NCBI GenBank assembly: GCA_947179485.1
Contig: OX359249.1
Coordinates: 1-64,000, forward strand
Direction of reading: 5' to 3'
DNA: 64,000 nucleotides
DNA from: Allacma fusca
Taxonomy: Eukaryota; Arthropoda; Collembola; Symphypleona; Sminthuridae
Made by a program: the position numbers and the translations under genes. Of the stretch, positions 1 to 64,000 are shown piece after piece; position 1 is the first letter of the stretch; each line of letters opens with the position of its first letter. Under the pieces are notes generated by a model. The model was not told the DNA's origin and searched no databases. It saw only the letters and a list, made by a program, of their open reading frames with translations.

Positions 1-3000
1 TTAAATGCAAAATGGTCTAGAACGACCTTTCAATAATAATTTACGAAGACACGAAGTAGGGAAACATCAAGGGTACGTAATACTTAAGGGAAGTGGTCTA
101 CTGTACCTTTAGTGAAACTAAAGGCTTTTTACTTTTAGTGGAGAATGCATCTCGACCATTTTGCTTATTTTAGGAAGTTATTTTTGACACGTAACATTTT
201 ATGACGGTCCCAATACCATACTACTCTAATCTAGTCGTATTTTGCTTTCAAAAAAGAACCCCCGAAATCGGGTTGTTGTAGAATTTTATGGTCGTGCCAG
301 CCCGCAATCCTCCCGAATTTTGCAAATGAATTCACTGTTTCTCCGAGAAAGAGTTTTTCATTTCGAGCCTTCATTTGTTGAAGTATTTTAGATGTGATAT
401 CTTAATATTGGTTTAGCCAAGTCGTTTTTTGTAGTCAAATGCTCTTTTACTTACACTGATTAAAGTCGAGTCGGACGGGGACAGTAACAGTATGTTGGGG
501 AGGGCAAAATTATTTGCGCAGTGGGATCATTCCATTTAAAGAATGTGGATAACTCTAACTATTAAATTATAAGTTTTAAAGTTGTCACTTAAAATGCTAC
601 TTTTTGAGAATCATGGGTTTCAGAGGGACAATTTTGGGGCCCAAATATTGTCCCTGTGTTATTTCGGGATGGTATCTCAAGCTAGAAAATAGCCTCTACC
701 CCTGTCAGTTCCACAAGTACTTATGTATACGGTTGAAGGAAATATTTTCGTAATCAGATTTTTATTCTGCCTCATTGGGTATACTTATGTATGTAATATT
801 TAAGGAAAATGGTCTACTTTGCCGCTAAGAATGCATCTAGATCATTGTGCTTTTCTGGAGGTTAATCTCATGACATAAAATTTGTTGGCAGACCAATAGT
901 TTATTACTTAAATTATATTACGTTGTTGTGAAAATGTGAAAAAGTATCCTCCGAAATAGGATTGTAGTTAAATAGTAATTATATTTTGTATAAATATATT
1001 TTCGGACCCAAATATTGTCCCTGTGTTTTTTCGGGATGTTATCTCAAGCTAGAAAATAGCCTCTACCCCTGTCAGTTCTACAAGTACTTATGTATACGGT
1101 TGAAGGAAATATTTTCGTAATCAGATTTTTATTCTGCCTCATTGGGTATACTTATGTATGTAATATTTAAGGAAAATGGTCTACTTTGCCGCTAGTAAAA
1201 TTGCACGTACTCAGTTTTATGCCAGGTGAAGAATGCATCTAGACCATTTTCCTTATTCTTCGAGGTTATTCTTGTCAGGAAGCATTTTACGAAGGCCGAA
1301 ATAGCTTAGTACATGAATGGTGGATTTTTGCCATACTTTTGAACAGGAATCTTAATATTATTTTAACCATGTTGTTTCGTTGCAGCCAGATCCGCTACAA
1401 CTTACATTGGATTCCCGTCGAATGGGACGAGACTATTTTAGAATAATAGGATTTCTAGACGGGACGGAATCTTCTGCGGAACACAAAAATTGTTCCCCCA
1501 AGAAGCTGTAACCCTTGTCCAAAATGAACCACCAGGAAGTGACATTAAATGCAAAATGGTCTAGAACGACCTTTCAATAATAATTTACGAAGACACGAAG
1601 TAGAAAAACATCATGGGTATATAATAATTAATGGAAGTGGTCTACTGTACCTTTAGTGAAACTATGAAGGCTTTCTGGCTTTTAGTGGAGAATGCATCAA
1701 GACCATTTTGCTTATTCTTGGATGTTACTCTTGTCTTGTTGCATTTTATGACGGTTATGCAAAATGAATTACGAGGAAGTGACATTGAATGCAAAATGGT
1801 CTAGATCGACCTTTCACTAATAATTTACAAAGACACGTAGTAGAAAAACATCAAGGGTACGTAATACTTAAGGGAAGTGGTCTACTGTACCTTTAGTGAA
1901 ACTAAAGGCTTTTTACTTTTAGTGGAGAATGCATCTCGACCATTTTGCTTATTTTAGGAAGTTATTTTTGACACGTAACATTTTATGACGGTCCCAATAC
2001 CATACTACTCTAATCTAGTCGTATTTTGCTTTCAAAAAAGAACCCCCGAAATCGGGTTGTTGTAGAATTTTATGGTCGTGCCAGCCCGCAATCCTCCCGA
2101 ATTTTGCAAATGAATTCACTGTTTCTCCGAGAAAGAGTTTTTCATTTCGAGCCTTCATTTGTTGAAGTATTTTAGATGTGATATCTTAATATTGGTTTAG
2201 CCAAGTCGTTTTTTGTAGTCAAATGCTCTTTTACTTACACTGGATTAAAGTCGAGTCGGACGGGGACAGTACAGTATGTTGGGGAGGGCAAAATTATTTG
2301 CGCAGTGGGATCATTCCATTTAAAGAATGTGGATAACTCTAACTATTAAATTATAAGTTTTAAAGTTGTCACTTAAAATGCTACTTTTTGAGAATCATGG
2401 GGTTTCAGAGGGACAATTTTGGGGCCCAAATATTGTCCCTGTGTTATTTCGGGATGGTATCTCAAGCTAGAAAATAGCCTCTACCCCTGTCAGTTCCACA
2501 AGTACTTATGTATACGGTTGAAGGAAATATTTTCGTAATCAGATTTTTATTCTGCCTCATTGGGTATACTTATGTATGTAATATTTAAGGAAAATGGTCT
2601 ACTTTGCCGCTAAGAATGCATCTAGATCATTGTGCTTTTCTGGAGGTTAATCTCATGACATAAAATTTGTTGGCAGACCAATAGTTTATTACTTAAATTA
2701 TATTACGTTGTTGTGAAAATGTGAAAAAGTATCCTCCGAAATAGGATTGTAGTTAAATAGTAATTATATTTTGTATAAATATATTTTCGGACCCAAATAT
2801 TGTCCCTGTGTTTTTTCGGGATGTTATCTCAAGCTAGAAAATAGCCTCTACCCCTGTCAGTTCTACAAGTACTTATGTATACGGTTGAAGGAAATATTTT
2901 CGTAATCAGATTTTTATTCTGCCTCATTGGGTATACTTATGTATGTAATATTTAAGGAAAATGGTCTACTTTGCCGCTAGTAAAATTGCACGTACTCAGT

Positions 3001-3105
3001 TTTATGCCAGATGAAGAATGCATCTAGACCATTTTGCTTATTCTGGGAGGTTCATCTTGTCACATAATTTTTTCTCTCCGCCCAATAGTTTATTACTTAA
3101 ATTAT
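1..3105. repeat. R1 complex repeat family, first block
   Basis: AT-rich sequence without a convincing reading frame, made of overlapping copies of the same segments. Positions 61-1190 recur at about 1844-2973 (offset about 1783), and 1191-3105 recurs at 5324-7238. Recognisable sub-motifs include GGTCTAGAACGACCTTTC, ACCATTTTGCTTATTCT and a stem AGGGACAAT...ATTGTCCCT around 624-653 that encloses GGGGCCC. No terminal inverted repeats or protein domains were found, so the class of element is unknown. It could be a non-autonomous DNA transposon cluster or a complex satellite. Confidence 0.75.
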
Positions 3106-4704
3106 CTTATATTGTTGTCAAAAGAAGTTAAATAATTCCACAATCGGCGGAGGAATGGAATTAATTAAAAAGATATAACCACTCCAAAATCCCGTCATTC
3201 CAAAAGCTCCATTTAAAAGAGTTACAACTTTAAATGGTGCTTTTAGAATGAGGGGATTTTGGAGCAGTTTTGTTCGGGATGGGATAATTATGGGACTCAA
3301 ATATTGTCCCATGTTATATCGGGACAGGATCGGACACATAATTTTAATTAATTCCCTTATCCCTGGAGGTTGTTTTGTCACAAAAGTTTTTCACGGTCCC
3401 ATTAGGTTACTACTTTGATTAAATCTTATTTCATAGTCAAAGAAAGTACTCTCTGAAATCTGATTGTAAGTTAACTCCTATCGTTGGGAGAACCAATTCT
3501 ACTGAAATACCAGATGATTTCACCCATCCTGGACGAAAGCTAGTAAAATTGCACGTACTCAGTTTTATGCCAGATGAAGAATGCATCTAGACCATTTTGC
3601 TTATTCTGGGAGGTTCATCTTGTCACATAATTTTTTCTCCCCGCCCAATAGTTTATTACTTAAATTATCCTATATTGTTGTCAAAAGAAGTATCACTTGA
3701 AGTGGTAGTCTTTGAGAATGATGGCATGTTTTTGGTCGGGACGGGCCGATTTTGGGACTCAAATATTGTTCTCGTGTTATTTCGGGACTGGATCGGGACA
3801 AATAATTTTGTCCCGGGGATTTCCAGACGGGACGGAATCTTGTACGGAACACAAAAATTGTTCCCCCAGAAGTTGTAAACGTTATGCAAAATGAATTACG
3901 AGGAAGTGACATTGAATGCAAAATGGTCTAGAACGACCTTTCACTAATAATTTACAAAGACACGTAGTAGAAAAACATCATGGGTATATAATAATTAATG
4001 GAAGGGGTCTACTGTACCTTAGTGAAACTATGAAGGCTTTTTGGCTTTTAGTGGAGAATGCATCAAGACCATTTTGCTTATTCTTGGATGTTACTCTTGT
4101 CTTGTTGCATTTTATGACGGTCCCAATACCTTACTACTTTGATCAAGTGTTATTTTGTAATAAAAAAAGTACTCTCCGAGATCGCATTGTATTGGAATCT
4201 TATCGTCGTGCCAGCCCTTAATCCTTCCGAATTTTCAAATGAATTCACCCTTTCTCCACCGTTCCTCCAAGAAAGAGTTCCGTGATTTCGAGCATTCATT
4301 GGTAGCACCTATTTGCCCACTTTACCTTTTGTAAAACTACATGAAGGCCTTTTGGACTTTAGTGTAGGTAGCATCTAGCCCATTTTGCTTATTCTGCGAG
4401 GATATTGTTGTCCCATAATATTTTATGACGGTCCCAATAGCTTACTACTTTAATCATGTCTTATTGTGTAGTCAAAAAAGTAATCTCATAAAACGGTTTA
4501 TACTTAAATCCTATCGTCCTGCCAGCCCCTGCCAGCGAATTTACAGAATCGGAAAAAATGAGATTCTCGTAACCCTTTCGGATTTGGAATGTATTGGAAA
4601 TGTTCTCCGTCGCTTGATGTACATAGGTATATTTTTTGACGGTAACAATACCTTACTACTTTAATTAAGTCCCGTTGTGCAGTAAAAAATGTACTCTCCG
4701 CAAT
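3106..4704. repeat. Diverged R1 copies
   Basis: This stretch contains rearranged and more diverged R1 pieces. Examples are the GTAAAATTGCACGTACTCAG segment near 3545, the ACCATTTTGCTTATTCTGGG segment near 3590, the GACGGGACGGAATCTTG segment near 3826 and the GGTCTAGAACGACCTTTC segment near 3926. The short open frames here (60-101 codons on both strands) overlap one another and follow the repeat, so none is called a gene. Confidence 0.65.
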
Positions 4705-7238
4705 CGTCCCAATACCATACTACTCTAATCTAGTCGTATTTTGCTTTCAAAAAAGAACCCCCGAAATCGGGTTGTTGTAGAATTTTATGGTCGTGCCAGC
4801 CCGCAATCCTCCCGAATTTTGCAAATGAATTCACTGTTTCTCCGAGAAAGAGTTTTTCATTTCGAGCCTTCATTTATTGAAGTATTTTAGATGTGATATC
4901 TTAATATTGGTTTAGCCAAGTCGTTTTTTGTAGTCAAATGCTCTTTTACTTACACTGGATTAAAGTCGAGTCGGACGGGGACAGTACAGTATGTTGGGGA
5001 GGGCAAAATTATTTGCGCAGTGGGATCATTCCATTTAAAGAATGTGGATAACTCTAACTATTAAATTATAAGTTTTAAAGTTGTCACTTAAAATGCTACT
5101 TTTTGAGAATCATGGGGTTTCAGAGGGACAATTTTGGGGCCCAAATGTTGTCCCTGTGTTATTTCGGGATGGTATCTCAAGCTAGAAAATAGCCTCTACC
5201 CCTGTCAGTTCTACAAGTACTTATGTATACGGTTGAAGGAAATATTTTCGTAATCAGATTTTTATTCTGCCTCATTGGGTATACTTATGTATGTAATATT
5301 TAAGGAAAATGGTCTACTTTGCCGCTAGTAAAATTGCACGTACTCAGTTTTATGCCAGGTGAAGAATGCATCTAGACCATTTTCCTTATTCTTCGAGGTT
5401 ATTCTTGTCAGGAAGCATTTTACGAAGGCCGAAATAGCTTAGTACATGAATGGTGGATTTTTGCCATACTTTTGAACAGGAATCTTAATATTATTTTAAC
5501 CATGTTGTTTCGTTGCAGCCAGATCCGCTACAACTTACATTGGATTCCCGTCGAATGGGACGAGACTATTTTAGAATAATAGGATTTCTAGACGGGACGG
5601 AATCTTCTGCGGAACACAAAAATTGTTCCCCCAAGAAGCTGTAACCCTTGTCCAAAATGAACCACCAGGAAGTGACATTAAATGCAAAATGGTCTAGAAC
5701 GACCTTTCAATAATAATTTACGAAGACACGAAGTAGAAAAACATCATGGGTATATAATAATTAATGGAAGTGGTCTACTGTACCTTTAGTGAAACTATGA
5801 AGGCTTTCTGGCTTTTAGTGGAGAATGCATCAAGACCATTTTGCTTATTCTTGGATGTTACTCTTGTCTTGTTGCATTTTATGACGGTTATGCAAAATGA
5901 ATTACGAGGAAGTGACATTGAATGCAAAATGGTCTAGATCGACCTTTCACTAATAATTTACAAAGACACGTAGTAGAAAAACATCAAGGGTACGTAATAC
6001 TTAAGGGAAGTGGTCTACTGTACCTTTAGTGAAACTAAAGGCTTTTTACTTTTAGTGGAGAATGCATCTCGACCATTTTGCTTATTTTAGGAAGTTATTT
6101 TTGACACGTAACATTTTATGACGGTCCCAATACCATACTACTCTAATCTAGTCGTATTTTGCTTTCAAAAAAGAACCCCCGAAATCGGGTTGTTGTAGAA
6201 TTTTATGGTCGTGCCAGCCCGCAATCCTCCCGAATTTTGCAAATGAATTCACTGTTTCTCCGAGAAAGAGTTTTTCATTTCGAGCCTTCATTTATTGAAG
6301 TATTTTAGATGTGATATCTTAATATTGGTTTAGCCAAGTCGTTTTTTGTAGTCAAATGCTCTTTTACTTACACTGGATTAAAGTCGAGTCGGACGGGGAC
6401 AGTACAGTATGTTGGGGAGGGCAAAATTATTTGCGCAGTGGGATCATTCCATTTAAAGAATGTGGATAACTCTAACTATTAAATTATAAGTTTTAAAGTT
6501 GTCACTTAAAATGCTACTTTTTGAGAATCATGGGGTTTCAGAGGGACAATTTTGGGGCCCAAATGTTGTCCCTGTGTTATTTCGGGATGGTATCTCAAGC
6601 TAGAAAATAGCCTCTACCCCTGTCAGTTCTACAAGTACTTATGTATACGGTTGAAGGAAATATTTTCGTAATCAGATTTTTATTCTGCCTCATTGGGTAT
6701 ACTTATGTATGTAATATTTAAGGAAAATGGTCTAATTTGCCGCTAAGAATGCATCTAGATCATTGTGCTTTTCTGGAGGTTAATCTCATGACATAAAATT
6801 TGTTGGCAGACCAATAGTTTATTACTTAAATTATATTACGTTGTTGTGAAAATGTGAAAAAGTATCCTCCGAAATAGGATTGTAGTTAAATAGTAATTAT
6901 ATTTTGTATAAATATATTTTCGGACCCAAATATTGTCCCTGTGTTTTTTCGGGATGTTATCTCAAGCTAGAAAATAGCCTCTACCCCTGTCAGTTCTACA
7001 AGTACTTATGTATACGGTTGAAGGAAATATTTTCGTAATCAGATTTTTATTCTGCCTCATTGGGTATACTTATGTATGTAATATTTAAGGAAAATGGTCT
7101 ACTTTGCCGCTAGTAAAATTGCACGTACTCAGTTTTATGCCAGATGAAGAATGCATCTAGACCATTTTGCTTATTCTGGGAGGTTCATCTTGTCACATAA
7201 TTTTTTCTCTCCGCCCAATAGTTTATTACTTAAATTGA
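4705..7238. repeat. R1 complex repeat family, second block
   Basis: Positions 4705-5320 match 206 onward at offset 4499. Positions 5324-7238 match 1191-3105 at offset 4133 with very few differences. The change of offset (366 bp) corresponds to a segment, roughly 820-1190 in the first block, that is missing here. The last base of identity is near 7238, where the sequence turns into unrelated DNA. Confidence 0.75.
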
Positions 7239-7653
7239 ATGCAAAAATTCGTTATAATCGTCGGATTTAGGATATATGTTAGTAATACTACACTATTTCT
7301 GGAGTTTGTACGTCCGAAAAAAAGCCGTTTCTTTACAATTGTCCAATCGAAGAATTTTGTTTCACCCGACTGTAAGTACACCACTTCAAGTATCACATGC
7401 TGTAAATTCGGTTCAAAAACACAGTGAAGATTATAAATGTATTATGACAATTTTTCTATGATGTGACTTGGAAAAGTAGACTATTAAAAGTACAACGCAT
7501 AGCTCTTACAAGTTCGTTGTTTCGTAATTGATCTCACAAAATCATTTTTCAAAATGATTTTCTAAAATGAACCACAGGCAGTTGTGCACACTTACAACAA
7601 TCCCGTTCTTTTATGTATTAAATCTAACGTTTATTTTTAACAATATTTGTCAA
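7239..7653. other. Unassigned AT-rich sequence
   Basis: Two overlapping forward frames of about 60 codons are present near 7239-7461, but neither has a splice context or recognisable composition. No repeat structure was seen. Confidence 0.4.
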
Positions 7654-8343
7654 ATGTGAGCAACAATCCTGCATAGCCGGAGTGATTCCGCCCCGTCTAC
7701 CCCCGCGCTTAAGTAGTTTATGTATAGCGGAACTGCAGACAATGCGTTGCCGCCGATTCTAAAATATGATCTAATAAACTTACATTTATACATTTAGAGC
7801 TGAGAAAAGAACGAGCGTTTCTTTGGATCCGGTGATGGTTGTTCTCTTCCCCTGGATTTTGCAATTTACACATTTTACATGTGCCGGGTGTTATAAAACC
7901 CGGGTATAATGCCCGAATGTCATTGGCACGAAAATAGTCTAACCCCCAACAACCATTTAAACAAATTTCTGCAGCGAAAGTCACGAATTTCTGAATATTT
8001 ATGAATACCGGGTATTGTATTACCCGGTTTCCATACCCGCCGGGTATTTGTGTTGGCAGTAGAGCAACTGGCCACAAGCCATAACTGGATTTCCATTTTG
8101 TCCGGTCCAAATTGGTCAACACAAACGGCAGTATTCGTGATCTAACCATGCTAACCTAACCCGGGTATCCCGTTACCCGAATGTCCCCTAAAAATTTATT
8201 TAAGGTCCTGGTATGGTTTTGAACACATTTGCGTCGTCATTTTGGCCTTAAACACAGTATTTCAGAAAAATCCCGAGGGGACACTTTTGTCCTCATCACG
8301 GGACGTCGCTTATGGTCAACCTACACGATGTTACACATGCCTG
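7654..8343. mobile_element. Degenerate TIR-type transposon relative
   Basis: The right end (CATCACGGGACGTCG... to CACATGCCTGGTTAC, about 8296-8348) aligns with the right end of the element at 27231-28161 (CATCTCGGGACGTAT... CTCATGCCTCGTTAT). The left end (TGAGCAACAATCCTGC near 7656) resembles its left terminus. Both elements carry several short palindromes of the type CCGGGTAT...TACCCGG, seen here near 7880-7905, 8009-8030 and 8159-8182. A 143-codon minus-strand open frame (7718-8149) lies inside it. I recognise no domain and regard the frame as incidental. The boundaries are approximate. Confidence 0.45.
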
Positions 8344-10513
8344 GTTACTACTATACCTAATCCTTCCCAATCCAACAATGTCATTTTAGATTACAAGATA
8401 TAAAATAAGATAAAATAAAAATGACTGCAATGCTAAACAAGTTACTAACAAGTTACTATCTTGCATCTTGGTACTTTTTTGTATGGTGAACAGTTTAAAC
8501 ACTGGACAGCAGCAAAAAGTAATTTTAACTAACTCCTAAAATTAGTGGTTTACTTGGAGCAACACGAACTTACTATACAAGCTCCAAATATTTTACAACG
8601 ACAAGTTCAAATGTAATAAAATTCATTATCAATGAAACTCCATTTTTATAGATATTTTTGTGTTGTATTTTTTATTGCTATCACCAACATTTGAAACATT
8701 CACAGGCAGTGGTAGTTTTGGTATTTTATGGAGTATTTCAGTGTAATTGTAATTACTAGAAAAAAAATAAAACTTCTAGGGAATATTTATAAAACATTGT
8801 TGCATTTAAATTCTTATTAAAATTCATTGCTACAAGCCATTCCATCCGGCTAGGCTGATGGCTTGATTGCTAGTGCAAAATATGAAGCGAAGCTATTATT
8901 TTTCATCTTACAAAAACGATTTATGAAAATTCACTCACAAAATTATTATTTAAAAAACTGTTGGTGTTTATATCGTAGAAAAAATTATTTGATGCTGGTG
9001 ACAACATACTGCAAAATAAATAATTATGTCAAGTTACGAATACAGGAGTATCTTTATGTAACAGAATAATTTTGAAAATCGCTTCCTGTGTGAATTTTTG
9101 TCTGGCAGAAATGTTTTTCCCTGGAATGAATCTACCTACAAAAACTCGTCTCCTGGTGTACTGAGACCCGCACATACAGAACCCAAAGGCTCCTAGTAAA
9201 ATACCGTTTTCAGCCCATTCTCATCTGTAGCAGAAACGCTTAGAAGACGTTGTTTTTTAAGCATATGAAACAAATCAGCACTCGTAAATTTATTGAGCAT
9301 GGTAGTTTCATTATAACACTCATATGACAATTATTTTTAAATACTATCGGCCGTACATCTTGACGGTTGTGAAAAGCAGTTCTATCTCTTTCCAATCCCT
9401 ACTCAAAAATCAACTTTTCTCAGTGAAACCTACATGAGCAAACCGGTTATGAACGTCCACGAAAGCATACACAAGCTGGTTGTGAGCAGACAATAAAGAA
9501 TGATAACTTATTTTGAAAATATGTAAAATGAACGTTTTATTCAAATTCTTTCAACGTAATTCTTAGTTGTTTACAATTTTTTAACTCGGAGTAACTCACA
9601 GTTTGAACAGTGCATCATCTTTTTAAAAATAAACAGCTTGAGCTTGGATATCAGTTGCGCTGTAACAATTTGACTCAGTATTGGAAGAACTTTGATTCGA
9701 ATCATTTCACTTTTGTTAGCGAATCCTAAAGTTTTGGAATCTTTAGTGTTATTGCTGATGCTACATTAGTTACCATTACATTGGAACCCCTTTGTCCAGG
9801 TTCAAGTGCGTATCAAATTCAAGCCAAGTGCAGCCAGTTTTGTAACTTGAAACTTGAACATCAAGTTCAAGTTACTAATTTATTACTTGATGGTAAAATC
9901 AAGTCAAGTACATTAAATGGAAGAACTTGAATATAATTTGAGTTTTTGTCATATGAAAACCACTGCAAGCATTGCGCAATCAGTGGTATCATTGCAACCC
10001 GGTAAATATAATATTCGGCGTGAATCATCATAATAATGATAGGATTGTGGTTGTGTCGCATTCTGGATATCTAGAGGTCGAGATTATTTCTTATGTCATG
10101 TACCATATTTTGAATAATTTTCTGACTAATTGTTTTGTATTCTTGATCCTCGAGGCTCTGGTTTAATTAAAAAATGAGCACAAGTCATTGTTCAGTTCAC
10201 AAGTTCTGAAACTAGGGTTGGCAAGTGGCAAGAATTAGCCTGGTCAATATTGGGTAAAATCCGGTACTAACCAGCCTGGCCCGGTTGTATAGATTGACAT
10301 AAAATGGCCGTAATTAATAGTATCCAACTTCCAATAAAAACCGGTTTTAACCAAAAAGTACCACCGGCTTGGCTAATATTACGCCTGCATGGACAGATAT
10401 GAATAAAAACTACAATGGCAAAAGGATAACACCTTTTTAACAATTTATTCAGCCGTCAGTATTTATTAAATATTTGAAAAAAATTCATCTTCGATTTTAA
10501 TGTTTGCAAGCAG
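8344..10513. other. Unassigned intergenic sequence
   Basis: No gene could be supported here. The segment near 9090-9175 is an inverted, diverged relative of sequence near 20950-21000. A part near 9105-9170 also resembles 26505-26580 (CAGAAATRTTTTTCCCTGG), so a degenerate dispersed family is present. At 9800-9935 there is a dense cluster of TTCAAGT and ACTTGA words in both orientations. Confidence 0.4.
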
Positions 10514-10925
10514 TTATTCGGTAATGAAATGATTATGAGAAATAAAATAATCAAAAACCATCCCAGAAATGAGTAGTTATTCGGTAATGAAATGATTATG
10601 AGAAATAAAATAATAAAATAATCAAAAACCATCCCAGAAATGAGTAGTTATTCGGTAATGAAATGATTATGAGAAATAAAATAATAAAATAATCAAAAAC
10701 CATCCCAGAAATGAGTAGTTATTCGGTAATGAAATGATTATGAGAAATAAAATAATAAAATAACCAAAAACCATCCCAGAAATGAGTAGTTATTCGGTAA
10801 TGAAATGATTATGAGAAATAAAATAATAAAATAATCAAAAACCATCCCAGAAATGAGTAGTTATTCGGTAATATGAAATGATTATGAGAAATAAAATAAA
10901 ATATTCAAAAACCATCCAAGAAATG
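10514..10925. repeat. 71-bp minisatellite, about 6 copies
   Basis: The word TTATTCGGTAATG begins copies at 10514, 10577, 10648, 10719, 10790 and 10861. That gives one interval of 63 bp followed by four of exactly 71 bp. The 63-bp copy lacks one AATAATAA-type insertion. Copies are almost identical apart from the first and last, which suggests recent expansion. The short open frames that overlap it are products of the repeat. Confidence 0.9.
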
Positions 10926-12930
10926 ACACTCACTGAAGGCCGGAAAATCCTGCAGAGAACTACCGGTCTGCCACAATATTTAAATTGGGCTGCTGGTAAC
11001 CAACGAAAATCGTATTTATACAGGGAGCAAAGATGCACATGTGTCCGCATTCCTATAACCTTCCTACAAGTGGGAACTAAAAATACATCCTACATATCCT
11101 ATTTATAGTAGTGGAAAACTCGACCCCACTATATGTAGATATAGGTTAGTCAAGCCTACTCAAGCTGCCTACCTATTTCCTATAAAGGATACAATAGCAG
11201 CATACATGCCTATTCTTATCCTATAAATTTCATTCTGTGTATAAACAGCGTTCCTTTTGCGTCCGCACATTACTTATGTATACTCCTTAAGTCAGTATAA
11301 AAATCCAACTATTTCAGTAAGGTAATTACAATGTGTTAAAGTGTAATGGAAATTATTAATTGATAATTTCCTCATTTTAAGCAAAATTATTAAAATGCAT
11401 GACCAAGCAATAAGTTTATTAATTAATTTGTTCATTCATCTTTTAGGTAATCTTTTCCAACTCAATATAATAGTCTGTCTGAAAAATTAAATATTGCTGG
11501 AACATTTCAAAATGAAAAAACTAAGCAGCAATAAAAAACATTGAATATTTTAAAACTTTTGAGAAAAATGAACGATACTATTGAATGCTCATTCCGAAAG
11601 CGCAGAAACCACACTGAATTTACAACGTTAAAAGAGCCTTAAAATACTCCAGAAACGCACAAAAATTGTACATGTCTTATTATTCGACATACATATACAC
11701 TAAATCCGAGGATTCCTTCCATCCTTCCTATATTTTAGGCAACATTTATATGAAGCCCAGTCCTGCCTATATTCCTTTATACTTGCAGTACAAAAGGCTG
11801 CCTGTCCTATTCCTATTTTTTCACGTTGAAGACTTCTGTTACTATCCTATCCTACCTACATAAGAAGCTTGATTTTAATGTCTATCCTATTTATATGCCT
11901 ATAAGCCCTATCCTTCGAGGAAGGATGTGCATCTTTGATAGGGAGTAAGTAGGTAGGACATAAATGTTACCAATTATTACCACAAGCCAAAAGATGCCGG
12001 TAAAATCCAATATCAACCACTGGCCTGGACATTAGTTTGTTTAACTGGATAGTATTGGCGTTTGATATTTTAGCCAATAAAATCCACATCAAATAAAAAC
12101 CTCAAATAATAGAATTCTCTGAAAGAATATTCATTAACTGGCACAAAACTTTGGGAAATTTTGTGTGACGGTAGTAGTGTAGACCCAGTTTCCAAACCCC
12201 CATTATGTTAAGTGCTGCGATGGTTCGTCGCGTTTGGTCCTTAGTAGCCTCTTTAATTAGAGTAATCATTTAAAAATACTCTGGCTAAAGGGTATGTCGT
12301 ACATTCAAGTGATATATCCATTAAGCCAAATTATTTGCTTAAGTCAGTGAAATATTCTTGAAATACCTGAAAGATCCTTGCTTATATCTGGAGACATTAG
12401 AATGTTTCACTTCGTTTTCCCTGATATATGCACAGTGGGGGGAAAAGATTTGATACGCTCTGTATATATTGAAGGATGATTCAGAATAGACTGCAAATTA
12501 CAAGTCTCATTTCGTGGTAAAATAGTCAAAATAGTTATTCTGTATGGTTATATTCTTTGGATGTTGTTAAAGGAATAGGTTGACACGATGTGAAGGTTAA
12601 CGTAAACGAACGTGACACAGGATAGCTGGTAGGATAAACGTAACATTTTAACACACGGATAAGACAAACTATTTTTTTCTCTTAATGACTTTTGCAAATT
12701 TGTGATTGTAAGAAGCCATAGCATATTGCCCTGACATTGCCAATAACCATCCCCATTAAATGCTCATGTAAGCGTAGTCTATATGTGTTATTGCACATTA
12801 TTTAGGAATTTCTGGTACTCACTCTCCCGTAGTGCTTCACCTACTATTCCTACGCCGACATACACGTTTGTATACGTTATCATTCTAAATATAAACAAAC
12901 ACATTTGGCTTTTTGAACTAAAAAAGGGAT
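10926..12930. other. Unassigned sequence with TCCTAT-rich stretches
   Basis: No gene is supported. Two zones (about 11080-11240 and 11690-11970) are rich in CCTAT, TCCTA and AGGATAGG words and resemble 24150-24370, so they may be ends of a related non-autonomous element. Segments near 10200-10390 and 11960-12080 share GTAAAATCC, AACCA and GGCC words. They may also be related, but I could not fix any boundary. Confidence 0.35.
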
Positions 12931-15640
12931 CCCCTTGCAGGTTTCAGAACCAGTGCGTGTTAGGCATGATTTACTTTTAAGAGCACAAGGCCTCCTTTTT
13001 CTAAACCTAAAACTACATTTGGGAAAAACAAACAAAGGTCAATTCTGACGATTCAATTTCGGCAATAATTAAAAACATATTTCTCCACTCAAAATGCTGT
13101 CTTGTTCCATTATTATGAAACTTGTTTTAGCAAATACAACTCATGCCGCTCCATGTATAAAATTGTGATCAAGTTCTGCGCACCACCCTAATGAAATAAT
13201 TGCTCTTTAGTTTTTAGCGTAGATATCAAAAAGCGCATTTGCTACTTTGTACTAAGGTAGGGTTCCCCTTGCAGGTTTCAGAACCAGTGCGTGTTAGGCA
13301 TGATTTACTTTTAAGAGCACAAGTCCTCCTTTTTCTAAACCTAAAACTACAATTGGGAAAAACAAACCAGGGAGTTCAAAGGTCAATTCTGACGCTTTAA
13401 TTTCGGCAATAATTAAAAACATTTCTCCACTCAAAATGCTGTCTTGTTCCATTATTATGAAACTTGTTTTAGCAAATACAACTCATGCCGCTCCATGTAT
13501 AAAATTGTGATCAAGTTCTGCGCACCACCCTAATGAAATAATTGCTCTTTAGTTTTTAGCGTAGATATCAAAAAGCGCATTTGCTACTTTGTACTAAGGT
13601 AGGGTTCCCCTTGCAGGTTTCAGAACCAGTGCGTGTTAGGCATGATTTACTTTTAAGAGCACAAGGCCTCCTTTTTCTAAACCTAAAACTACAATTGGGA
13701 AAAACAAACCAGGGAGTTCAAAGGTCAATTCTGACGCTTCAATTTCGGCAATAATTAAAAACATATTTCTCCACTCAAAATGCTGTCTTGTTCCATTATT
13801 ATGAAACTTGTTTTAGCAAATACAACTCATGCCGCTCCATGTATAAAATTGTGATCACGTTCTGCGCACCACCCTAATGAAATAATTGCTCTTTAGTTTT
13901 TAGCGTAGATATCAAAAAGCGCATTTGCTACTTTGTACTAAGGTAGGGTTCCCCTTGCAGGTTTCAGAACCAGTGCGTGTTAGGCATGATTTACTTTTAA
14001 GAGCACAAGTCCTCCTTTTTCTAAACCTAAAACTACAATTGGGAAAAACAAACCAGGGAGTTCAAAGGTCAATTCTGACGCTTTAATTTCGGCAATAATT
14101 AAAAACATTTCTCCACTCAAAATGCTGTCTTGTTCCATTATTATGAAACTTGTTTTAGCAAATACAACTCATGCCGCTCCATGTATAAAATTGTGATCAA
14201 GTTCTGCGCACCACCCTAATGAAATAATTGCTCTTTAGTTTTTAGCGTAGATATCAAAAAGCGCATTTGCTACTTTGTACTAAGGTAGGGTTCCCCTTGC
14301 AGGTTTCAGAACCAGTGCGTGTTAGGCATGATTTACTTTTAAGAGCACAAGGCCTCCTTTTTCTAAACCTAAAACTACAATTGGGAAAAACAAACCAGGG
14401 AGTTCAAAGGTCAATTCTGACGCTTCAATTTCGGCAATAATTAAAAACATATTTCTCCACTCAAAATGCTGTCTTGTTCCATTATTATGAAACTTGTTTT
14501 AGCAAATACAACTCATGCCGCTCCATGTATAAAATTGTGATCACGTTCTGCGCACCACCCTAATGAAATAATTGCTCTTTAGTTTTTAGCGTAGATATCA
14601 AAAAGCGCATTTGCTACTTTGTACTAAGGTAGGGTTCCCCTTGCAGGTTTCAGAACCAGTGCGTGTTAGGCATGATTTACTTTTAAGAGCACAAGTCCTC
14701 CTTTTTCTAAACCTAAAACTACAATTGGGAAAAACAAACCAGGGAGTTCATACATAGGTCAATTCTTACTCTTCAGTTTCGGCAATATTTAAAATTAATT
14801 TGCTCAATTCAAACTGGTTTGTTGTTCCCGTATTATGAAACTTGTTTTAGCAAATACAACTCATGCCGCTCCATGTATAAAATTGTGATCAAGTTCTGCG
14901 CACCACCCTAATGAAATAATTGCTCTTTAGTTTTTAGCGTAGATATCAAAAAGCGCATTTGCTACTTTGTACTAAGGTAGGGTTCCCCTTGCAGGTTTCA
15001 GAACCAGTGCGTGTTAGGCATGATTTACTTTTAAGAGCACAAGGCCTCCTTTTTCTAAACCTAAAACTACAATTGGGAAAAACAAACCAGGGAGTTCAAA
15101 GGTCAATTCTGACGCCTCAATTTCGGCAATAATTAAAAACATATTTCTCCACTCAAAATGCTGTCTTGTTCCATTATTATGAAACTTGTTTTAGCAAATA
15201 CAACTCATGCCGCTCCAGATATTAAATTGTGATCAAGTTCTGCGCACCATCCTAATGAGATAATTGCGCTTTAGTTTTTATCGTAGATATCAAAAAGCGC
15301 ATTTGCCACTTTGTACTTAGTTAGGGTTTCCCTTGCAGGTTTCGAAACAGCTCTTGTTATGTATGATTTACGTTTAAAACCTTGAGACCTCCTTTTTCTA
15401 AACTTAAGATTATTATTGGGGAAAACTGACGAGGGAGTTCAAAGGTCACTTCTGACTCTTAAATTTCGGTAATATTTAAAATTGATTTTTTCCACTCAAA
15501 ATGTTTTTTTTCCATTATTATGAAACTTGATTTAGCAAATACAAATCATGCAGCTCTATGCATAAAATTGTGATAAAGTTCTGCGCGTCACCCAAATCAA
15601 ATAATTGCGCTTTAGTTTTTAGCGTAGATATCCCATTAAA
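12931..15640. repeat. About 343-bp satellite with two-monomer higher-order repeat
   Basis: The marker CCCCTTGCAGGTTTCAGAAC starts copies at 12931, 13265, 13607, 13951, 14293, 14637 and 14985; a diverged copy follows near 15330. Intervals are 334, 342, 344, 342, 344 and 348 bp. Two monomer types alternate, distinguished by CAAGTCCTCC versus CAAGGCCTCC, GACGCTTTAAT versus GACGCTTCAAT, and GATCAAG versus GATCACG. The pairs 13265-13950 and 13951-14636 are near-identical 686-bp dimers. Edge copies are diverged, as expected for unequal exchange acting mainly in the array centre. Confidence 0.92.
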
Positions 15641-16039
15641 TCTCCCCTTATAAGTAAAAATCCGTGCACTGCACTGATTTGGGCAAACTTGGTTTGCATG
15701 TGCAGGAAAGTGAAACTTATATTTAAAGATTTTTAGTAGGGTAGGGAAATAGAGTTTGATTGTTAACTGTAAAGGACGCATGACCATACGTCAATCCGTT
15801 GGTAAGGTATAGCAAATGCAAGATTTTTTGATAATTGTATCCAGAAATAATTTTCAGAGGTCAAACAGTTGACCCTGGGTCAGGGAAAATATCAAAAGGC
15901 ACATCTAGAATGTATGTTCGATTTTTTGGGACAAGTCCCAAGTCCGTATGTCATTCCGTTGTTGAGTTGTGCTATTTACAAGTAGACGGACGGACGGACG
16001 GACGGAAATGACTCGTCTATAAGAAAGTTTCACTTTCTA
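15641..16039. other. Satellite flank with a short GACG microsatellite
   Basis: Sequence next to the satellite. A (GACG)5 microsatellite lies at 15985-16006. GAAAGTGAAACTT near 15705 and AAGTTTCACTTTC near 16025 are in opposite orientation, which may mark the ends of a small element of about 330 bp. No gene was seen. Confidence 0.45.
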
Positions 16040-16949
16040 AAAAGGTCTAGCAGATTTCTTTCTTTAAATTCTTAAAATTGTGTAATTTCGTTTAAACTAG
16101 TGGCAAAGTGCAATGCTTGTTTAAAAAATTGAAAGGAAATGGTCTACATGTAGATGTTAATCCTTAAAAAGGATCTAAGTGATTTATTGAAACTCTGCTT
16201 CTGCATAACAGTCCCCCCCACGGGTAGTTTTTTCCCGTGTATTTGGGTACAGGTTCAAAATCAAGGTGACAAAATCAGAACAGTTGAGAAAAATTTTGGG
16301 ATTTTTCTCTGCCTAGGTAGTTGACAAAATCAGAAAAGTTGACAAAAGTTTTAGAATTTTTCCTGGCGGGGTAGTTGACAAAAATTTAGGGATTTGTCTC
16401 CGGCGGGGTAGTTCACATTTCGGTCAAAAATTGGCAGTTTGGAACTTTTTTCACCCCCGGACCTGAAAGCAAAAAAGATACCTAAACCAATTTGATTTTC
16501 ATCGAAGATTTGTCTGAGGATAATTGTACGTCTTTATCGACGATATTCTGATGGTAACTTTGCTTACAATCCAGCAGGCTCGTAATGGAGATGCACTTAT
16601 GGAATTAACTATATTTCGCTGTTAACACTTTCCATGAATAAGGTTGGTTACTGGTCTTGTTTGTGTCAACGGTCATGTTCTCCATTACGGTACATCACAT
16701 CACTGCAAAAAAACTAACTTTAGTCCCGTTCCGTAATGTTCACGATTTACGCAACGAAAATTTACCACCACCCACCGCTTGTAACGCTAATGTTGGTCGA
16801 GGTATTTGAAAATGGCAGCTGACCAATTAAAGACAGTTGTGCATTCACAACCTCTGCTTAAGCATCTACTCTTTTCCGGCTATTTCCTCTAATGTAATTC
16901 GTTTACATTTAATGTAGACTAACGATTTAATTTCAGTACTGGCAAACAC
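16040..16949. other. Unassigned sequence with short GGCGGGGTAG repeats
   Basis: At 16260-16425 a short degenerate repeat alternates GTTGACAAAA with GGCGGGGTAGTT. A similar GC-poor then GGGGT pattern occurs at 21050-21200. No reading frame or RNA gene could be supported. Confidence 0.35.
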
Positions 16950-17347
16950 TTCAAAACCCCATGATTCTACCAAAGCCCCATATAACATGATAACTCTGAA
17001 ATGTGTAATCTTATACGGAGGGTCCAACGGCGAAAATAATTTGAGCTGCCTCTACGTACTGAACTGCCCCGTCCTATTAGAATGTAATTCAAAATATAAT
17101 GTGAGTTAAAGCGGGTTTGGCTACAAAAAACGATTTGGTTAGATTAAATCGAACTTTTGCAATAATTGGAGGCTATAGATATCACGGAACGCTTTTTTGG
17201 AGGAATGGTAATGGATCGGTGAATTCATTTAAAACTATTTGTAATGTATATATTATCTATTTGACGATATTTGAGTCGCAAAATTATTCCATCGGGATCC
17301 CGTTCCGCACAAAATCGGGTTGTGTAAGTAATTATGTCTGCCCCGAC
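16950..17347 (-). repeat. R1 family copy, inverted, left part
   Basis: Reverse-complement matches to R1 include the GGCTACAAAAAACGATTTGG segment near 17118, against CCAAGTCGTTTTTTGTAG near 417. The match continues beyond the hAT element at 18469. The 120-codon forward open frame that starts here runs into the transposon and is not called a gene. Confidence 0.6.
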
Positions 17348-18460
17348 CAGGGTTGCACAATTGAAAATGCCTTGGCATTTTCGGCATTATGCCTGCCCAA
17401 AATGCCCTGGCATTTTGGGCATTTTCATTTCATGGCATTTTGGGCATCTATGGCACTTTGGGCATTTTGGGCATATTAAGCCTAGGGCAGGCATTTTTGG
17501 CATATTCACTCCAATTTTTTAAATATATGACTTTAGCTACCTGCTAATTTTGCAAAATAAGTCACAAAACAGTATGTTGAAAATAATTTTAATATTCAAC
17601 TGGATTACATGATAAAATTATAGAAGCAAACTGTTACCAAAAAGGTTGAAACCTGGAACCAGTTGATATAGACATATTTATGGAAAAATAATAATTATTA
17701 TTCTATTTTCCTTATTTTGTTGTAAAAATTCGCTTGTACACTGTGTCTGTAATTATGATTTAGATTTCAAGAACAAACATATTCGGGCAAAGATGCAACA
17801 CAAAAAGATAAAATAGATTAACAATATCATTGTTTGGGAGCTTCAAAACTCGTCGTCGTCTAAATGTATTTATTGTTACATTTTGAACTCCTAGAATTAT
17901 TACACTGGTTTACTACGGCTGATTAAATGCAGTTTTCAAAGTCGACACAAAATTTGCCACGGAAGCTCCAAGTTTTGACATATATTATAACCGTCGCATT
18001 GTATCTAATGAAAGTGTAAAATTTTCTATACTTTACAAGCCATTATCAAAATACGGAATTTATGCTGGCACTGCAAATTGTTCTTTCCAAATCAAAAAGT
18101 TTTTTTAATGTACAGCGTTGAAGGTTTGCAACTCCGTTGGGGCTTATTAAAATAGCCATTAGGGAATTAGACGAATTAAATTCTTTTTTTTAAATCAAGT
18201 ATAACATTTTCTAAAACTGGATGGGTTTGATTATACTACGAAAAACTCCCTTATATTCGCTAAACGATTTATACTGGTCATAGTGTATAAGTTTCTATAA
18301 AAATGCCCAATATGCCCAAAATGCCTGCCGAAAATGCCCAAAATGCCGGGCATTTTCAGAGTAAGGCATTTTCAGGGCATTTTCGGCGTTTTGGGCATTT
18401 TCAGGGCATTTTCAGGAGGGCAGGCATAAAACCGAGGGCATTTTCATTTGTGCAACCCTG
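17348..18460. mobile_element. Non-autonomous hAT-type element, copy 1
   Basis: The ends are CAGGGTTGCACAA and TTGTGCAACCCTG, flanked by the perfect 8-bp direct repeat GCCCCGAC (17340-17347 and 18461-18468). An 8-bp target duplication with CA..TG ends is the hallmark of the hAT superfamily. Subterminal regions contain many GGCATTTTGGGCATTTTC-type repeats in inverted orientation at the two ends, plausible transposase-binding sites. The internal kilobase has no transposase, so the copy depended on an autonomous partner. It sits inside an inverted R1 copy. A second copy is at 32823-33936. Confidence 0.92.
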
Positions 18461-18468
18461 GCCCCGAC

Positions 18469-19340
18469 ATACTGTACTGTCCCTTCCCATTCCACTGAAA
18501 TCCAATGTAGGTTGAAGCGAATTTGACTACAAAAAAACGTCTTGATTAAAGTAGTATTAACCTACGGCTTCTAAACTTTTACAATAAATCTGTCGTCCAG
18601 GATGGTTGAAATAATTTCAGGAAGATTGAAGCATAGCGCGACAGTAGGATTCAACTACAATCCGATTTTGGAGACTACGTTTTTTTAATGCAAAATAGTA
18701 CATGATTAAAGCAGTAAGCTTTTATGCCAGCCTAAAAATGTTAATTTACAAGAATACCTTTCACGGATAAGCATTTTACTTAAAACTGTATGTCCTTATC
18801 CCGTTCCGAAATATCACGGGGACAATATTTGAGTCCCATAATTGTCCCGTCTCGAACAAAACCACTCCAAGGCCTCATCAGCACCTTTTAAAGGTGATAT
18901 CTCCAAAACAAAGTTGTAATCTTATAGGGAGAGTCATCTATTTCGATTTAATTGGATTGGTCCTAATGTGTAAGTATATGCATATGTCCGCCCAGAAATA
19001 CTGTACTGTCCCGTCCTAATATGCGGAAATCCATTAAACGTTGAACGTTTGACTACGAAAAAACGACTTGGTCAACACAATATTAACTTACCAACTACCA
19101 CATCTAAACATTTGCAATAAATCTTTCATCCAGGATGAGTGAAAGCAGTTTTGGATTGCAGGAAGTTTGAGGGCTAGCGGGAAGATAGGATTTAACTACA
19201 ACTAGATTTCAAAAATTGTGTCTTTTGACTACAAAATAAGACTTGATTAAGGTATGAAGCTATTTGGTCCTGCCCAAAAATGTTATGTGACAAGAATATC
19301 CTGCAAAGATAATCAATTTAGTTAAAAAGTTTTCCAAAAT
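18469..19340 (-). repeat. R1 family copy, inverted, right part
   Basis: Reverse-complement R1 matches continue after the hAT insertion. GGGGACAATATTTGAGTCCC near 18818 corresponds to GGGACTCAAATATTGTCCC near 3292. TTTGACTACAAAAAAACG near 18517 and ATCTGTCGTCCAGGATGG near 18588 also match. Sub-motifs are repeated near 19010-19150, so this is itself a composite. The R1 copy predates the hAT insertion. Confidence 0.6.
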
Positions 19341-19806
19341 ATTCTCCTAATAAAGGTAGATCTCCAACAGTTTTCTAAGGTTTTCCGTTTGGAGCATGTT
19401 TTGTTTTCACGAAATTTAAATGACAATCTTAAGAAATTGTTAAGCGGATTAAAACCATCTTACTAAAATGTTTAAAAAATTAAAACAATAATTAAATGAA
19501 AGATATCCTCGTCAAAAAATTCAAAAAACTTGAAACTACTGACTTAAAAAAATTACTAAAAAATGCTCGTTTCATTTAAAACCAGTCGCCTCAATAAAAA
19601 TCAAGTAATGATTACAAATTGGCAATGCCTGTTGATTACCAGCATTTGACACTTTAAGAAATACATTGAAAGCTGAACAAAGTCTTTGAGCTGAAAAGAG
19701 CTTTTAGCGAGTAAAGTGAGTGTAAACTTGCAAAGTTTTAACCTACATTATCAAGAAGCTGAAGTGTGTATAGAAAGTTGTAAACAGTTTATAACATTTT
19801 CACATT

Positions 19807-19815
19807 TATAAAAAG
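19807..19815 (+). promoter_or_regulatory. Candidate TATA box of the 622-codon gene
   Basis: TATAAAAAG lies about 213 bp upstream of the proposed start codon. A possible 5'-UTR intron (donor GTAAAC near 19867, acceptor TTCATTTAG near 19959) could account for the distance. In sequence this AT-rich a TATA word is easily found by chance, so this is only a candidate. Confidence 0.25.
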
Positions 19816-20027
19816 TATTTCAGAAGATACCTGAATCCAAACTCGTCCAGATAGAGATATTCGAAGGTAAACGAAAGTTAATCTTATTTGCGATCAATAA
19901 TGAGTGTTTAATGACATTGGGCTTTCCTGTGGTAAATAATCTATTGTTTATTTCATTTAGAAACTGGTGACTTAACAAAGGAGAAAGTTCATATATTCAA
20001 ATATTCATTTACTTTTGACTGACAAAG

Positions 20028-20057
20028 ATGGCACCCTATGGACGTCAATTATTTAAA
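20028..20057 (+). CDS. Exon 1 (residues 1-10)
   Basis: ATG in CAAAGATGG, coding MAPYGRQLFK, with donor AAA|GTAATT. The 74-nt intron that follows matches the length of other short introns in this gene (76, 85, 86 nt). The alternative is an ATG at 20123 directly in front of exon 2, which would start the protein MLQNDTD. Confidence 0.6.
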
Positions 20058-23000
20058 GTAATTTCCATGTACAAAGTCTTAGTCTAATAAATGTAAAAAA
20101 ATCATTCAATTAATTTTGAGTTATGTTACAGAATGATACTGACCCACCATTACCAGTTTACACGGAAAAGTTAGAGACACTACTAAAATCCAAGACACTT
20201 TCTTTCAATGAAAAATGGTGGAGGGATTTAAATGTCCAGACGCGTAATTTTTACGTCAGTAAAGAAATGATTTTATCAAATCCGGTTGATTATCGGCGAG
20301 TGTGCGGTCAAATTCAGAAGAAATATCCAAAAATACCGTTGGTATGTTTATGTTATCTATGCAAGTTGATATTTTTGGTTCATTCTAAAATGTGCTTAGG
20401 TCATTGCAAATTGAATAACTATTTCGTTCAAAAGTTGGTCTAGTAAAGTTATTGATGTACAAGCCCAAAACAATTTGCCGTAATGGCAAGTCCCCTATGC
20501 AGGAGTAGTATCCTGTCGTCCCGGTTATTTATTTTCAGCTGGGTTTTGTACATAGGGTACGAGGTCCAGTCTAGAGCATCTCCCCGTTGAATGTTTTAGG
20601 ACCGTGGCCGCATGGGGCCCGTAAATGTTTACCCATACCCGCCCGGCCCGAAATTGAAGTTCAACGATAAAGCCAGTAGCCCGCCCATAGCCCGCCTGTA
20701 AATATTACTTCAGCTAATACTTAGCTATAGACCTAGAACAATTTTCTCATTCAATTTTGCTATCACTATTTTGTGTTTTCCGACTTTTTTGAATTAAATT
20801 AGTAATAACTGGGTTTCTTCCAGTGCAAAATTCTTGCAACTGTGTTTGACCAGAGTTGGTGTCCCTACTTGGCATGATTGCCTGCTAATAATATTACTGA
20901 ACTTATTTCACTTCACATAATTTACGGGAACCTATTGTCATACACCGAAACCTAGGCTGTCTTCAGGTGGGTCTCAATGTACCAAAAAGAGTCGCCGTGT
21001 GAGAGGTGTCAAAATATAGTACTGTCAAGCCGGGTCTGGAAAAAGTTCCCTAAGTTACCCTTCATAGTCGGGGATTTTAGATACCGGGGAAGTAGGCTTT
21101 TTAGAAATTTGGCTTTCGGGGTTGTTGGAAAAACTCGACCAAGTCGGAATATTTTTGGAATTTTCCCTCGCGGGGTCGCCGGGAAATATTTTGCAGTCGG
21201 AAATTCGCTCATAAACAACACATTGCGCTGCCACAACAGGCAGCAAAATTAATTTACATTTATACTCAAGTTAAACGCATACGATGCCTATGGCTTCACT
21301 CATTGAGCTGTCGGTTAATCGATTGTAATTTACGATTTTATAATTTTTACCAGTGCCCGTGACATTGGCTAACGCGGAGTAGCATTCGGTACTTTCAACT
21401 TTACACCCTGCACCTCGACTGAAAATAATAGAACAGTAGGGGTTCCCGGCTGACAATAGAAACTCATTGTAAACGTATTTTTTATATGCAAATTTCTGAA
21501 AGGTTAAATATAGGTATCGTATAACCGCGGTCAATTTTGTTAGCACAAAAACAAATTTATAATAATATTTTTAGTAGGTAAACCTGAAAAATTAGACTTT
21601 AAAATCATTTTCATTAAAATAGTCAGTAAACCTTGATTTATTTTACTGTAGACAGCCTTTAAAAAAAGTAACTAGTCTACTACAATAGTAGCCACCTGGC
21701 AGCTTTAACCGTATAATATGGCATTGTGCAAAAAATAGCAAATTTCTCTGGAACAGTTGGGGTCTGTCCGGACACCCTGGGACAGCTGGGGTGTGTTCAG
21801 AAGCTTGTGTCAGGTCTTTTCAGAGTCCTGGCGAAGTTGTAACATTTAGACCCCGGGCAACTGGCGTCTGTCCGGAGACCCTGGGTCTCTTGGGATCTTA
21901 ATCAGACACTCTGGATCTGCCGGGGTCTGTCAGCAAACCCTGGGAGAGCTGGGGTCATGTCCGGACACTCTAAGTTAGCTGGGGGTACTATAATTATAGT
22001 ACAGCTTATTCCCATAAAAGCATTCCTAAATGCAGAAAAATGTAACTTGCTTATGTGTATGCATGACATGCCCTTTTGAGGAGTAGAAAAACTAGAGCTA
22101 AATATACAATGGCTTAAAATGTTTAAAAATATATACTTGTAAATATTATTCAATTTCTATTTTTTTGTAGGACTGTTTCAGAAAGAAGTTGAGTCAAAAT
22201 TTTCAGGATTATAGAAAAACGCTTCTAAAGCCGATAAAAGTTGATGCTTCCCTTCAAAAATGCTCTCGAGAAAACGGGAACCAATGTCTTGAAATGTATG
22301 TTGAACAATCAACTAATCCAACTGAGGAGCGTGGTGATGTCAATGGTAAGCAAAAGCACATGTATGATTTGCGACTAAAATTTTAATAGTGCGAATCATG
22401 TAGTAATATCCCGAGTAGAAATTTTGGTCAGTGCACGGTTATTAGTACGTTAAAAATTAACGTCAATTGGTCAGAACAAAGTCCAGTTGTGGCGTCCAGC
22501 TGAATACAATATGTCCGCTTTGACAACGACAGCTGAACGTCACCACCTTGCGAAAATATAACTATAGAAATAACGTCTGGTTTACGCCAAATACTATCAT
22601 TAATGCAACGCAATTTAACCTCCCTGTTCACGTGGGTTGAAATATAATTTACTGATTAAATTCCATCCCAAAAAAATAATTAAATAGTTAGTGCATTTCA
22701 TATTTCTCTATAAGTCATCATTCAAAGTTGTCCGCAACATTCTCCTGTCCTTATTCCTGATTCCAAATCTCAATTTCTGTCCACCGATCGTCAAAATGTA
22801 ACCTGAAAATAAGAAGTATTTCGCTTTTAGATTTAGTTGCAACTTAAAGAAAGGCACAACAATTAATTATCTGCATCTATTGAAAACTTACAACTAATTA
22901 TAATATTTGAGGACATTATTTGCTTCGAAATCACAATTAAATTACTTATTGTTTATTTGTCCTTCTGCATTAAAAACTATTTGCTGGAAAGAATGTTGAT

Positions 23001-26000
23001 TGTTGGTAGGGATATACTTGATAGTGTTGGCGACACACTATCAGATATTAAAAATGTTGAAAATTGAAACCCTATGATTATTCCAAATAAATATTAGGGT
23101 TTCCTACCCTTCAACATTAATAATAGCTAACATTAAGCGTTACCTTACAAGTACATACTTCCTTAACCATAATCATTTAAAAATTACTTACCTTTGATAA
23201 ACAGGAACATATTTAGTATTTACATTCTAATAATAACTGTTATCATAAAACTCGTTGCTTCAAATAATACACCCGACTTACACTTTTATATAAAATAATA
23301 ATTTGTTTTGTTTACCTGAAATAATTGACGAAAAGAAGTAATCATTGGCTGTTAGAAGTTACAGGAAAGTAACAGATCAAAGCCAAGTCATTTAAAGTTC
23401 GGACTATACAGCACTCTCGACAAGTTTGTAAATACGCATGTGCCGAGTTTACTATGGTTGACCAAAATTTAACGTTGTATTAACGACCGGGCTTGACGTA
23501 TGTATGTAATGTGTCTATAGAAGGCAATTGCTTGGAGGCACTATTATTTACGTCAAGTTTACGTAAATATAACCATTGGTATAGTTGCTGTCGTTATTTG
23601 GCCGGGAGTTTGCGTTAACTAAACGTCGTGAATGTTCTATTGATTAACGTTAGGTCTTGATGTTAAAAGAACGTTGTATTTTTGTTGAGAATTGCGATAA
23701 CATGTGTGATAGTCTCATTGACGTTCATGGGACATCGCATCTGTGATCAAAAATTTGAGCTTAGTCAGTTCAACGTCAACTAACGTCAATTTCCATTTTT
23801 AGACGTAAATCTGACCAGTCATTTCTACTCGGGATTAGAATTATGATCGCGCCTGGGCCCGGATAAATAATGTGATTATATTGAGAGTTGTAGATTCCTC
23901 GAGACAGAAAATATACTGGACAATAGAGAGTTTATAACTATTGGGAAGTTAAATATTCGGAAATTATTAAACAATACTGTATACGGGAAAATCGCCGGGG
24001 GTAAATTATTTTATGACTACAGAGAGAAGTTGCTCATAACGGTAGTGACTATAAAGAGGTTTGACTGTATGTCCAAAATAAATTTGCTAAAATAAAAACA
24101 GCTAAATGTAATTATGAATTTTAATAAAAATATAATTTAATCCTACAGTGTAGGGTACCATGTAGGAAGGGACTAAGACTTTCTGTTGCCCCATATAAGC
24201 AGAAATGTAGGCAGCGGCAAATGCCTACTTGTAGGCAAGGATATAGGCCCTAGCAATTGCACAAATCGGCGAGAAGGAAGGCCCCTAAACTGAATGTATA
24301 CGAAGGATGTAGGATAGGCAAAATCAGTTTAGCATCTTTGGCCAATCCTACATCTTCCCTATAAGCCTTAAGCTCCGTGGTGCTCCCGAAAGGAATTTAG
24401 CTTGAGTTTAGCTACCTTAGCCTAAAACCCTAAGAGCAGAACCTTATGTCGATCTCACCTTGGTTTGCTACAGGAATCATGGCCAGGTTTTAAAACTTTG
24501 GTCAAAAGCAAACTAAATACCGTATGAAACATTTTCTACACTCAGCTGAACATGGAATTTGTGAATGTGTTTACTGACTGAAAACATATCTCATAGTACA
24601 TCCGGTTTTAAATTTTAACAGCGCTGAAATTCGAATTTCTTTTATTTGGTTGGGCTTCCTCTTTAGCAAATAATTATAACTCTAAATAGGGAGGCTTTTA
24701 GTGCAAACTGCACCCCTTATATGCATCATAGCACAAAATCTAGAAATACCATTTTAATTTTAATATCATCCGTCCTAATGCCATTAAATGAACATGACAT
24801 GCTTCAGGAGACTACATACATATATGTATGACCAGAAATTCTACAAAGGCTGAGTGTGCCTATTTTAAAGGCCAGGTTTTAACGCGGATTCCTGCACCCT
24901 ATTTTGCCTGCAAGCCTCTTCAAAAAATTTCCATTCACCCTATGCATATTCTACAAATAGGCCTCTATGTAGAATAGACTGACACTTTTGCATACAGGAA
25001 AAACTCGATACAATGGATTCTCAGGGGACCGATAAAATTTGTCCGGTATAAAAAATATTCGTTGTATGTATATTAGTGTTTCTATCGGTAACACAAAATT
25101 GAGCTCGACTCAACTGGAAACCAAAACCCGGTGTAAATTCAACTTTTTGCCCCGCGGTGTGCTCGAACTCGGGACATTCGAGTCGGGAAATTTTTTTGTA
25201 CTCGAAACTGAGACTGTTAAAAAATGTTGTACCCGAAACCGACTCGAACTCAAACTAAACCAGACAAAATGTACGTAATTATTTGTGTGAAAGTAGAATA
25301 ATGCAACAATTTCTGGGTCGATTTTTAATTTCCTTGGAATTAGGCATCATAGGTCAACTTTTCATTTTTTCTTCGATAAACTCGTTAGATGCCGACTTTA
25401 ACTACGATATTAAAAGCAGTAACGTCCATATTGTATATTCATGAGTAGCACACATTTCGGTGTTAAAATATAGGAACCAAACGAAAAAGCAGGCACGATA
25501 GGGAATCTTGCCAGGAATCCTCAAAAATTCACGGGGCATCCTTCCACATTAGGGTACTTAGTTTCGTGTGGTAAAAAATTGGCTTCGCGCCAAATTTAAA
25601 AAAAAAATACTAAGGATTTTTCAGGTGGCAGGTATGACGCAAAGTTGTACTCAGGGTATAAGCAAACTAATTTTGGTGGAATTTCGAAAATCTGGAGGGG
25701 ACACCAATAAAGGTTTACTTGTCAGTACTACACAGTAATTACTCTTATGGCACTTGGGTCAATTTTTAGGTGATCACTTAAAAACTCGTTCAAATATCAT
25801 TCACTGTGGATGATGATACAGCACGAGTTTTGCATTCTTGACCTTGAGAGATCACACTGAATTTCAAAAATAATAGATGATATTTCTCGTAAATTTAAAC
25901 TCTTTCGGTTCCATTACTTGGGAATTTTAACACTGAACAAATTGCAAGATATAAATTCAAATTAATTGGATGAAACACGTAAGAGTTCAGGAGTTCTTAT

Positions 26001-29000
26001 TTACGCAGCCAAAATGTATGTACAATGATGCGGTCTGAGTACGACTATTCTTGCAACAAACATATATGAGTAATAAACGTTTGCATTACCTACACTATCG
26101 ATTACATGTTAAAGGTAGCCAATAGTCTATTTTGCAATACATTTCCGTTTAAATCCGTTATATGCTTGCAAAATGTTTCCAAAGGACTTCAAAATGTGTC
26201 CGTTATAACTATTTTTCCGGTATACATATGTCCGTTGAACGCATTATTGTTAAGCATTTGTTACATGGGATTCTTGCCGGGACAAAAAAATCTGTCCGGT
26301 GTAACTAATCATTCGTTGTATAGCCATCCGTTATATCGAGTTTTTCCTGTATATGCATATGTATATGTACGTAAGCTACTAAAGCACGTTGTCGTATATA
26401 CCAAGCGTTAAAAGATCGTGCCGTTTTCCCTTGATTTGCACTGGAAATCTCACCACAATTCCTTGTTTGCAAAAAAAGAATCCATCCCGTTTGAGATTTT
26501 CGCTCCCAGAAATATTTTCCCTGGAAAGACCTTTCCGGTCTTCACACAAAAATCCGACCCCTGCAAAAATTATACCTTGCCAAAAACTTGCCGAGCACTG
26601 CTTATGAATTTACACATTCAAAACAAATTTAAACGAATCTGTCAACAAATTCTGTTTTAATTCCTTAATGACAAAAGTTAGCTTATTGTTAAAACAAGAA
26701 ATTAAAATCAAAATGTCCGTTATCCAGGGTGTACAAATAAGATTCAGTAATCACAATCTAAGAGCATAAGTATGAATTATAATATGGTGCCTAATAACAC
26801 TAATTTGATTAAATAACAAAGATTTTCTACCAGGAAATCAAAGTCTAACTGTCTGCCCTGAAGTTGAAGCTGAAAACTTTTCTGGCGTGGTTACAATCTT
26901 TGAAAATTCCGAGAACTTCATAACATACGGACACATAAATTCCCAAGCGTGCCAGAAGATGTCCACACCAAACACGTCATGCTTGAATGAATCAAGAGAA
27001 ATCAACTTTAGCATATCTCGTGTCTCTAATTCATCGTTGGATCCTTTGCGCCTAAGTGCAAACGATTTCCCACAAATATCATTGCTTGGAGAGCATAACG
27101 TCTTAGAAAGGTTGTCTAAAGTTGTATGAATAACGTTTCTCTATAACGTTCTATTAATCTTTCAAAAACAAAATTGAAAACATTTTCACGTAATTTATGA
27201 AAAGACAAGTTTTTACATGCAATGTAACTAGGCATGAGCAACTGCTGGCAGTATTGAGCCCTATTGACGTCCCGAGATGAAGGGAGGTGGTACGCCCCAG
27301 GCTATTTCTTGAATACGGGCTTTATAATGATCCATAACGGGTAACATAATAACCGGCAGATCTAAGTTGCACAGCGCTTGTACTAGTGAGTATTATGTCG
27401 ATGATGGGCTTAAATGCATTACATGTGCATACTTTTTTGCTCTCCTGAATTGTTACAAAATCTGGCTGAGAATATACAGGCTCATTGTACACACACACAA
27501 AACTTTGTCAATACAATGTGTAGTAAACTTTCAAATCACCTAATTTATGTAATGTTGTACTTCATGCAACAATACTTCAAAAATTGAGAATCTGCCGGGT
27601 ATTATGTTATGCGTTATGGATCGTTCATCAGGATTAAAGGTAGATCCATCTAGTATCGTGAGAATTCTTTTTTAATTTACTGAAGATTTTGGTTGTACTT
27701 TTCAAGGTCCGGGTATCATGCTACCCGGGTACAGACATAACGACACAGCAATAATAACATATTTATTTTAAAACCGTGCTTCAAAATAAAAAATTCATTT
27801 GGTACAAATTTTAAACGCTTGGTCATTCCGGGCATTATAGTGCCCGCTTCGGATACCGGGGTGATACATTAGTTACCAAAATTAGTTTGGGGATTTGATT
27901 TTAAGCACAAAAGCATTTTATTTGGTACAAATCGCCGTACAACAACGGTAGTAATGAATTTCTAAGCGGCCAAAACAGGTCTGGTATCATGTTACCCAAT
28001 CGGTTTTAAAAAAATAATTTAAGCTCCTAGTATGCCAATAAACAAGTTTGCATCAATTCGGAGGCTCTAAAGCCCGTATTTAAGAAATAGACAGGGGCGT
28101 ACCACCTCCCTTCATCTCGGGACGTATATGGGGCTCAATCGTGCCAGCAGTTGCTCATGCCTCGTTATCACCTGTTGCTGTACCCCACTACTACTTTTTA
28201 GATTTATTATTAAACAAGTACCTTTTGAACTGAAGATGTGTTCATCCAAGAGGAATTTAGAAAATGATATATATTAGAGATGTTTTGGTCAGAAAGATAT
28301 ATGAAGGATGGTTGGTTTGAAGGAAAAGGGTTTCTAGGGTTTTAAATACATTTTACAATGCACGGGTTACAACATTATGTATATTTCGGAATAGTTCTGA
28401 TTGGATAATTTTTATGGGTTTGTTCTTGTAATGCTGGTATTACTTTGCGGGTATATGCTACAGGAATTAAACGCTATTGTGAATTTCTGAGAGTTGATAT
28501 ATAATTATAAGGATGACATGGGTAATGCTCCCGAAGTTACAAGCATAAATTCTTGTTTACGGATAAATATATACAGTAGATATTAACTGACGATTGTAAA
28601 TATGGGAGGGATGATTCGTTGAGTCATGAAGGAGGGATTCTTTCAAGGAGATAATGTCTAGAATATAATGTAAATTAACTTCAATGTTAAGTATACGGTT
28701 CGAATCAGAGATGCGCAGCCTTCGAAGGCTAGCCTTCCAAGAAGGCTTCTTTGAAGGCGGAAAGGTAACTTTCTTAACGTTGCAGAAGGAATGAAGGATG
28801 GAGATACTTTTTTCTGAAGGCTGAAGGAAGCCTTCACAAAAACTAGCAGTGAAGGATTGTGAAGGAAGGCTTCCTAAATATTAGCCCTCCAAGGCCGTGA
28901 AGGCTTCCAGGTACACGAAATTTCTATAACGTGAAAGCATAGCATATGCAACGACGTTTTGCTGCTAGCGCAACAATGCAGCCAATTCGTGAATTGACAA

Positions 29001-32000
29001 TGTGTGTCGCTATCTTCACTACACTGAATCCTGCTGGTACAAAACGTTTTTAAGCGGGTTGTAGTATAAAATTGAAGGAAGGCTATTTTTAGAAGAAGGC
29101 TGAAGGCAAAAATGAGCATATGTATTTTGGAAGGAAGGCAGATTTTTCAGAGGGCTTCATTCTAGGACATTTTGAAGGGGAAATTTTGATTGAATTTTCG
29201 CCTTCGAAGGCTTGAAGGAAGGCTGTTTCCTTTGCGCATCTCTGGTTCGAATTACATGATAGGAATATTGGATGATACAGAACTCATTTGATATGAGCTA
29301 TTATCGCTAACAGGTAATCCTCTCTCCATGTCCACTCGGATCGGAATGCAATTTTGATGAAGCTTCGGTACCTAGGCCAAACCAAAACTCTAAGCCATAT
29401 CGCCCTGGTTTGCTCGGGTAATCGCGCAGATGCTTTAAATTCTAATTCGCGAGCAAAAGGTCTCCCTTTCCAACCTAAATTTTCCAATGTTAAATCCTAT
29501 TTTTAATTAAATATTACATTTCTAAATTATCCAAAGTTAAATCCTATTTTTTAATTAAATTTTAAATTTCTAAATTCTTCAATGTTAAATCCTATTTTCA
29601 ATCAAATATTAAATTTCTAAATTCTCCAATGTTTAATCTTATTTTTTAATTAAATATTGAATTTCTAAATTCTCCGATGTTAAATACTATTTTTAATTAA
29701 ATATTAAATTTCTAAATTCTCCAAAGTTAAGTCTTATTTTTTAATTAAATATTACATTTCTAAATTCTCCAATGTTAAATCCAATTTTTTAATTAAAGAT
29801 TAAATTTCTGTATTTTCCAATGTGAAATCCCATTTTTTAATTAAATTTTTAAGAAATTTTCATTTTTCAAAGTCAATCTTATTTTAGATGAAAGACAACT
29901 ATGGCTGGCTTTCATCATACGTGGTTCCAGATACCTTCTTCGACTTTTAAAAATGAAAATTTTAAAATTAACCACGTATGATTAAAATTTTAAAATTTTA
30001 ATTTTAAAAGTCGAAGAAGGTATCCAGAACCACGTATGATGAAAGCCAGCCATAGTTGTCTTTCATCTAAAATAAGATTGACTTTGAAAAATGAAAATTT
30101 CTTAAAAATTTAATTAAAAAATGGGATTTCACATTGGAAAATACAGAAATTTAATCTTTAATTAAAAAATTGGATTTAACATTGGAGAATTTAGAAATGT
30201 AATATTTAATCAAAAAATTGGACTTAACTTTGGAGAATTTAGAAATTTAATATTTAATTAAAAAAATGGACTTAACATTCGAGAATTTAGAAATTTAATA
30301 TTCCATTAAAAATAGGATTTAACATTGAAAATTTTAGGTTGGGCAGGGGGCCCTTTGGCCACAAATTACAATTTAAAACATCTGCGCAATTTACGCGCAA
30401 TCCAGGGCGGAATAGCCCAAACGTTTGGTCTGGTTGGGACTTAGGGGCAGGAACCTAGTCTCCCACATAATTTCATTACGATCCCAAGTCGCATGGTGCC
30501 AGGGTTACTTGTAAGTAAGGGCAAATATACCGGTTTACATAACAAGTATATTGAAAAATACTAAATCTTTAAGGGAATTAATATGTCAAATTTTAAAGCT
30601 GAGGGATTTAGTACACTAAAAACACGTATAAAATTATGATCGATTGTACCTGCTATTATAAGCAAGTCTTGTAGAGAATGTACAGTTTATCTTTGAATTT
30701 TTCCGCATATGACAATTTTTGGGTGTACGTTTATGCACAAAGTTATCTAACAACTGGCAAGCTATACTTATCCTGCGATGTGGATACGAGCTTGTATTTC
30801 AATTATTCTTCCAAAACAAGTTACAGATCTGAAGAACCGGAACAAGAAGCAAATAGCCTGAACGAGCTAGACAACAATCCTGGTGGTATCAGTAACGACA
30901 AATCTGAAAAACAGTGCAATGGTATTGACAAGTTAATTTCGGGTCCACTTATTGATCTTTGCATTGAGACTAATACGCAAAGTCGATGCATTGCAGACGT
31001 GAATTTATATTTCGTTCGAATTAAAAAACGGTAAGCTTAATTCGTATTATTGGGAAAATGCGAATCTCAGTTTTGTAGACTAATACTTTCGTTTGATGTT
31101 AAAATAATATCTTAGCGAACATCGCCCTGTTCCATCCAATATAAGAATGGGCTCCAATACTTTTGAAAGATTTTCGGAAATGATATCAAGTTATAGTGAC
31201 GGTGTTTACGACCATACCGTATTATCGCTTTTTGAAGAACTTTTTAGTCACCGAACACTAATATTGTGGAATAATACAGAAGAAACATTTTATAAAATGT
31301 ATTCTTGCCTGAATAATCATCAAATGGTAAGGTAACAGGTGGTAAGGTTGAATGAACATATATTTCCGTAACAAAGCAAATGAATTTTGAATTTTTTAAA
31401 AGATGGATCTGGAGGTCAAAACGATGTATGGAAACGAATCGTATACCGCAATGAAATCCAACTTGAGTTTGTTTCTTACAGCGATTCAGCACTTATACTC
31501 AAACTTGGTAAATGCTATTGTGTATGACGACAAAACCAAATACATGTTACAACAAGTAGTTGTACTATTTATTAATTCAACCATCAACGCACTCTATGCT
31601 AGAAGCGTCAATAGTGTTTTTGATATCTAGTCTTCTCCAACATCTACAACAGTTTATCTCAGTTAGCGATAATTTAATTTAATTATGTTCACAGGATAAG
31701 ATTATCAGCGAGAGTTTTAATAACCACATTTTGATTACCGTAGTTTCAAAGAATTTATTTTGCCAATCCCAGGAAAGTGATTACTTTTCTGCATAAAAGC
31801 GTTAACGCAATAATTACTAAATACACCATTATTTGATATTGTGCTAACAAACGGGATAAAACGTCTGATAATAGTAATCAAGTAGCATAATTTCATTCGA
31901 CATCATTATTTTAACAAGCCGATTTAATAATTTTAGAACCTGGCAAGTGCTGTTCGCATATTTTTGCTGAAAATTAACCCGCTGAGCGACTATTGCCAAA

Positions 32001-32601
32001 TCTTTCGTGTAAGCCATTTTGTGTGCCGTTTATTAAATTAGTTTGTATTGTTGTTTGGTATATTTATCGATAGATGTTTTGGTAAACATTACAGGATGAA
32101 GGAAGATTTGAACGATTTATTTGCAACCCTGTTAACCAGCACACATTGTGCATCCTTGTAATTAACGAAATAGTTCTGAAAACTGCAGTTATTTCCCCTG
32201 AATTTGTTTTGCAACCAAAAACCCTATTTGATGCCATCTTCTTACATATCTTAATGTATCATACTATCGAAAAACCGTTTCCACCATCACGATTGGCTGA
32301 GTTCACTTTTATGGAACAATGCATAACAGGTTATCTTGATACGCATGAACCAAATGACTGGACAGCGGAACTTCTAACTGCGTTATCAGAGACTTCCACT
32401 ATGTAAGTTTTCAAATTAAATCTTGTGATTAAAATCATATGGCATAATTCAAACCATACGTGACACAAGAACTATAATAGCTGTAAAATGCATTATCTGA
32501 TGCTACTACAATATAAATATGGGTATGATTTCAGCAATTCCTCTTCTGCTTGTTTTCGACTACAGGATGGTACTAATGAAAACAGCGAGATCAATTTCTA
32601 A
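20028..32601 (+). CDS. Multi-exon gene, unrecognised 622-aa protein
   Basis: Reconstructed from splice sites: join 20028-20057, 20132-20341, 22171-22345, 26834-27123, 30675-31030, 31116-31326, 31403-31507, 31695-31739, 31937-32008, 32095-32402, 32535-32601. Total 1869 nt, divisible by three, with no internal stop and all junction phases consistent. The start has a strong Kozak context (CAAAGATGG). AATAAA follows the stop by 67 nt. The N-terminal 80 residues are basic and aromatic (EKWWRDLNVQTRNFY, DYRRVCGQIQKKYPKIPL). Residues of about 280-325 are acidic and low-complexity. The C-terminal 250 residues look mainly alpha-helical and hydrophobic. No signal peptide, transmembrane segment or catalytic motif is evident, and I do not recognise the family. 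Weakest points: the 45-nt exon 8, the donor of exon 4 and the exact first exon. Confidence 0.72.
20132..20341 (+). CDS. Exon 2 (residues 11-80)
   Basis: Acceptor TATGTTACAG, donor TTG|GTATGT, phase 0 at both ends. It encodes 70 residues rich in Lys, Trp, Tyr and Arg with balanced codon use, unlike the surrounding sequence. This is the most protein-like part of the 5' half. Confidence 0.78.
21271..21495 (-). CDS. Possible terminal exon on the opposite strand
   Basis: On the minus strand a good acceptor (ATTTAACCTTTCAG) is followed by 74 open codons and a stop at 21271-21273. The translation has a varied, cysteine-containing composition, with segments KYVYNEFLLSAGNPYC, SRGAGCKVESTECYSAL and SEAIGIVCV. 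That is more protein-like than other frames in the intron, and it would fit the C-terminus of a secreted protein. No upstream exon or poly(A) signal could be fixed; a frame at 21902-22153 on the same strand is a weak candidate. It may be a nested gene, a pseudogene fragment or chance. Confidence 0.35.
   Translation of the reverse strand, partial: KFAYKKYVYNEFLLSAGNPYCSIIFSRGAGCKVESTECYSALANVTGTGKNYKIVNYNRLTDSSMSEAIGIVCV
21759..21985. repeat. Degenerate tandem repeat, GGGGTCTGTCCGGACACCCTGG type
   Basis: Variants of GGGGTCTGTCCGGACACC begin near 21759, 21864, 21921 and 21952, each followed by CTGGGA- or CTCTAAG-type sequence. The spacing is irregular, so this is an old or partly deleted array. 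Confidence 0.55.
22171..22345 (+). CDS. Exon 3 (residues 81-138 and part of 139)
   Basis: Acceptor TTTTTTTGTAG, donor AATG|GTAAGC. It enters in phase 0 and leaves in phase 1. The encoded segment begins DCFRKKLSQNFQDYRK and becomes polar and acidic toward its end (NPTEERGDVNG). Confidence 0.75.
22408..23835. mobile_element. TIR element in intron 3
   Basis: The ends are ATCCCGAGTAGAAATTTTGG and, reverse-complemented, ATCCCGAGTAGAAATGACTGG. Subterminal regions on both sides are rich in ACGTCAA and TAACGTC words. The element is 1428 bp with no transposase frame. Target duplication could not be fixed (flanks AGTAAT and TAGAAT), so no superfamily is assigned. The 67-codon minus frame at its left end follows the terminal repeats. 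Confidence 0.7.
24150..24370. repeat. Hairpin-containing repeat fragment
   Basis: An inverted repeat GAAGGATGTAGGAT (about 24301) and ATCCTACATCTTCC (about 24345) forms a 14-bp stem with one mismatch. The surrounding words TGTAGG, GGATAGG and CCTATA resemble the zones at 11080-11240 and 11690-11970. Probably part of a non-autonomous element. Confidence 0.4.
24995..26349. mobile_element. pogo/Tigger-like Tc1-mariner element, non-autonomous
   Basis: Terminal inverted repeats start CAGGAAAAACTCGATA and end TATCGAGTTTTTCCTG, with TA dinucleotides directly outside both ends (24993-24994 and 26350-26351), the Tc1-mariner target. Inside the ends are CCGATAAAATTTGTCCGG and TCTGTCCGGTGTAAC, the type of subterminal sequence seen in pogo/Tigger elements. 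The 1355-bp body has no transposase; the two short frames inside it are not supported. Confidence 0.8.
26834..27123 (+). CDS. Exon 4 (residues 139-235)
   Basis: Acceptor TTTTCTACCAG, entered in phase 1 (G plus GA gives Gly). The proposed donor is GTT|GTATGA in phase 0; the open frame stops at the TGA inside this donor. The encoded part is Ser/Asn-rich (NFSISRVSNSSLDPLRL) and likely a linker. A donor a few codons upstream (AAG|GTTGTC) cannot be excluded, but it would leave the wrong phase for exon 5. Confidence 0.68.
27231..28161. mobile_element. TIR element with internal CCGGGTAT palindromes
   Basis: About 92-bp terminal inverted repeats, beginning GGCATGAGCAACTGCTGGCA on the left with the reverse complement at 28142-28161, share GACGTCCCGAGATGAAGG and GGGAGGTGGTACGCCCC. 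The body has at least four short palindromes of the type CCGGGTATCATGCTACCCGG. There is no transposase. Similarity may continue a few bases outside (GTAAC-AGGCATG), so the exact ends and the target duplication are uncertain. A diverged relative lies at 7654-8343. Confidence 0.75.
28706..29244. mobile_element. hAT-type MITE
   Basis: 539 bp with 12-bp terminal inverted repeats CAGAGATGCGCA and TGCGCATCTCTG. It is flanked by the perfect 8-bp direct repeat GTTCGAAT (28698-28705 and 29245-29252). Subterminal sequence is packed with AAGGCT, GAAGGC and GCCTTCC words in both orientations. The 81-codon minus frame inside it is not a gene. Confidence 0.92.
29311..30511. mobile_element. Fold-back element with 48-bp repeats in its arms
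   Basis: The two halves are inverted copies. About 195 bp on each side of the centre (29761-29955 and about 29990-30195) is almost perfectly complementary, and the outer 190 bp of each arm is about 70 percent similar. Each arm carries a tandem repeat; in the left arm CAATGTTAAATCC-type words occur at 29484, 29532, 29580, 29627, 29675, 29722, 29770 and 29818, a 48-bp period. Ends are CAGGTAATCC and GGTTACTTG; TAA on both sides may be a 3-bp target duplication, as in PIF-Harbinger elements, but that is weak. No coding capacity. Confidence 0.85.
30675..31030 (+). CDS. Exon 5 (residues 236-353 and part of 354)
   Basis: Acceptor AAGTCTTGTAG, donor AACG|GTAAGC, phase 0 in and 2 out. The largest exon. 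It opens with an aromatic, probably beta-rich stretch (SAYDNFWVYVYAQSYL, LYFNYSSKTSY), passes through an acidic low-complexity linker (EEPEQEANSLNELDNNPGG), and ends in a basic segment (YFVRIKKR). Confidence 0.8.
31116..31326 (+). CDS. Exon 6 (residue 354 in part, 355-424)
   Basis: Acceptor AATATCTTAG, donor ATG|GTAAGG. The first base completes the Arg codon from exon 5, and it leaves in phase 0. It encodes an apparently helical segment (TFERFSEMISSY, TVLSLFEELFSHRTLILW). Introns on both sides are short (85 and 76 nt), which supports the model. Confidence 0.8.
31403..31507 (+). CDS. Exon 7 (residues 425-459)
   Basis: Acceptor TTTTTTAAAAG, donor TTG|GTAAAT, phase 0 at both ends. It encodes MDLEVKTMYGNESYTA and continues with a helical segment. 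The frame stays open for 40 more codons past this donor, to TAG at 31628, and that part is also protein-like. A retained-intron or alternative shorter isoform ending there is possible. Confidence 0.65.
31695..31739 (+). CDS. Exon 8 (residues 460-474), tentative
   Basis: Acceptor TATGTTCACAG, 15 codons DKIISESFNNHILIT, then a non-ideal donor ACC|GTAGTT. Phase 0 in and out, so leaving it out would keep the frame. The continuation is open for a further 18 codons to TAA. Confidence 0.45.
31937..32008 (+). CDS. Exon 9 (residues 475-498)
   Basis: Acceptor AATAATTTTAG, donor CGT|GTAAGC, phase 0 at both ends. It has 24 codons (NLASAVRIFLLKINPLSDY then CQIFR). Too short for a standard open-frame scan, but both splice sites are good and the sequence joins smoothly with exon 10. 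Confidence 0.7.
32095..32402 (+). CDS. Exon 10 (residues 499-600 and part of 601)
   Basis: Acceptor AAACATTACAG, donor CTAT|GTAAGT, the strongest donor in the gene; phase 0 in and 2 out. It encodes hydrophobic, probably helical sequence (TLCILVINEIVLKTAVI, LFDAIFLHILMYHTIEK) and a C-terminal acidic helix (DWTAELLTALSE). Confidence 0.8.
32535..32601 (+). CDS. Exon 11, terminal (residues 601-622)
   Basis: Acceptor ATGATTTCAG. The first base completes an Ile codon, followed by 21 codons (SSSACFRLQDGTNENSEINF) and stop TAA at 32599-32601. The polar tail looks unstructured. Confidence 0.7.
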
Positions 32602-32668
32602 GTTACTGTAAGAATCACTTGAAAAACATGTAATGTGCGCTTTAAGCGAAAGAAAGGTTCACAACGTA

Positions 32669-32674
32669 AATAAA
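32669..32674 (+). terminator. Polyadenylation signal AATAAA
   Basis: AATAAA lies 67 nt after the stop codon and is followed by T-rich sequence (TTGATTTTATTCATTG). That fits cleavage near 32690 and gives a short 3' UTR. Confidence 0.65.
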
Positions 32675-32756
32675 ATATTAACTTGATTTTATTCATTGTT
32701 TATACGTTATAATACATTTACAAAAAATCTTAAGACTTTAACTATTCTATTTTAAT

Positions 32757-32822
32757 ATCTGGGATAAAAATAAACTGGGTTTAAAATACTCTAGGATCAA
32801 AATACGATGGGCTAGTTATACC
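32757..32822. repeat. Degenerate 16-bp AT-rich repeat, left piece
   Basis: Variants of CTGGGATTAAAATA follow one another directly after the gene's 3' end (CTGGGATAAAAATAAA, CTGGGTTTAAAATA, CTAGGATCAAAATA). The hAT element at 32823 splits this array from its continuation at 33937. Confidence 0.65.
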
Positions 32823-33936
32823 CAGGGTTGCACAATTGAAAATGCCATGGCATTTTCGGCATTATGCCTGCCCAAAATGCCCTGGCATTTTGGGCATTTT
32901 CATTTCGTGGCATTTTGGGCATCTATGGCATTTTGGGCATTTTCAGCCTAGGGCAGGCATTTTTGGCATATTCACTCCAATTTTTTAAATATATGACTTT
33001 AGCTACCTGCTAATTTTGCAAAATAAGTCACAAAACAGTATGTTGAAAATAATTTTAATATTCAACTGGATTACATGATAAAATTATAGAAGCAAACTGT
33101 TTCCAAAAAGGTTGAAACCTGGATCAAGTTGATACAGACATATTTATTAAAAAATAATAATAATTCTATTTTACTTATTTTGTTGTAATAATTCGTTTGT
33201 ACACCGTGCCTGTAATTATTTAGACTTCAAGAACAAACATATTCGGACAAAGATGAAAAAAAAGATAAAATAGTTGTTAAAAGATTAAATATATCTTTGT
33301 TTGTGAGCTTCCAAACTCGCCATCATCTAAATGTATTTATTGTTGCATTTTGGACTCCTAGAATTATTACACTGCTTTACTAGGGCTGATTAAACGCAAT
33401 TTTCAAAATCGACACAAAATTTGCTACGGAAGATCCAAGTTCTGACATATGTATATTATAACCGCCGCATCATATGTATCTAATGGAAGTGTAAATTTTC
33501 TATACTTTACAAGCCATTACCAAAATTCAGAATTTATGCTCGCACTGTGCAAGTTGTTTTTTTCCAAATCCCAAAGTTTTTTATAATGCACAGCGTTGAA
33601 CTCCGCTGGGGCTCAATTTTTTTTAAGGATTATTGAAATAACCACTGGCCATAATTAACGAATTAGACAAATTATTTTTTTTTAAATCAATTGTAACAGT
33701 TTCTAAAACTGGATGGGTTTTATTATATGCTATGAATAACTCCCTTATATTCGCTAAAGGAGAAATAATGGTCATATTATATAAGTTTCTGTAAAAATGC
33801 CCAAAATGCCTGCCGAAAATGCCGGGCATTTTCAGAGTAAGACATTTTCAGGGCATTTTCGGCGTTTTGGGCATTTTCAGGGCATTTTCAGGGGGGCAGG
33901 CATAAAACCTAGGGCATTTTCATTTGTGCAACCCTG
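32823..33936. mobile_element. Non-autonomous hAT-type element, copy 2
   Basis: The same family as 17348-18460: ends CAGGGTTGCACAA and TTGTGCAACCCTG, similar length (1114 bp) and the same internal sequence with scattered substitutions and small indels. The perfect 8-bp target duplication is GTTATACC (32815-32822 and 33937-33944). It inserted into the degenerate 16-bp repeat downstream of the 622-codon gene. Confidence 0.93.
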
Positions 33937-34767
33937 GTTATACCCTAGAATTACAAAACACTTGGATTAAAATAATCTAGGATTTAAACACCAAGAGATT
34001 TAAATACCCATTCGAAAAAATGCACTGGGATTTGAATACACCCTTGTAAAGATGGGACAAACGATATAAGGAGACGATATTATCTTCCATATCGTACATT
34101 TTTGAACAACAACATCGCACGATATTTTAGTTTTTTATTCCAGAAAGGTCATACTGTAGACCTCTAAAAAATTTTGTTCAAAATAATTGGCTGCAAATGA
34201 CGTAAATTTTGTCCCAAAACGAAAATTCAGCAAAACCAAGCGTCACGCATGTGATCGATTTCAACTTGCGAGCAAGCTAACATTTAAAATAGTAGTGTTT
34301 CCGAATTGCATACAGTATCGTTATATCGTTTTTGAGTATATAATTATCGTGTATTTTAAAATCAAATATCGGTAATATCGGTATCGTTCAAAAATGAAGA
34401 AAACGCACATCCCTTACCCTTAGATTAAATTTCACTGGCATTAAAATACCCTGTGATAAAAATAAACCCGATTCTAATTACCCTGGGATTAAAATACCTT
34501 GCGATTTGAATACTCCGGGACCTTAATTGAATACCCGGATATTACGGCGAATGAATACAACCATTGCAATAACTTGGGATTAATACACCCTTGGATTAAA
34601 ATACCCCGGGACTAAAATAACCTTGAATTAAGTAACCTGAGATTAAATTACCTGGGCTTAAAATACTCTTGGATTAAAAACGGTGTTAATTAATTTGCCC
34701 TGAAAAAAAAAGCACCCTGAGATCAAAATGCCCCAGCATAAAATATCCCTGTAATACAAACTCCAGA
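33937..34767. repeat. Degenerate 16-bp AT-rich repeat, right piece
   Basis: Many units of the type CCCTGGGATTAAAATA are visible, best at about 34484-34520 (CCCTGGGATTAAAATA then CCTTGCGATTTGAATA) and 34600-34680. They have the same 16-bp period and CCCTGGGA core as the satellite that begins at 34811, but with TTAAAATA in place of ATGTTATT. An unrelated segment at about 34048-34415 interrupts it. Confidence 0.7.
34048..34415. mobile_element. Possible small MITE inside the degenerate array
   Basis: The 16-bp periodicity is lost here. The segment starts near GATGGGACAAACGATAT and ends near GTATCGTTCAAAAATG...CGCACATCCC. CATATCGTACATTTTTGAAC at the left and ATCGGTATCGTTCAAAAATG at the right are inverted relatives. 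No clean target duplication was seen. Confidence 0.35.
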
Positions 34768-34801
34768 AGGCAGAAAAAAAATCTGATTACGAAAATATTT
34801 C
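34768..34801 (-). repeat. R1 fragment in reverse orientation at the satellite edge
   Basis: AAATCTGATTACGAAAATAT is the reverse complement of an R1 segment (for example near 743-766 and 2526-2550), and the flanking GGCAGAA also corresponds. Only about 35 bp remain, directly before the first satellite units. Confidence 0.6.
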
Positions 34802-34810
34802 GTCATGAAT

Positions 34811-37611
34811 AAAATTCCCTGGGAACGTTATTCCCTGGGAACGTTATTCCCTGGGAACGTTATTCCCTGGGAACGTTATTCCCTGGCAATGTTATTCCCT
34901 ATGAATGGTATTCCCTATGAATGTTATTCCCTGGAAATGCTATTCCCTGGGGTTGTTATATCCTGAGAATGTTATTCACTGGGGTTGCTATTTCATTCGA
35001 ATATTATTCCCTGGGGTTGTTATATCCTTAGAATGTTATTTCCTGGTGTTGTTATTGCCTGGGGTTGTTATTTCCTGCAAACGTTATTCCCTGGGGTTGT
35101 TATTTCATGAAAATGTTATTCCCTAGGGTTGTAATATCCTGTATATGGTATTCCCTGGGGTTGTCATTTCCTGGGGTTGGTATATCCTGGGGAATGTTAA
35201 TCACTTGTGATGTTCTACATTGGGAATAATCTTACCAGTGATTGTTATTCGCTGGAGTTGGGTTTCCCCGGGGTTCTTATTCCCTAGGGTTGTTATTCCC
35301 TGGGAACTTTATTAACTACGAATTTTATTCAATGGGAACTTTATTCCCTATGGATGTCATTCAATGGGGTTGTTTTTTCCTGGAAACTTTATTCCCTGGG
35401 GTTGTTATTTCTTGAAAATGTTATTCCCTAGGGTTGTTATATCCTGTGTATGGTATTTCCTGGCGTTTTCATTCCCTGGGGTTGGTATATTCTGGGAAAT
35501 GTTATTAACTGGTATTGTTATACCATGGAAATAATATTCCCTGTGATTGTTATTCGCTGGGGTTGGTTTTCCCTGAGGTTGTCGTTCCATAGGGTTGTCA
35601 TTCCCTGGGAATGTTATTCCCTGGGATTTTTATTCTCTGGGAATGTTGTTCCCTGGGAATGTGATTCGCTGGGAATGTTATTCGATGGAATTGTTATTCC
35701 CTGGGAAGGTTATTCCCTGGGAATATTATTCCCTGGGAATGTTATTCCCTGGTAATGTTATTCCCTGGTAATGTTATTCCCTGGGAATGTTTTGCGCTGG
35801 TAATGTTATTCCCTGGGAATGTTATTCCCTGGGAATTTTATTTCCTGGGAATGTTACTACCTTAGAATGGTGTTCCGGTAGAATGGTATTCCCTATGAAT
35901 GGTATTCCCTTAGAATGCTACTCCCTAGGAATGCTTTTCCCTGGGGTTGTTATATCCTGAGAATGTTATTCACTGGGTAAGTTATTCTCTAGCGTTGTTA
36001 TATCCTGAAAATGTTTTTCACTTGGGTTGCTATTTCATTCGAACATTATTCCCTGGTGTTGTTATATCCTGGAAATGTTACTCCCTGGGGTTGTTATTTC
36101 TTGAAAATGTTATTTTGCAGGGTTGTTATATCCTGTATATGGTATTCTCTGGGGTTGCCAATCCCTTGGGTTGGTATATCCTGGGGAATGTTATTCACTG
36201 GTAATGTTATACTCTGAGAATATTATTCCCTGTGATTGTTATTCGCTGGGGTTGTTATACTTTTGGATTGTTATTCCCTAGAAACTTTATGCCCTCTGAA
36301 TTTTATTGCCTGGGAACGTTATTCCCTGGGAATGTTATTTTATATGGATGTTATTCCCTGGGGTTGTTATATCCTGAGAATGTTACTCACTGGGGTTGCT
36401 ATTTCATTCGAATGTTATTTCATGGGGTTTTCATATCCCTAGAATGTTATTTTCTGGGGTTGTAATATCCTGGGGTTGTTTTTCCACGGGGTTGTTTTTT
36501 CCTGGGGTTGTTATTCCCTGGGGTTGTTATTTCCTGGAAAAGTTATTCCCTGAGGTTGTTATTTCTTGAAAATGTCATTCCCTAGGGTTGTAATATCCTG
36601 TATTTGGTATTCCCTGGGGTTGTCATTCTCTGCGGTTCGTATATCCTGGGGAATGTTAATCACTTGTGATGTTCTACATTGGGAATAATCTTCCCTATGA
36701 TTGTTATTCGCTTGAGTTGGTTTTCCTTGGGGTTCTTATTCCCTAGGGTTGTCATTCCCTGGGAACATTATTCCCTGCGAATTTTATTCAATGGGAACGT
36801 TATTCCTTGGGAATAATATTCTCTAAGGATGTTTTTCCCTGGGGTTATAATTTCCTGGAAATGTTATTCCCTGGGGTTCTTTTTGTTGAAAATGTCATTC
36901 TCAAGGATTGTTATATACTGTATATGGTATTCTCTGGGGTTATCATTCCCTCTGGTTGGTATATTCTGGGAAATGTTATTCACTGGTATTGTTATACCAT
37001 GGGAATAATATTCCATGCGATTGTTATTCTTTGGGGTTGGTTTTTCCTCGGGTTGTTATTCCCTAGGTTTGTCATTCCCTGGGAACTTTATTCCCTAGGG
37101 TTGTCATTCCCTGGGAACTTTATTCCCTGCGAATTTTATTCAATGGGAACGTTATTCCTTGGGAATAATATTCCCTAAGGATGTTTTTCCCTGGGGTTAT
37201 TATTTCCTGGAAATGTTTTCCCTGGGGTTGTTTTTGTTGAAAATGTCATTCTCAAGGATTGTTATATCCTGTATATGGTATTCTCTGGGGTTATTATTCC
37301 CTCTGGTTGGTATATTCTGGGAAATGTTATTCACTGGTATTGTTATACCATGGGAATAATATTCCATGCGATTGTTATTTTTTGGGGTTGGTTTTTCCTC
37401 GGGTTGTTATTCCCTAGGTTTGTCATTCCCTTGGAACTTTATTTCCTAGGGTTGTCATTCCCTGGGAACTTTATTCCCTGTGAATTTTATTCCCTAGGAA
37501 CGTTATTCCCGGAGTATGTTATTCCCGGGGAATGTTATTCCCGGGGAATGTTATCATCGGGGAATGTTATTCCCGGGGAATGTTATTCCCGGGGAATGTT
37601 ATTTCCTTTGA
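34811..37611. repeat. Diverged satellite block, left edge
   Basis: It starts with four units carrying GGGAACGTT (with a CpG), then heterogeneous units such as GGGGTTGTT, GAAAATGTT and TATATCCTG. Distinctive groups recur in the same order: GTATATGGTAT-type words at 35141, 35446, 36135, 36600, 36920 and 37271. The right end (about 37500-37610) has units with centre G (ATTCCCGGGGAATGTT). Confidence 0.85.
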
Positions 37612-37920
37612 ATGTTATTCCCTGGGAATGTTATTCCCTGGGAATGTTATTCCCTGGGAATAATATTCCCTAGGAATGGTATTCCCTGGGAATGTTATTA
37701 CCTGGGAATGCTATGCCCTTGGAATGTTATTCCCTGGGAATGTTATGCCCTTGGAATGTTATTCCCTGGGAATGATATTCACTGGGAATGTTATTCCCTG
37801 GGAATGTTATTCCCTGGGAATGTTATTCCCTGGGAATGTTATTCCCTGGGAATGCTATTTCCTTGGAATGTTATTCCCTGGGAATGTTATTCCCTGGGAA
37901 TGTTACTCCCTGGGAATGTT
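36512..37920. repeat. 3072-bp higher-order repeat, first copy of diverged segment
   Basis: This segment is nearly identical to 39584-40992. Matching landmarks are CCTGGAAAAGTTATTCC (36533 and 39605) and GTTACTCCC (37902 and 40974). The offset of 3072 bp equals exactly 192 monomers. One visible difference is CCTCGGGTTGTT against CCTCGTTGTGTT (about 37048 and 40120). Confidence 0.9.
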
Positions 37921-39583
37921 ATTCCCTGGGAATGTTATTCCCTGGGAATGTTACTCCCTGGGAATGTTATTCCCTGGGAATGTTATTCCCTGGGAATGTT
38001 ATTCCCTGGGAATGTTATTCCCTGGGAATGTTATTCCCTGGGAATGTTATTCCCTGGGAATGTTATTCCCTGGGAATGTTATTCCCTGGGAATGTTATTC
38101 CCTGGGAATGTTATTCCCTGGGAATGTTATTCCCTGGGAATGTTATTCCCTGGGAATGTTATTCCCTGGGAATGTTATTCCCTGGGAATGTTATTCCCTG
38201 GGAATGTTATTCCCTGGGAATGTTATTCCCTGGGAATGTTATTCCCTGGGAAGGTTATTCCCTGGGAATGTTATTCCCTGGGAATGTTATTCCCTGGGAA
38301 TGTTATTCCCTGGGAATGTTATTCCCTGGGAATGTTATTCCCTGGGAAAGTTATTCCCTGGGAATTTTATTCCCTGGGAATGTTATTCCCTGGGAATGTT
38401 ATTCCCTGGGAATGTTATTCCCTGGGAATGTTATTCCCTGGGAATGTTATTCCCTGGGAATGTTATTCCCTGGGAATGTTATTCCCTGGGAATGTTATTC
38501 CCTGGGAATGTTATTCCCTGGGAATGTTATTCCCTGGGAATGTTATTCCCTGGGAATGTTATTCCCTGGGAAGGTTATTCCCTGGGAATTTTATTCCCTG
38601 GGAATGTTATTCCCTGGGAATGTTATTCCCTGGGAATGTTATTCCCTGGGAATGTTATTCCCTGGGAATGTTATTCCCTGGGAATGTTATTCCCTGGGAA
38701 TGTTATTCCCTGGGAATGTTATTCCCTGGGAATGTTATTCCCTGGGAATGTTATTCCCTGGGAAGGTTATTCCCTGGGAATGTTATTCCCTGGGAAGGTT
38801 ATTCCCTGGGAATGTTATTCCCTGGGAAGGTTATTCCTTGGGAATGTTATTCCCTGGGAATGTTATTCCCTGGGAATGTTATTCCCTGGGAATGTTATTC
38901 CTTGGGAATGTTATTCCCTGGGAATGTTATTCCCTGGGAATTTTATTCCCTGGGAATGTTATTCCCTGGGAATGTTATTCCCTGGGAATGTTATTCCCTG
39001 GGAATGTTATTCCCTGGGAATGTTATTCCCTGGGAATGTTATTCCCTGGGAATGTTATTCCCTGGGAATGTTATTCCCTGGGAATGTTATTCCCTGGGAA
39101 TGTTATTCCCTGGGAATGTTATTCCCTGGGAATGTTATTCCCTGGGAATGTTATTCCCTGGGAATGTTATTCCCTGGGAATGTTATTCCCTGGGAATGTT
39201 ATTCCCTGGGAATGTTATTCCCTGGGAATGTTATTCCCTGGGAATGTTATTCCCTGGGAATGTTATTCCCTGGGAATGTTATTCCCTGGGAATGTTATTC
39301 CCTGGGAATGTTATTCCCTGGGAATGTTATTCCCTGGGAATGTTATTCCCTGGGAATGTTATTCCCTGGGAATGTTATTCCCTGGGAATGTTATTCCCTG
39401 GGAATGTTATTCCCTGGGAATGTTATTCCCTGGGATTGTTATTCCCTGGGAATGTTATTCCCTGGGAATGTTATTCCCTGGGAATGTTATTCCCTGGGAA
39501 TGTTATTCCCTGGGAATGTTATTCCCTGGGAATGTTATTCCCTGGGAATGTTATTCCCTGGGAATGTTATTCCCTGGGAATGG
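37612..39583. repeat. Homogeneous satellite block between the two diverged segments
   Basis: Almost pure consensus units with scattered GGGAAGG and GGGAATTTT variants. It lies between the two copies of the diverged segment and so forms the rest of the 3072-bp unit. Confidence 0.9.
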
Positions 39584-40992
39584 TATTCCCTGGGGTTGTT
39601 ATTTCCTGGAAAAGTTATTCCCTGAGGTTGTTATTTCTTGAAAATGTCATTCCCTAGGGTTGTAATATCCTGTATTTGGTATTCCCTGGGGTTGTCATTC
39701 TCTGCGGTTCGTATATCCTGGGGAATGTTAATCACTTGTGATGTTCTACATTGGGAATAATCTTCCCTATGATTGTTATTCGCTTGAGTTGGTTTTCCCT
39801 GGGGTTCTTATTCCCTAGGGTTGTCATTCCCTGGGAACATTATTCCCTGCGAATTTTATTCAATGGGAACGTTATTCCTTGGGAATAATATTCTCTAAGG
39901 ATGTTTTTCCCTGGGGTTATAATTTCCTGGAAATGTTATTCCCTGGGGTTCTTTTTGTTGAAAATGTCATTCTCAAGGATTGTTATATACTGTATATGGT
40001 ATTCTCTGGGGTTATCATTCCCTCTGGTTGGTATATTCTGGGAAATGTTATTCACTGGTATTGTTATACCATGGGAATAATATTCCATGCGATTGTTATT
40101 CTTTGGGGTTGGTTTTTCCTCGTTGTGTTATTCCCTAGGTTTGTCATTCCCTGGGAACTTTATTCCCTAGGGTTGTCATTCCCTGGGAACTTTATTCCCT
40201 GCGAATTTTATTCAATGGGAACGTTATTCCTTGGGAATAATATTCCCTAAGGATGTTTTTCCCTGGGGTTATTATTTCCTGGAAATGTTTTCCCTGGGGT
40301 TGTTTTTGTTGAAAATGTCATTCTCAAGGATTGTTATATCCTGTATATGGTATTCTCTGGGGTTATTATTCCCTCTGGTTGGTATATTCTGGGAAATGTT
40401 ATTCACTGGTATTGTTATACCATGGGAATAATATTCCATGCGATTGTTATTTTTTGGGGTTGGTTTTTCCTCGGGTTGTTATTCCCTAGGTTTGTCATTC
40501 CCTTGGAACTTTATTTCCTAGGGTTGTCATTCCCTGGGAACTTTATTCCCTGTGAATTTTATTCCCTAGGAACGTTATTCCCGGAGTATGTTATTCCCGG
40601 GGAATGTTATTCCCGGGGAATGTTATCATCGGGGAATGTTATTCCCGGGGAATGTTATTCCCGGGGAATGTTATTTCCTTTGAATGTTATTCCCTGGGAA
40701 TGTTATTCCCTGGGAATGTTATTCCCTGGGAATAATATTCCCTAGGAATGGTATTCCCTGGGAATGTTATTACCTGGGAATGCTATGCCCTTGGAATGTT
40801 ATTCCCTGGGAATGTTATGCCCTTGGAATGTTATTCCCTGGGAATGATATTCACTGGGAATGTTATTCCCTGGGAATGTTATTCCCTGGGAATGTTATTC
40901 CCTGGGAATGTTATTCCCTGGGAATGCTATTTCCTTGGAATGTTATTCCCTGGGAATGTTATTCCCTGGGAATGTTACTCCCTGGGAATGTT
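39584..40992. repeat. 3072-bp higher-order repeat, second copy of diverged segment
   Basis: The in-register second copy of 36512-37920. After about 40980 the arrays differ by added or lost monomers, as expected from later unequal exchange. Confidence 0.9.
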
Positions 40993-42999
40993 ACTCCCTG
41001 GGAATGTTATTCCCTGGGAATGTTATTCCCTGGGAATGTTACTCCCTGGGAATGTTATTCCCTGGGAATGTTATTCCCTGGGAATGTTATTCCCTGGGAA
41101 TGTTATTCCCTGGGAATGTTATTCCCTGGGAATGTTATTCCCTGGGAATGTTATTCCCTGGGAATGTTATTCCCTGGGAATGTTATTCCCTGGGAATGTT
41201 ATTCCCTGGGAATGTTATTCCCTGGGAATGTTATTCCCTGGGAATGTTATTCCCTGGGAATGTTATTCCCTGGGAATGTTATTCCCTGGGAATGTTATTC
41301 CCTGGGAATGTTATTCCCTGGGAATGTTATTCCCTGGGAAGGTTATTCCCTGGGAATGTTATTCCCTGGGAATGTTATTCCCTGGGAATGTTATTCCCTG
41401 GGAATGTTATTCCCTGGGAATGTTATTCCCTGGGAATGTTATTCCCTGGGAATGTTATTCCCTGGGAATGTTATTCCCTGGGAATGTTATTCCCTGGGAA
41501 TGTTATTCCCTGGGAATGTTATTCCCTGGGAATGTTATTCCCTGGGATTGTTATTCCCTGGGAATGTTATTCCCTGGGAATGTTATTCCCTGGGAATGTT
41601 ATTCCCTGGGAATGTTATTCCCTGGGAATGTTATTCCCTGGGAATGTTATTCCCTGGGAATGTTATTCCCTGGGAATGTTATTCCCTGGGAATGTTATTC
41701 CCTGGGAATGTTATTCCCTGGGAATGTTATTCCCTGGGAATGTTATTCCCTGGGAATGTTATTCCCTGGGAATGTTATTCCCTGGGAATGTTATTCCCTG
41801 GGAATGTTATTCCCTGGGAATGTTATTCCCTGGGAATGTTATTCCCTGGGAATGTTATTCCCTGGGAATGTTATTCCCTGGGAATGTTATTCCCTGGGAA
41901 TGTTATTCCCTGGGAATGTTATTCCCTGGGAATGTTATTCCCTGGGAATGTTATTCCCTGGGAATGTTATTCCCTGGGAATGTTATTCCCTGGGAATGTT
42001 ATTCCCTGGGAATGTTATTCCCTGGGAATTTTATTCCCTGGGAATTTTATTCCCTGGGAATGTTATTCCCTGGGAATGTTATTCCCTGGGAATGTTATTC
42101 CCTGGGAATGTTATTCCCTGGGAATGTTATTCCCTGGGAATGTTATTCCCTGGGAATGTTATTCCCTGGGAATGTTATTCCCTGGAATTTTTATTCCCTG
42201 GGAATGTTATTCCCTGGGAAGGTTATTCCCTGGGAATGTTATTCCCTGGGAAGGTTATTCCCTGGGAATGTTATTCCTTGGGAATGTTATTCCCTGGGAA
42301 TGTTATTCCCTGGGAATGTTATTCCCTGGGAATGTTATTCCCTGGGAAGGTTATTCCCTGGGAAGGTTATTCCCTGGGAATGTTATTCCCTGGGAAGGTT
42401 ATTCCCTGGGAAGGTTATTCCCTGGGAATGTTATTCCCTGGGAAGGTTATTCCCTGGGATTGTTATTCCCTGGGAAGGTTATTCCCTGGGAATGTTATTC
42501 CCTGGGAAGGTTATTTCCTGGGAAGGTTATTCCCTGGGAAGGTTATTCCCTGGGAAGGTTATTCCCTGGGAAGGTTATTCCCTGGGAAGGTTATTCCCTG
42601 GGAAGGTTATTCCCTGGAAAGGTTATTCCCTGGGAAGGTTATTCCCTGGGAATGTTATTCCCTGGGAATGTTATTCCTTGGGAATGTTATTCCCTGGGAA
42701 TGTTATTCCCTGGGAATGTTATTCCCTGGGAATGTTATTCCCTGGGAATGTTATTCCCTGGGAATGTTATTCCCTGGGAATGTTATTCCCTGGGAATGTT
42801 ATTCCCTGGGAATGTTATTCCCTGGGAATGTTATTCCCTGGGAATGTTATTCCCTGGGAATGTTATTCCCTGGGAATGTTATTCCCTGGGAATGTTATTC
42901 CCTGGGAATGTTATTCCCTGGGAATGTTATTCCCTGGGAATGTTATTCCCTGGGAATGTTATTCCCTGGGAATGTTATTCCCTGGGAATGTTATTCCCT

Positions 43000-44955
43000 G
43001 GGAATGTTATTCCCTGGGAATGTTATTCCCTGGGAATGTTATTCCCTGGGAATGTTATTCCCTGGGAATGTTATTCCCTGGGAATGTTATTCCCTGGGAA
43101 TGTTATTCCCTGGGAATGTTATTCCCTGGGAATGTTGTTCCCTGGGAATGTTGTTCCCTGGGAATGTTGTTCCCTGGGAATGTTATTCCCTGGGAATGTT
43201 GTTCCCTGGGAATGTTATTCCCTGGGAATGTTATTCCCTGGGAATGTTATTCCCTGGGAATGTTATTCCCTGGGAATGTTATTCCCTGGGAATGTTATTC
43301 CCTGGGAATGTTATTCCCTGGGAATGTTATTCCCTGGGAATGTTATTCCCTGGGAATGTTATTCCCTGGGAATGTTATTCCCTGGGAATGTTATTCCCTG
43401 GGAATGTTATTCCCTGGGAATGTTATTCCCTGGGAATGTTATTCCCTGGGAATGTTATTCCCTGGGAATGTTATTCCCTGGGAATGTTATTCCCTGGGAA
43501 TGTTATTCCCTGGGAAGGTTATTCCCTGGGAATGTTATTCCCTGGGAAGGTTATTCCCTGGGAAGGTTATTCCCTGGGAATGTTATTCCCTGGGAAGGTT
43601 ATTCCCTGGGAATGTTATTCCCTGGGAAGGTTATTCCCTGGGAATGTTATTCCCTGGGAAGGTTATTCCCTGGGAATGTTATTCCCTGGGAAGGTTATTC
43701 CCTGGGAAGGTTATTCCCTGGGAATGTTATTCCCTGGGAAGGTTATTCCCTGGGAATGTTATTCCCTGGGAAGGTTATTCCCTGGGAATGTTATTCCCTG
43801 GGAAGGTTATTCCCTGGGAAGGTTATTCCCTGGGAAGGTTATTCCCTGGGAATGTTATTCCCTGGGAAGGTTATTCCCTGGGAATGTTATTCCCTGGGAA
43901 GGTTATTCCCTGGGAATGTTATTTCCTGGGAATGTTATTCCCTGGGAAGGTTATTCCCTGGGAAGGTTATTCCCTGGGAATGTTATTCCCTGGGAATGTT
44001 ATTCCCTGGGAATGTTATTCCCTGGGAATGTTATTCCCTGGGAATGTTATTCCCTGGGAAGGTTATTCCCTGGGAATGTTATTCCCTGGGAATGTTATTC
44101 CCTGGGAATGTTGTTCCCTGGGAATGTTGTTCCCTGGGAATGTTGTTCCCTGGGAATGTTATTCCCTGGGAATGTTGTTCCCTGGGAATGTTATTCCCTG
44201 GGAATGTTATTCCCTGGGAATGTTATTCCCTGGGAATGTTATTCCCTGGGAATGTTATTCCCTGGGAATGTTATTCCCTGGGAATGTTATTCCCTGGGAA
44301 TGTTATTCCCTGGGAATGTTATTCCCTGGGAATGTTATTCCCTGGGAATGTTATTCCCTGGGAATGTTATTCCCTGGGAATGTTATTCCCTGGGAATGTT
44401 ATTCCCTGGGAATGTTATTCCCTGGGAATGTTATTCCCTGGGAATGTTATTCCCTGGGAATGTTATTCCCTGGGAATGTTATTCCCTGGGAAGGTTATTC
44501 CCTGGGAATGTTATTCCCTGGGAAGGTTATTCCCTGGGAAGGTTATTCCCTGGGAATGTTATTCCCTGGGAAGGTTATTCCCTGGGAATGTTATTCCCTG
44601 GGAAGGTTATTCCCTGGGAATGTTATTCCCTGGGAAGGTTATTCCCTGGGAATGTTATTCCCTGGGAAGGTTATTCCCTGGGAAGGTTATTCCCTGGGAA
44701 TGTTATTCCCTGGGAAGGTTATTCCCTGGGAATGTTATTCCCTGGGAAGGTTATTCCCTGGGAATGTTATTCCCTGGGAAGGTTATTCCCTGGGAAGGTT
44801 ATTCCCTGGGAAGGTTATTCCCTGGGAATGTTATTCCCTGGGAAGGTTATTCCCTGGGAATGTTATTTCCTGGGAATGTTATTCCCTGGGAAGGTTATTC
44901 CCTGGGAAGGTTATTCCCTGGGAATGTTATTCCCTGGGAATGTTATTCCCTGGGA
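43000..44955. repeat. 976-bp higher-order repeat, two copies
   Basis: A group of GTTGTTCCC units starts at 43134 and again at 44110. The first GGGAAGG of the following mixed zone is at 43512 and 44488. Both offsets are 976 bp, or 61 monomers. The ATTTCCTGGG marker at 43921 and 44865 is 944 bp apart, so two monomers were lost in one copy. In the mixed zones GGGAAGG and GGGAATG units often alternate. Confidence 0.85.
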
Positions 44956-47900
44956 ATGTTATTCCCTGGGAATGTTATTCCCTGGGAATGTTATTCCCTG
45001 GGAATGTTATTCCCTGGGAATGTTATTCCCTGGGAAGGTTATTCCCTGGGAATGTTATTCCCTGGGAAGGTTATTCCCTGGGAAGGTTATTCCCTGGGAA
45101 GGTTATTCCCTGGGAAGGTTATTCCCTGGGAATGTTATTCCCTGGGAAGGTTATTCCCTGGGAAGGTTATTCCCTGGGAATGTTATTCCCTGGGAAGGTT
45201 ATTCCCTGGGAATGTTATTCCCTGGGAAGGTTATTCCCTGGGAATGTTATTCCCTGGGAATGTTATTCCCTGGGAAGGTTATTCCCTGGGAATGTTATTC
45301 CCTGGGAAGGTTATTCCCTGGGAATGTTATACCCTGGGAATGTTATTCCCTGGGAAGGTTATTCCCTGGGAATGTTATTCCCTGGGAAGGTTATTCCCTG
45401 GGAATGTTATTCCCTGGGAAGGTTATTCCCTGGGAATGTTATTCCCTGGGAATGTTATTCCCTGGGAATGTTATTCCCTGGGAATGTTATTCCCTGGGAA
45501 GGTTATTCCCTGGGAATGTTATTCCCTGTGAAGGTTATTCCCTGGGAAGGTTATTCCCTGTGAAGGTTATTCCCTGGGAAGGTTATTCCCTGGGAATGTT
45601 ATTCCCTGGGAAGGTTATTCCCTGGGAATGTTATTCCCTGGGAAGGTTATTCCCTGGGAATGTTATTCCCTGGGAATGTTATTCCCTGGGAAGGTTATTC
45701 CCTGGGAAGGTTATTCCCTGGGAAGGTTATTCCCTGGGAAGGTTATTCCCTGGGAAGGTTATTCCCTGGGAAGGTTATTCCCTGGGAATGTTATTCCCTG
45801 GGAATGTTATTCCCTGGGAATGTTATTCCCTGGGAATGTTATTCCCTGGGAATGTTATTCCCTGGGAATGTTATTCCCTGGGAATGTTATTCCCTGGGAA
45901 TGTTATTCCCTGGGAAGGTTATTCCCTGGGAATGTTATACCCTGGGAATGTTATTCCCTGGGAATGTTATTCCCTGGGAATGTTATTCCCTGGGAATGTT
46001 ATTCCCTGGGAATGTTATTCCCTGGGAATGTTATTCCCTGGGAATGTTATTGCCTGGGAATGTTATTCCCTGGGAATGTTATTCCCTGGGAATGTTATTC
46101 CCTGGGAATGTTATTCCCTGGGAATGTTATTCCCTGGGAATGTTATTCCCTGGGAATGTTATTCCCTGGGAATGTTATTCCCTGGGAATGTTATTCCCTG
46201 GGAATGTTATTCCCTGGGAATGTTATTCCCTGGGAATGTTATTCCCTGGGAATGTTATTCCCTGGGAATGTTATTCCCTGGGAATGTTATTCCCTGGGAA
46301 TGTTATTCCCTGGGAATGTTATTCCCTGGGAATGTTATTCCCTGGGAATGTTATTCCCTGGTAATGGTATTCCCTGGGAATGTTATTCCCTGGGAATGTT
46401 ATTCCCTGGGAATGTTATTCCCTGGGAATGGTATTCCCTGGGAATGTTATTCCCTGGGAATGTTATTCCCTGGGAATGTTATTCCCTGGGAATGTTATTC
46501 CCTGGGAATGTTATTCCCTGGGAATGTTATTCCCTGGGAAGGTTATTCCCTGGGAATGTTATTCCCTGGGAAGGTTATTCCCTGGGAATGTTATTCCCTG
46601 GGAATGTTATTCCCTGGGAATGTTATTCCCTGGGAATGTTATTCCCTGGGAATGTTATTCCCTGGGAATGTTATTCCCTGGGAAGGTTATTCCCTGGGAA
46701 TGTTATACCCTGGGAATGTTATTCCCTGGGAAGGTTATTCCCTGGGAATGTTATTCCCTGGGAAGGTTATTCCCTGGGAATGTTATTCCCTGGGAAGGTT
46801 ATTCCCTGGGAATGTTATTCCCTGGGAATGTTATTCCCTGGGAATGTTATTCCCTGGGAATGTTATTCCCTGGGAATGTTATTCCCTGGGAATGTTATTC
46901 CCTGGGAATGTTATTCCCTGGGAATGTTATTCCCTGGGAATGGTATTCCCTGGGAATGTTATTCCCTGGGAATGGTATTCCCTGGGAATGTTATTCCCTG
47001 GGAATGTTATTCCCTGGGAAGGTTATTCCCTGGGAATGGTATTCCCTGGGAATGTTATTCCCTGGGAATGGTATTCCCTGGGAATGGTATTCCCTGGGAA
47101 GGTTATTCCCTGGGAATGTTATTCCCTGGGAATGTTATTCCCTGGGAATGTTATTCCCTGGGAATGTTATTCCCTGGGAATGTTATTCCCTGCGAATGTT
47201 ATTCCCTGGGAATGTTATTCCCTGGGAATGTTATTCCCTGGGAATGTTATTCCCTGGGAATGTTATTCCCTGGGAATGTTATTCCCTGGGAATGTTATTC
47301 CCTGGGAATGTTATTCCCTGGGAATGTTATTCCCTGGGAATGTTATTCCCTGGGAATGTTATTCCCTGGGAATGTTATTCCCTGGGAATGTTATTCCCTG
47401 GGAATGGTATTCCCTGGGAATGTTATTCCCTGGGAATGGTATTCCCTGGGAATGTTATTCCCTGGGAATGGTATTCCCTGGGAATGTTATTCCCTGGGAA
47501 TGTTATTCCCTGGGAATGTTATTCCCTGGGAATGTTATTCCCTGGGAATGTTATTCCCTGGGAATGATATTCCCTGGGAATGTTATTCCCTGGGAATGAT
47601 ATTCCCTGGGAATGTTATTCCCTGGGAATGTTATTCCCTGGGAATGTTATTCCCTGGGAATGATATTCCCTGGGAATGTTATTCCCTGGGAATGTTATTC
47701 CCTGGGAATGTTATTCCCTGGGAATGTTATTCCCTGGGAATGTTATTCCCTGGGAATGTTATTCCCTGGGAATGTTATTCCCTGGGAATGTTATTCCCTG
47801 GGAATGTTATTCCCTGGGAATGTTATTCCCTGGGAATGTTATTCCCTGGGAATGTTATTCCCTGGGAATGTTATTCCCTGGGAATGTTATTCCCTGGGAA

Positions 47901-50900
47901 TGTTATTCCCTGGGAATGTTATTCCCTGGGAATGTTATTCCCTGGGAATGTTATTCCCTGGGAATGGTATTCCCTGGGAATGTTATTCCCTGGGAATGTT
48001 ATTCCCTGGGAATGTTATTCCCTGGGAATGTTATTCCCTGGGAATGTTATTCCCTGGGAATGTTATTCCCTGGGAATGTTATTCCCTGGGAATGTTATTC
48101 CCTGGGAATGTTATTCCCTGGGAATGTTATTCCCAGGGAATGTTATTCCCTGGGAATGTTATTCCCTGGGAATGTTATTCCCTGGGAAGGTTATTCCCTG
48201 GGAATGTTATTCCCTGGGAATGTTATTCCCTGGGAATGTTATTCCCTGGGAAGGTTATTCCCTGGGAATGTTATTCCCTGGGAAGGTTATTCCCTGGGAA
48301 TGTTATACCCTGGGAATGTTATTCCCTGGGAAGGTTATTCCCTGGGAATGTTATTCCCTGGGAATGTTATTCCCTGGGAATGTTATTCCCTGGGAATGTT
48401 ATACCCTGGGAATGTTATTCCCTGGGAAGGTTATACCCTGGGAATGTTATTCCCTGGGAAGGTTATTCCCTGGGAATGTTATTCCCTGGGAAGGTTATTC
48501 CCTGGGAATGTTATTCCCTGGGAAGGTTATTCCCTGGGAATGTTATTCCCTGGGAATGTTATTCCCTGGGAATGTTATTCCCTGGGAATGTTATTCCCTG
48601 GGAATGTTATTCCCTGGGAATGTTATTCCCTGGGAATGTTATTCCCTGGGAATGTTATTCCCTGGGAATGTTATTCCCTGGGAATGTTATTCCCTGGGAA
48701 TGGTATTCCCTGGGAATGTTATTCCCTGGGAATGTTATTCCCTGGGAATGTTATTCCCTGGGAATGTTATTCCCTGGGAAGGTTATTCCCTGGGAATGTT
48801 ATTCCCTGGGAATGTTATTCCCTGGGAATGTTATTCCCTGGGAATGTTATTCCCTGGGAATGTTATTCCCTGGGAATGTTATTCCCTGGGAATGTTATTC
48901 CCTGGGAATGTTATTCCCTGGGAATGTTATTCCCTGGGAATGTTATTCCCTGGGAATGTTATTCCCTGGGAATGTTATTCCCTGGGAATGTTATTCCCTG
49001 GGAATGTTATTCCCTGGGAATGTTATTCCCTGGGAATGTTATTCCCTGGGAATGTTATTCCCTGGGAATGTTATTCCCTGGGAATGTTATTCCCTGGGAA
49101 TGTTATTCCCTGGGAATGTTATTCCCTGGGAATGGTATTCCATGGGAATGTTTTTCCCTGGGAATGGTATTCCATGGGAATGTTTTTCCCTGGGAATGGT
49201 ATTCCCTGGGAATGTTATTCCCTGGGAATGTTATTCCCTGGGAATGTTATTCCCTGGGAATGTTATTCCCTGGGAATGTTATTCCCTGGGAATGTTATTC
49301 CCTGGGAATGGTATTCCCTGGGAATGTTTTTCCCTGGGAATGGTATTCCCTGGGAATGTTATTCCCTGGGAATGTTATTCCCTGGGAATGTTATTCCCTG
49401 GGAATGTTATTCCCTGGGAATGTTATTCCCTAGGAATGTTATTCCCTGGGAATGTTATTCCCTGGGAATGTTATTCCCTGGGAATGTTATTCCCTGGGAA
49501 TGTTATTCCCTGGGAATGTTATTCCCTGGGAATGTTATTCCCAGGGAATGTTATTCCCTGGGAATGTTATTCCCTGGGAATGTTATTCCCTGGGAATGTT
49601 ATTCCCAGGGAATGTTATTCCCTGGGAATGTTATTCCCAGGGAATGTTATTCCCTGGGAATGTTATTCCCTGGGAATGTTATTCCCTGGGAATGTTATTC
49701 CCTGGGAATGTTATTCCCTGGGAATGTTATTCCCTGGGAATGTTATTCCCTGGGAATGTTATTGCCTGGGAATGTTATTCCCTGGGAATGTTATTGCCTG
49801 GGAATGTTATTCCCTGGGAATGTTATTCCCTGGGAATGTTATTCCCTGGGAATGTTATTCCCTGGGAATGTTATTCCCTGGGAATGTTATTCCCTGGGAA
49901 TGTTATTGCCTGGGAATGTTATTCCCTGGGAATGTTATTCCCTGGGAATGTTATTCCCTGGGAATGTTATTCCCTGGGAATGTTATTCCCTGGGAATGTT
50001 ATTCCCTGGGAATGTTATTCCCTGGGAATGTTATTCCCTGGGAATGTTATTCCCTGGGAATGTTATTCCCTGGGAATGTTATTCCCTGGGAATGTTATTC
50101 CCTGGGAATGTTATTCCCTGGGAATGTTATTCCCTGGGAATGTTATTCCCTGGGAATGTTATTCCCTGGGAATGTTATTCCCTGGGAATGTTATTCCCTG
50201 GGAATGTTATTCCCTGGGAATGTTATTCCCTGGGAATGTTATTCCCTGGGAATGTTATTCCCTGGGAATGGTATTCCCTGGGAATGTTATTCCCTGGGAA
50301 TGTTATTCCCTGGGAATGTTATTCCCTGGGAATGTTATTCCCTGGGAATGTTATTCCCTGGGAATGTTATTCCCAGGGAATGTTGTTCCCTGGGAATGTT
50401 ATTCCCTGGGAATGTTATTCCCTGGGAATGTTATTCCCTGGGAATGTTATTCCCTGGGAATGTTATTCCCTGGGAATGTTATTCCCTGGGAATGTTATTC
50501 CCTGGGAATGTTATTCCCTGGGAATGTTATTCCCTGGGAATGTTATTCCCTGGGAATGTTATTCCCTGGGAATGTTATTCCCTGGGAATGTTATTCCCTG
50601 GGAATGTTATTCCCTGGGAATGTTATTCCCTGGGAATGTTATTCCCTGGGAATGTTATTCCCTGGGAATGTTATTCCCTGGGAATGTTATTCCCTGGGAA
50701 TGTTATTCCCTGGGAATGTTATTCCCTGGGAATGTTATTCCCTGGGAATGTTATTCCCTGGGAATGTTATTCCCTGGGAATGTTATTCCCTGGGAATGTT
50801 ATTCCCTGGGAATGTTATTCCCTGGGAATGTTATTCCCTGGGAATGTTATTCCCTGGGAAAGTTATTCCCTGGGAATGTTATTCCCTGGGAATGTTATTC

Positions 50901-51152
50901 CCTGGGAATGTTATTCCCTGGGAATGTTATTCCCTGGGAATGTTATTCCCTGGGAATGTTATTCCCTGGGAATGTTATTCCCTGGGAATGTTATTCCCTG
51001 GGAATGTTATTCCCTGGGAATGTTATTCCCTGGGAATGTTATTCCCTGGGAATGTTATTCCATGGGAATGTTATTCCCTGGGAATGTTATTCCCTGGGAA
51101 TGTTATTCCCTGGGAATGTTATTCCCTGGGAATGTTATTCCCTGGGAATGTT

Positions 51153-54100
51153 ATTAACTGGGAATGTTATTCCCTGGGAATGTTATTCCCTGGGAATGTT
51201 ATTCCCTGGGAATGTTATTCCCTGGGAATGTTATTCCCTGGGAATGTTATTCCCTGGGAATGTTATTCCCTGGGAATGGTATTCCCTGGGAATGTTATTC
51301 CCTGGGAATGTTATTCCCTGGGAATGGTATTACCGGGGAATGTTGTTCCCTGGGAATGTTATTCCCTGGGAATGCTATTCCCTGGGAATGTTATTCCCTG
51401 GGAATGTTATTCCCTGGGAATGTTATTCCCTTGGAATGTTATTCCCTGGGAATGTTATTCCCTGGGAAAGTTATTCCCTGGGAATGTTATTCCCTGGGAA
51501 AGTTATTCCCTGGGAATGTTATTCCCTGGGAAAGTTATTCCCTGGGAATCTTATTCCCTGGGAAAGTTATTCCCTGGGAATGTTATTCCCTGGGAAAGTT
51601 ATTCCCTGGGAATGTTATTCCCTGGGAATGTTATTCCCTGGGAATGTTATTCCCTGGGAATGTTATTCCCTGGGAATGTTATTCCCTGGGAAAGTTATTC
51701 CTTGGGAAAGTTATTCCCTGGGAATGTTATACCCTGGGAATGTTATACCCTGGGAATGTTATACCCTGGGAATGTTATACCCTGGGAATGTTATACCCTG
51801 GGAATGTTATACCCTGGGAATGTTATACCCTGGAATGTTATACCCTGGGAATGTTATACCCTGGGAATGTTATACCCTGGGAATGTTATACCCTGGGAAT
51901 GTTATTCCCTGGGAATGTTATACCCTGGGAATGTTATTCCCTGGGAATGTTATTCCCTGGGAATGTTATTCCCTGGGAATGTTATACCCTGGGAATGTTA
52001 TTCCCTGGGAATGTTATTCCCTGGGAATGTTATTCCCTGGGAATGTTATTCCCTGGGAATGTTATTCCCTGGGAATGTTATTCCCTGGGAATGTTATTCC
52101 CTGGGAATGTTATTCCCTGGGAATGTTATTCCCTGGGAATGTTATTCCCTGGGAATGTTATTCCCTGGGAATGTTATTCCCTGGGAATGTTATTCCCTGG
52201 GAATGTTATTCCCTGGGAATGTTATTCCCTGGGAATGTTATTCCCTGGGAATGTTATTCCCTGGGAATGTTATTCCCTGGGAATGTTATTCCCTGGGAAT
52301 GTTATTCCCTGGGAATGTTATTCCCTGGGAATGTTATTCCCTGGGAATGTTATTCCCTGGGAATGTTATTCCCTGGGAATGTTATTCCCTGGGAATGTTA
52401 TTCCCTGGGAATGTTATTCCCTGGGAATGTTATTCCCTGGGAATGTTATTCCCTGGGAATGTTATTCCCTGGGAATGTTATTCCCTGGGAATGTTATACC
52501 CTGGGAATGTTATTCCCTGGGAATGTTATTCCCTGGGAATGTTATTCCCTGGGAATGTTATTCCCTGGGAATGTTATTCCCTGGGAATGTTATTCCCTGG
52601 GAATGTTATTCCCTGGGAATGTTATTCCCTGGGAATGTTATTCCCTGGGAATGTTATTCCCTGGGAATGTTATTCCCTGGGAATGTTATTCCCTGGGAAT
52701 GTTATTCCCTGGGAATGTTATTCCCTGGGAATGTTATTCCCTGGGAATGTTATTCCCTGGGAAAGTTATTCCCTGGGAATGTTATTCCCTGGGAATGTTA
52801 TTCCCTGGGAAAGTTATTCCCTGGGAAAGTTATTCCCTGGGAATGTTATTCCCTGGGAATGTTATTCCCTGGGAATGTTATTCCCTGGGAATGTTATTCC
52901 CTGGGAATGTTATTCCCTGGGAATGTTATTCCCTGGGAATGTTATTCCCTGGGAATGTTATTCCCTGGGAATGTTATTCCCTGGGAATGTTATTCCCTGG
53001 GAATGTTATTCCCTGGGAATGTTATTCCCTGGGAATGTTATTCCCTGGGAATGTTATTCCCTGGGAATGTTATTCCCTGGGAATGTTATTCCCTGGGAAT
53101 GTTATTCCCTGGGAATGTTATTAACTGGGAATGTTATTCCCTGGGAATGTTATTCCCTGGAATGTTATTCCCTGGGAATGTTATTCCCTGGGAATGTTAT
53201 TCCCTGGGAATGTTATTCCCTGGGAATGTTATTCCCTGGGAATGTTATTCCCTGGGAATGGTATTACCTGGGAATGTTGTTCCCTGGGAATGGTATTACC
53301 TGGGAATGTTGTTCCCTGGGAATGGTATTACCTGGGAATGCTATTCCCTGGGAATGTTATTCCCTGGGAATGTTATTCCCTGGGAATGTTATTCCCTGGG
53401 AATGTTATTCCCTGGGAATGTTATTCCCTGGGAATGTTATTCCCTGGGAATGTTATTCCCTGGGAATGTTATTCCCTGGGAATGTTATTCCCTGGGAATG
53501 TTATTCCCTGGGAAAGTTATTCCTTGGGAAAGTTATTCCCTGGGAATGTTATACCCTGGGAATGTTATACCCTGGGAATGTTATACCCTGGGAATGTTAT
53601 ACCCTGGGAATGTTATACCCTGGGAATGTTATTCCCTGGGAATGTTATTCCCTGGGAATGTTATTCCCTGGGAATGTTATTCCCTGGGAATGTTATTCCC
53701 TGGGAATGTTATTCCCTGGGAATGTTATTCCCTGGGAATGTTATTCCCTGGGAATGTTATTCCCTGGGAATGTTATTCCCTGGGAATGTTATTCCCTGGG
53801 AATGTTATTCCCTGGGAATGTTATTCCCTGGGAATGTTATTCCCTGGGAATGTTATTCCCTGGGAATGTTATTCCCTGGGAATGTTATTCCCTGGGAATG
53901 TTATTCCCTGGGAATGTTATTCCCTGGGAATGTTATTCCCTGGGAATGTTATTGCCTGGGAATGTTATTCCCTGGGAATGTTATTGCCTGGGAATGTTAT
54001 TCCCTGGGAATGTTATACCCTGGGAATGTTATTCCCTGGGAAAGTTATTCCCTGGGAATGTTATTCCCTGGGAATGTTATTCCCTGGGAAAGTTATTCCC

Positions 54101-57100
54101 TGGGAAAGTTATTCCCTGGGAATGTTATTCCCTGGGAATGTTATTCCCTGGGAATGTTATTCCCTGGGAATGTTATTCCCTGGGAATGTTATTCCCTGGG
54201 AATGTTATTCCCTGGGAATGTTATTCCCTGGGAATGTTATTCCCTGGGAATGTTATTCCCTGGGAATGTTATTCCCTGGGAATGTTATTCCCTGGGAATG
54301 TTATTCCCTGGGAATGTTATTCCCTGGGAATGTTATTCCCTGGGAATGTTATTCCCTGGGAATGTTATTCCCTGGGAATGTTATTCCCTGGGAATGTTAT
54401 TCCCTGGGAATGTTATTCCCTGGGAATGTTATTCCCTGGGAATGTTATTCCCTGGGAATGTTATTAACTGGGAATGTTATTCCCTGGGAATGTTATTCCC
54501 TGGGAATGTTATTCCCTAGGAATGTTATTCCCTGGGAATGTTATTCCCTGGGAATGTTATTCCCTGGGAATGGTATTACCTGGGAATGTTGTTCCCTGGG
54601 AATGGTATTACCTGGGAATGTTGTTCCCTGGGAATGGTATTACCTGGGAATGCTATTCCCTGGGAATGTTATTCCCTGGGAATGTTATTCCCTGGGAATG
54701 TTATTCCCTGGGAATGTTATTCCCTGGGAATGTTATTCCCTGGGAATGTTATTCCCTGGGAAAGTTATTCCCTGGGAATGTTATTCCCTGGGAAAGTTAT
54801 TCCCTGGGAATGTTATTCCCTGGGAAGGTTATTCCCTGGGAATGTTATTCCCTGGGAATGTTATTCCCTGGGAAAGTTATTCCCTGGGAATGTTATTCCC
54901 TGGGAATGTTATTCCCTGGGAATGTTATTCCCTGGGAATGTTATTCCCTGGGAATGTTATTCCCTGGGAATGTTATTCCCTGGGAATGTTATTCCCTGGG
55001 AAAGTTATTCCTTGGGAAAGTTATTCCCTGGGAATGTTATACCCTGGGAATGTTATACCCTGGGAATGTTATACCCTGGGAATGTTATACCCTGGGAATG
55101 TTATACCCTGGGAATGTTATTCCCTGGGAATGTTATTCCCTGGGAATGTTATACCCTGGGAATGTTATTCCCTGGGAATGTTATTCCCTGGGAATGTTAT
55201 TCCCTGGGAATGTTATTCCCTGGGAATGTTATTCCCTGGGAATGTTATTCCCTGGGAATGTTATTCCCTGGGAATGTTATTCCCTGGGAATGTTATTCCC
55301 TGGGAATGTTATTCCCTGGGAATGTTATTCCCTGGGAATGTTATTCCCTGGGAATGTTATTCCCTGGGAATGTTATTCCCTGGGAATGTTATTCCCTGGG
55401 AATGTTATTCCCTGGGAATGTTATTCCCTGGGAATGTTATTCCCTGGGAATGTTATTCCCTGGGAATGTTATTCCCTGGGAATGTTATTGCCTGGGAATG
55501 TTATTCCCTGGGAATGTTATTGCCTGGGAATGTTATTCCCTGGGAATGTTATACCCTGGGAATGTTATTCCCTGGGAATGTTATTCCCTGGGAATGTTAT
55601 TCCCTGGGAATGTTATTCCCTGGGAAAGTTATTCCTTGGGAAAGTTATTCCCTGGGAATGTTATTCCCTGGGAATGTTATTCCCTGGGAATGTTATTCCC
55701 TGGGAATGTTATTCCCTGGGAATGTTATTCCCTGGGAATGTTATTCCCTGGGAATGTTATTCCCTGGGAATGTTATTCCCTGGGAATGTTATTCCCTGGG
55801 AATGTTATTCCCTGGGAATGTTATTCCCTGGGAATGTTATTCCCTGGGAATGTTATTCCCTGGGAATGTTATTCCCTGGGAATGTTATTCCCTGGGAATG
55901 TTATTCCCTGGGAATGTTATTCCCTGGGAATGTTATTCCCTGGGAATGTTATTCCCTGGGAATGTTATTCCCTGGGAATGTTATTCCCTGGGAATGTTAT
56001 TCCCTGGGAATGTTATTCCCTGGGAATGTTATTCCCTGGGAATGTTATTCCCTGGGAATGTTATTCCCTGGGAATGTTATTCCCTGGGAATGTTATTCCC
56101 TGGGAATGTTATTCCCTGGGAATGTTATTCCCTGGGAATGTTATTCCCTGGGAATGTTATTCCCTGGGAATGTTATTCCCTGGGAATGTTATTCCCTGGG
56201 AATGTTATTCCCTGGGAATGTTATTCCCTGGGAATGTTATTCCCTGGGAATGTTATTCCCTGGGAATGTTATTCCCTGGGAATGTTATTCCCTGGGAATG
56301 TTATTCCCTGGGAATGTTATTCCCTGGGAATGTTATTCCCTGGGAATGTTATTCCCTGGGAATGTTATTCCCTGGGAATGTTATTCCCTGGGAATGTTAT
56401 TCCCTGGGAATGTTATTCCCTGGGAATGTTATTCCCTGGGAATGTTATTCCCTGGGAATGTTATTCCCTGGGAATGTTATTCCCTGGGAATGTTATTCCC
56501 TGGGAATGTTATTCCCTGGGAATGTTATTCCCTGGGAATGTTATTCCCTGGGAATGTTATTCCCTGGGAATGTTATTCCCTGGGAATGTTATTCCCTGGG
56601 AATGTTATTCCCTGGGAATGTTATTCCCTGGGAATGTTATTCCCTGGGAATGTTATTCCCTGGGAATGTTATTCCCTGGGAATGTTATTCCCTGGGAATG
56701 TTATTCCCTGGGAATGTTATACCCTGGGAATGTTATTCCCTGGGAATGTTATACCCTGGGAATGTTATTCCCTGGGAATGTTATTCCCTGGGAATGTTAT
56801 TCCCTGGGAATGTTATTCCCTGGGAATGTTATTCCCTGGGAATGTTATTCCCTGGGAATGTTATTCCCTGGGAATGTTATTCCCTGGGAATGTTATTCCC
56901 TGGGAATGTTATTCCCTGGGAATGTTATTCCCTGGGAATGTTATTCCCTGGGAATGTTATTCCCTGGGAATGTTATTCCCTGGGAATGTTATTCCCTGGG
57001 AATGTTATTCCCTGGGAATGTTATTCCCTGGGAATGTTATTCCCTGGGAATGTTATTCCCTGGGAATGTTATTCCCTGGGAATGTTATTCCCTGGGAATG

Positions 57101-60100
57101 TTATTCCCTGGGAATGTTATTCCCTGGGAATGTTATTCCCTGGGAATGTTATTCCCTGGGAATGTTATTCCCTGGGAATGTTATTCCCTGGGAATGTTAT
57201 TCCCTGGGAATGTTATTCCCTGGGAATGTTATTCCCTGGGAATGTTATTCCCTGGGAATGTTATTCCCTGGGAATGTTATTCCCTGGGAATGTTATTCCC
57301 TGGGAATGTTATTCCCTGGGAATGTTATTAACTGGGAATGTTATTCCCTGGGAATGTTATTCCCTGGGAATGTTATTCCCTGGGAATGTTATTCCCTGGG
57401 AATGTTATTCCCTGGGAATGTTATTCCCTGGGAATGTTATTCCCTGGGAATGGTATTCCCTGGGAATGTTATTCCCTGGGAATGGTATTACCTGGGAATG
57501 TTGTTCCCTGGGAATGTTATTCCCTGGGAATGCTATTCCCTGGGAATGTTATTCCCTGGGAATGTTATTCCCTGGGAAAGTTATTCCTTGGGAAAGTTAT
57601 TCCCTGGGAATGTTATACCCTGGGAATGTTATACCCTGGGAATGTTATACCCTGGGAATGTTATACCCTGGGAATGTTATACCCTGGGAATGTTATACCC
57701 TGGGAATGTTATACCCTGGGAATGTTATACCCTGGGAATGTTATACCCTGGGAATGTTATACCCTGGGAATGTTATACCCTGGGAATGTTATTCCCTGGG
57801 AATGTTATTCCCTGGGAATGTTATTCCCTGGGAATGTTATTCCCTGGGAATGTTATTCCCTGGGAATGTTATTCCCTGGGAATGTTATTCCCTGGGAATG
57901 TTATTCCCTGGGAATGTTATTCCCTGGGAATGTTATTCCCTGGGAATGTTATTCCCTGGGAATGTTATTCCCTGGGAATGTTATTCCCTGGGAATGTTAT
58001 TCCCTGGGAATGTTATTCCCTGGGAATGTTATTCCCTGGGAATGTTATTCCCTGGGAATGTTATTCCCTGGGAATGTTATTCCCTGGGAATGTTATTCCC
58101 TGGGAATGGTATTCCCTGGGAATGTTATTCCCTGGGAATGTTATTCCCTGGGAATGGTATTACCTGGGAATGTTGTTCCCTGGGAATGTTATTCCCTGGG
58201 AATGCTATTCCCTGGGAATGTTATTCCCTGGGAATGTTATTCCCTGGGAATGTTATTCCCTGGGAAAGTTATTCCCTGGGAAAGTTATTCCCTGGGAATG
58301 TTATTCCCTGGGAATGTTATTCCCTGGGAATGTTATTCCCTGGGAATGTTATTCCCTGGGAATGTTATTCCCTGGGAATGTTATTCCCTGGGAATGTTAT
58401 TCCCTGGGAAAGTTATTCCTTGGGAAAGTTATTCCCTGGGAAAGTTATTCCTTGGGAAAGTTATTCCCTGGGAATGTTATTCCCTGGGAATGTTATTCCC
58501 TGGGAATGTTATTCCCTGGGAATGTTATTCCCTGGGAATGTTATTCCCTGGGAATGTTATTCCCTGGGAATGTTATTCCCTGGGAATGTTATTCCCTGGG
58601 AATGTTATTCCCTGGGAATGTTATTCCCTGGGAATGTTATTCCCTGGGAAAGTTATTCCTTGGGAAAGTTATTCCCTGGGAAAGTTATTCCTTGGGAAAG
58701 TTATTCCCTGGGAATGTTATACCCTGGGAATGTTATACCCTGGGAATGTTATACCCTGGGAATGTTATACCCTGGGAATGTTATACCCTGGGAATGTTAT
58801 ACCCTGGGAATGTTATACCCTGGGAATGTTATACCCTGGGAATGTTATACCCTGGGAATGTTATTCCCTGGGAATGTTATTCCCTGGGAATGTTATTCCC
58901 TGGGAATGTTATTCCCTGGGAATGTTATTCCCTGGGAATGTTATTCCCTGGGAATGTTATTCCCTGGGAATGTTATTCCCTGGGAATGTTATTCCCTGGG
59001 AATGTTATTCCCTGGGAATGTTATTCCCTGGGAATGTTATTCCCTGGGAATGTTATTCCCTGGGAATGTTATTCCCTGGGAATGTTATTCCCTGGGAATG
59101 TTATTCCCTGGGAATGTTATTCCCTGGGAATGTTATTCCCTGGGAATGTTATTCCCTGGGAATGTTATTCCCTGGGAATGTTATTCCCTGGGAATGTTAT
59201 ACCCTGGGAATGTTATTCCCTGGGAATGTTATACCCTGGGAATGTTATTCCCTGGGAATGTTATTCCCTGGGAATGTTATTCCCTGGGAATGTTATTCCC
59301 TGGGAATGTTATTCCCTGGGAATGTTATTCCCTGGGAATGTTATTCCCTGGGAATGTTATTCCCTGGGAATGTTATTCCCTGGGAATGTTATTCCCTGGG
59401 AATGTTATTCCCTGGGAATGTTATTCCCTGGGAATGTTATTCCCTGGGAATGTTATTCCCTGGGAATGTTATTCCCTGGGAATGTTATTCCCTGGGAATG
59501 TTATTCCCTGGGAATGTTATTCCCTGGGAATGTTATTCCCTGGGAATGGTATTCCCTGGGAATGTTATTCCCTGCGAATGTTATTCCCTGGGAATGTTAT
59601 TCCCTGGGAATGTTATTCCCTGGGAATGTTATTCCCTGGGAATGTTATTCCCTGGGAATGTTATTCCCTGGGAATGTTATTCCCTGGGAATGTTATTCCC
59701 TGGGAATGTTATTCCCTGGGAATGTTATTCCCTGGGAATGTTATTCCCTGGGAATGTTATTCCCTGGGAATGTTATTCCCTGGGAATGTTATTCCCTGGG
59801 AATGTTATTCCCTGGGAATGGTATTCCCTGGGAATGTTATTCCCTGGGAATGTTATTCCCTGGGAATGGTATTACCTGGGAATGTTGTTCCCTGGGAATG
59901 TTATTCCCTGGGAATGCTATTCCCTGGGAATGTTATTCCCTGGGAATGTTATTCCCTGGGAATGTTATTCCCTGGGAATGTTATTCCCTGGGAATGTTAT
60001 TCCCTGGGAAAGTTATTCCCTGGGAATGTTATTCCCTGGGAAAGTTATTCCCTGGGAATGTTATTCCCTGGGAAGGTTATTCCCTGGGAATGTTATTCCC

Positions 60101-60410
60101 TGGGAAAGTTATTCCCTGGGAATGTTATTCCCTGGGAAAGTTATTCCCTGGGAATGTTATTCCCTGGGAATGTTATTCCCTGGGAATGTTATTCCCTGGG
60201 AAAGTTATTCCTTGGGAAAGTTATTCCCTGGGAAAGTTATTCCTTGGGAAAGTTATTCCCTGGGAAAGTTATTCCTTGGGAAAGTTATTCCCTGGGAAAG
60301 TTATTCCTTGGGAAAGTTATTCCCTGGGAATGTTATACCCTGGGAATGTTATACCCTGGGAATGTTATACCCTGGGAATGTTATACCCTGGGAATGTTAT
60401 ACCCTGGGAA
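51153..60410. repeat. Variable-length higher-order cassettes
   Basis: Marker units recur in fixed order. First TTAACTGGG (51153, 53120, 54464, 57328). Then a GTATTACC and TTGTTCCC pair followed by GCTATTCCC (near 51330, 53265, 54575, 57487, 58158, 59871). Then CCTTGGGAAAGTT (near 51700, 53520, 55010, 57590, 58420 and 58665, 60200-60310). Then a run of TTATACCC units. Spacing between cassettes is variable (about 0.7-2.9 kb). 15-bp units with CCCTGGAATG at 51828 and 53155 shift the register by one base. Confidence 0.8.
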
Positions 60411-62105
60411 TGTTATTCCCTGGGAATGTTATACCCTGGGAATGTTATTCCCTGGGAATGTTATTCCCTGGGAATGTTATTCCCTGGGAATGTTATACCC
60501 TGGGAATGTTATTCCCTGGGAATGTTATACCCTGGGAATGTTATTCCCTGGGAATGTTATACCCTGGGAATGTTATTCCCTGGGAATGTTATACCCTGGG
60601 AATGTTATTCCCTGGGAATGTTATTCCCTGGGAATGTTATTCCCTGGGAATGTTATTCCCTGGGAATGTTATGCCCTGGGAATGTTATTCCCTGGGAATG
60701 TTATTCCCTGGGAATGTTATTCCCTGGGAATGTTATTCCCTGGGAATGTTATTCCCTGGGAATGTTATTCCCTGGGAATGTTATTCCCTGGGAAAGTTAT
60801 TCCTTGGGAAAGTTATTCCCTGGGAAAGTTATTCCCTGGGAAAGTTATTCCCTGGGAATGTTATTCCCTGGGAATGTTATTCCCTGGGAATGTTATTCCC
60901 TGGGAATGTTATTCCCTGGGAATGTTATTCCCTGGGAATGTTATTCCCTGGGAATGTTATTCCCTGGGAATGTTATTCCCTGGGAATGTTATTCCCTGGG
61001 AATGTTATTCCCTGGGAATGTTATTCCCTGGGAATGTTATTCCCTGGGAATGTTATTCCCTGGGAATGTTATTCCCTGGGAATGTTATTCCCTGGGAATG
61101 TTATTCCCTGGGAATGTTATTCCCTGGGAATGTTATTCCCTGGGAATGTTATTCCCTGGGAATGTTATTCCCTGGGAATGTTATTCCCTGGGAATGTTAT
61201 TCCCTGGGAATGTTATTCCCTGGGAATGTTATTCCCTGGGAATGTTATTCCCTGGGAATGTTATTCCCTGGGAATGTTATTCCCTGGGAATGTTATTCCC
61301 TGGGAATGTTATTCCCTGGGAATGTTATTCCCTGGGAATGTTATTCCCTGGGAATGTTATTCCCTGGGAATGTTATTCCCTGGGAATGTTATTCCCTGGG
61401 AATGTTATTCCCTGGGAATGTTATTCCCTGGGAATGTTATTCCCTGGGAATGTTATTCCCTGGGAATGTTATTCCCTGGGAATGTTATTCCCTGGGAATG
61501 TTATTCCCTGGGAATGTTATTCCCTGGGAAAGTTATTCCTTGGGAAAGTTATTCCCTGGGAAAGTTATTCCCTGGGAATGTTATTCCCTGGGAATGTTTA
61601 TCCCTGGGAATGTTTATCCCTGGGAATGTTTATCCCTGGGAATGTTTATCCCTGGGAATGTTATTCCCTGGGAATGTTATTCCCTGGGAATGTTATTCCC
61701 TGGGAATGTTATTCCCTGGGAATGTTATTCCCTGGGAATGTTATTCCCTGGGAATGTTATTCCCTGGGAATGTTATTCCCTGGGAATGTTATTCCCTGGG
61801 AATGTTATTCCCTGGGAAAGTTATTCCCTGGGAATGTTATTCCCTGGGAAAGTTATTCCCTGGGAATGTTATTCCCTGGGAAAGTTATTCCCTGGGAATG
61901 TTATTCCCTGGGAATGTTATTCCCAGGGAATGTTATTCCCTGGGAATGTTATTCCCAGGGAATGTTATTCCCTGGGAATGTTATTCCCAGGGAATGTTAT
62001 TCCCTGGGAATGTTATTCCCTGGGAATGTTATTCCCTGGGAATGTTATTCCCTGGGAATGTTATTCCCTGGGAATGTTATTCCCTGGGAATGTTATTCCC
62101 TGGGA

Positions 62106-62149
62106 AGTACTCTGCGTTGATACCACTGCTTAACATCGTCGTGTCGTGA
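62106..62149. other. Sequencing-library adapter embedded in the satellite
   Basis: The only unique sequence in the array. 62107-62131 is the exact reverse complement of the 25-nt SMART-type amplification oligonucleotide; it begins GTACTCTGCGTTGATACC. With the A at 62106 it matches the ligated form that ends in a T. The next 18 nt (62132-62149, starting AACATCGTCG) are neither satellite nor a sequence I recognise and may be index or linker sequence. The satellite resumes at 62150. This is artificial DNA, and the join between the arrays on the two sides is not biological evidence of adjacency. Confidence 0.93.
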
Positions 62150-64000
62150 GGGAATGTTATTCCCTGGGAATGTTATTCCCTGGGAATGTTATTCCCTGGG
62201 AATGTTATTCCCTGGGAATGTTATTCCCTGGGAATGTTATTCCCTGGGAATGTTATTCCCTGGGAATGTTATTCCCTGGGAATGTTATTCCCTGGGAATG
62301 TTATTCCCTGGGAATGTTATTCCCTGGGAATGTTATTCCCTGGGATTGTTATTCCCTGGGAATGTTATTCCCTGGGAATGTTATTCCCTGGGAATGTTAT
62401 TCCCTGGGAATGTTATTCCCTGGGAATGTTATTCCCTGGGAATGTTATTCCCTGGGAATGTTATTCCCTGGGAATGTTATTCCCTGGGAATGTTATTCCC
62501 TGGGAATGTTATTCCCTGGGAATGTTATTCCCTGGGAATGTTATTCCCTGGGAATGTTATTCCCTGGGAATGTTATTCCCTGGGAATGTTATTCCCTGGG
62601 AATGTTATTCCCTGGGAATGTTATTCCCTGGGAATGTTATTCCCTGGGAATGTTATTCCCTGGGAATGTTATTCCCTGGGAATGTTATTCCCTGGGAATG
62701 TTATTCCCTGGGAATGTTATTCCCTGGGAATGTTATTCCCTGGGAATGTTATTCCCTGGGAATGTTATTCCCTGGGAATGTTATTCCCTGGGAATGTTAT
62801 TCCCTGGGAATGTTATTCCCTGGGAATGTTATTCCCTGGGAATGTTATTCCCTGGGAATGTTATTCCCTGGGAATGTTATTCCCTGGGAATGTTATTCCC
62901 TGGGAATGTTATTCCCTGGGAATGTTATTCCCTGGGAATGTTATTCCCTGGGAATGTTATTCCCTGGGAATGTTATTCCCTGGGAATGTTATTCCCTGGG
63001 AAAGTTATTCCTTGGGAAAGTTATTCCCTGGGAAAGTTATTCCTTGGGAAAGTTATTCCCTGGGAAAGTTATTCCCTGGGAAAGTTATTCCCTGGGAAAG
63101 TTATTCCCTGGGAAAGTTATTCCCTGGGAAAGTTATTCCCTGGGAAAGTTATTCCCTGGGAATGTTATTCCCTGGGAATGTTTATCCCTGGGAATGTTAT
63201 TCCCTGGGAATGTTATTCCCTGGGAATGTTATTCCCTGGGAATGTTATTCCTTGGGAAAGTTATAACCTGGGAATGTTATTCCCTGGGAATGTTATTCCC
63301 TGGGAATGTTATTCCCTGGGAATGTTATTCCCTGGGAATGTTATTCCCTGGGAATGTTATTCCCTGGGAATGTTATTCCCAGGGAATGTTATTCCCTGGG
63401 AATGTTATTCCCTGGGAATGTTATTCCCTGGGAATGTTATTCCCTGGGAATGTTATTCCCTGGGAATGTTATTCCCTGGGAATGTTATTCCCTGGGAATG
63501 TTAATTCCTGGGAATGTTATTCCCTGGGAATGTTAATTCCTGGGAATGTTATTCCCTGGGAATGTTATTCCCTGGGAATGTTATTCCCTGGGAATGTTAT
63601 TCCCTGGGAATGTTATTTCCTGGGAATGTTATTCCCTGGGAATGTTATTCCCTGGGAAAGTTATTCCTTGGGAAAGTTATTCCCTGGGAATGTTATACCC
63701 TGGGAAAGTTATTCCCTGGGAATGTTATACCCTGGGAAAGTTATTCCCTGGGAATGTTATACCCTGGGAATGTTATTCCCTGGGAATGTTATTCCCTGGG
63801 AATGTTATTCCCTGGGAATGTTATTCCCTGGGAATGTTATTCCCTGGGAATGTTATTCCCTGGGAATGTTATTCCCTGGGAATGTTATTCCCTGGGAATG
63901 TTATTCCCTGGGAATGTTATTCCCTGGGAATGTTATTCCCTGGGAATGTTATTCCCTGGGAATGTTATTCCCTGGGAATGTTATTCCCTGGGAATGTTAT

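Follow-up and report, generated by a model that had tools for sequence, protein, structure and literature searches.

In a satellite array on contig OX359249.1 of the Allacma fusca assembly GCA_947179485.1, the 43 bases at 62107–62149 of the window (the whole stretch analysed here, positions 1 to 64,000 of the contig) are almost certainly not genomic and consist of an amplification adapter and a PacBio sample barcode. They carry no biological significance: we read them as a technical artefact of an already documented type, very probably the untrimmed end of a HiFi read that was built into the assembly. The case for an artefact is made by an exact 25-base adapter match, an exact match to barcode bc1020 one base further on, and an arrangement of these parts that is the one expected of a read end.

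The adapter occupies 62107–62131 on the minus strand. As an earlier note on this DNA had claimed, these 25 bases are the reverse complement of the SMART-type oligonucleotide AAGCAGTGGTATCAACGCAGAGTAC, with no mismatch, and the oligonucleotide occurs once in the 64-kb window (the runner-up match has 9 mismatches in 25 positions). For a given 25-mer, about 1e-10 matches are expected by chance on both strands of 64 kb, assuming equal base frequencies, which bears out the note's judgement that coincidence is not credible. The 18 bases beyond the adapter, which the note had left unnamed, are an A, the reverse complement of the 16-base barcode bc1020 (CACGACACGACGATGT, minus strand, 62133–62148) and a second A; the barcode match is also exact and also single in the window, with a chance expectation of about 2e-10. 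Given an exact 25-mer beside an exact vendor barcode, a real genomic insertion that merely resembles the oligonucleotide has a negligible probability, and its location in a satellite array that has no other interruption here is all that speaks for it. Aligned to the satellite without gaps in all 16 phases, the insert matches at no more than 18 of 43 positions.

Read on the minus strand from the outside towards the DNA molecule, the sequence runs T, CACGACACGACGATGT, T, AAGCAGTGGTATCAACGCAGAGTAC and then (T)TCCC... of the satellite. Going outward from the molecule, one meets the amplification adapter, a probable T overhang, the barcode and a probable hairpin edge, as at the end of a PacBio read. 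The adapter, AAGCAGTGGTATCAACGCAGAGTAC(T), stands at the junction with genomic DNA, the vendor barcode lies beyond it on the side away from genomic DNA, and a single extra base (62149) precedes the return of the satellite, one base being too little to establish that the sequence stops at a hairpin edge. Three single positions complete the insert and its border. The A at 62106 can be assigned in two ways, to the satellite as its last base or to a T/A ligation junction as the complement of a 26th adapter base T; the 26-mer ending in T does match here, and an A is equally what the satellite has at this place, so the assignment is ambiguous. Counting this A gives the length of 44 bases used in the earlier note. 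The minus-strand T at 62132, between adapter and barcode, is probably the T overhang of the barcoded SMRTbell adapter, the ligation role that the library design would give it. At 62149 the plus strand has A, where satellite in register would give T; on the minus strand this is a T that probably represents the last base of the SMRTbell hairpin stem, remaining after hairpin removal, with one base counting as weak evidence.

The oligonucleotide AAGCAGTGGTATCAACGCAGAGTAC doubles as a SMART cDNA primer, and we take it to be the PCR adapter of PacBio ultra-low-input libraries too. In SMART cDNA the oligonucleotide is followed by ATGGG or by a long run of T. Here it adjoins satellite instead, so that entry of a SMART cDNA library read into the assembly, in place of amplified genomic DNA, is exceedingly unlikely, even if several papers that contain the 26-base form concern RNA sequencing, to go by their titles. 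PMC12613986 names the 26-base form, which ends in T, as an adapter contaminant that was removed with lima from a genomic PacBio HiFi library. The bc1020 16-mer appears as BC1020_Forward in Table 4 of PMC7962047, located inside barcoded primers for PacBio sequencing, and two further papers have it in the same setting; in the literature searched, it was found in these three alone. The hairpin sequence given in PMC12745853 ends in ...GAGAGAGAT, which fits the minus-strand T at 62149.

Incorporation of adapters into contigs by HiFi assemblers is on record: according to PMC8864876, the HiFiAdapterFilt survey, each of three programs yielded some assemblies that contained adapter, and errant insertion in otherwise contiguous contigs is one of five error types. 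The present case resembles that type in having library adapter inside an otherwise continuous contig. It differs in that the survey reports on the PacBio blunt (SMRTbell) adapter, whereas here an amplification adapter and a barcode replace satellite in register.

The satellite that hosts the insert has the 16-base unit ATTCCCTGGGAATGTT, which Tandem Repeats Finder and a register map place at 34814–64000 in about 1,824 copies, running off the window. It is present on both sides of the insert, as the earlier note had seen, with unbroken 16-base periodicity over approximately 62006–62106 and 62150–62345. The motif GGGAA stands at 62102 and again at 62150, 48 bases (3 × 16) apart, and its starts fall at residue 6 modulo 16 in 13 of 13 instances in 61900–62106 and in 15 of 15 in 62150–62400. 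Apart from the insert, the register map shows no change of register between about 53150 and the end of the window. Since the two flanks share one register, the adapter takes up the room of 43 satellite bases without lengthening the array; with 43 bases added, the satellite beyond would be displaced by 11, and the chance of a random join preserving the register is one in 16. The 15-base core of the unit was not found as an unbroken word in the literature searched, nor were two consecutive units found in any viral contig searched. The right-flank satellite also lies on the same strand as the left, which contradicts a missed hairpin, that is, a read that rounded an undetected SMRTbell adapter and returned on the other strand. 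Inverted duplicates do adjoin adapters in HiFi assemblies (PMC8864876); here barcode and satellite have no hairpin sequence between them, and such an origin is very unlikely.

The untrimmed read end would account for one adapter copy, a barcode, a putative stop at the hairpin edge and an unchanged register. Genomic DNA would have been amplified with a SMART-type adapter, probably in a library of the PacBio ultra-low-input type, and the library would have been built with hairpin adapters bearing barcode bc1020. One HiFi read ending in satellite would then have retained its terminal 43 bases, namely amplification adapter, T, barcode and one hairpin base. The assembler may have followed this read as far as its last base and switched there to a second one whose satellite overlapped in register, which would leave 43 adapter bases in place of 43 satellite bases. 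The earlier note's suggestion that the library was amplified is supported by the presence of the adapter, from which we infer the same.

To place this arrangement among other occurrences of the same 25-mer, we compared 12 prokaryote stretches (GTDB MAGs) and 116 viral-contig stretches (IMG/VR), all 128 of which contain it. These controls are not independent: the isolate names of all 12 prokaryote stretches begin with FRAM, so they probably come from one project, and among the names of the viral contigs there are 8 data-set numbers. Head-to-head oligonucleotide pairs occur in 11 of the 12 prokaryote stretches; ten of these pairs have exact copies (with one extra base between them in L003), the pair in L012 is short of one base, and the remaining stretch, L011, has one internal copy without a partner. 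In none of the 11 pairs is one flank the reverse complement of the other across the 200 bases compared (only 47 bases in L008 and 9 in L010), and the pairs therefore look like joins of different molecules. Among the viral stretches, 112 of 116 start with the oligonucleotide at contig base 1, and a T comes next on the genomic side in 110 of these 112 copies; the other four have a copy at the contig end, an internal head-to-head pair, a run of same-direction copies at the contig end and a copy two bases from the contig start. Judged from these stretches, joined molecules would mostly show as a head-to-head pair, and a single copy would mostly point to the end of a read or contig, although the lone internal copy in L011 means that a single copy is no proof of a read end. 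Barcode bc1020 is absent from all 12 prokaryote and all 116 viral loci that carry the oligonucleotide, and no viral contig has the two joined, so that the combination is without a second example in the collections searched. Whereas the oligonucleotide in IMG/VR and GTDB contigs is mostly at a contig start or head-to-head, here it is a single internal copy with bc1020. As a side observation, L001–L012 are public MAG contigs with SMART adapter remnants inside them, and these contigs are probably falsely joined at the adapter sites.

The earlier note had suggested that a read, either untrimmed or chimeric, bridged two satellite molecules; of these options the untrimmed read is the likely one and the chimeric bridge the weaker. 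In a chimera, a molecule or read would have joined two satellite fragments through the adapter, and the right block could derive from another part of the array or of the genome. The public assemblies provide a precedent for adapter-bridged joins of differing sequence, namely the 11 prokaryote pairs, which show no fold-back where their flanks can be compared. Such joins would lead one to expect two head-to-head adapters, as in those 11 controls (one with a base missing), and the insert has one copy and a barcode. The unchanged register likewise argues against a chimera; the chance of one in 16 that such a join would keep it counts in turn against the read-end reading, and the uniformity of the array hides the position from which a right block would come. 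Weighing these points, we consider a chimera improbable and the untrimmed read end much the better account.

On whether the array itself continues across the insert, the variant units bear in both directions. The right block (62150–64000) has 5 of its 10 variant unit types in common with the adjoining 1.85 kb on the left, against 3 of 10 for each of four more distant blocks on that side, the last of which holds 93 units, not 115. Being higher towards the adjoining block, this sharing is in keeping with continuity and speaks against a chimera, on a small sample; the other 5 of the 10 types are missing from the preceding 1.85 kb, as a chimera would allow. Exact repeats of at least 100 bases between the left and right sides number 5,736 and are nearly uniform; the most informative one (63267–63434, identical to 48021–48188) has 6 non-periodic sites, and none exceeds 6. 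The longest among the best 8 of the 5,736 is a 697-base repeat, 62347–63043 matching 60875–61571 at an offset of 1,472 bases. It counts against continuity and for a chimera, since re-traversal of the same satellite might give such a repeat, though it includes only 4 non-periodic sites.

With such uniform units on either side of the insert, an overlap crossing it could be off by whole units, and the earlier note's caution about array length stands. The evidence for a wrong order of the blocks to the right of 62150, an order that the note likewise called unreliable, is weak and mixed. A jump by the assembler between distant parts of a much larger satellite, which would make the array far longer and the order beyond 62150 false, is conceivable, if rather unlikely. 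In practical terms, the 43 bases should be masked and the assembly screened for the adapter and for bc1020, a barcode that would help to trace the library from which the read came; where a library has been amplified in this way, the lengths assembled for uniform tandem arrays are not to be trusted literally.

Other features of the array were seen at a distance from the insert. The 16-base unit slips by one base at about 51806 and about 53150, in an otherwise uniform part of the array, and further register slips occur at the irregular array edge. This irregular edge is present twice, at 36512–37921 and 39584–40993, 3,072 bases (192 × 16) apart, as three exact stretches (215, 323 and 868 bases) with one and three bases between them; either a recent duplication or an assembly repeat may lie behind it. 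An exact repeat of 806 bases with 24 non-periodic sites links 43086–43891 and 44062–44867 at a spacing of 976 bases (61 × 16), which points to higher-order repeats or to recent duplication of a satellite block.

BLAST of 62090–62165 against plasmid and phage collections, with a short query and the low-complexity filter on, gave no match at E 0.01, and scans of the window with Rfam (gathering scores) and for tRNA genes found nothing. None of the 16 stop-to-stop frames of at least 90 amino acids in 1–34800, all of which were scanned, reaches a curated Pfam cut-off; two weak matches, to DUF6681 and MVL, fall below theirs. Tandem Repeats Finder reports an array with a 344-base unit at 12925–15632 (7.9 copies, 94% matches) and two arrays with an AT-rich 48-base unit, at 29475–29846 and 30108–30334. 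By eye, the consensus units of the latter two are near reverse complements of each other, which makes the arrays an inverted pair.
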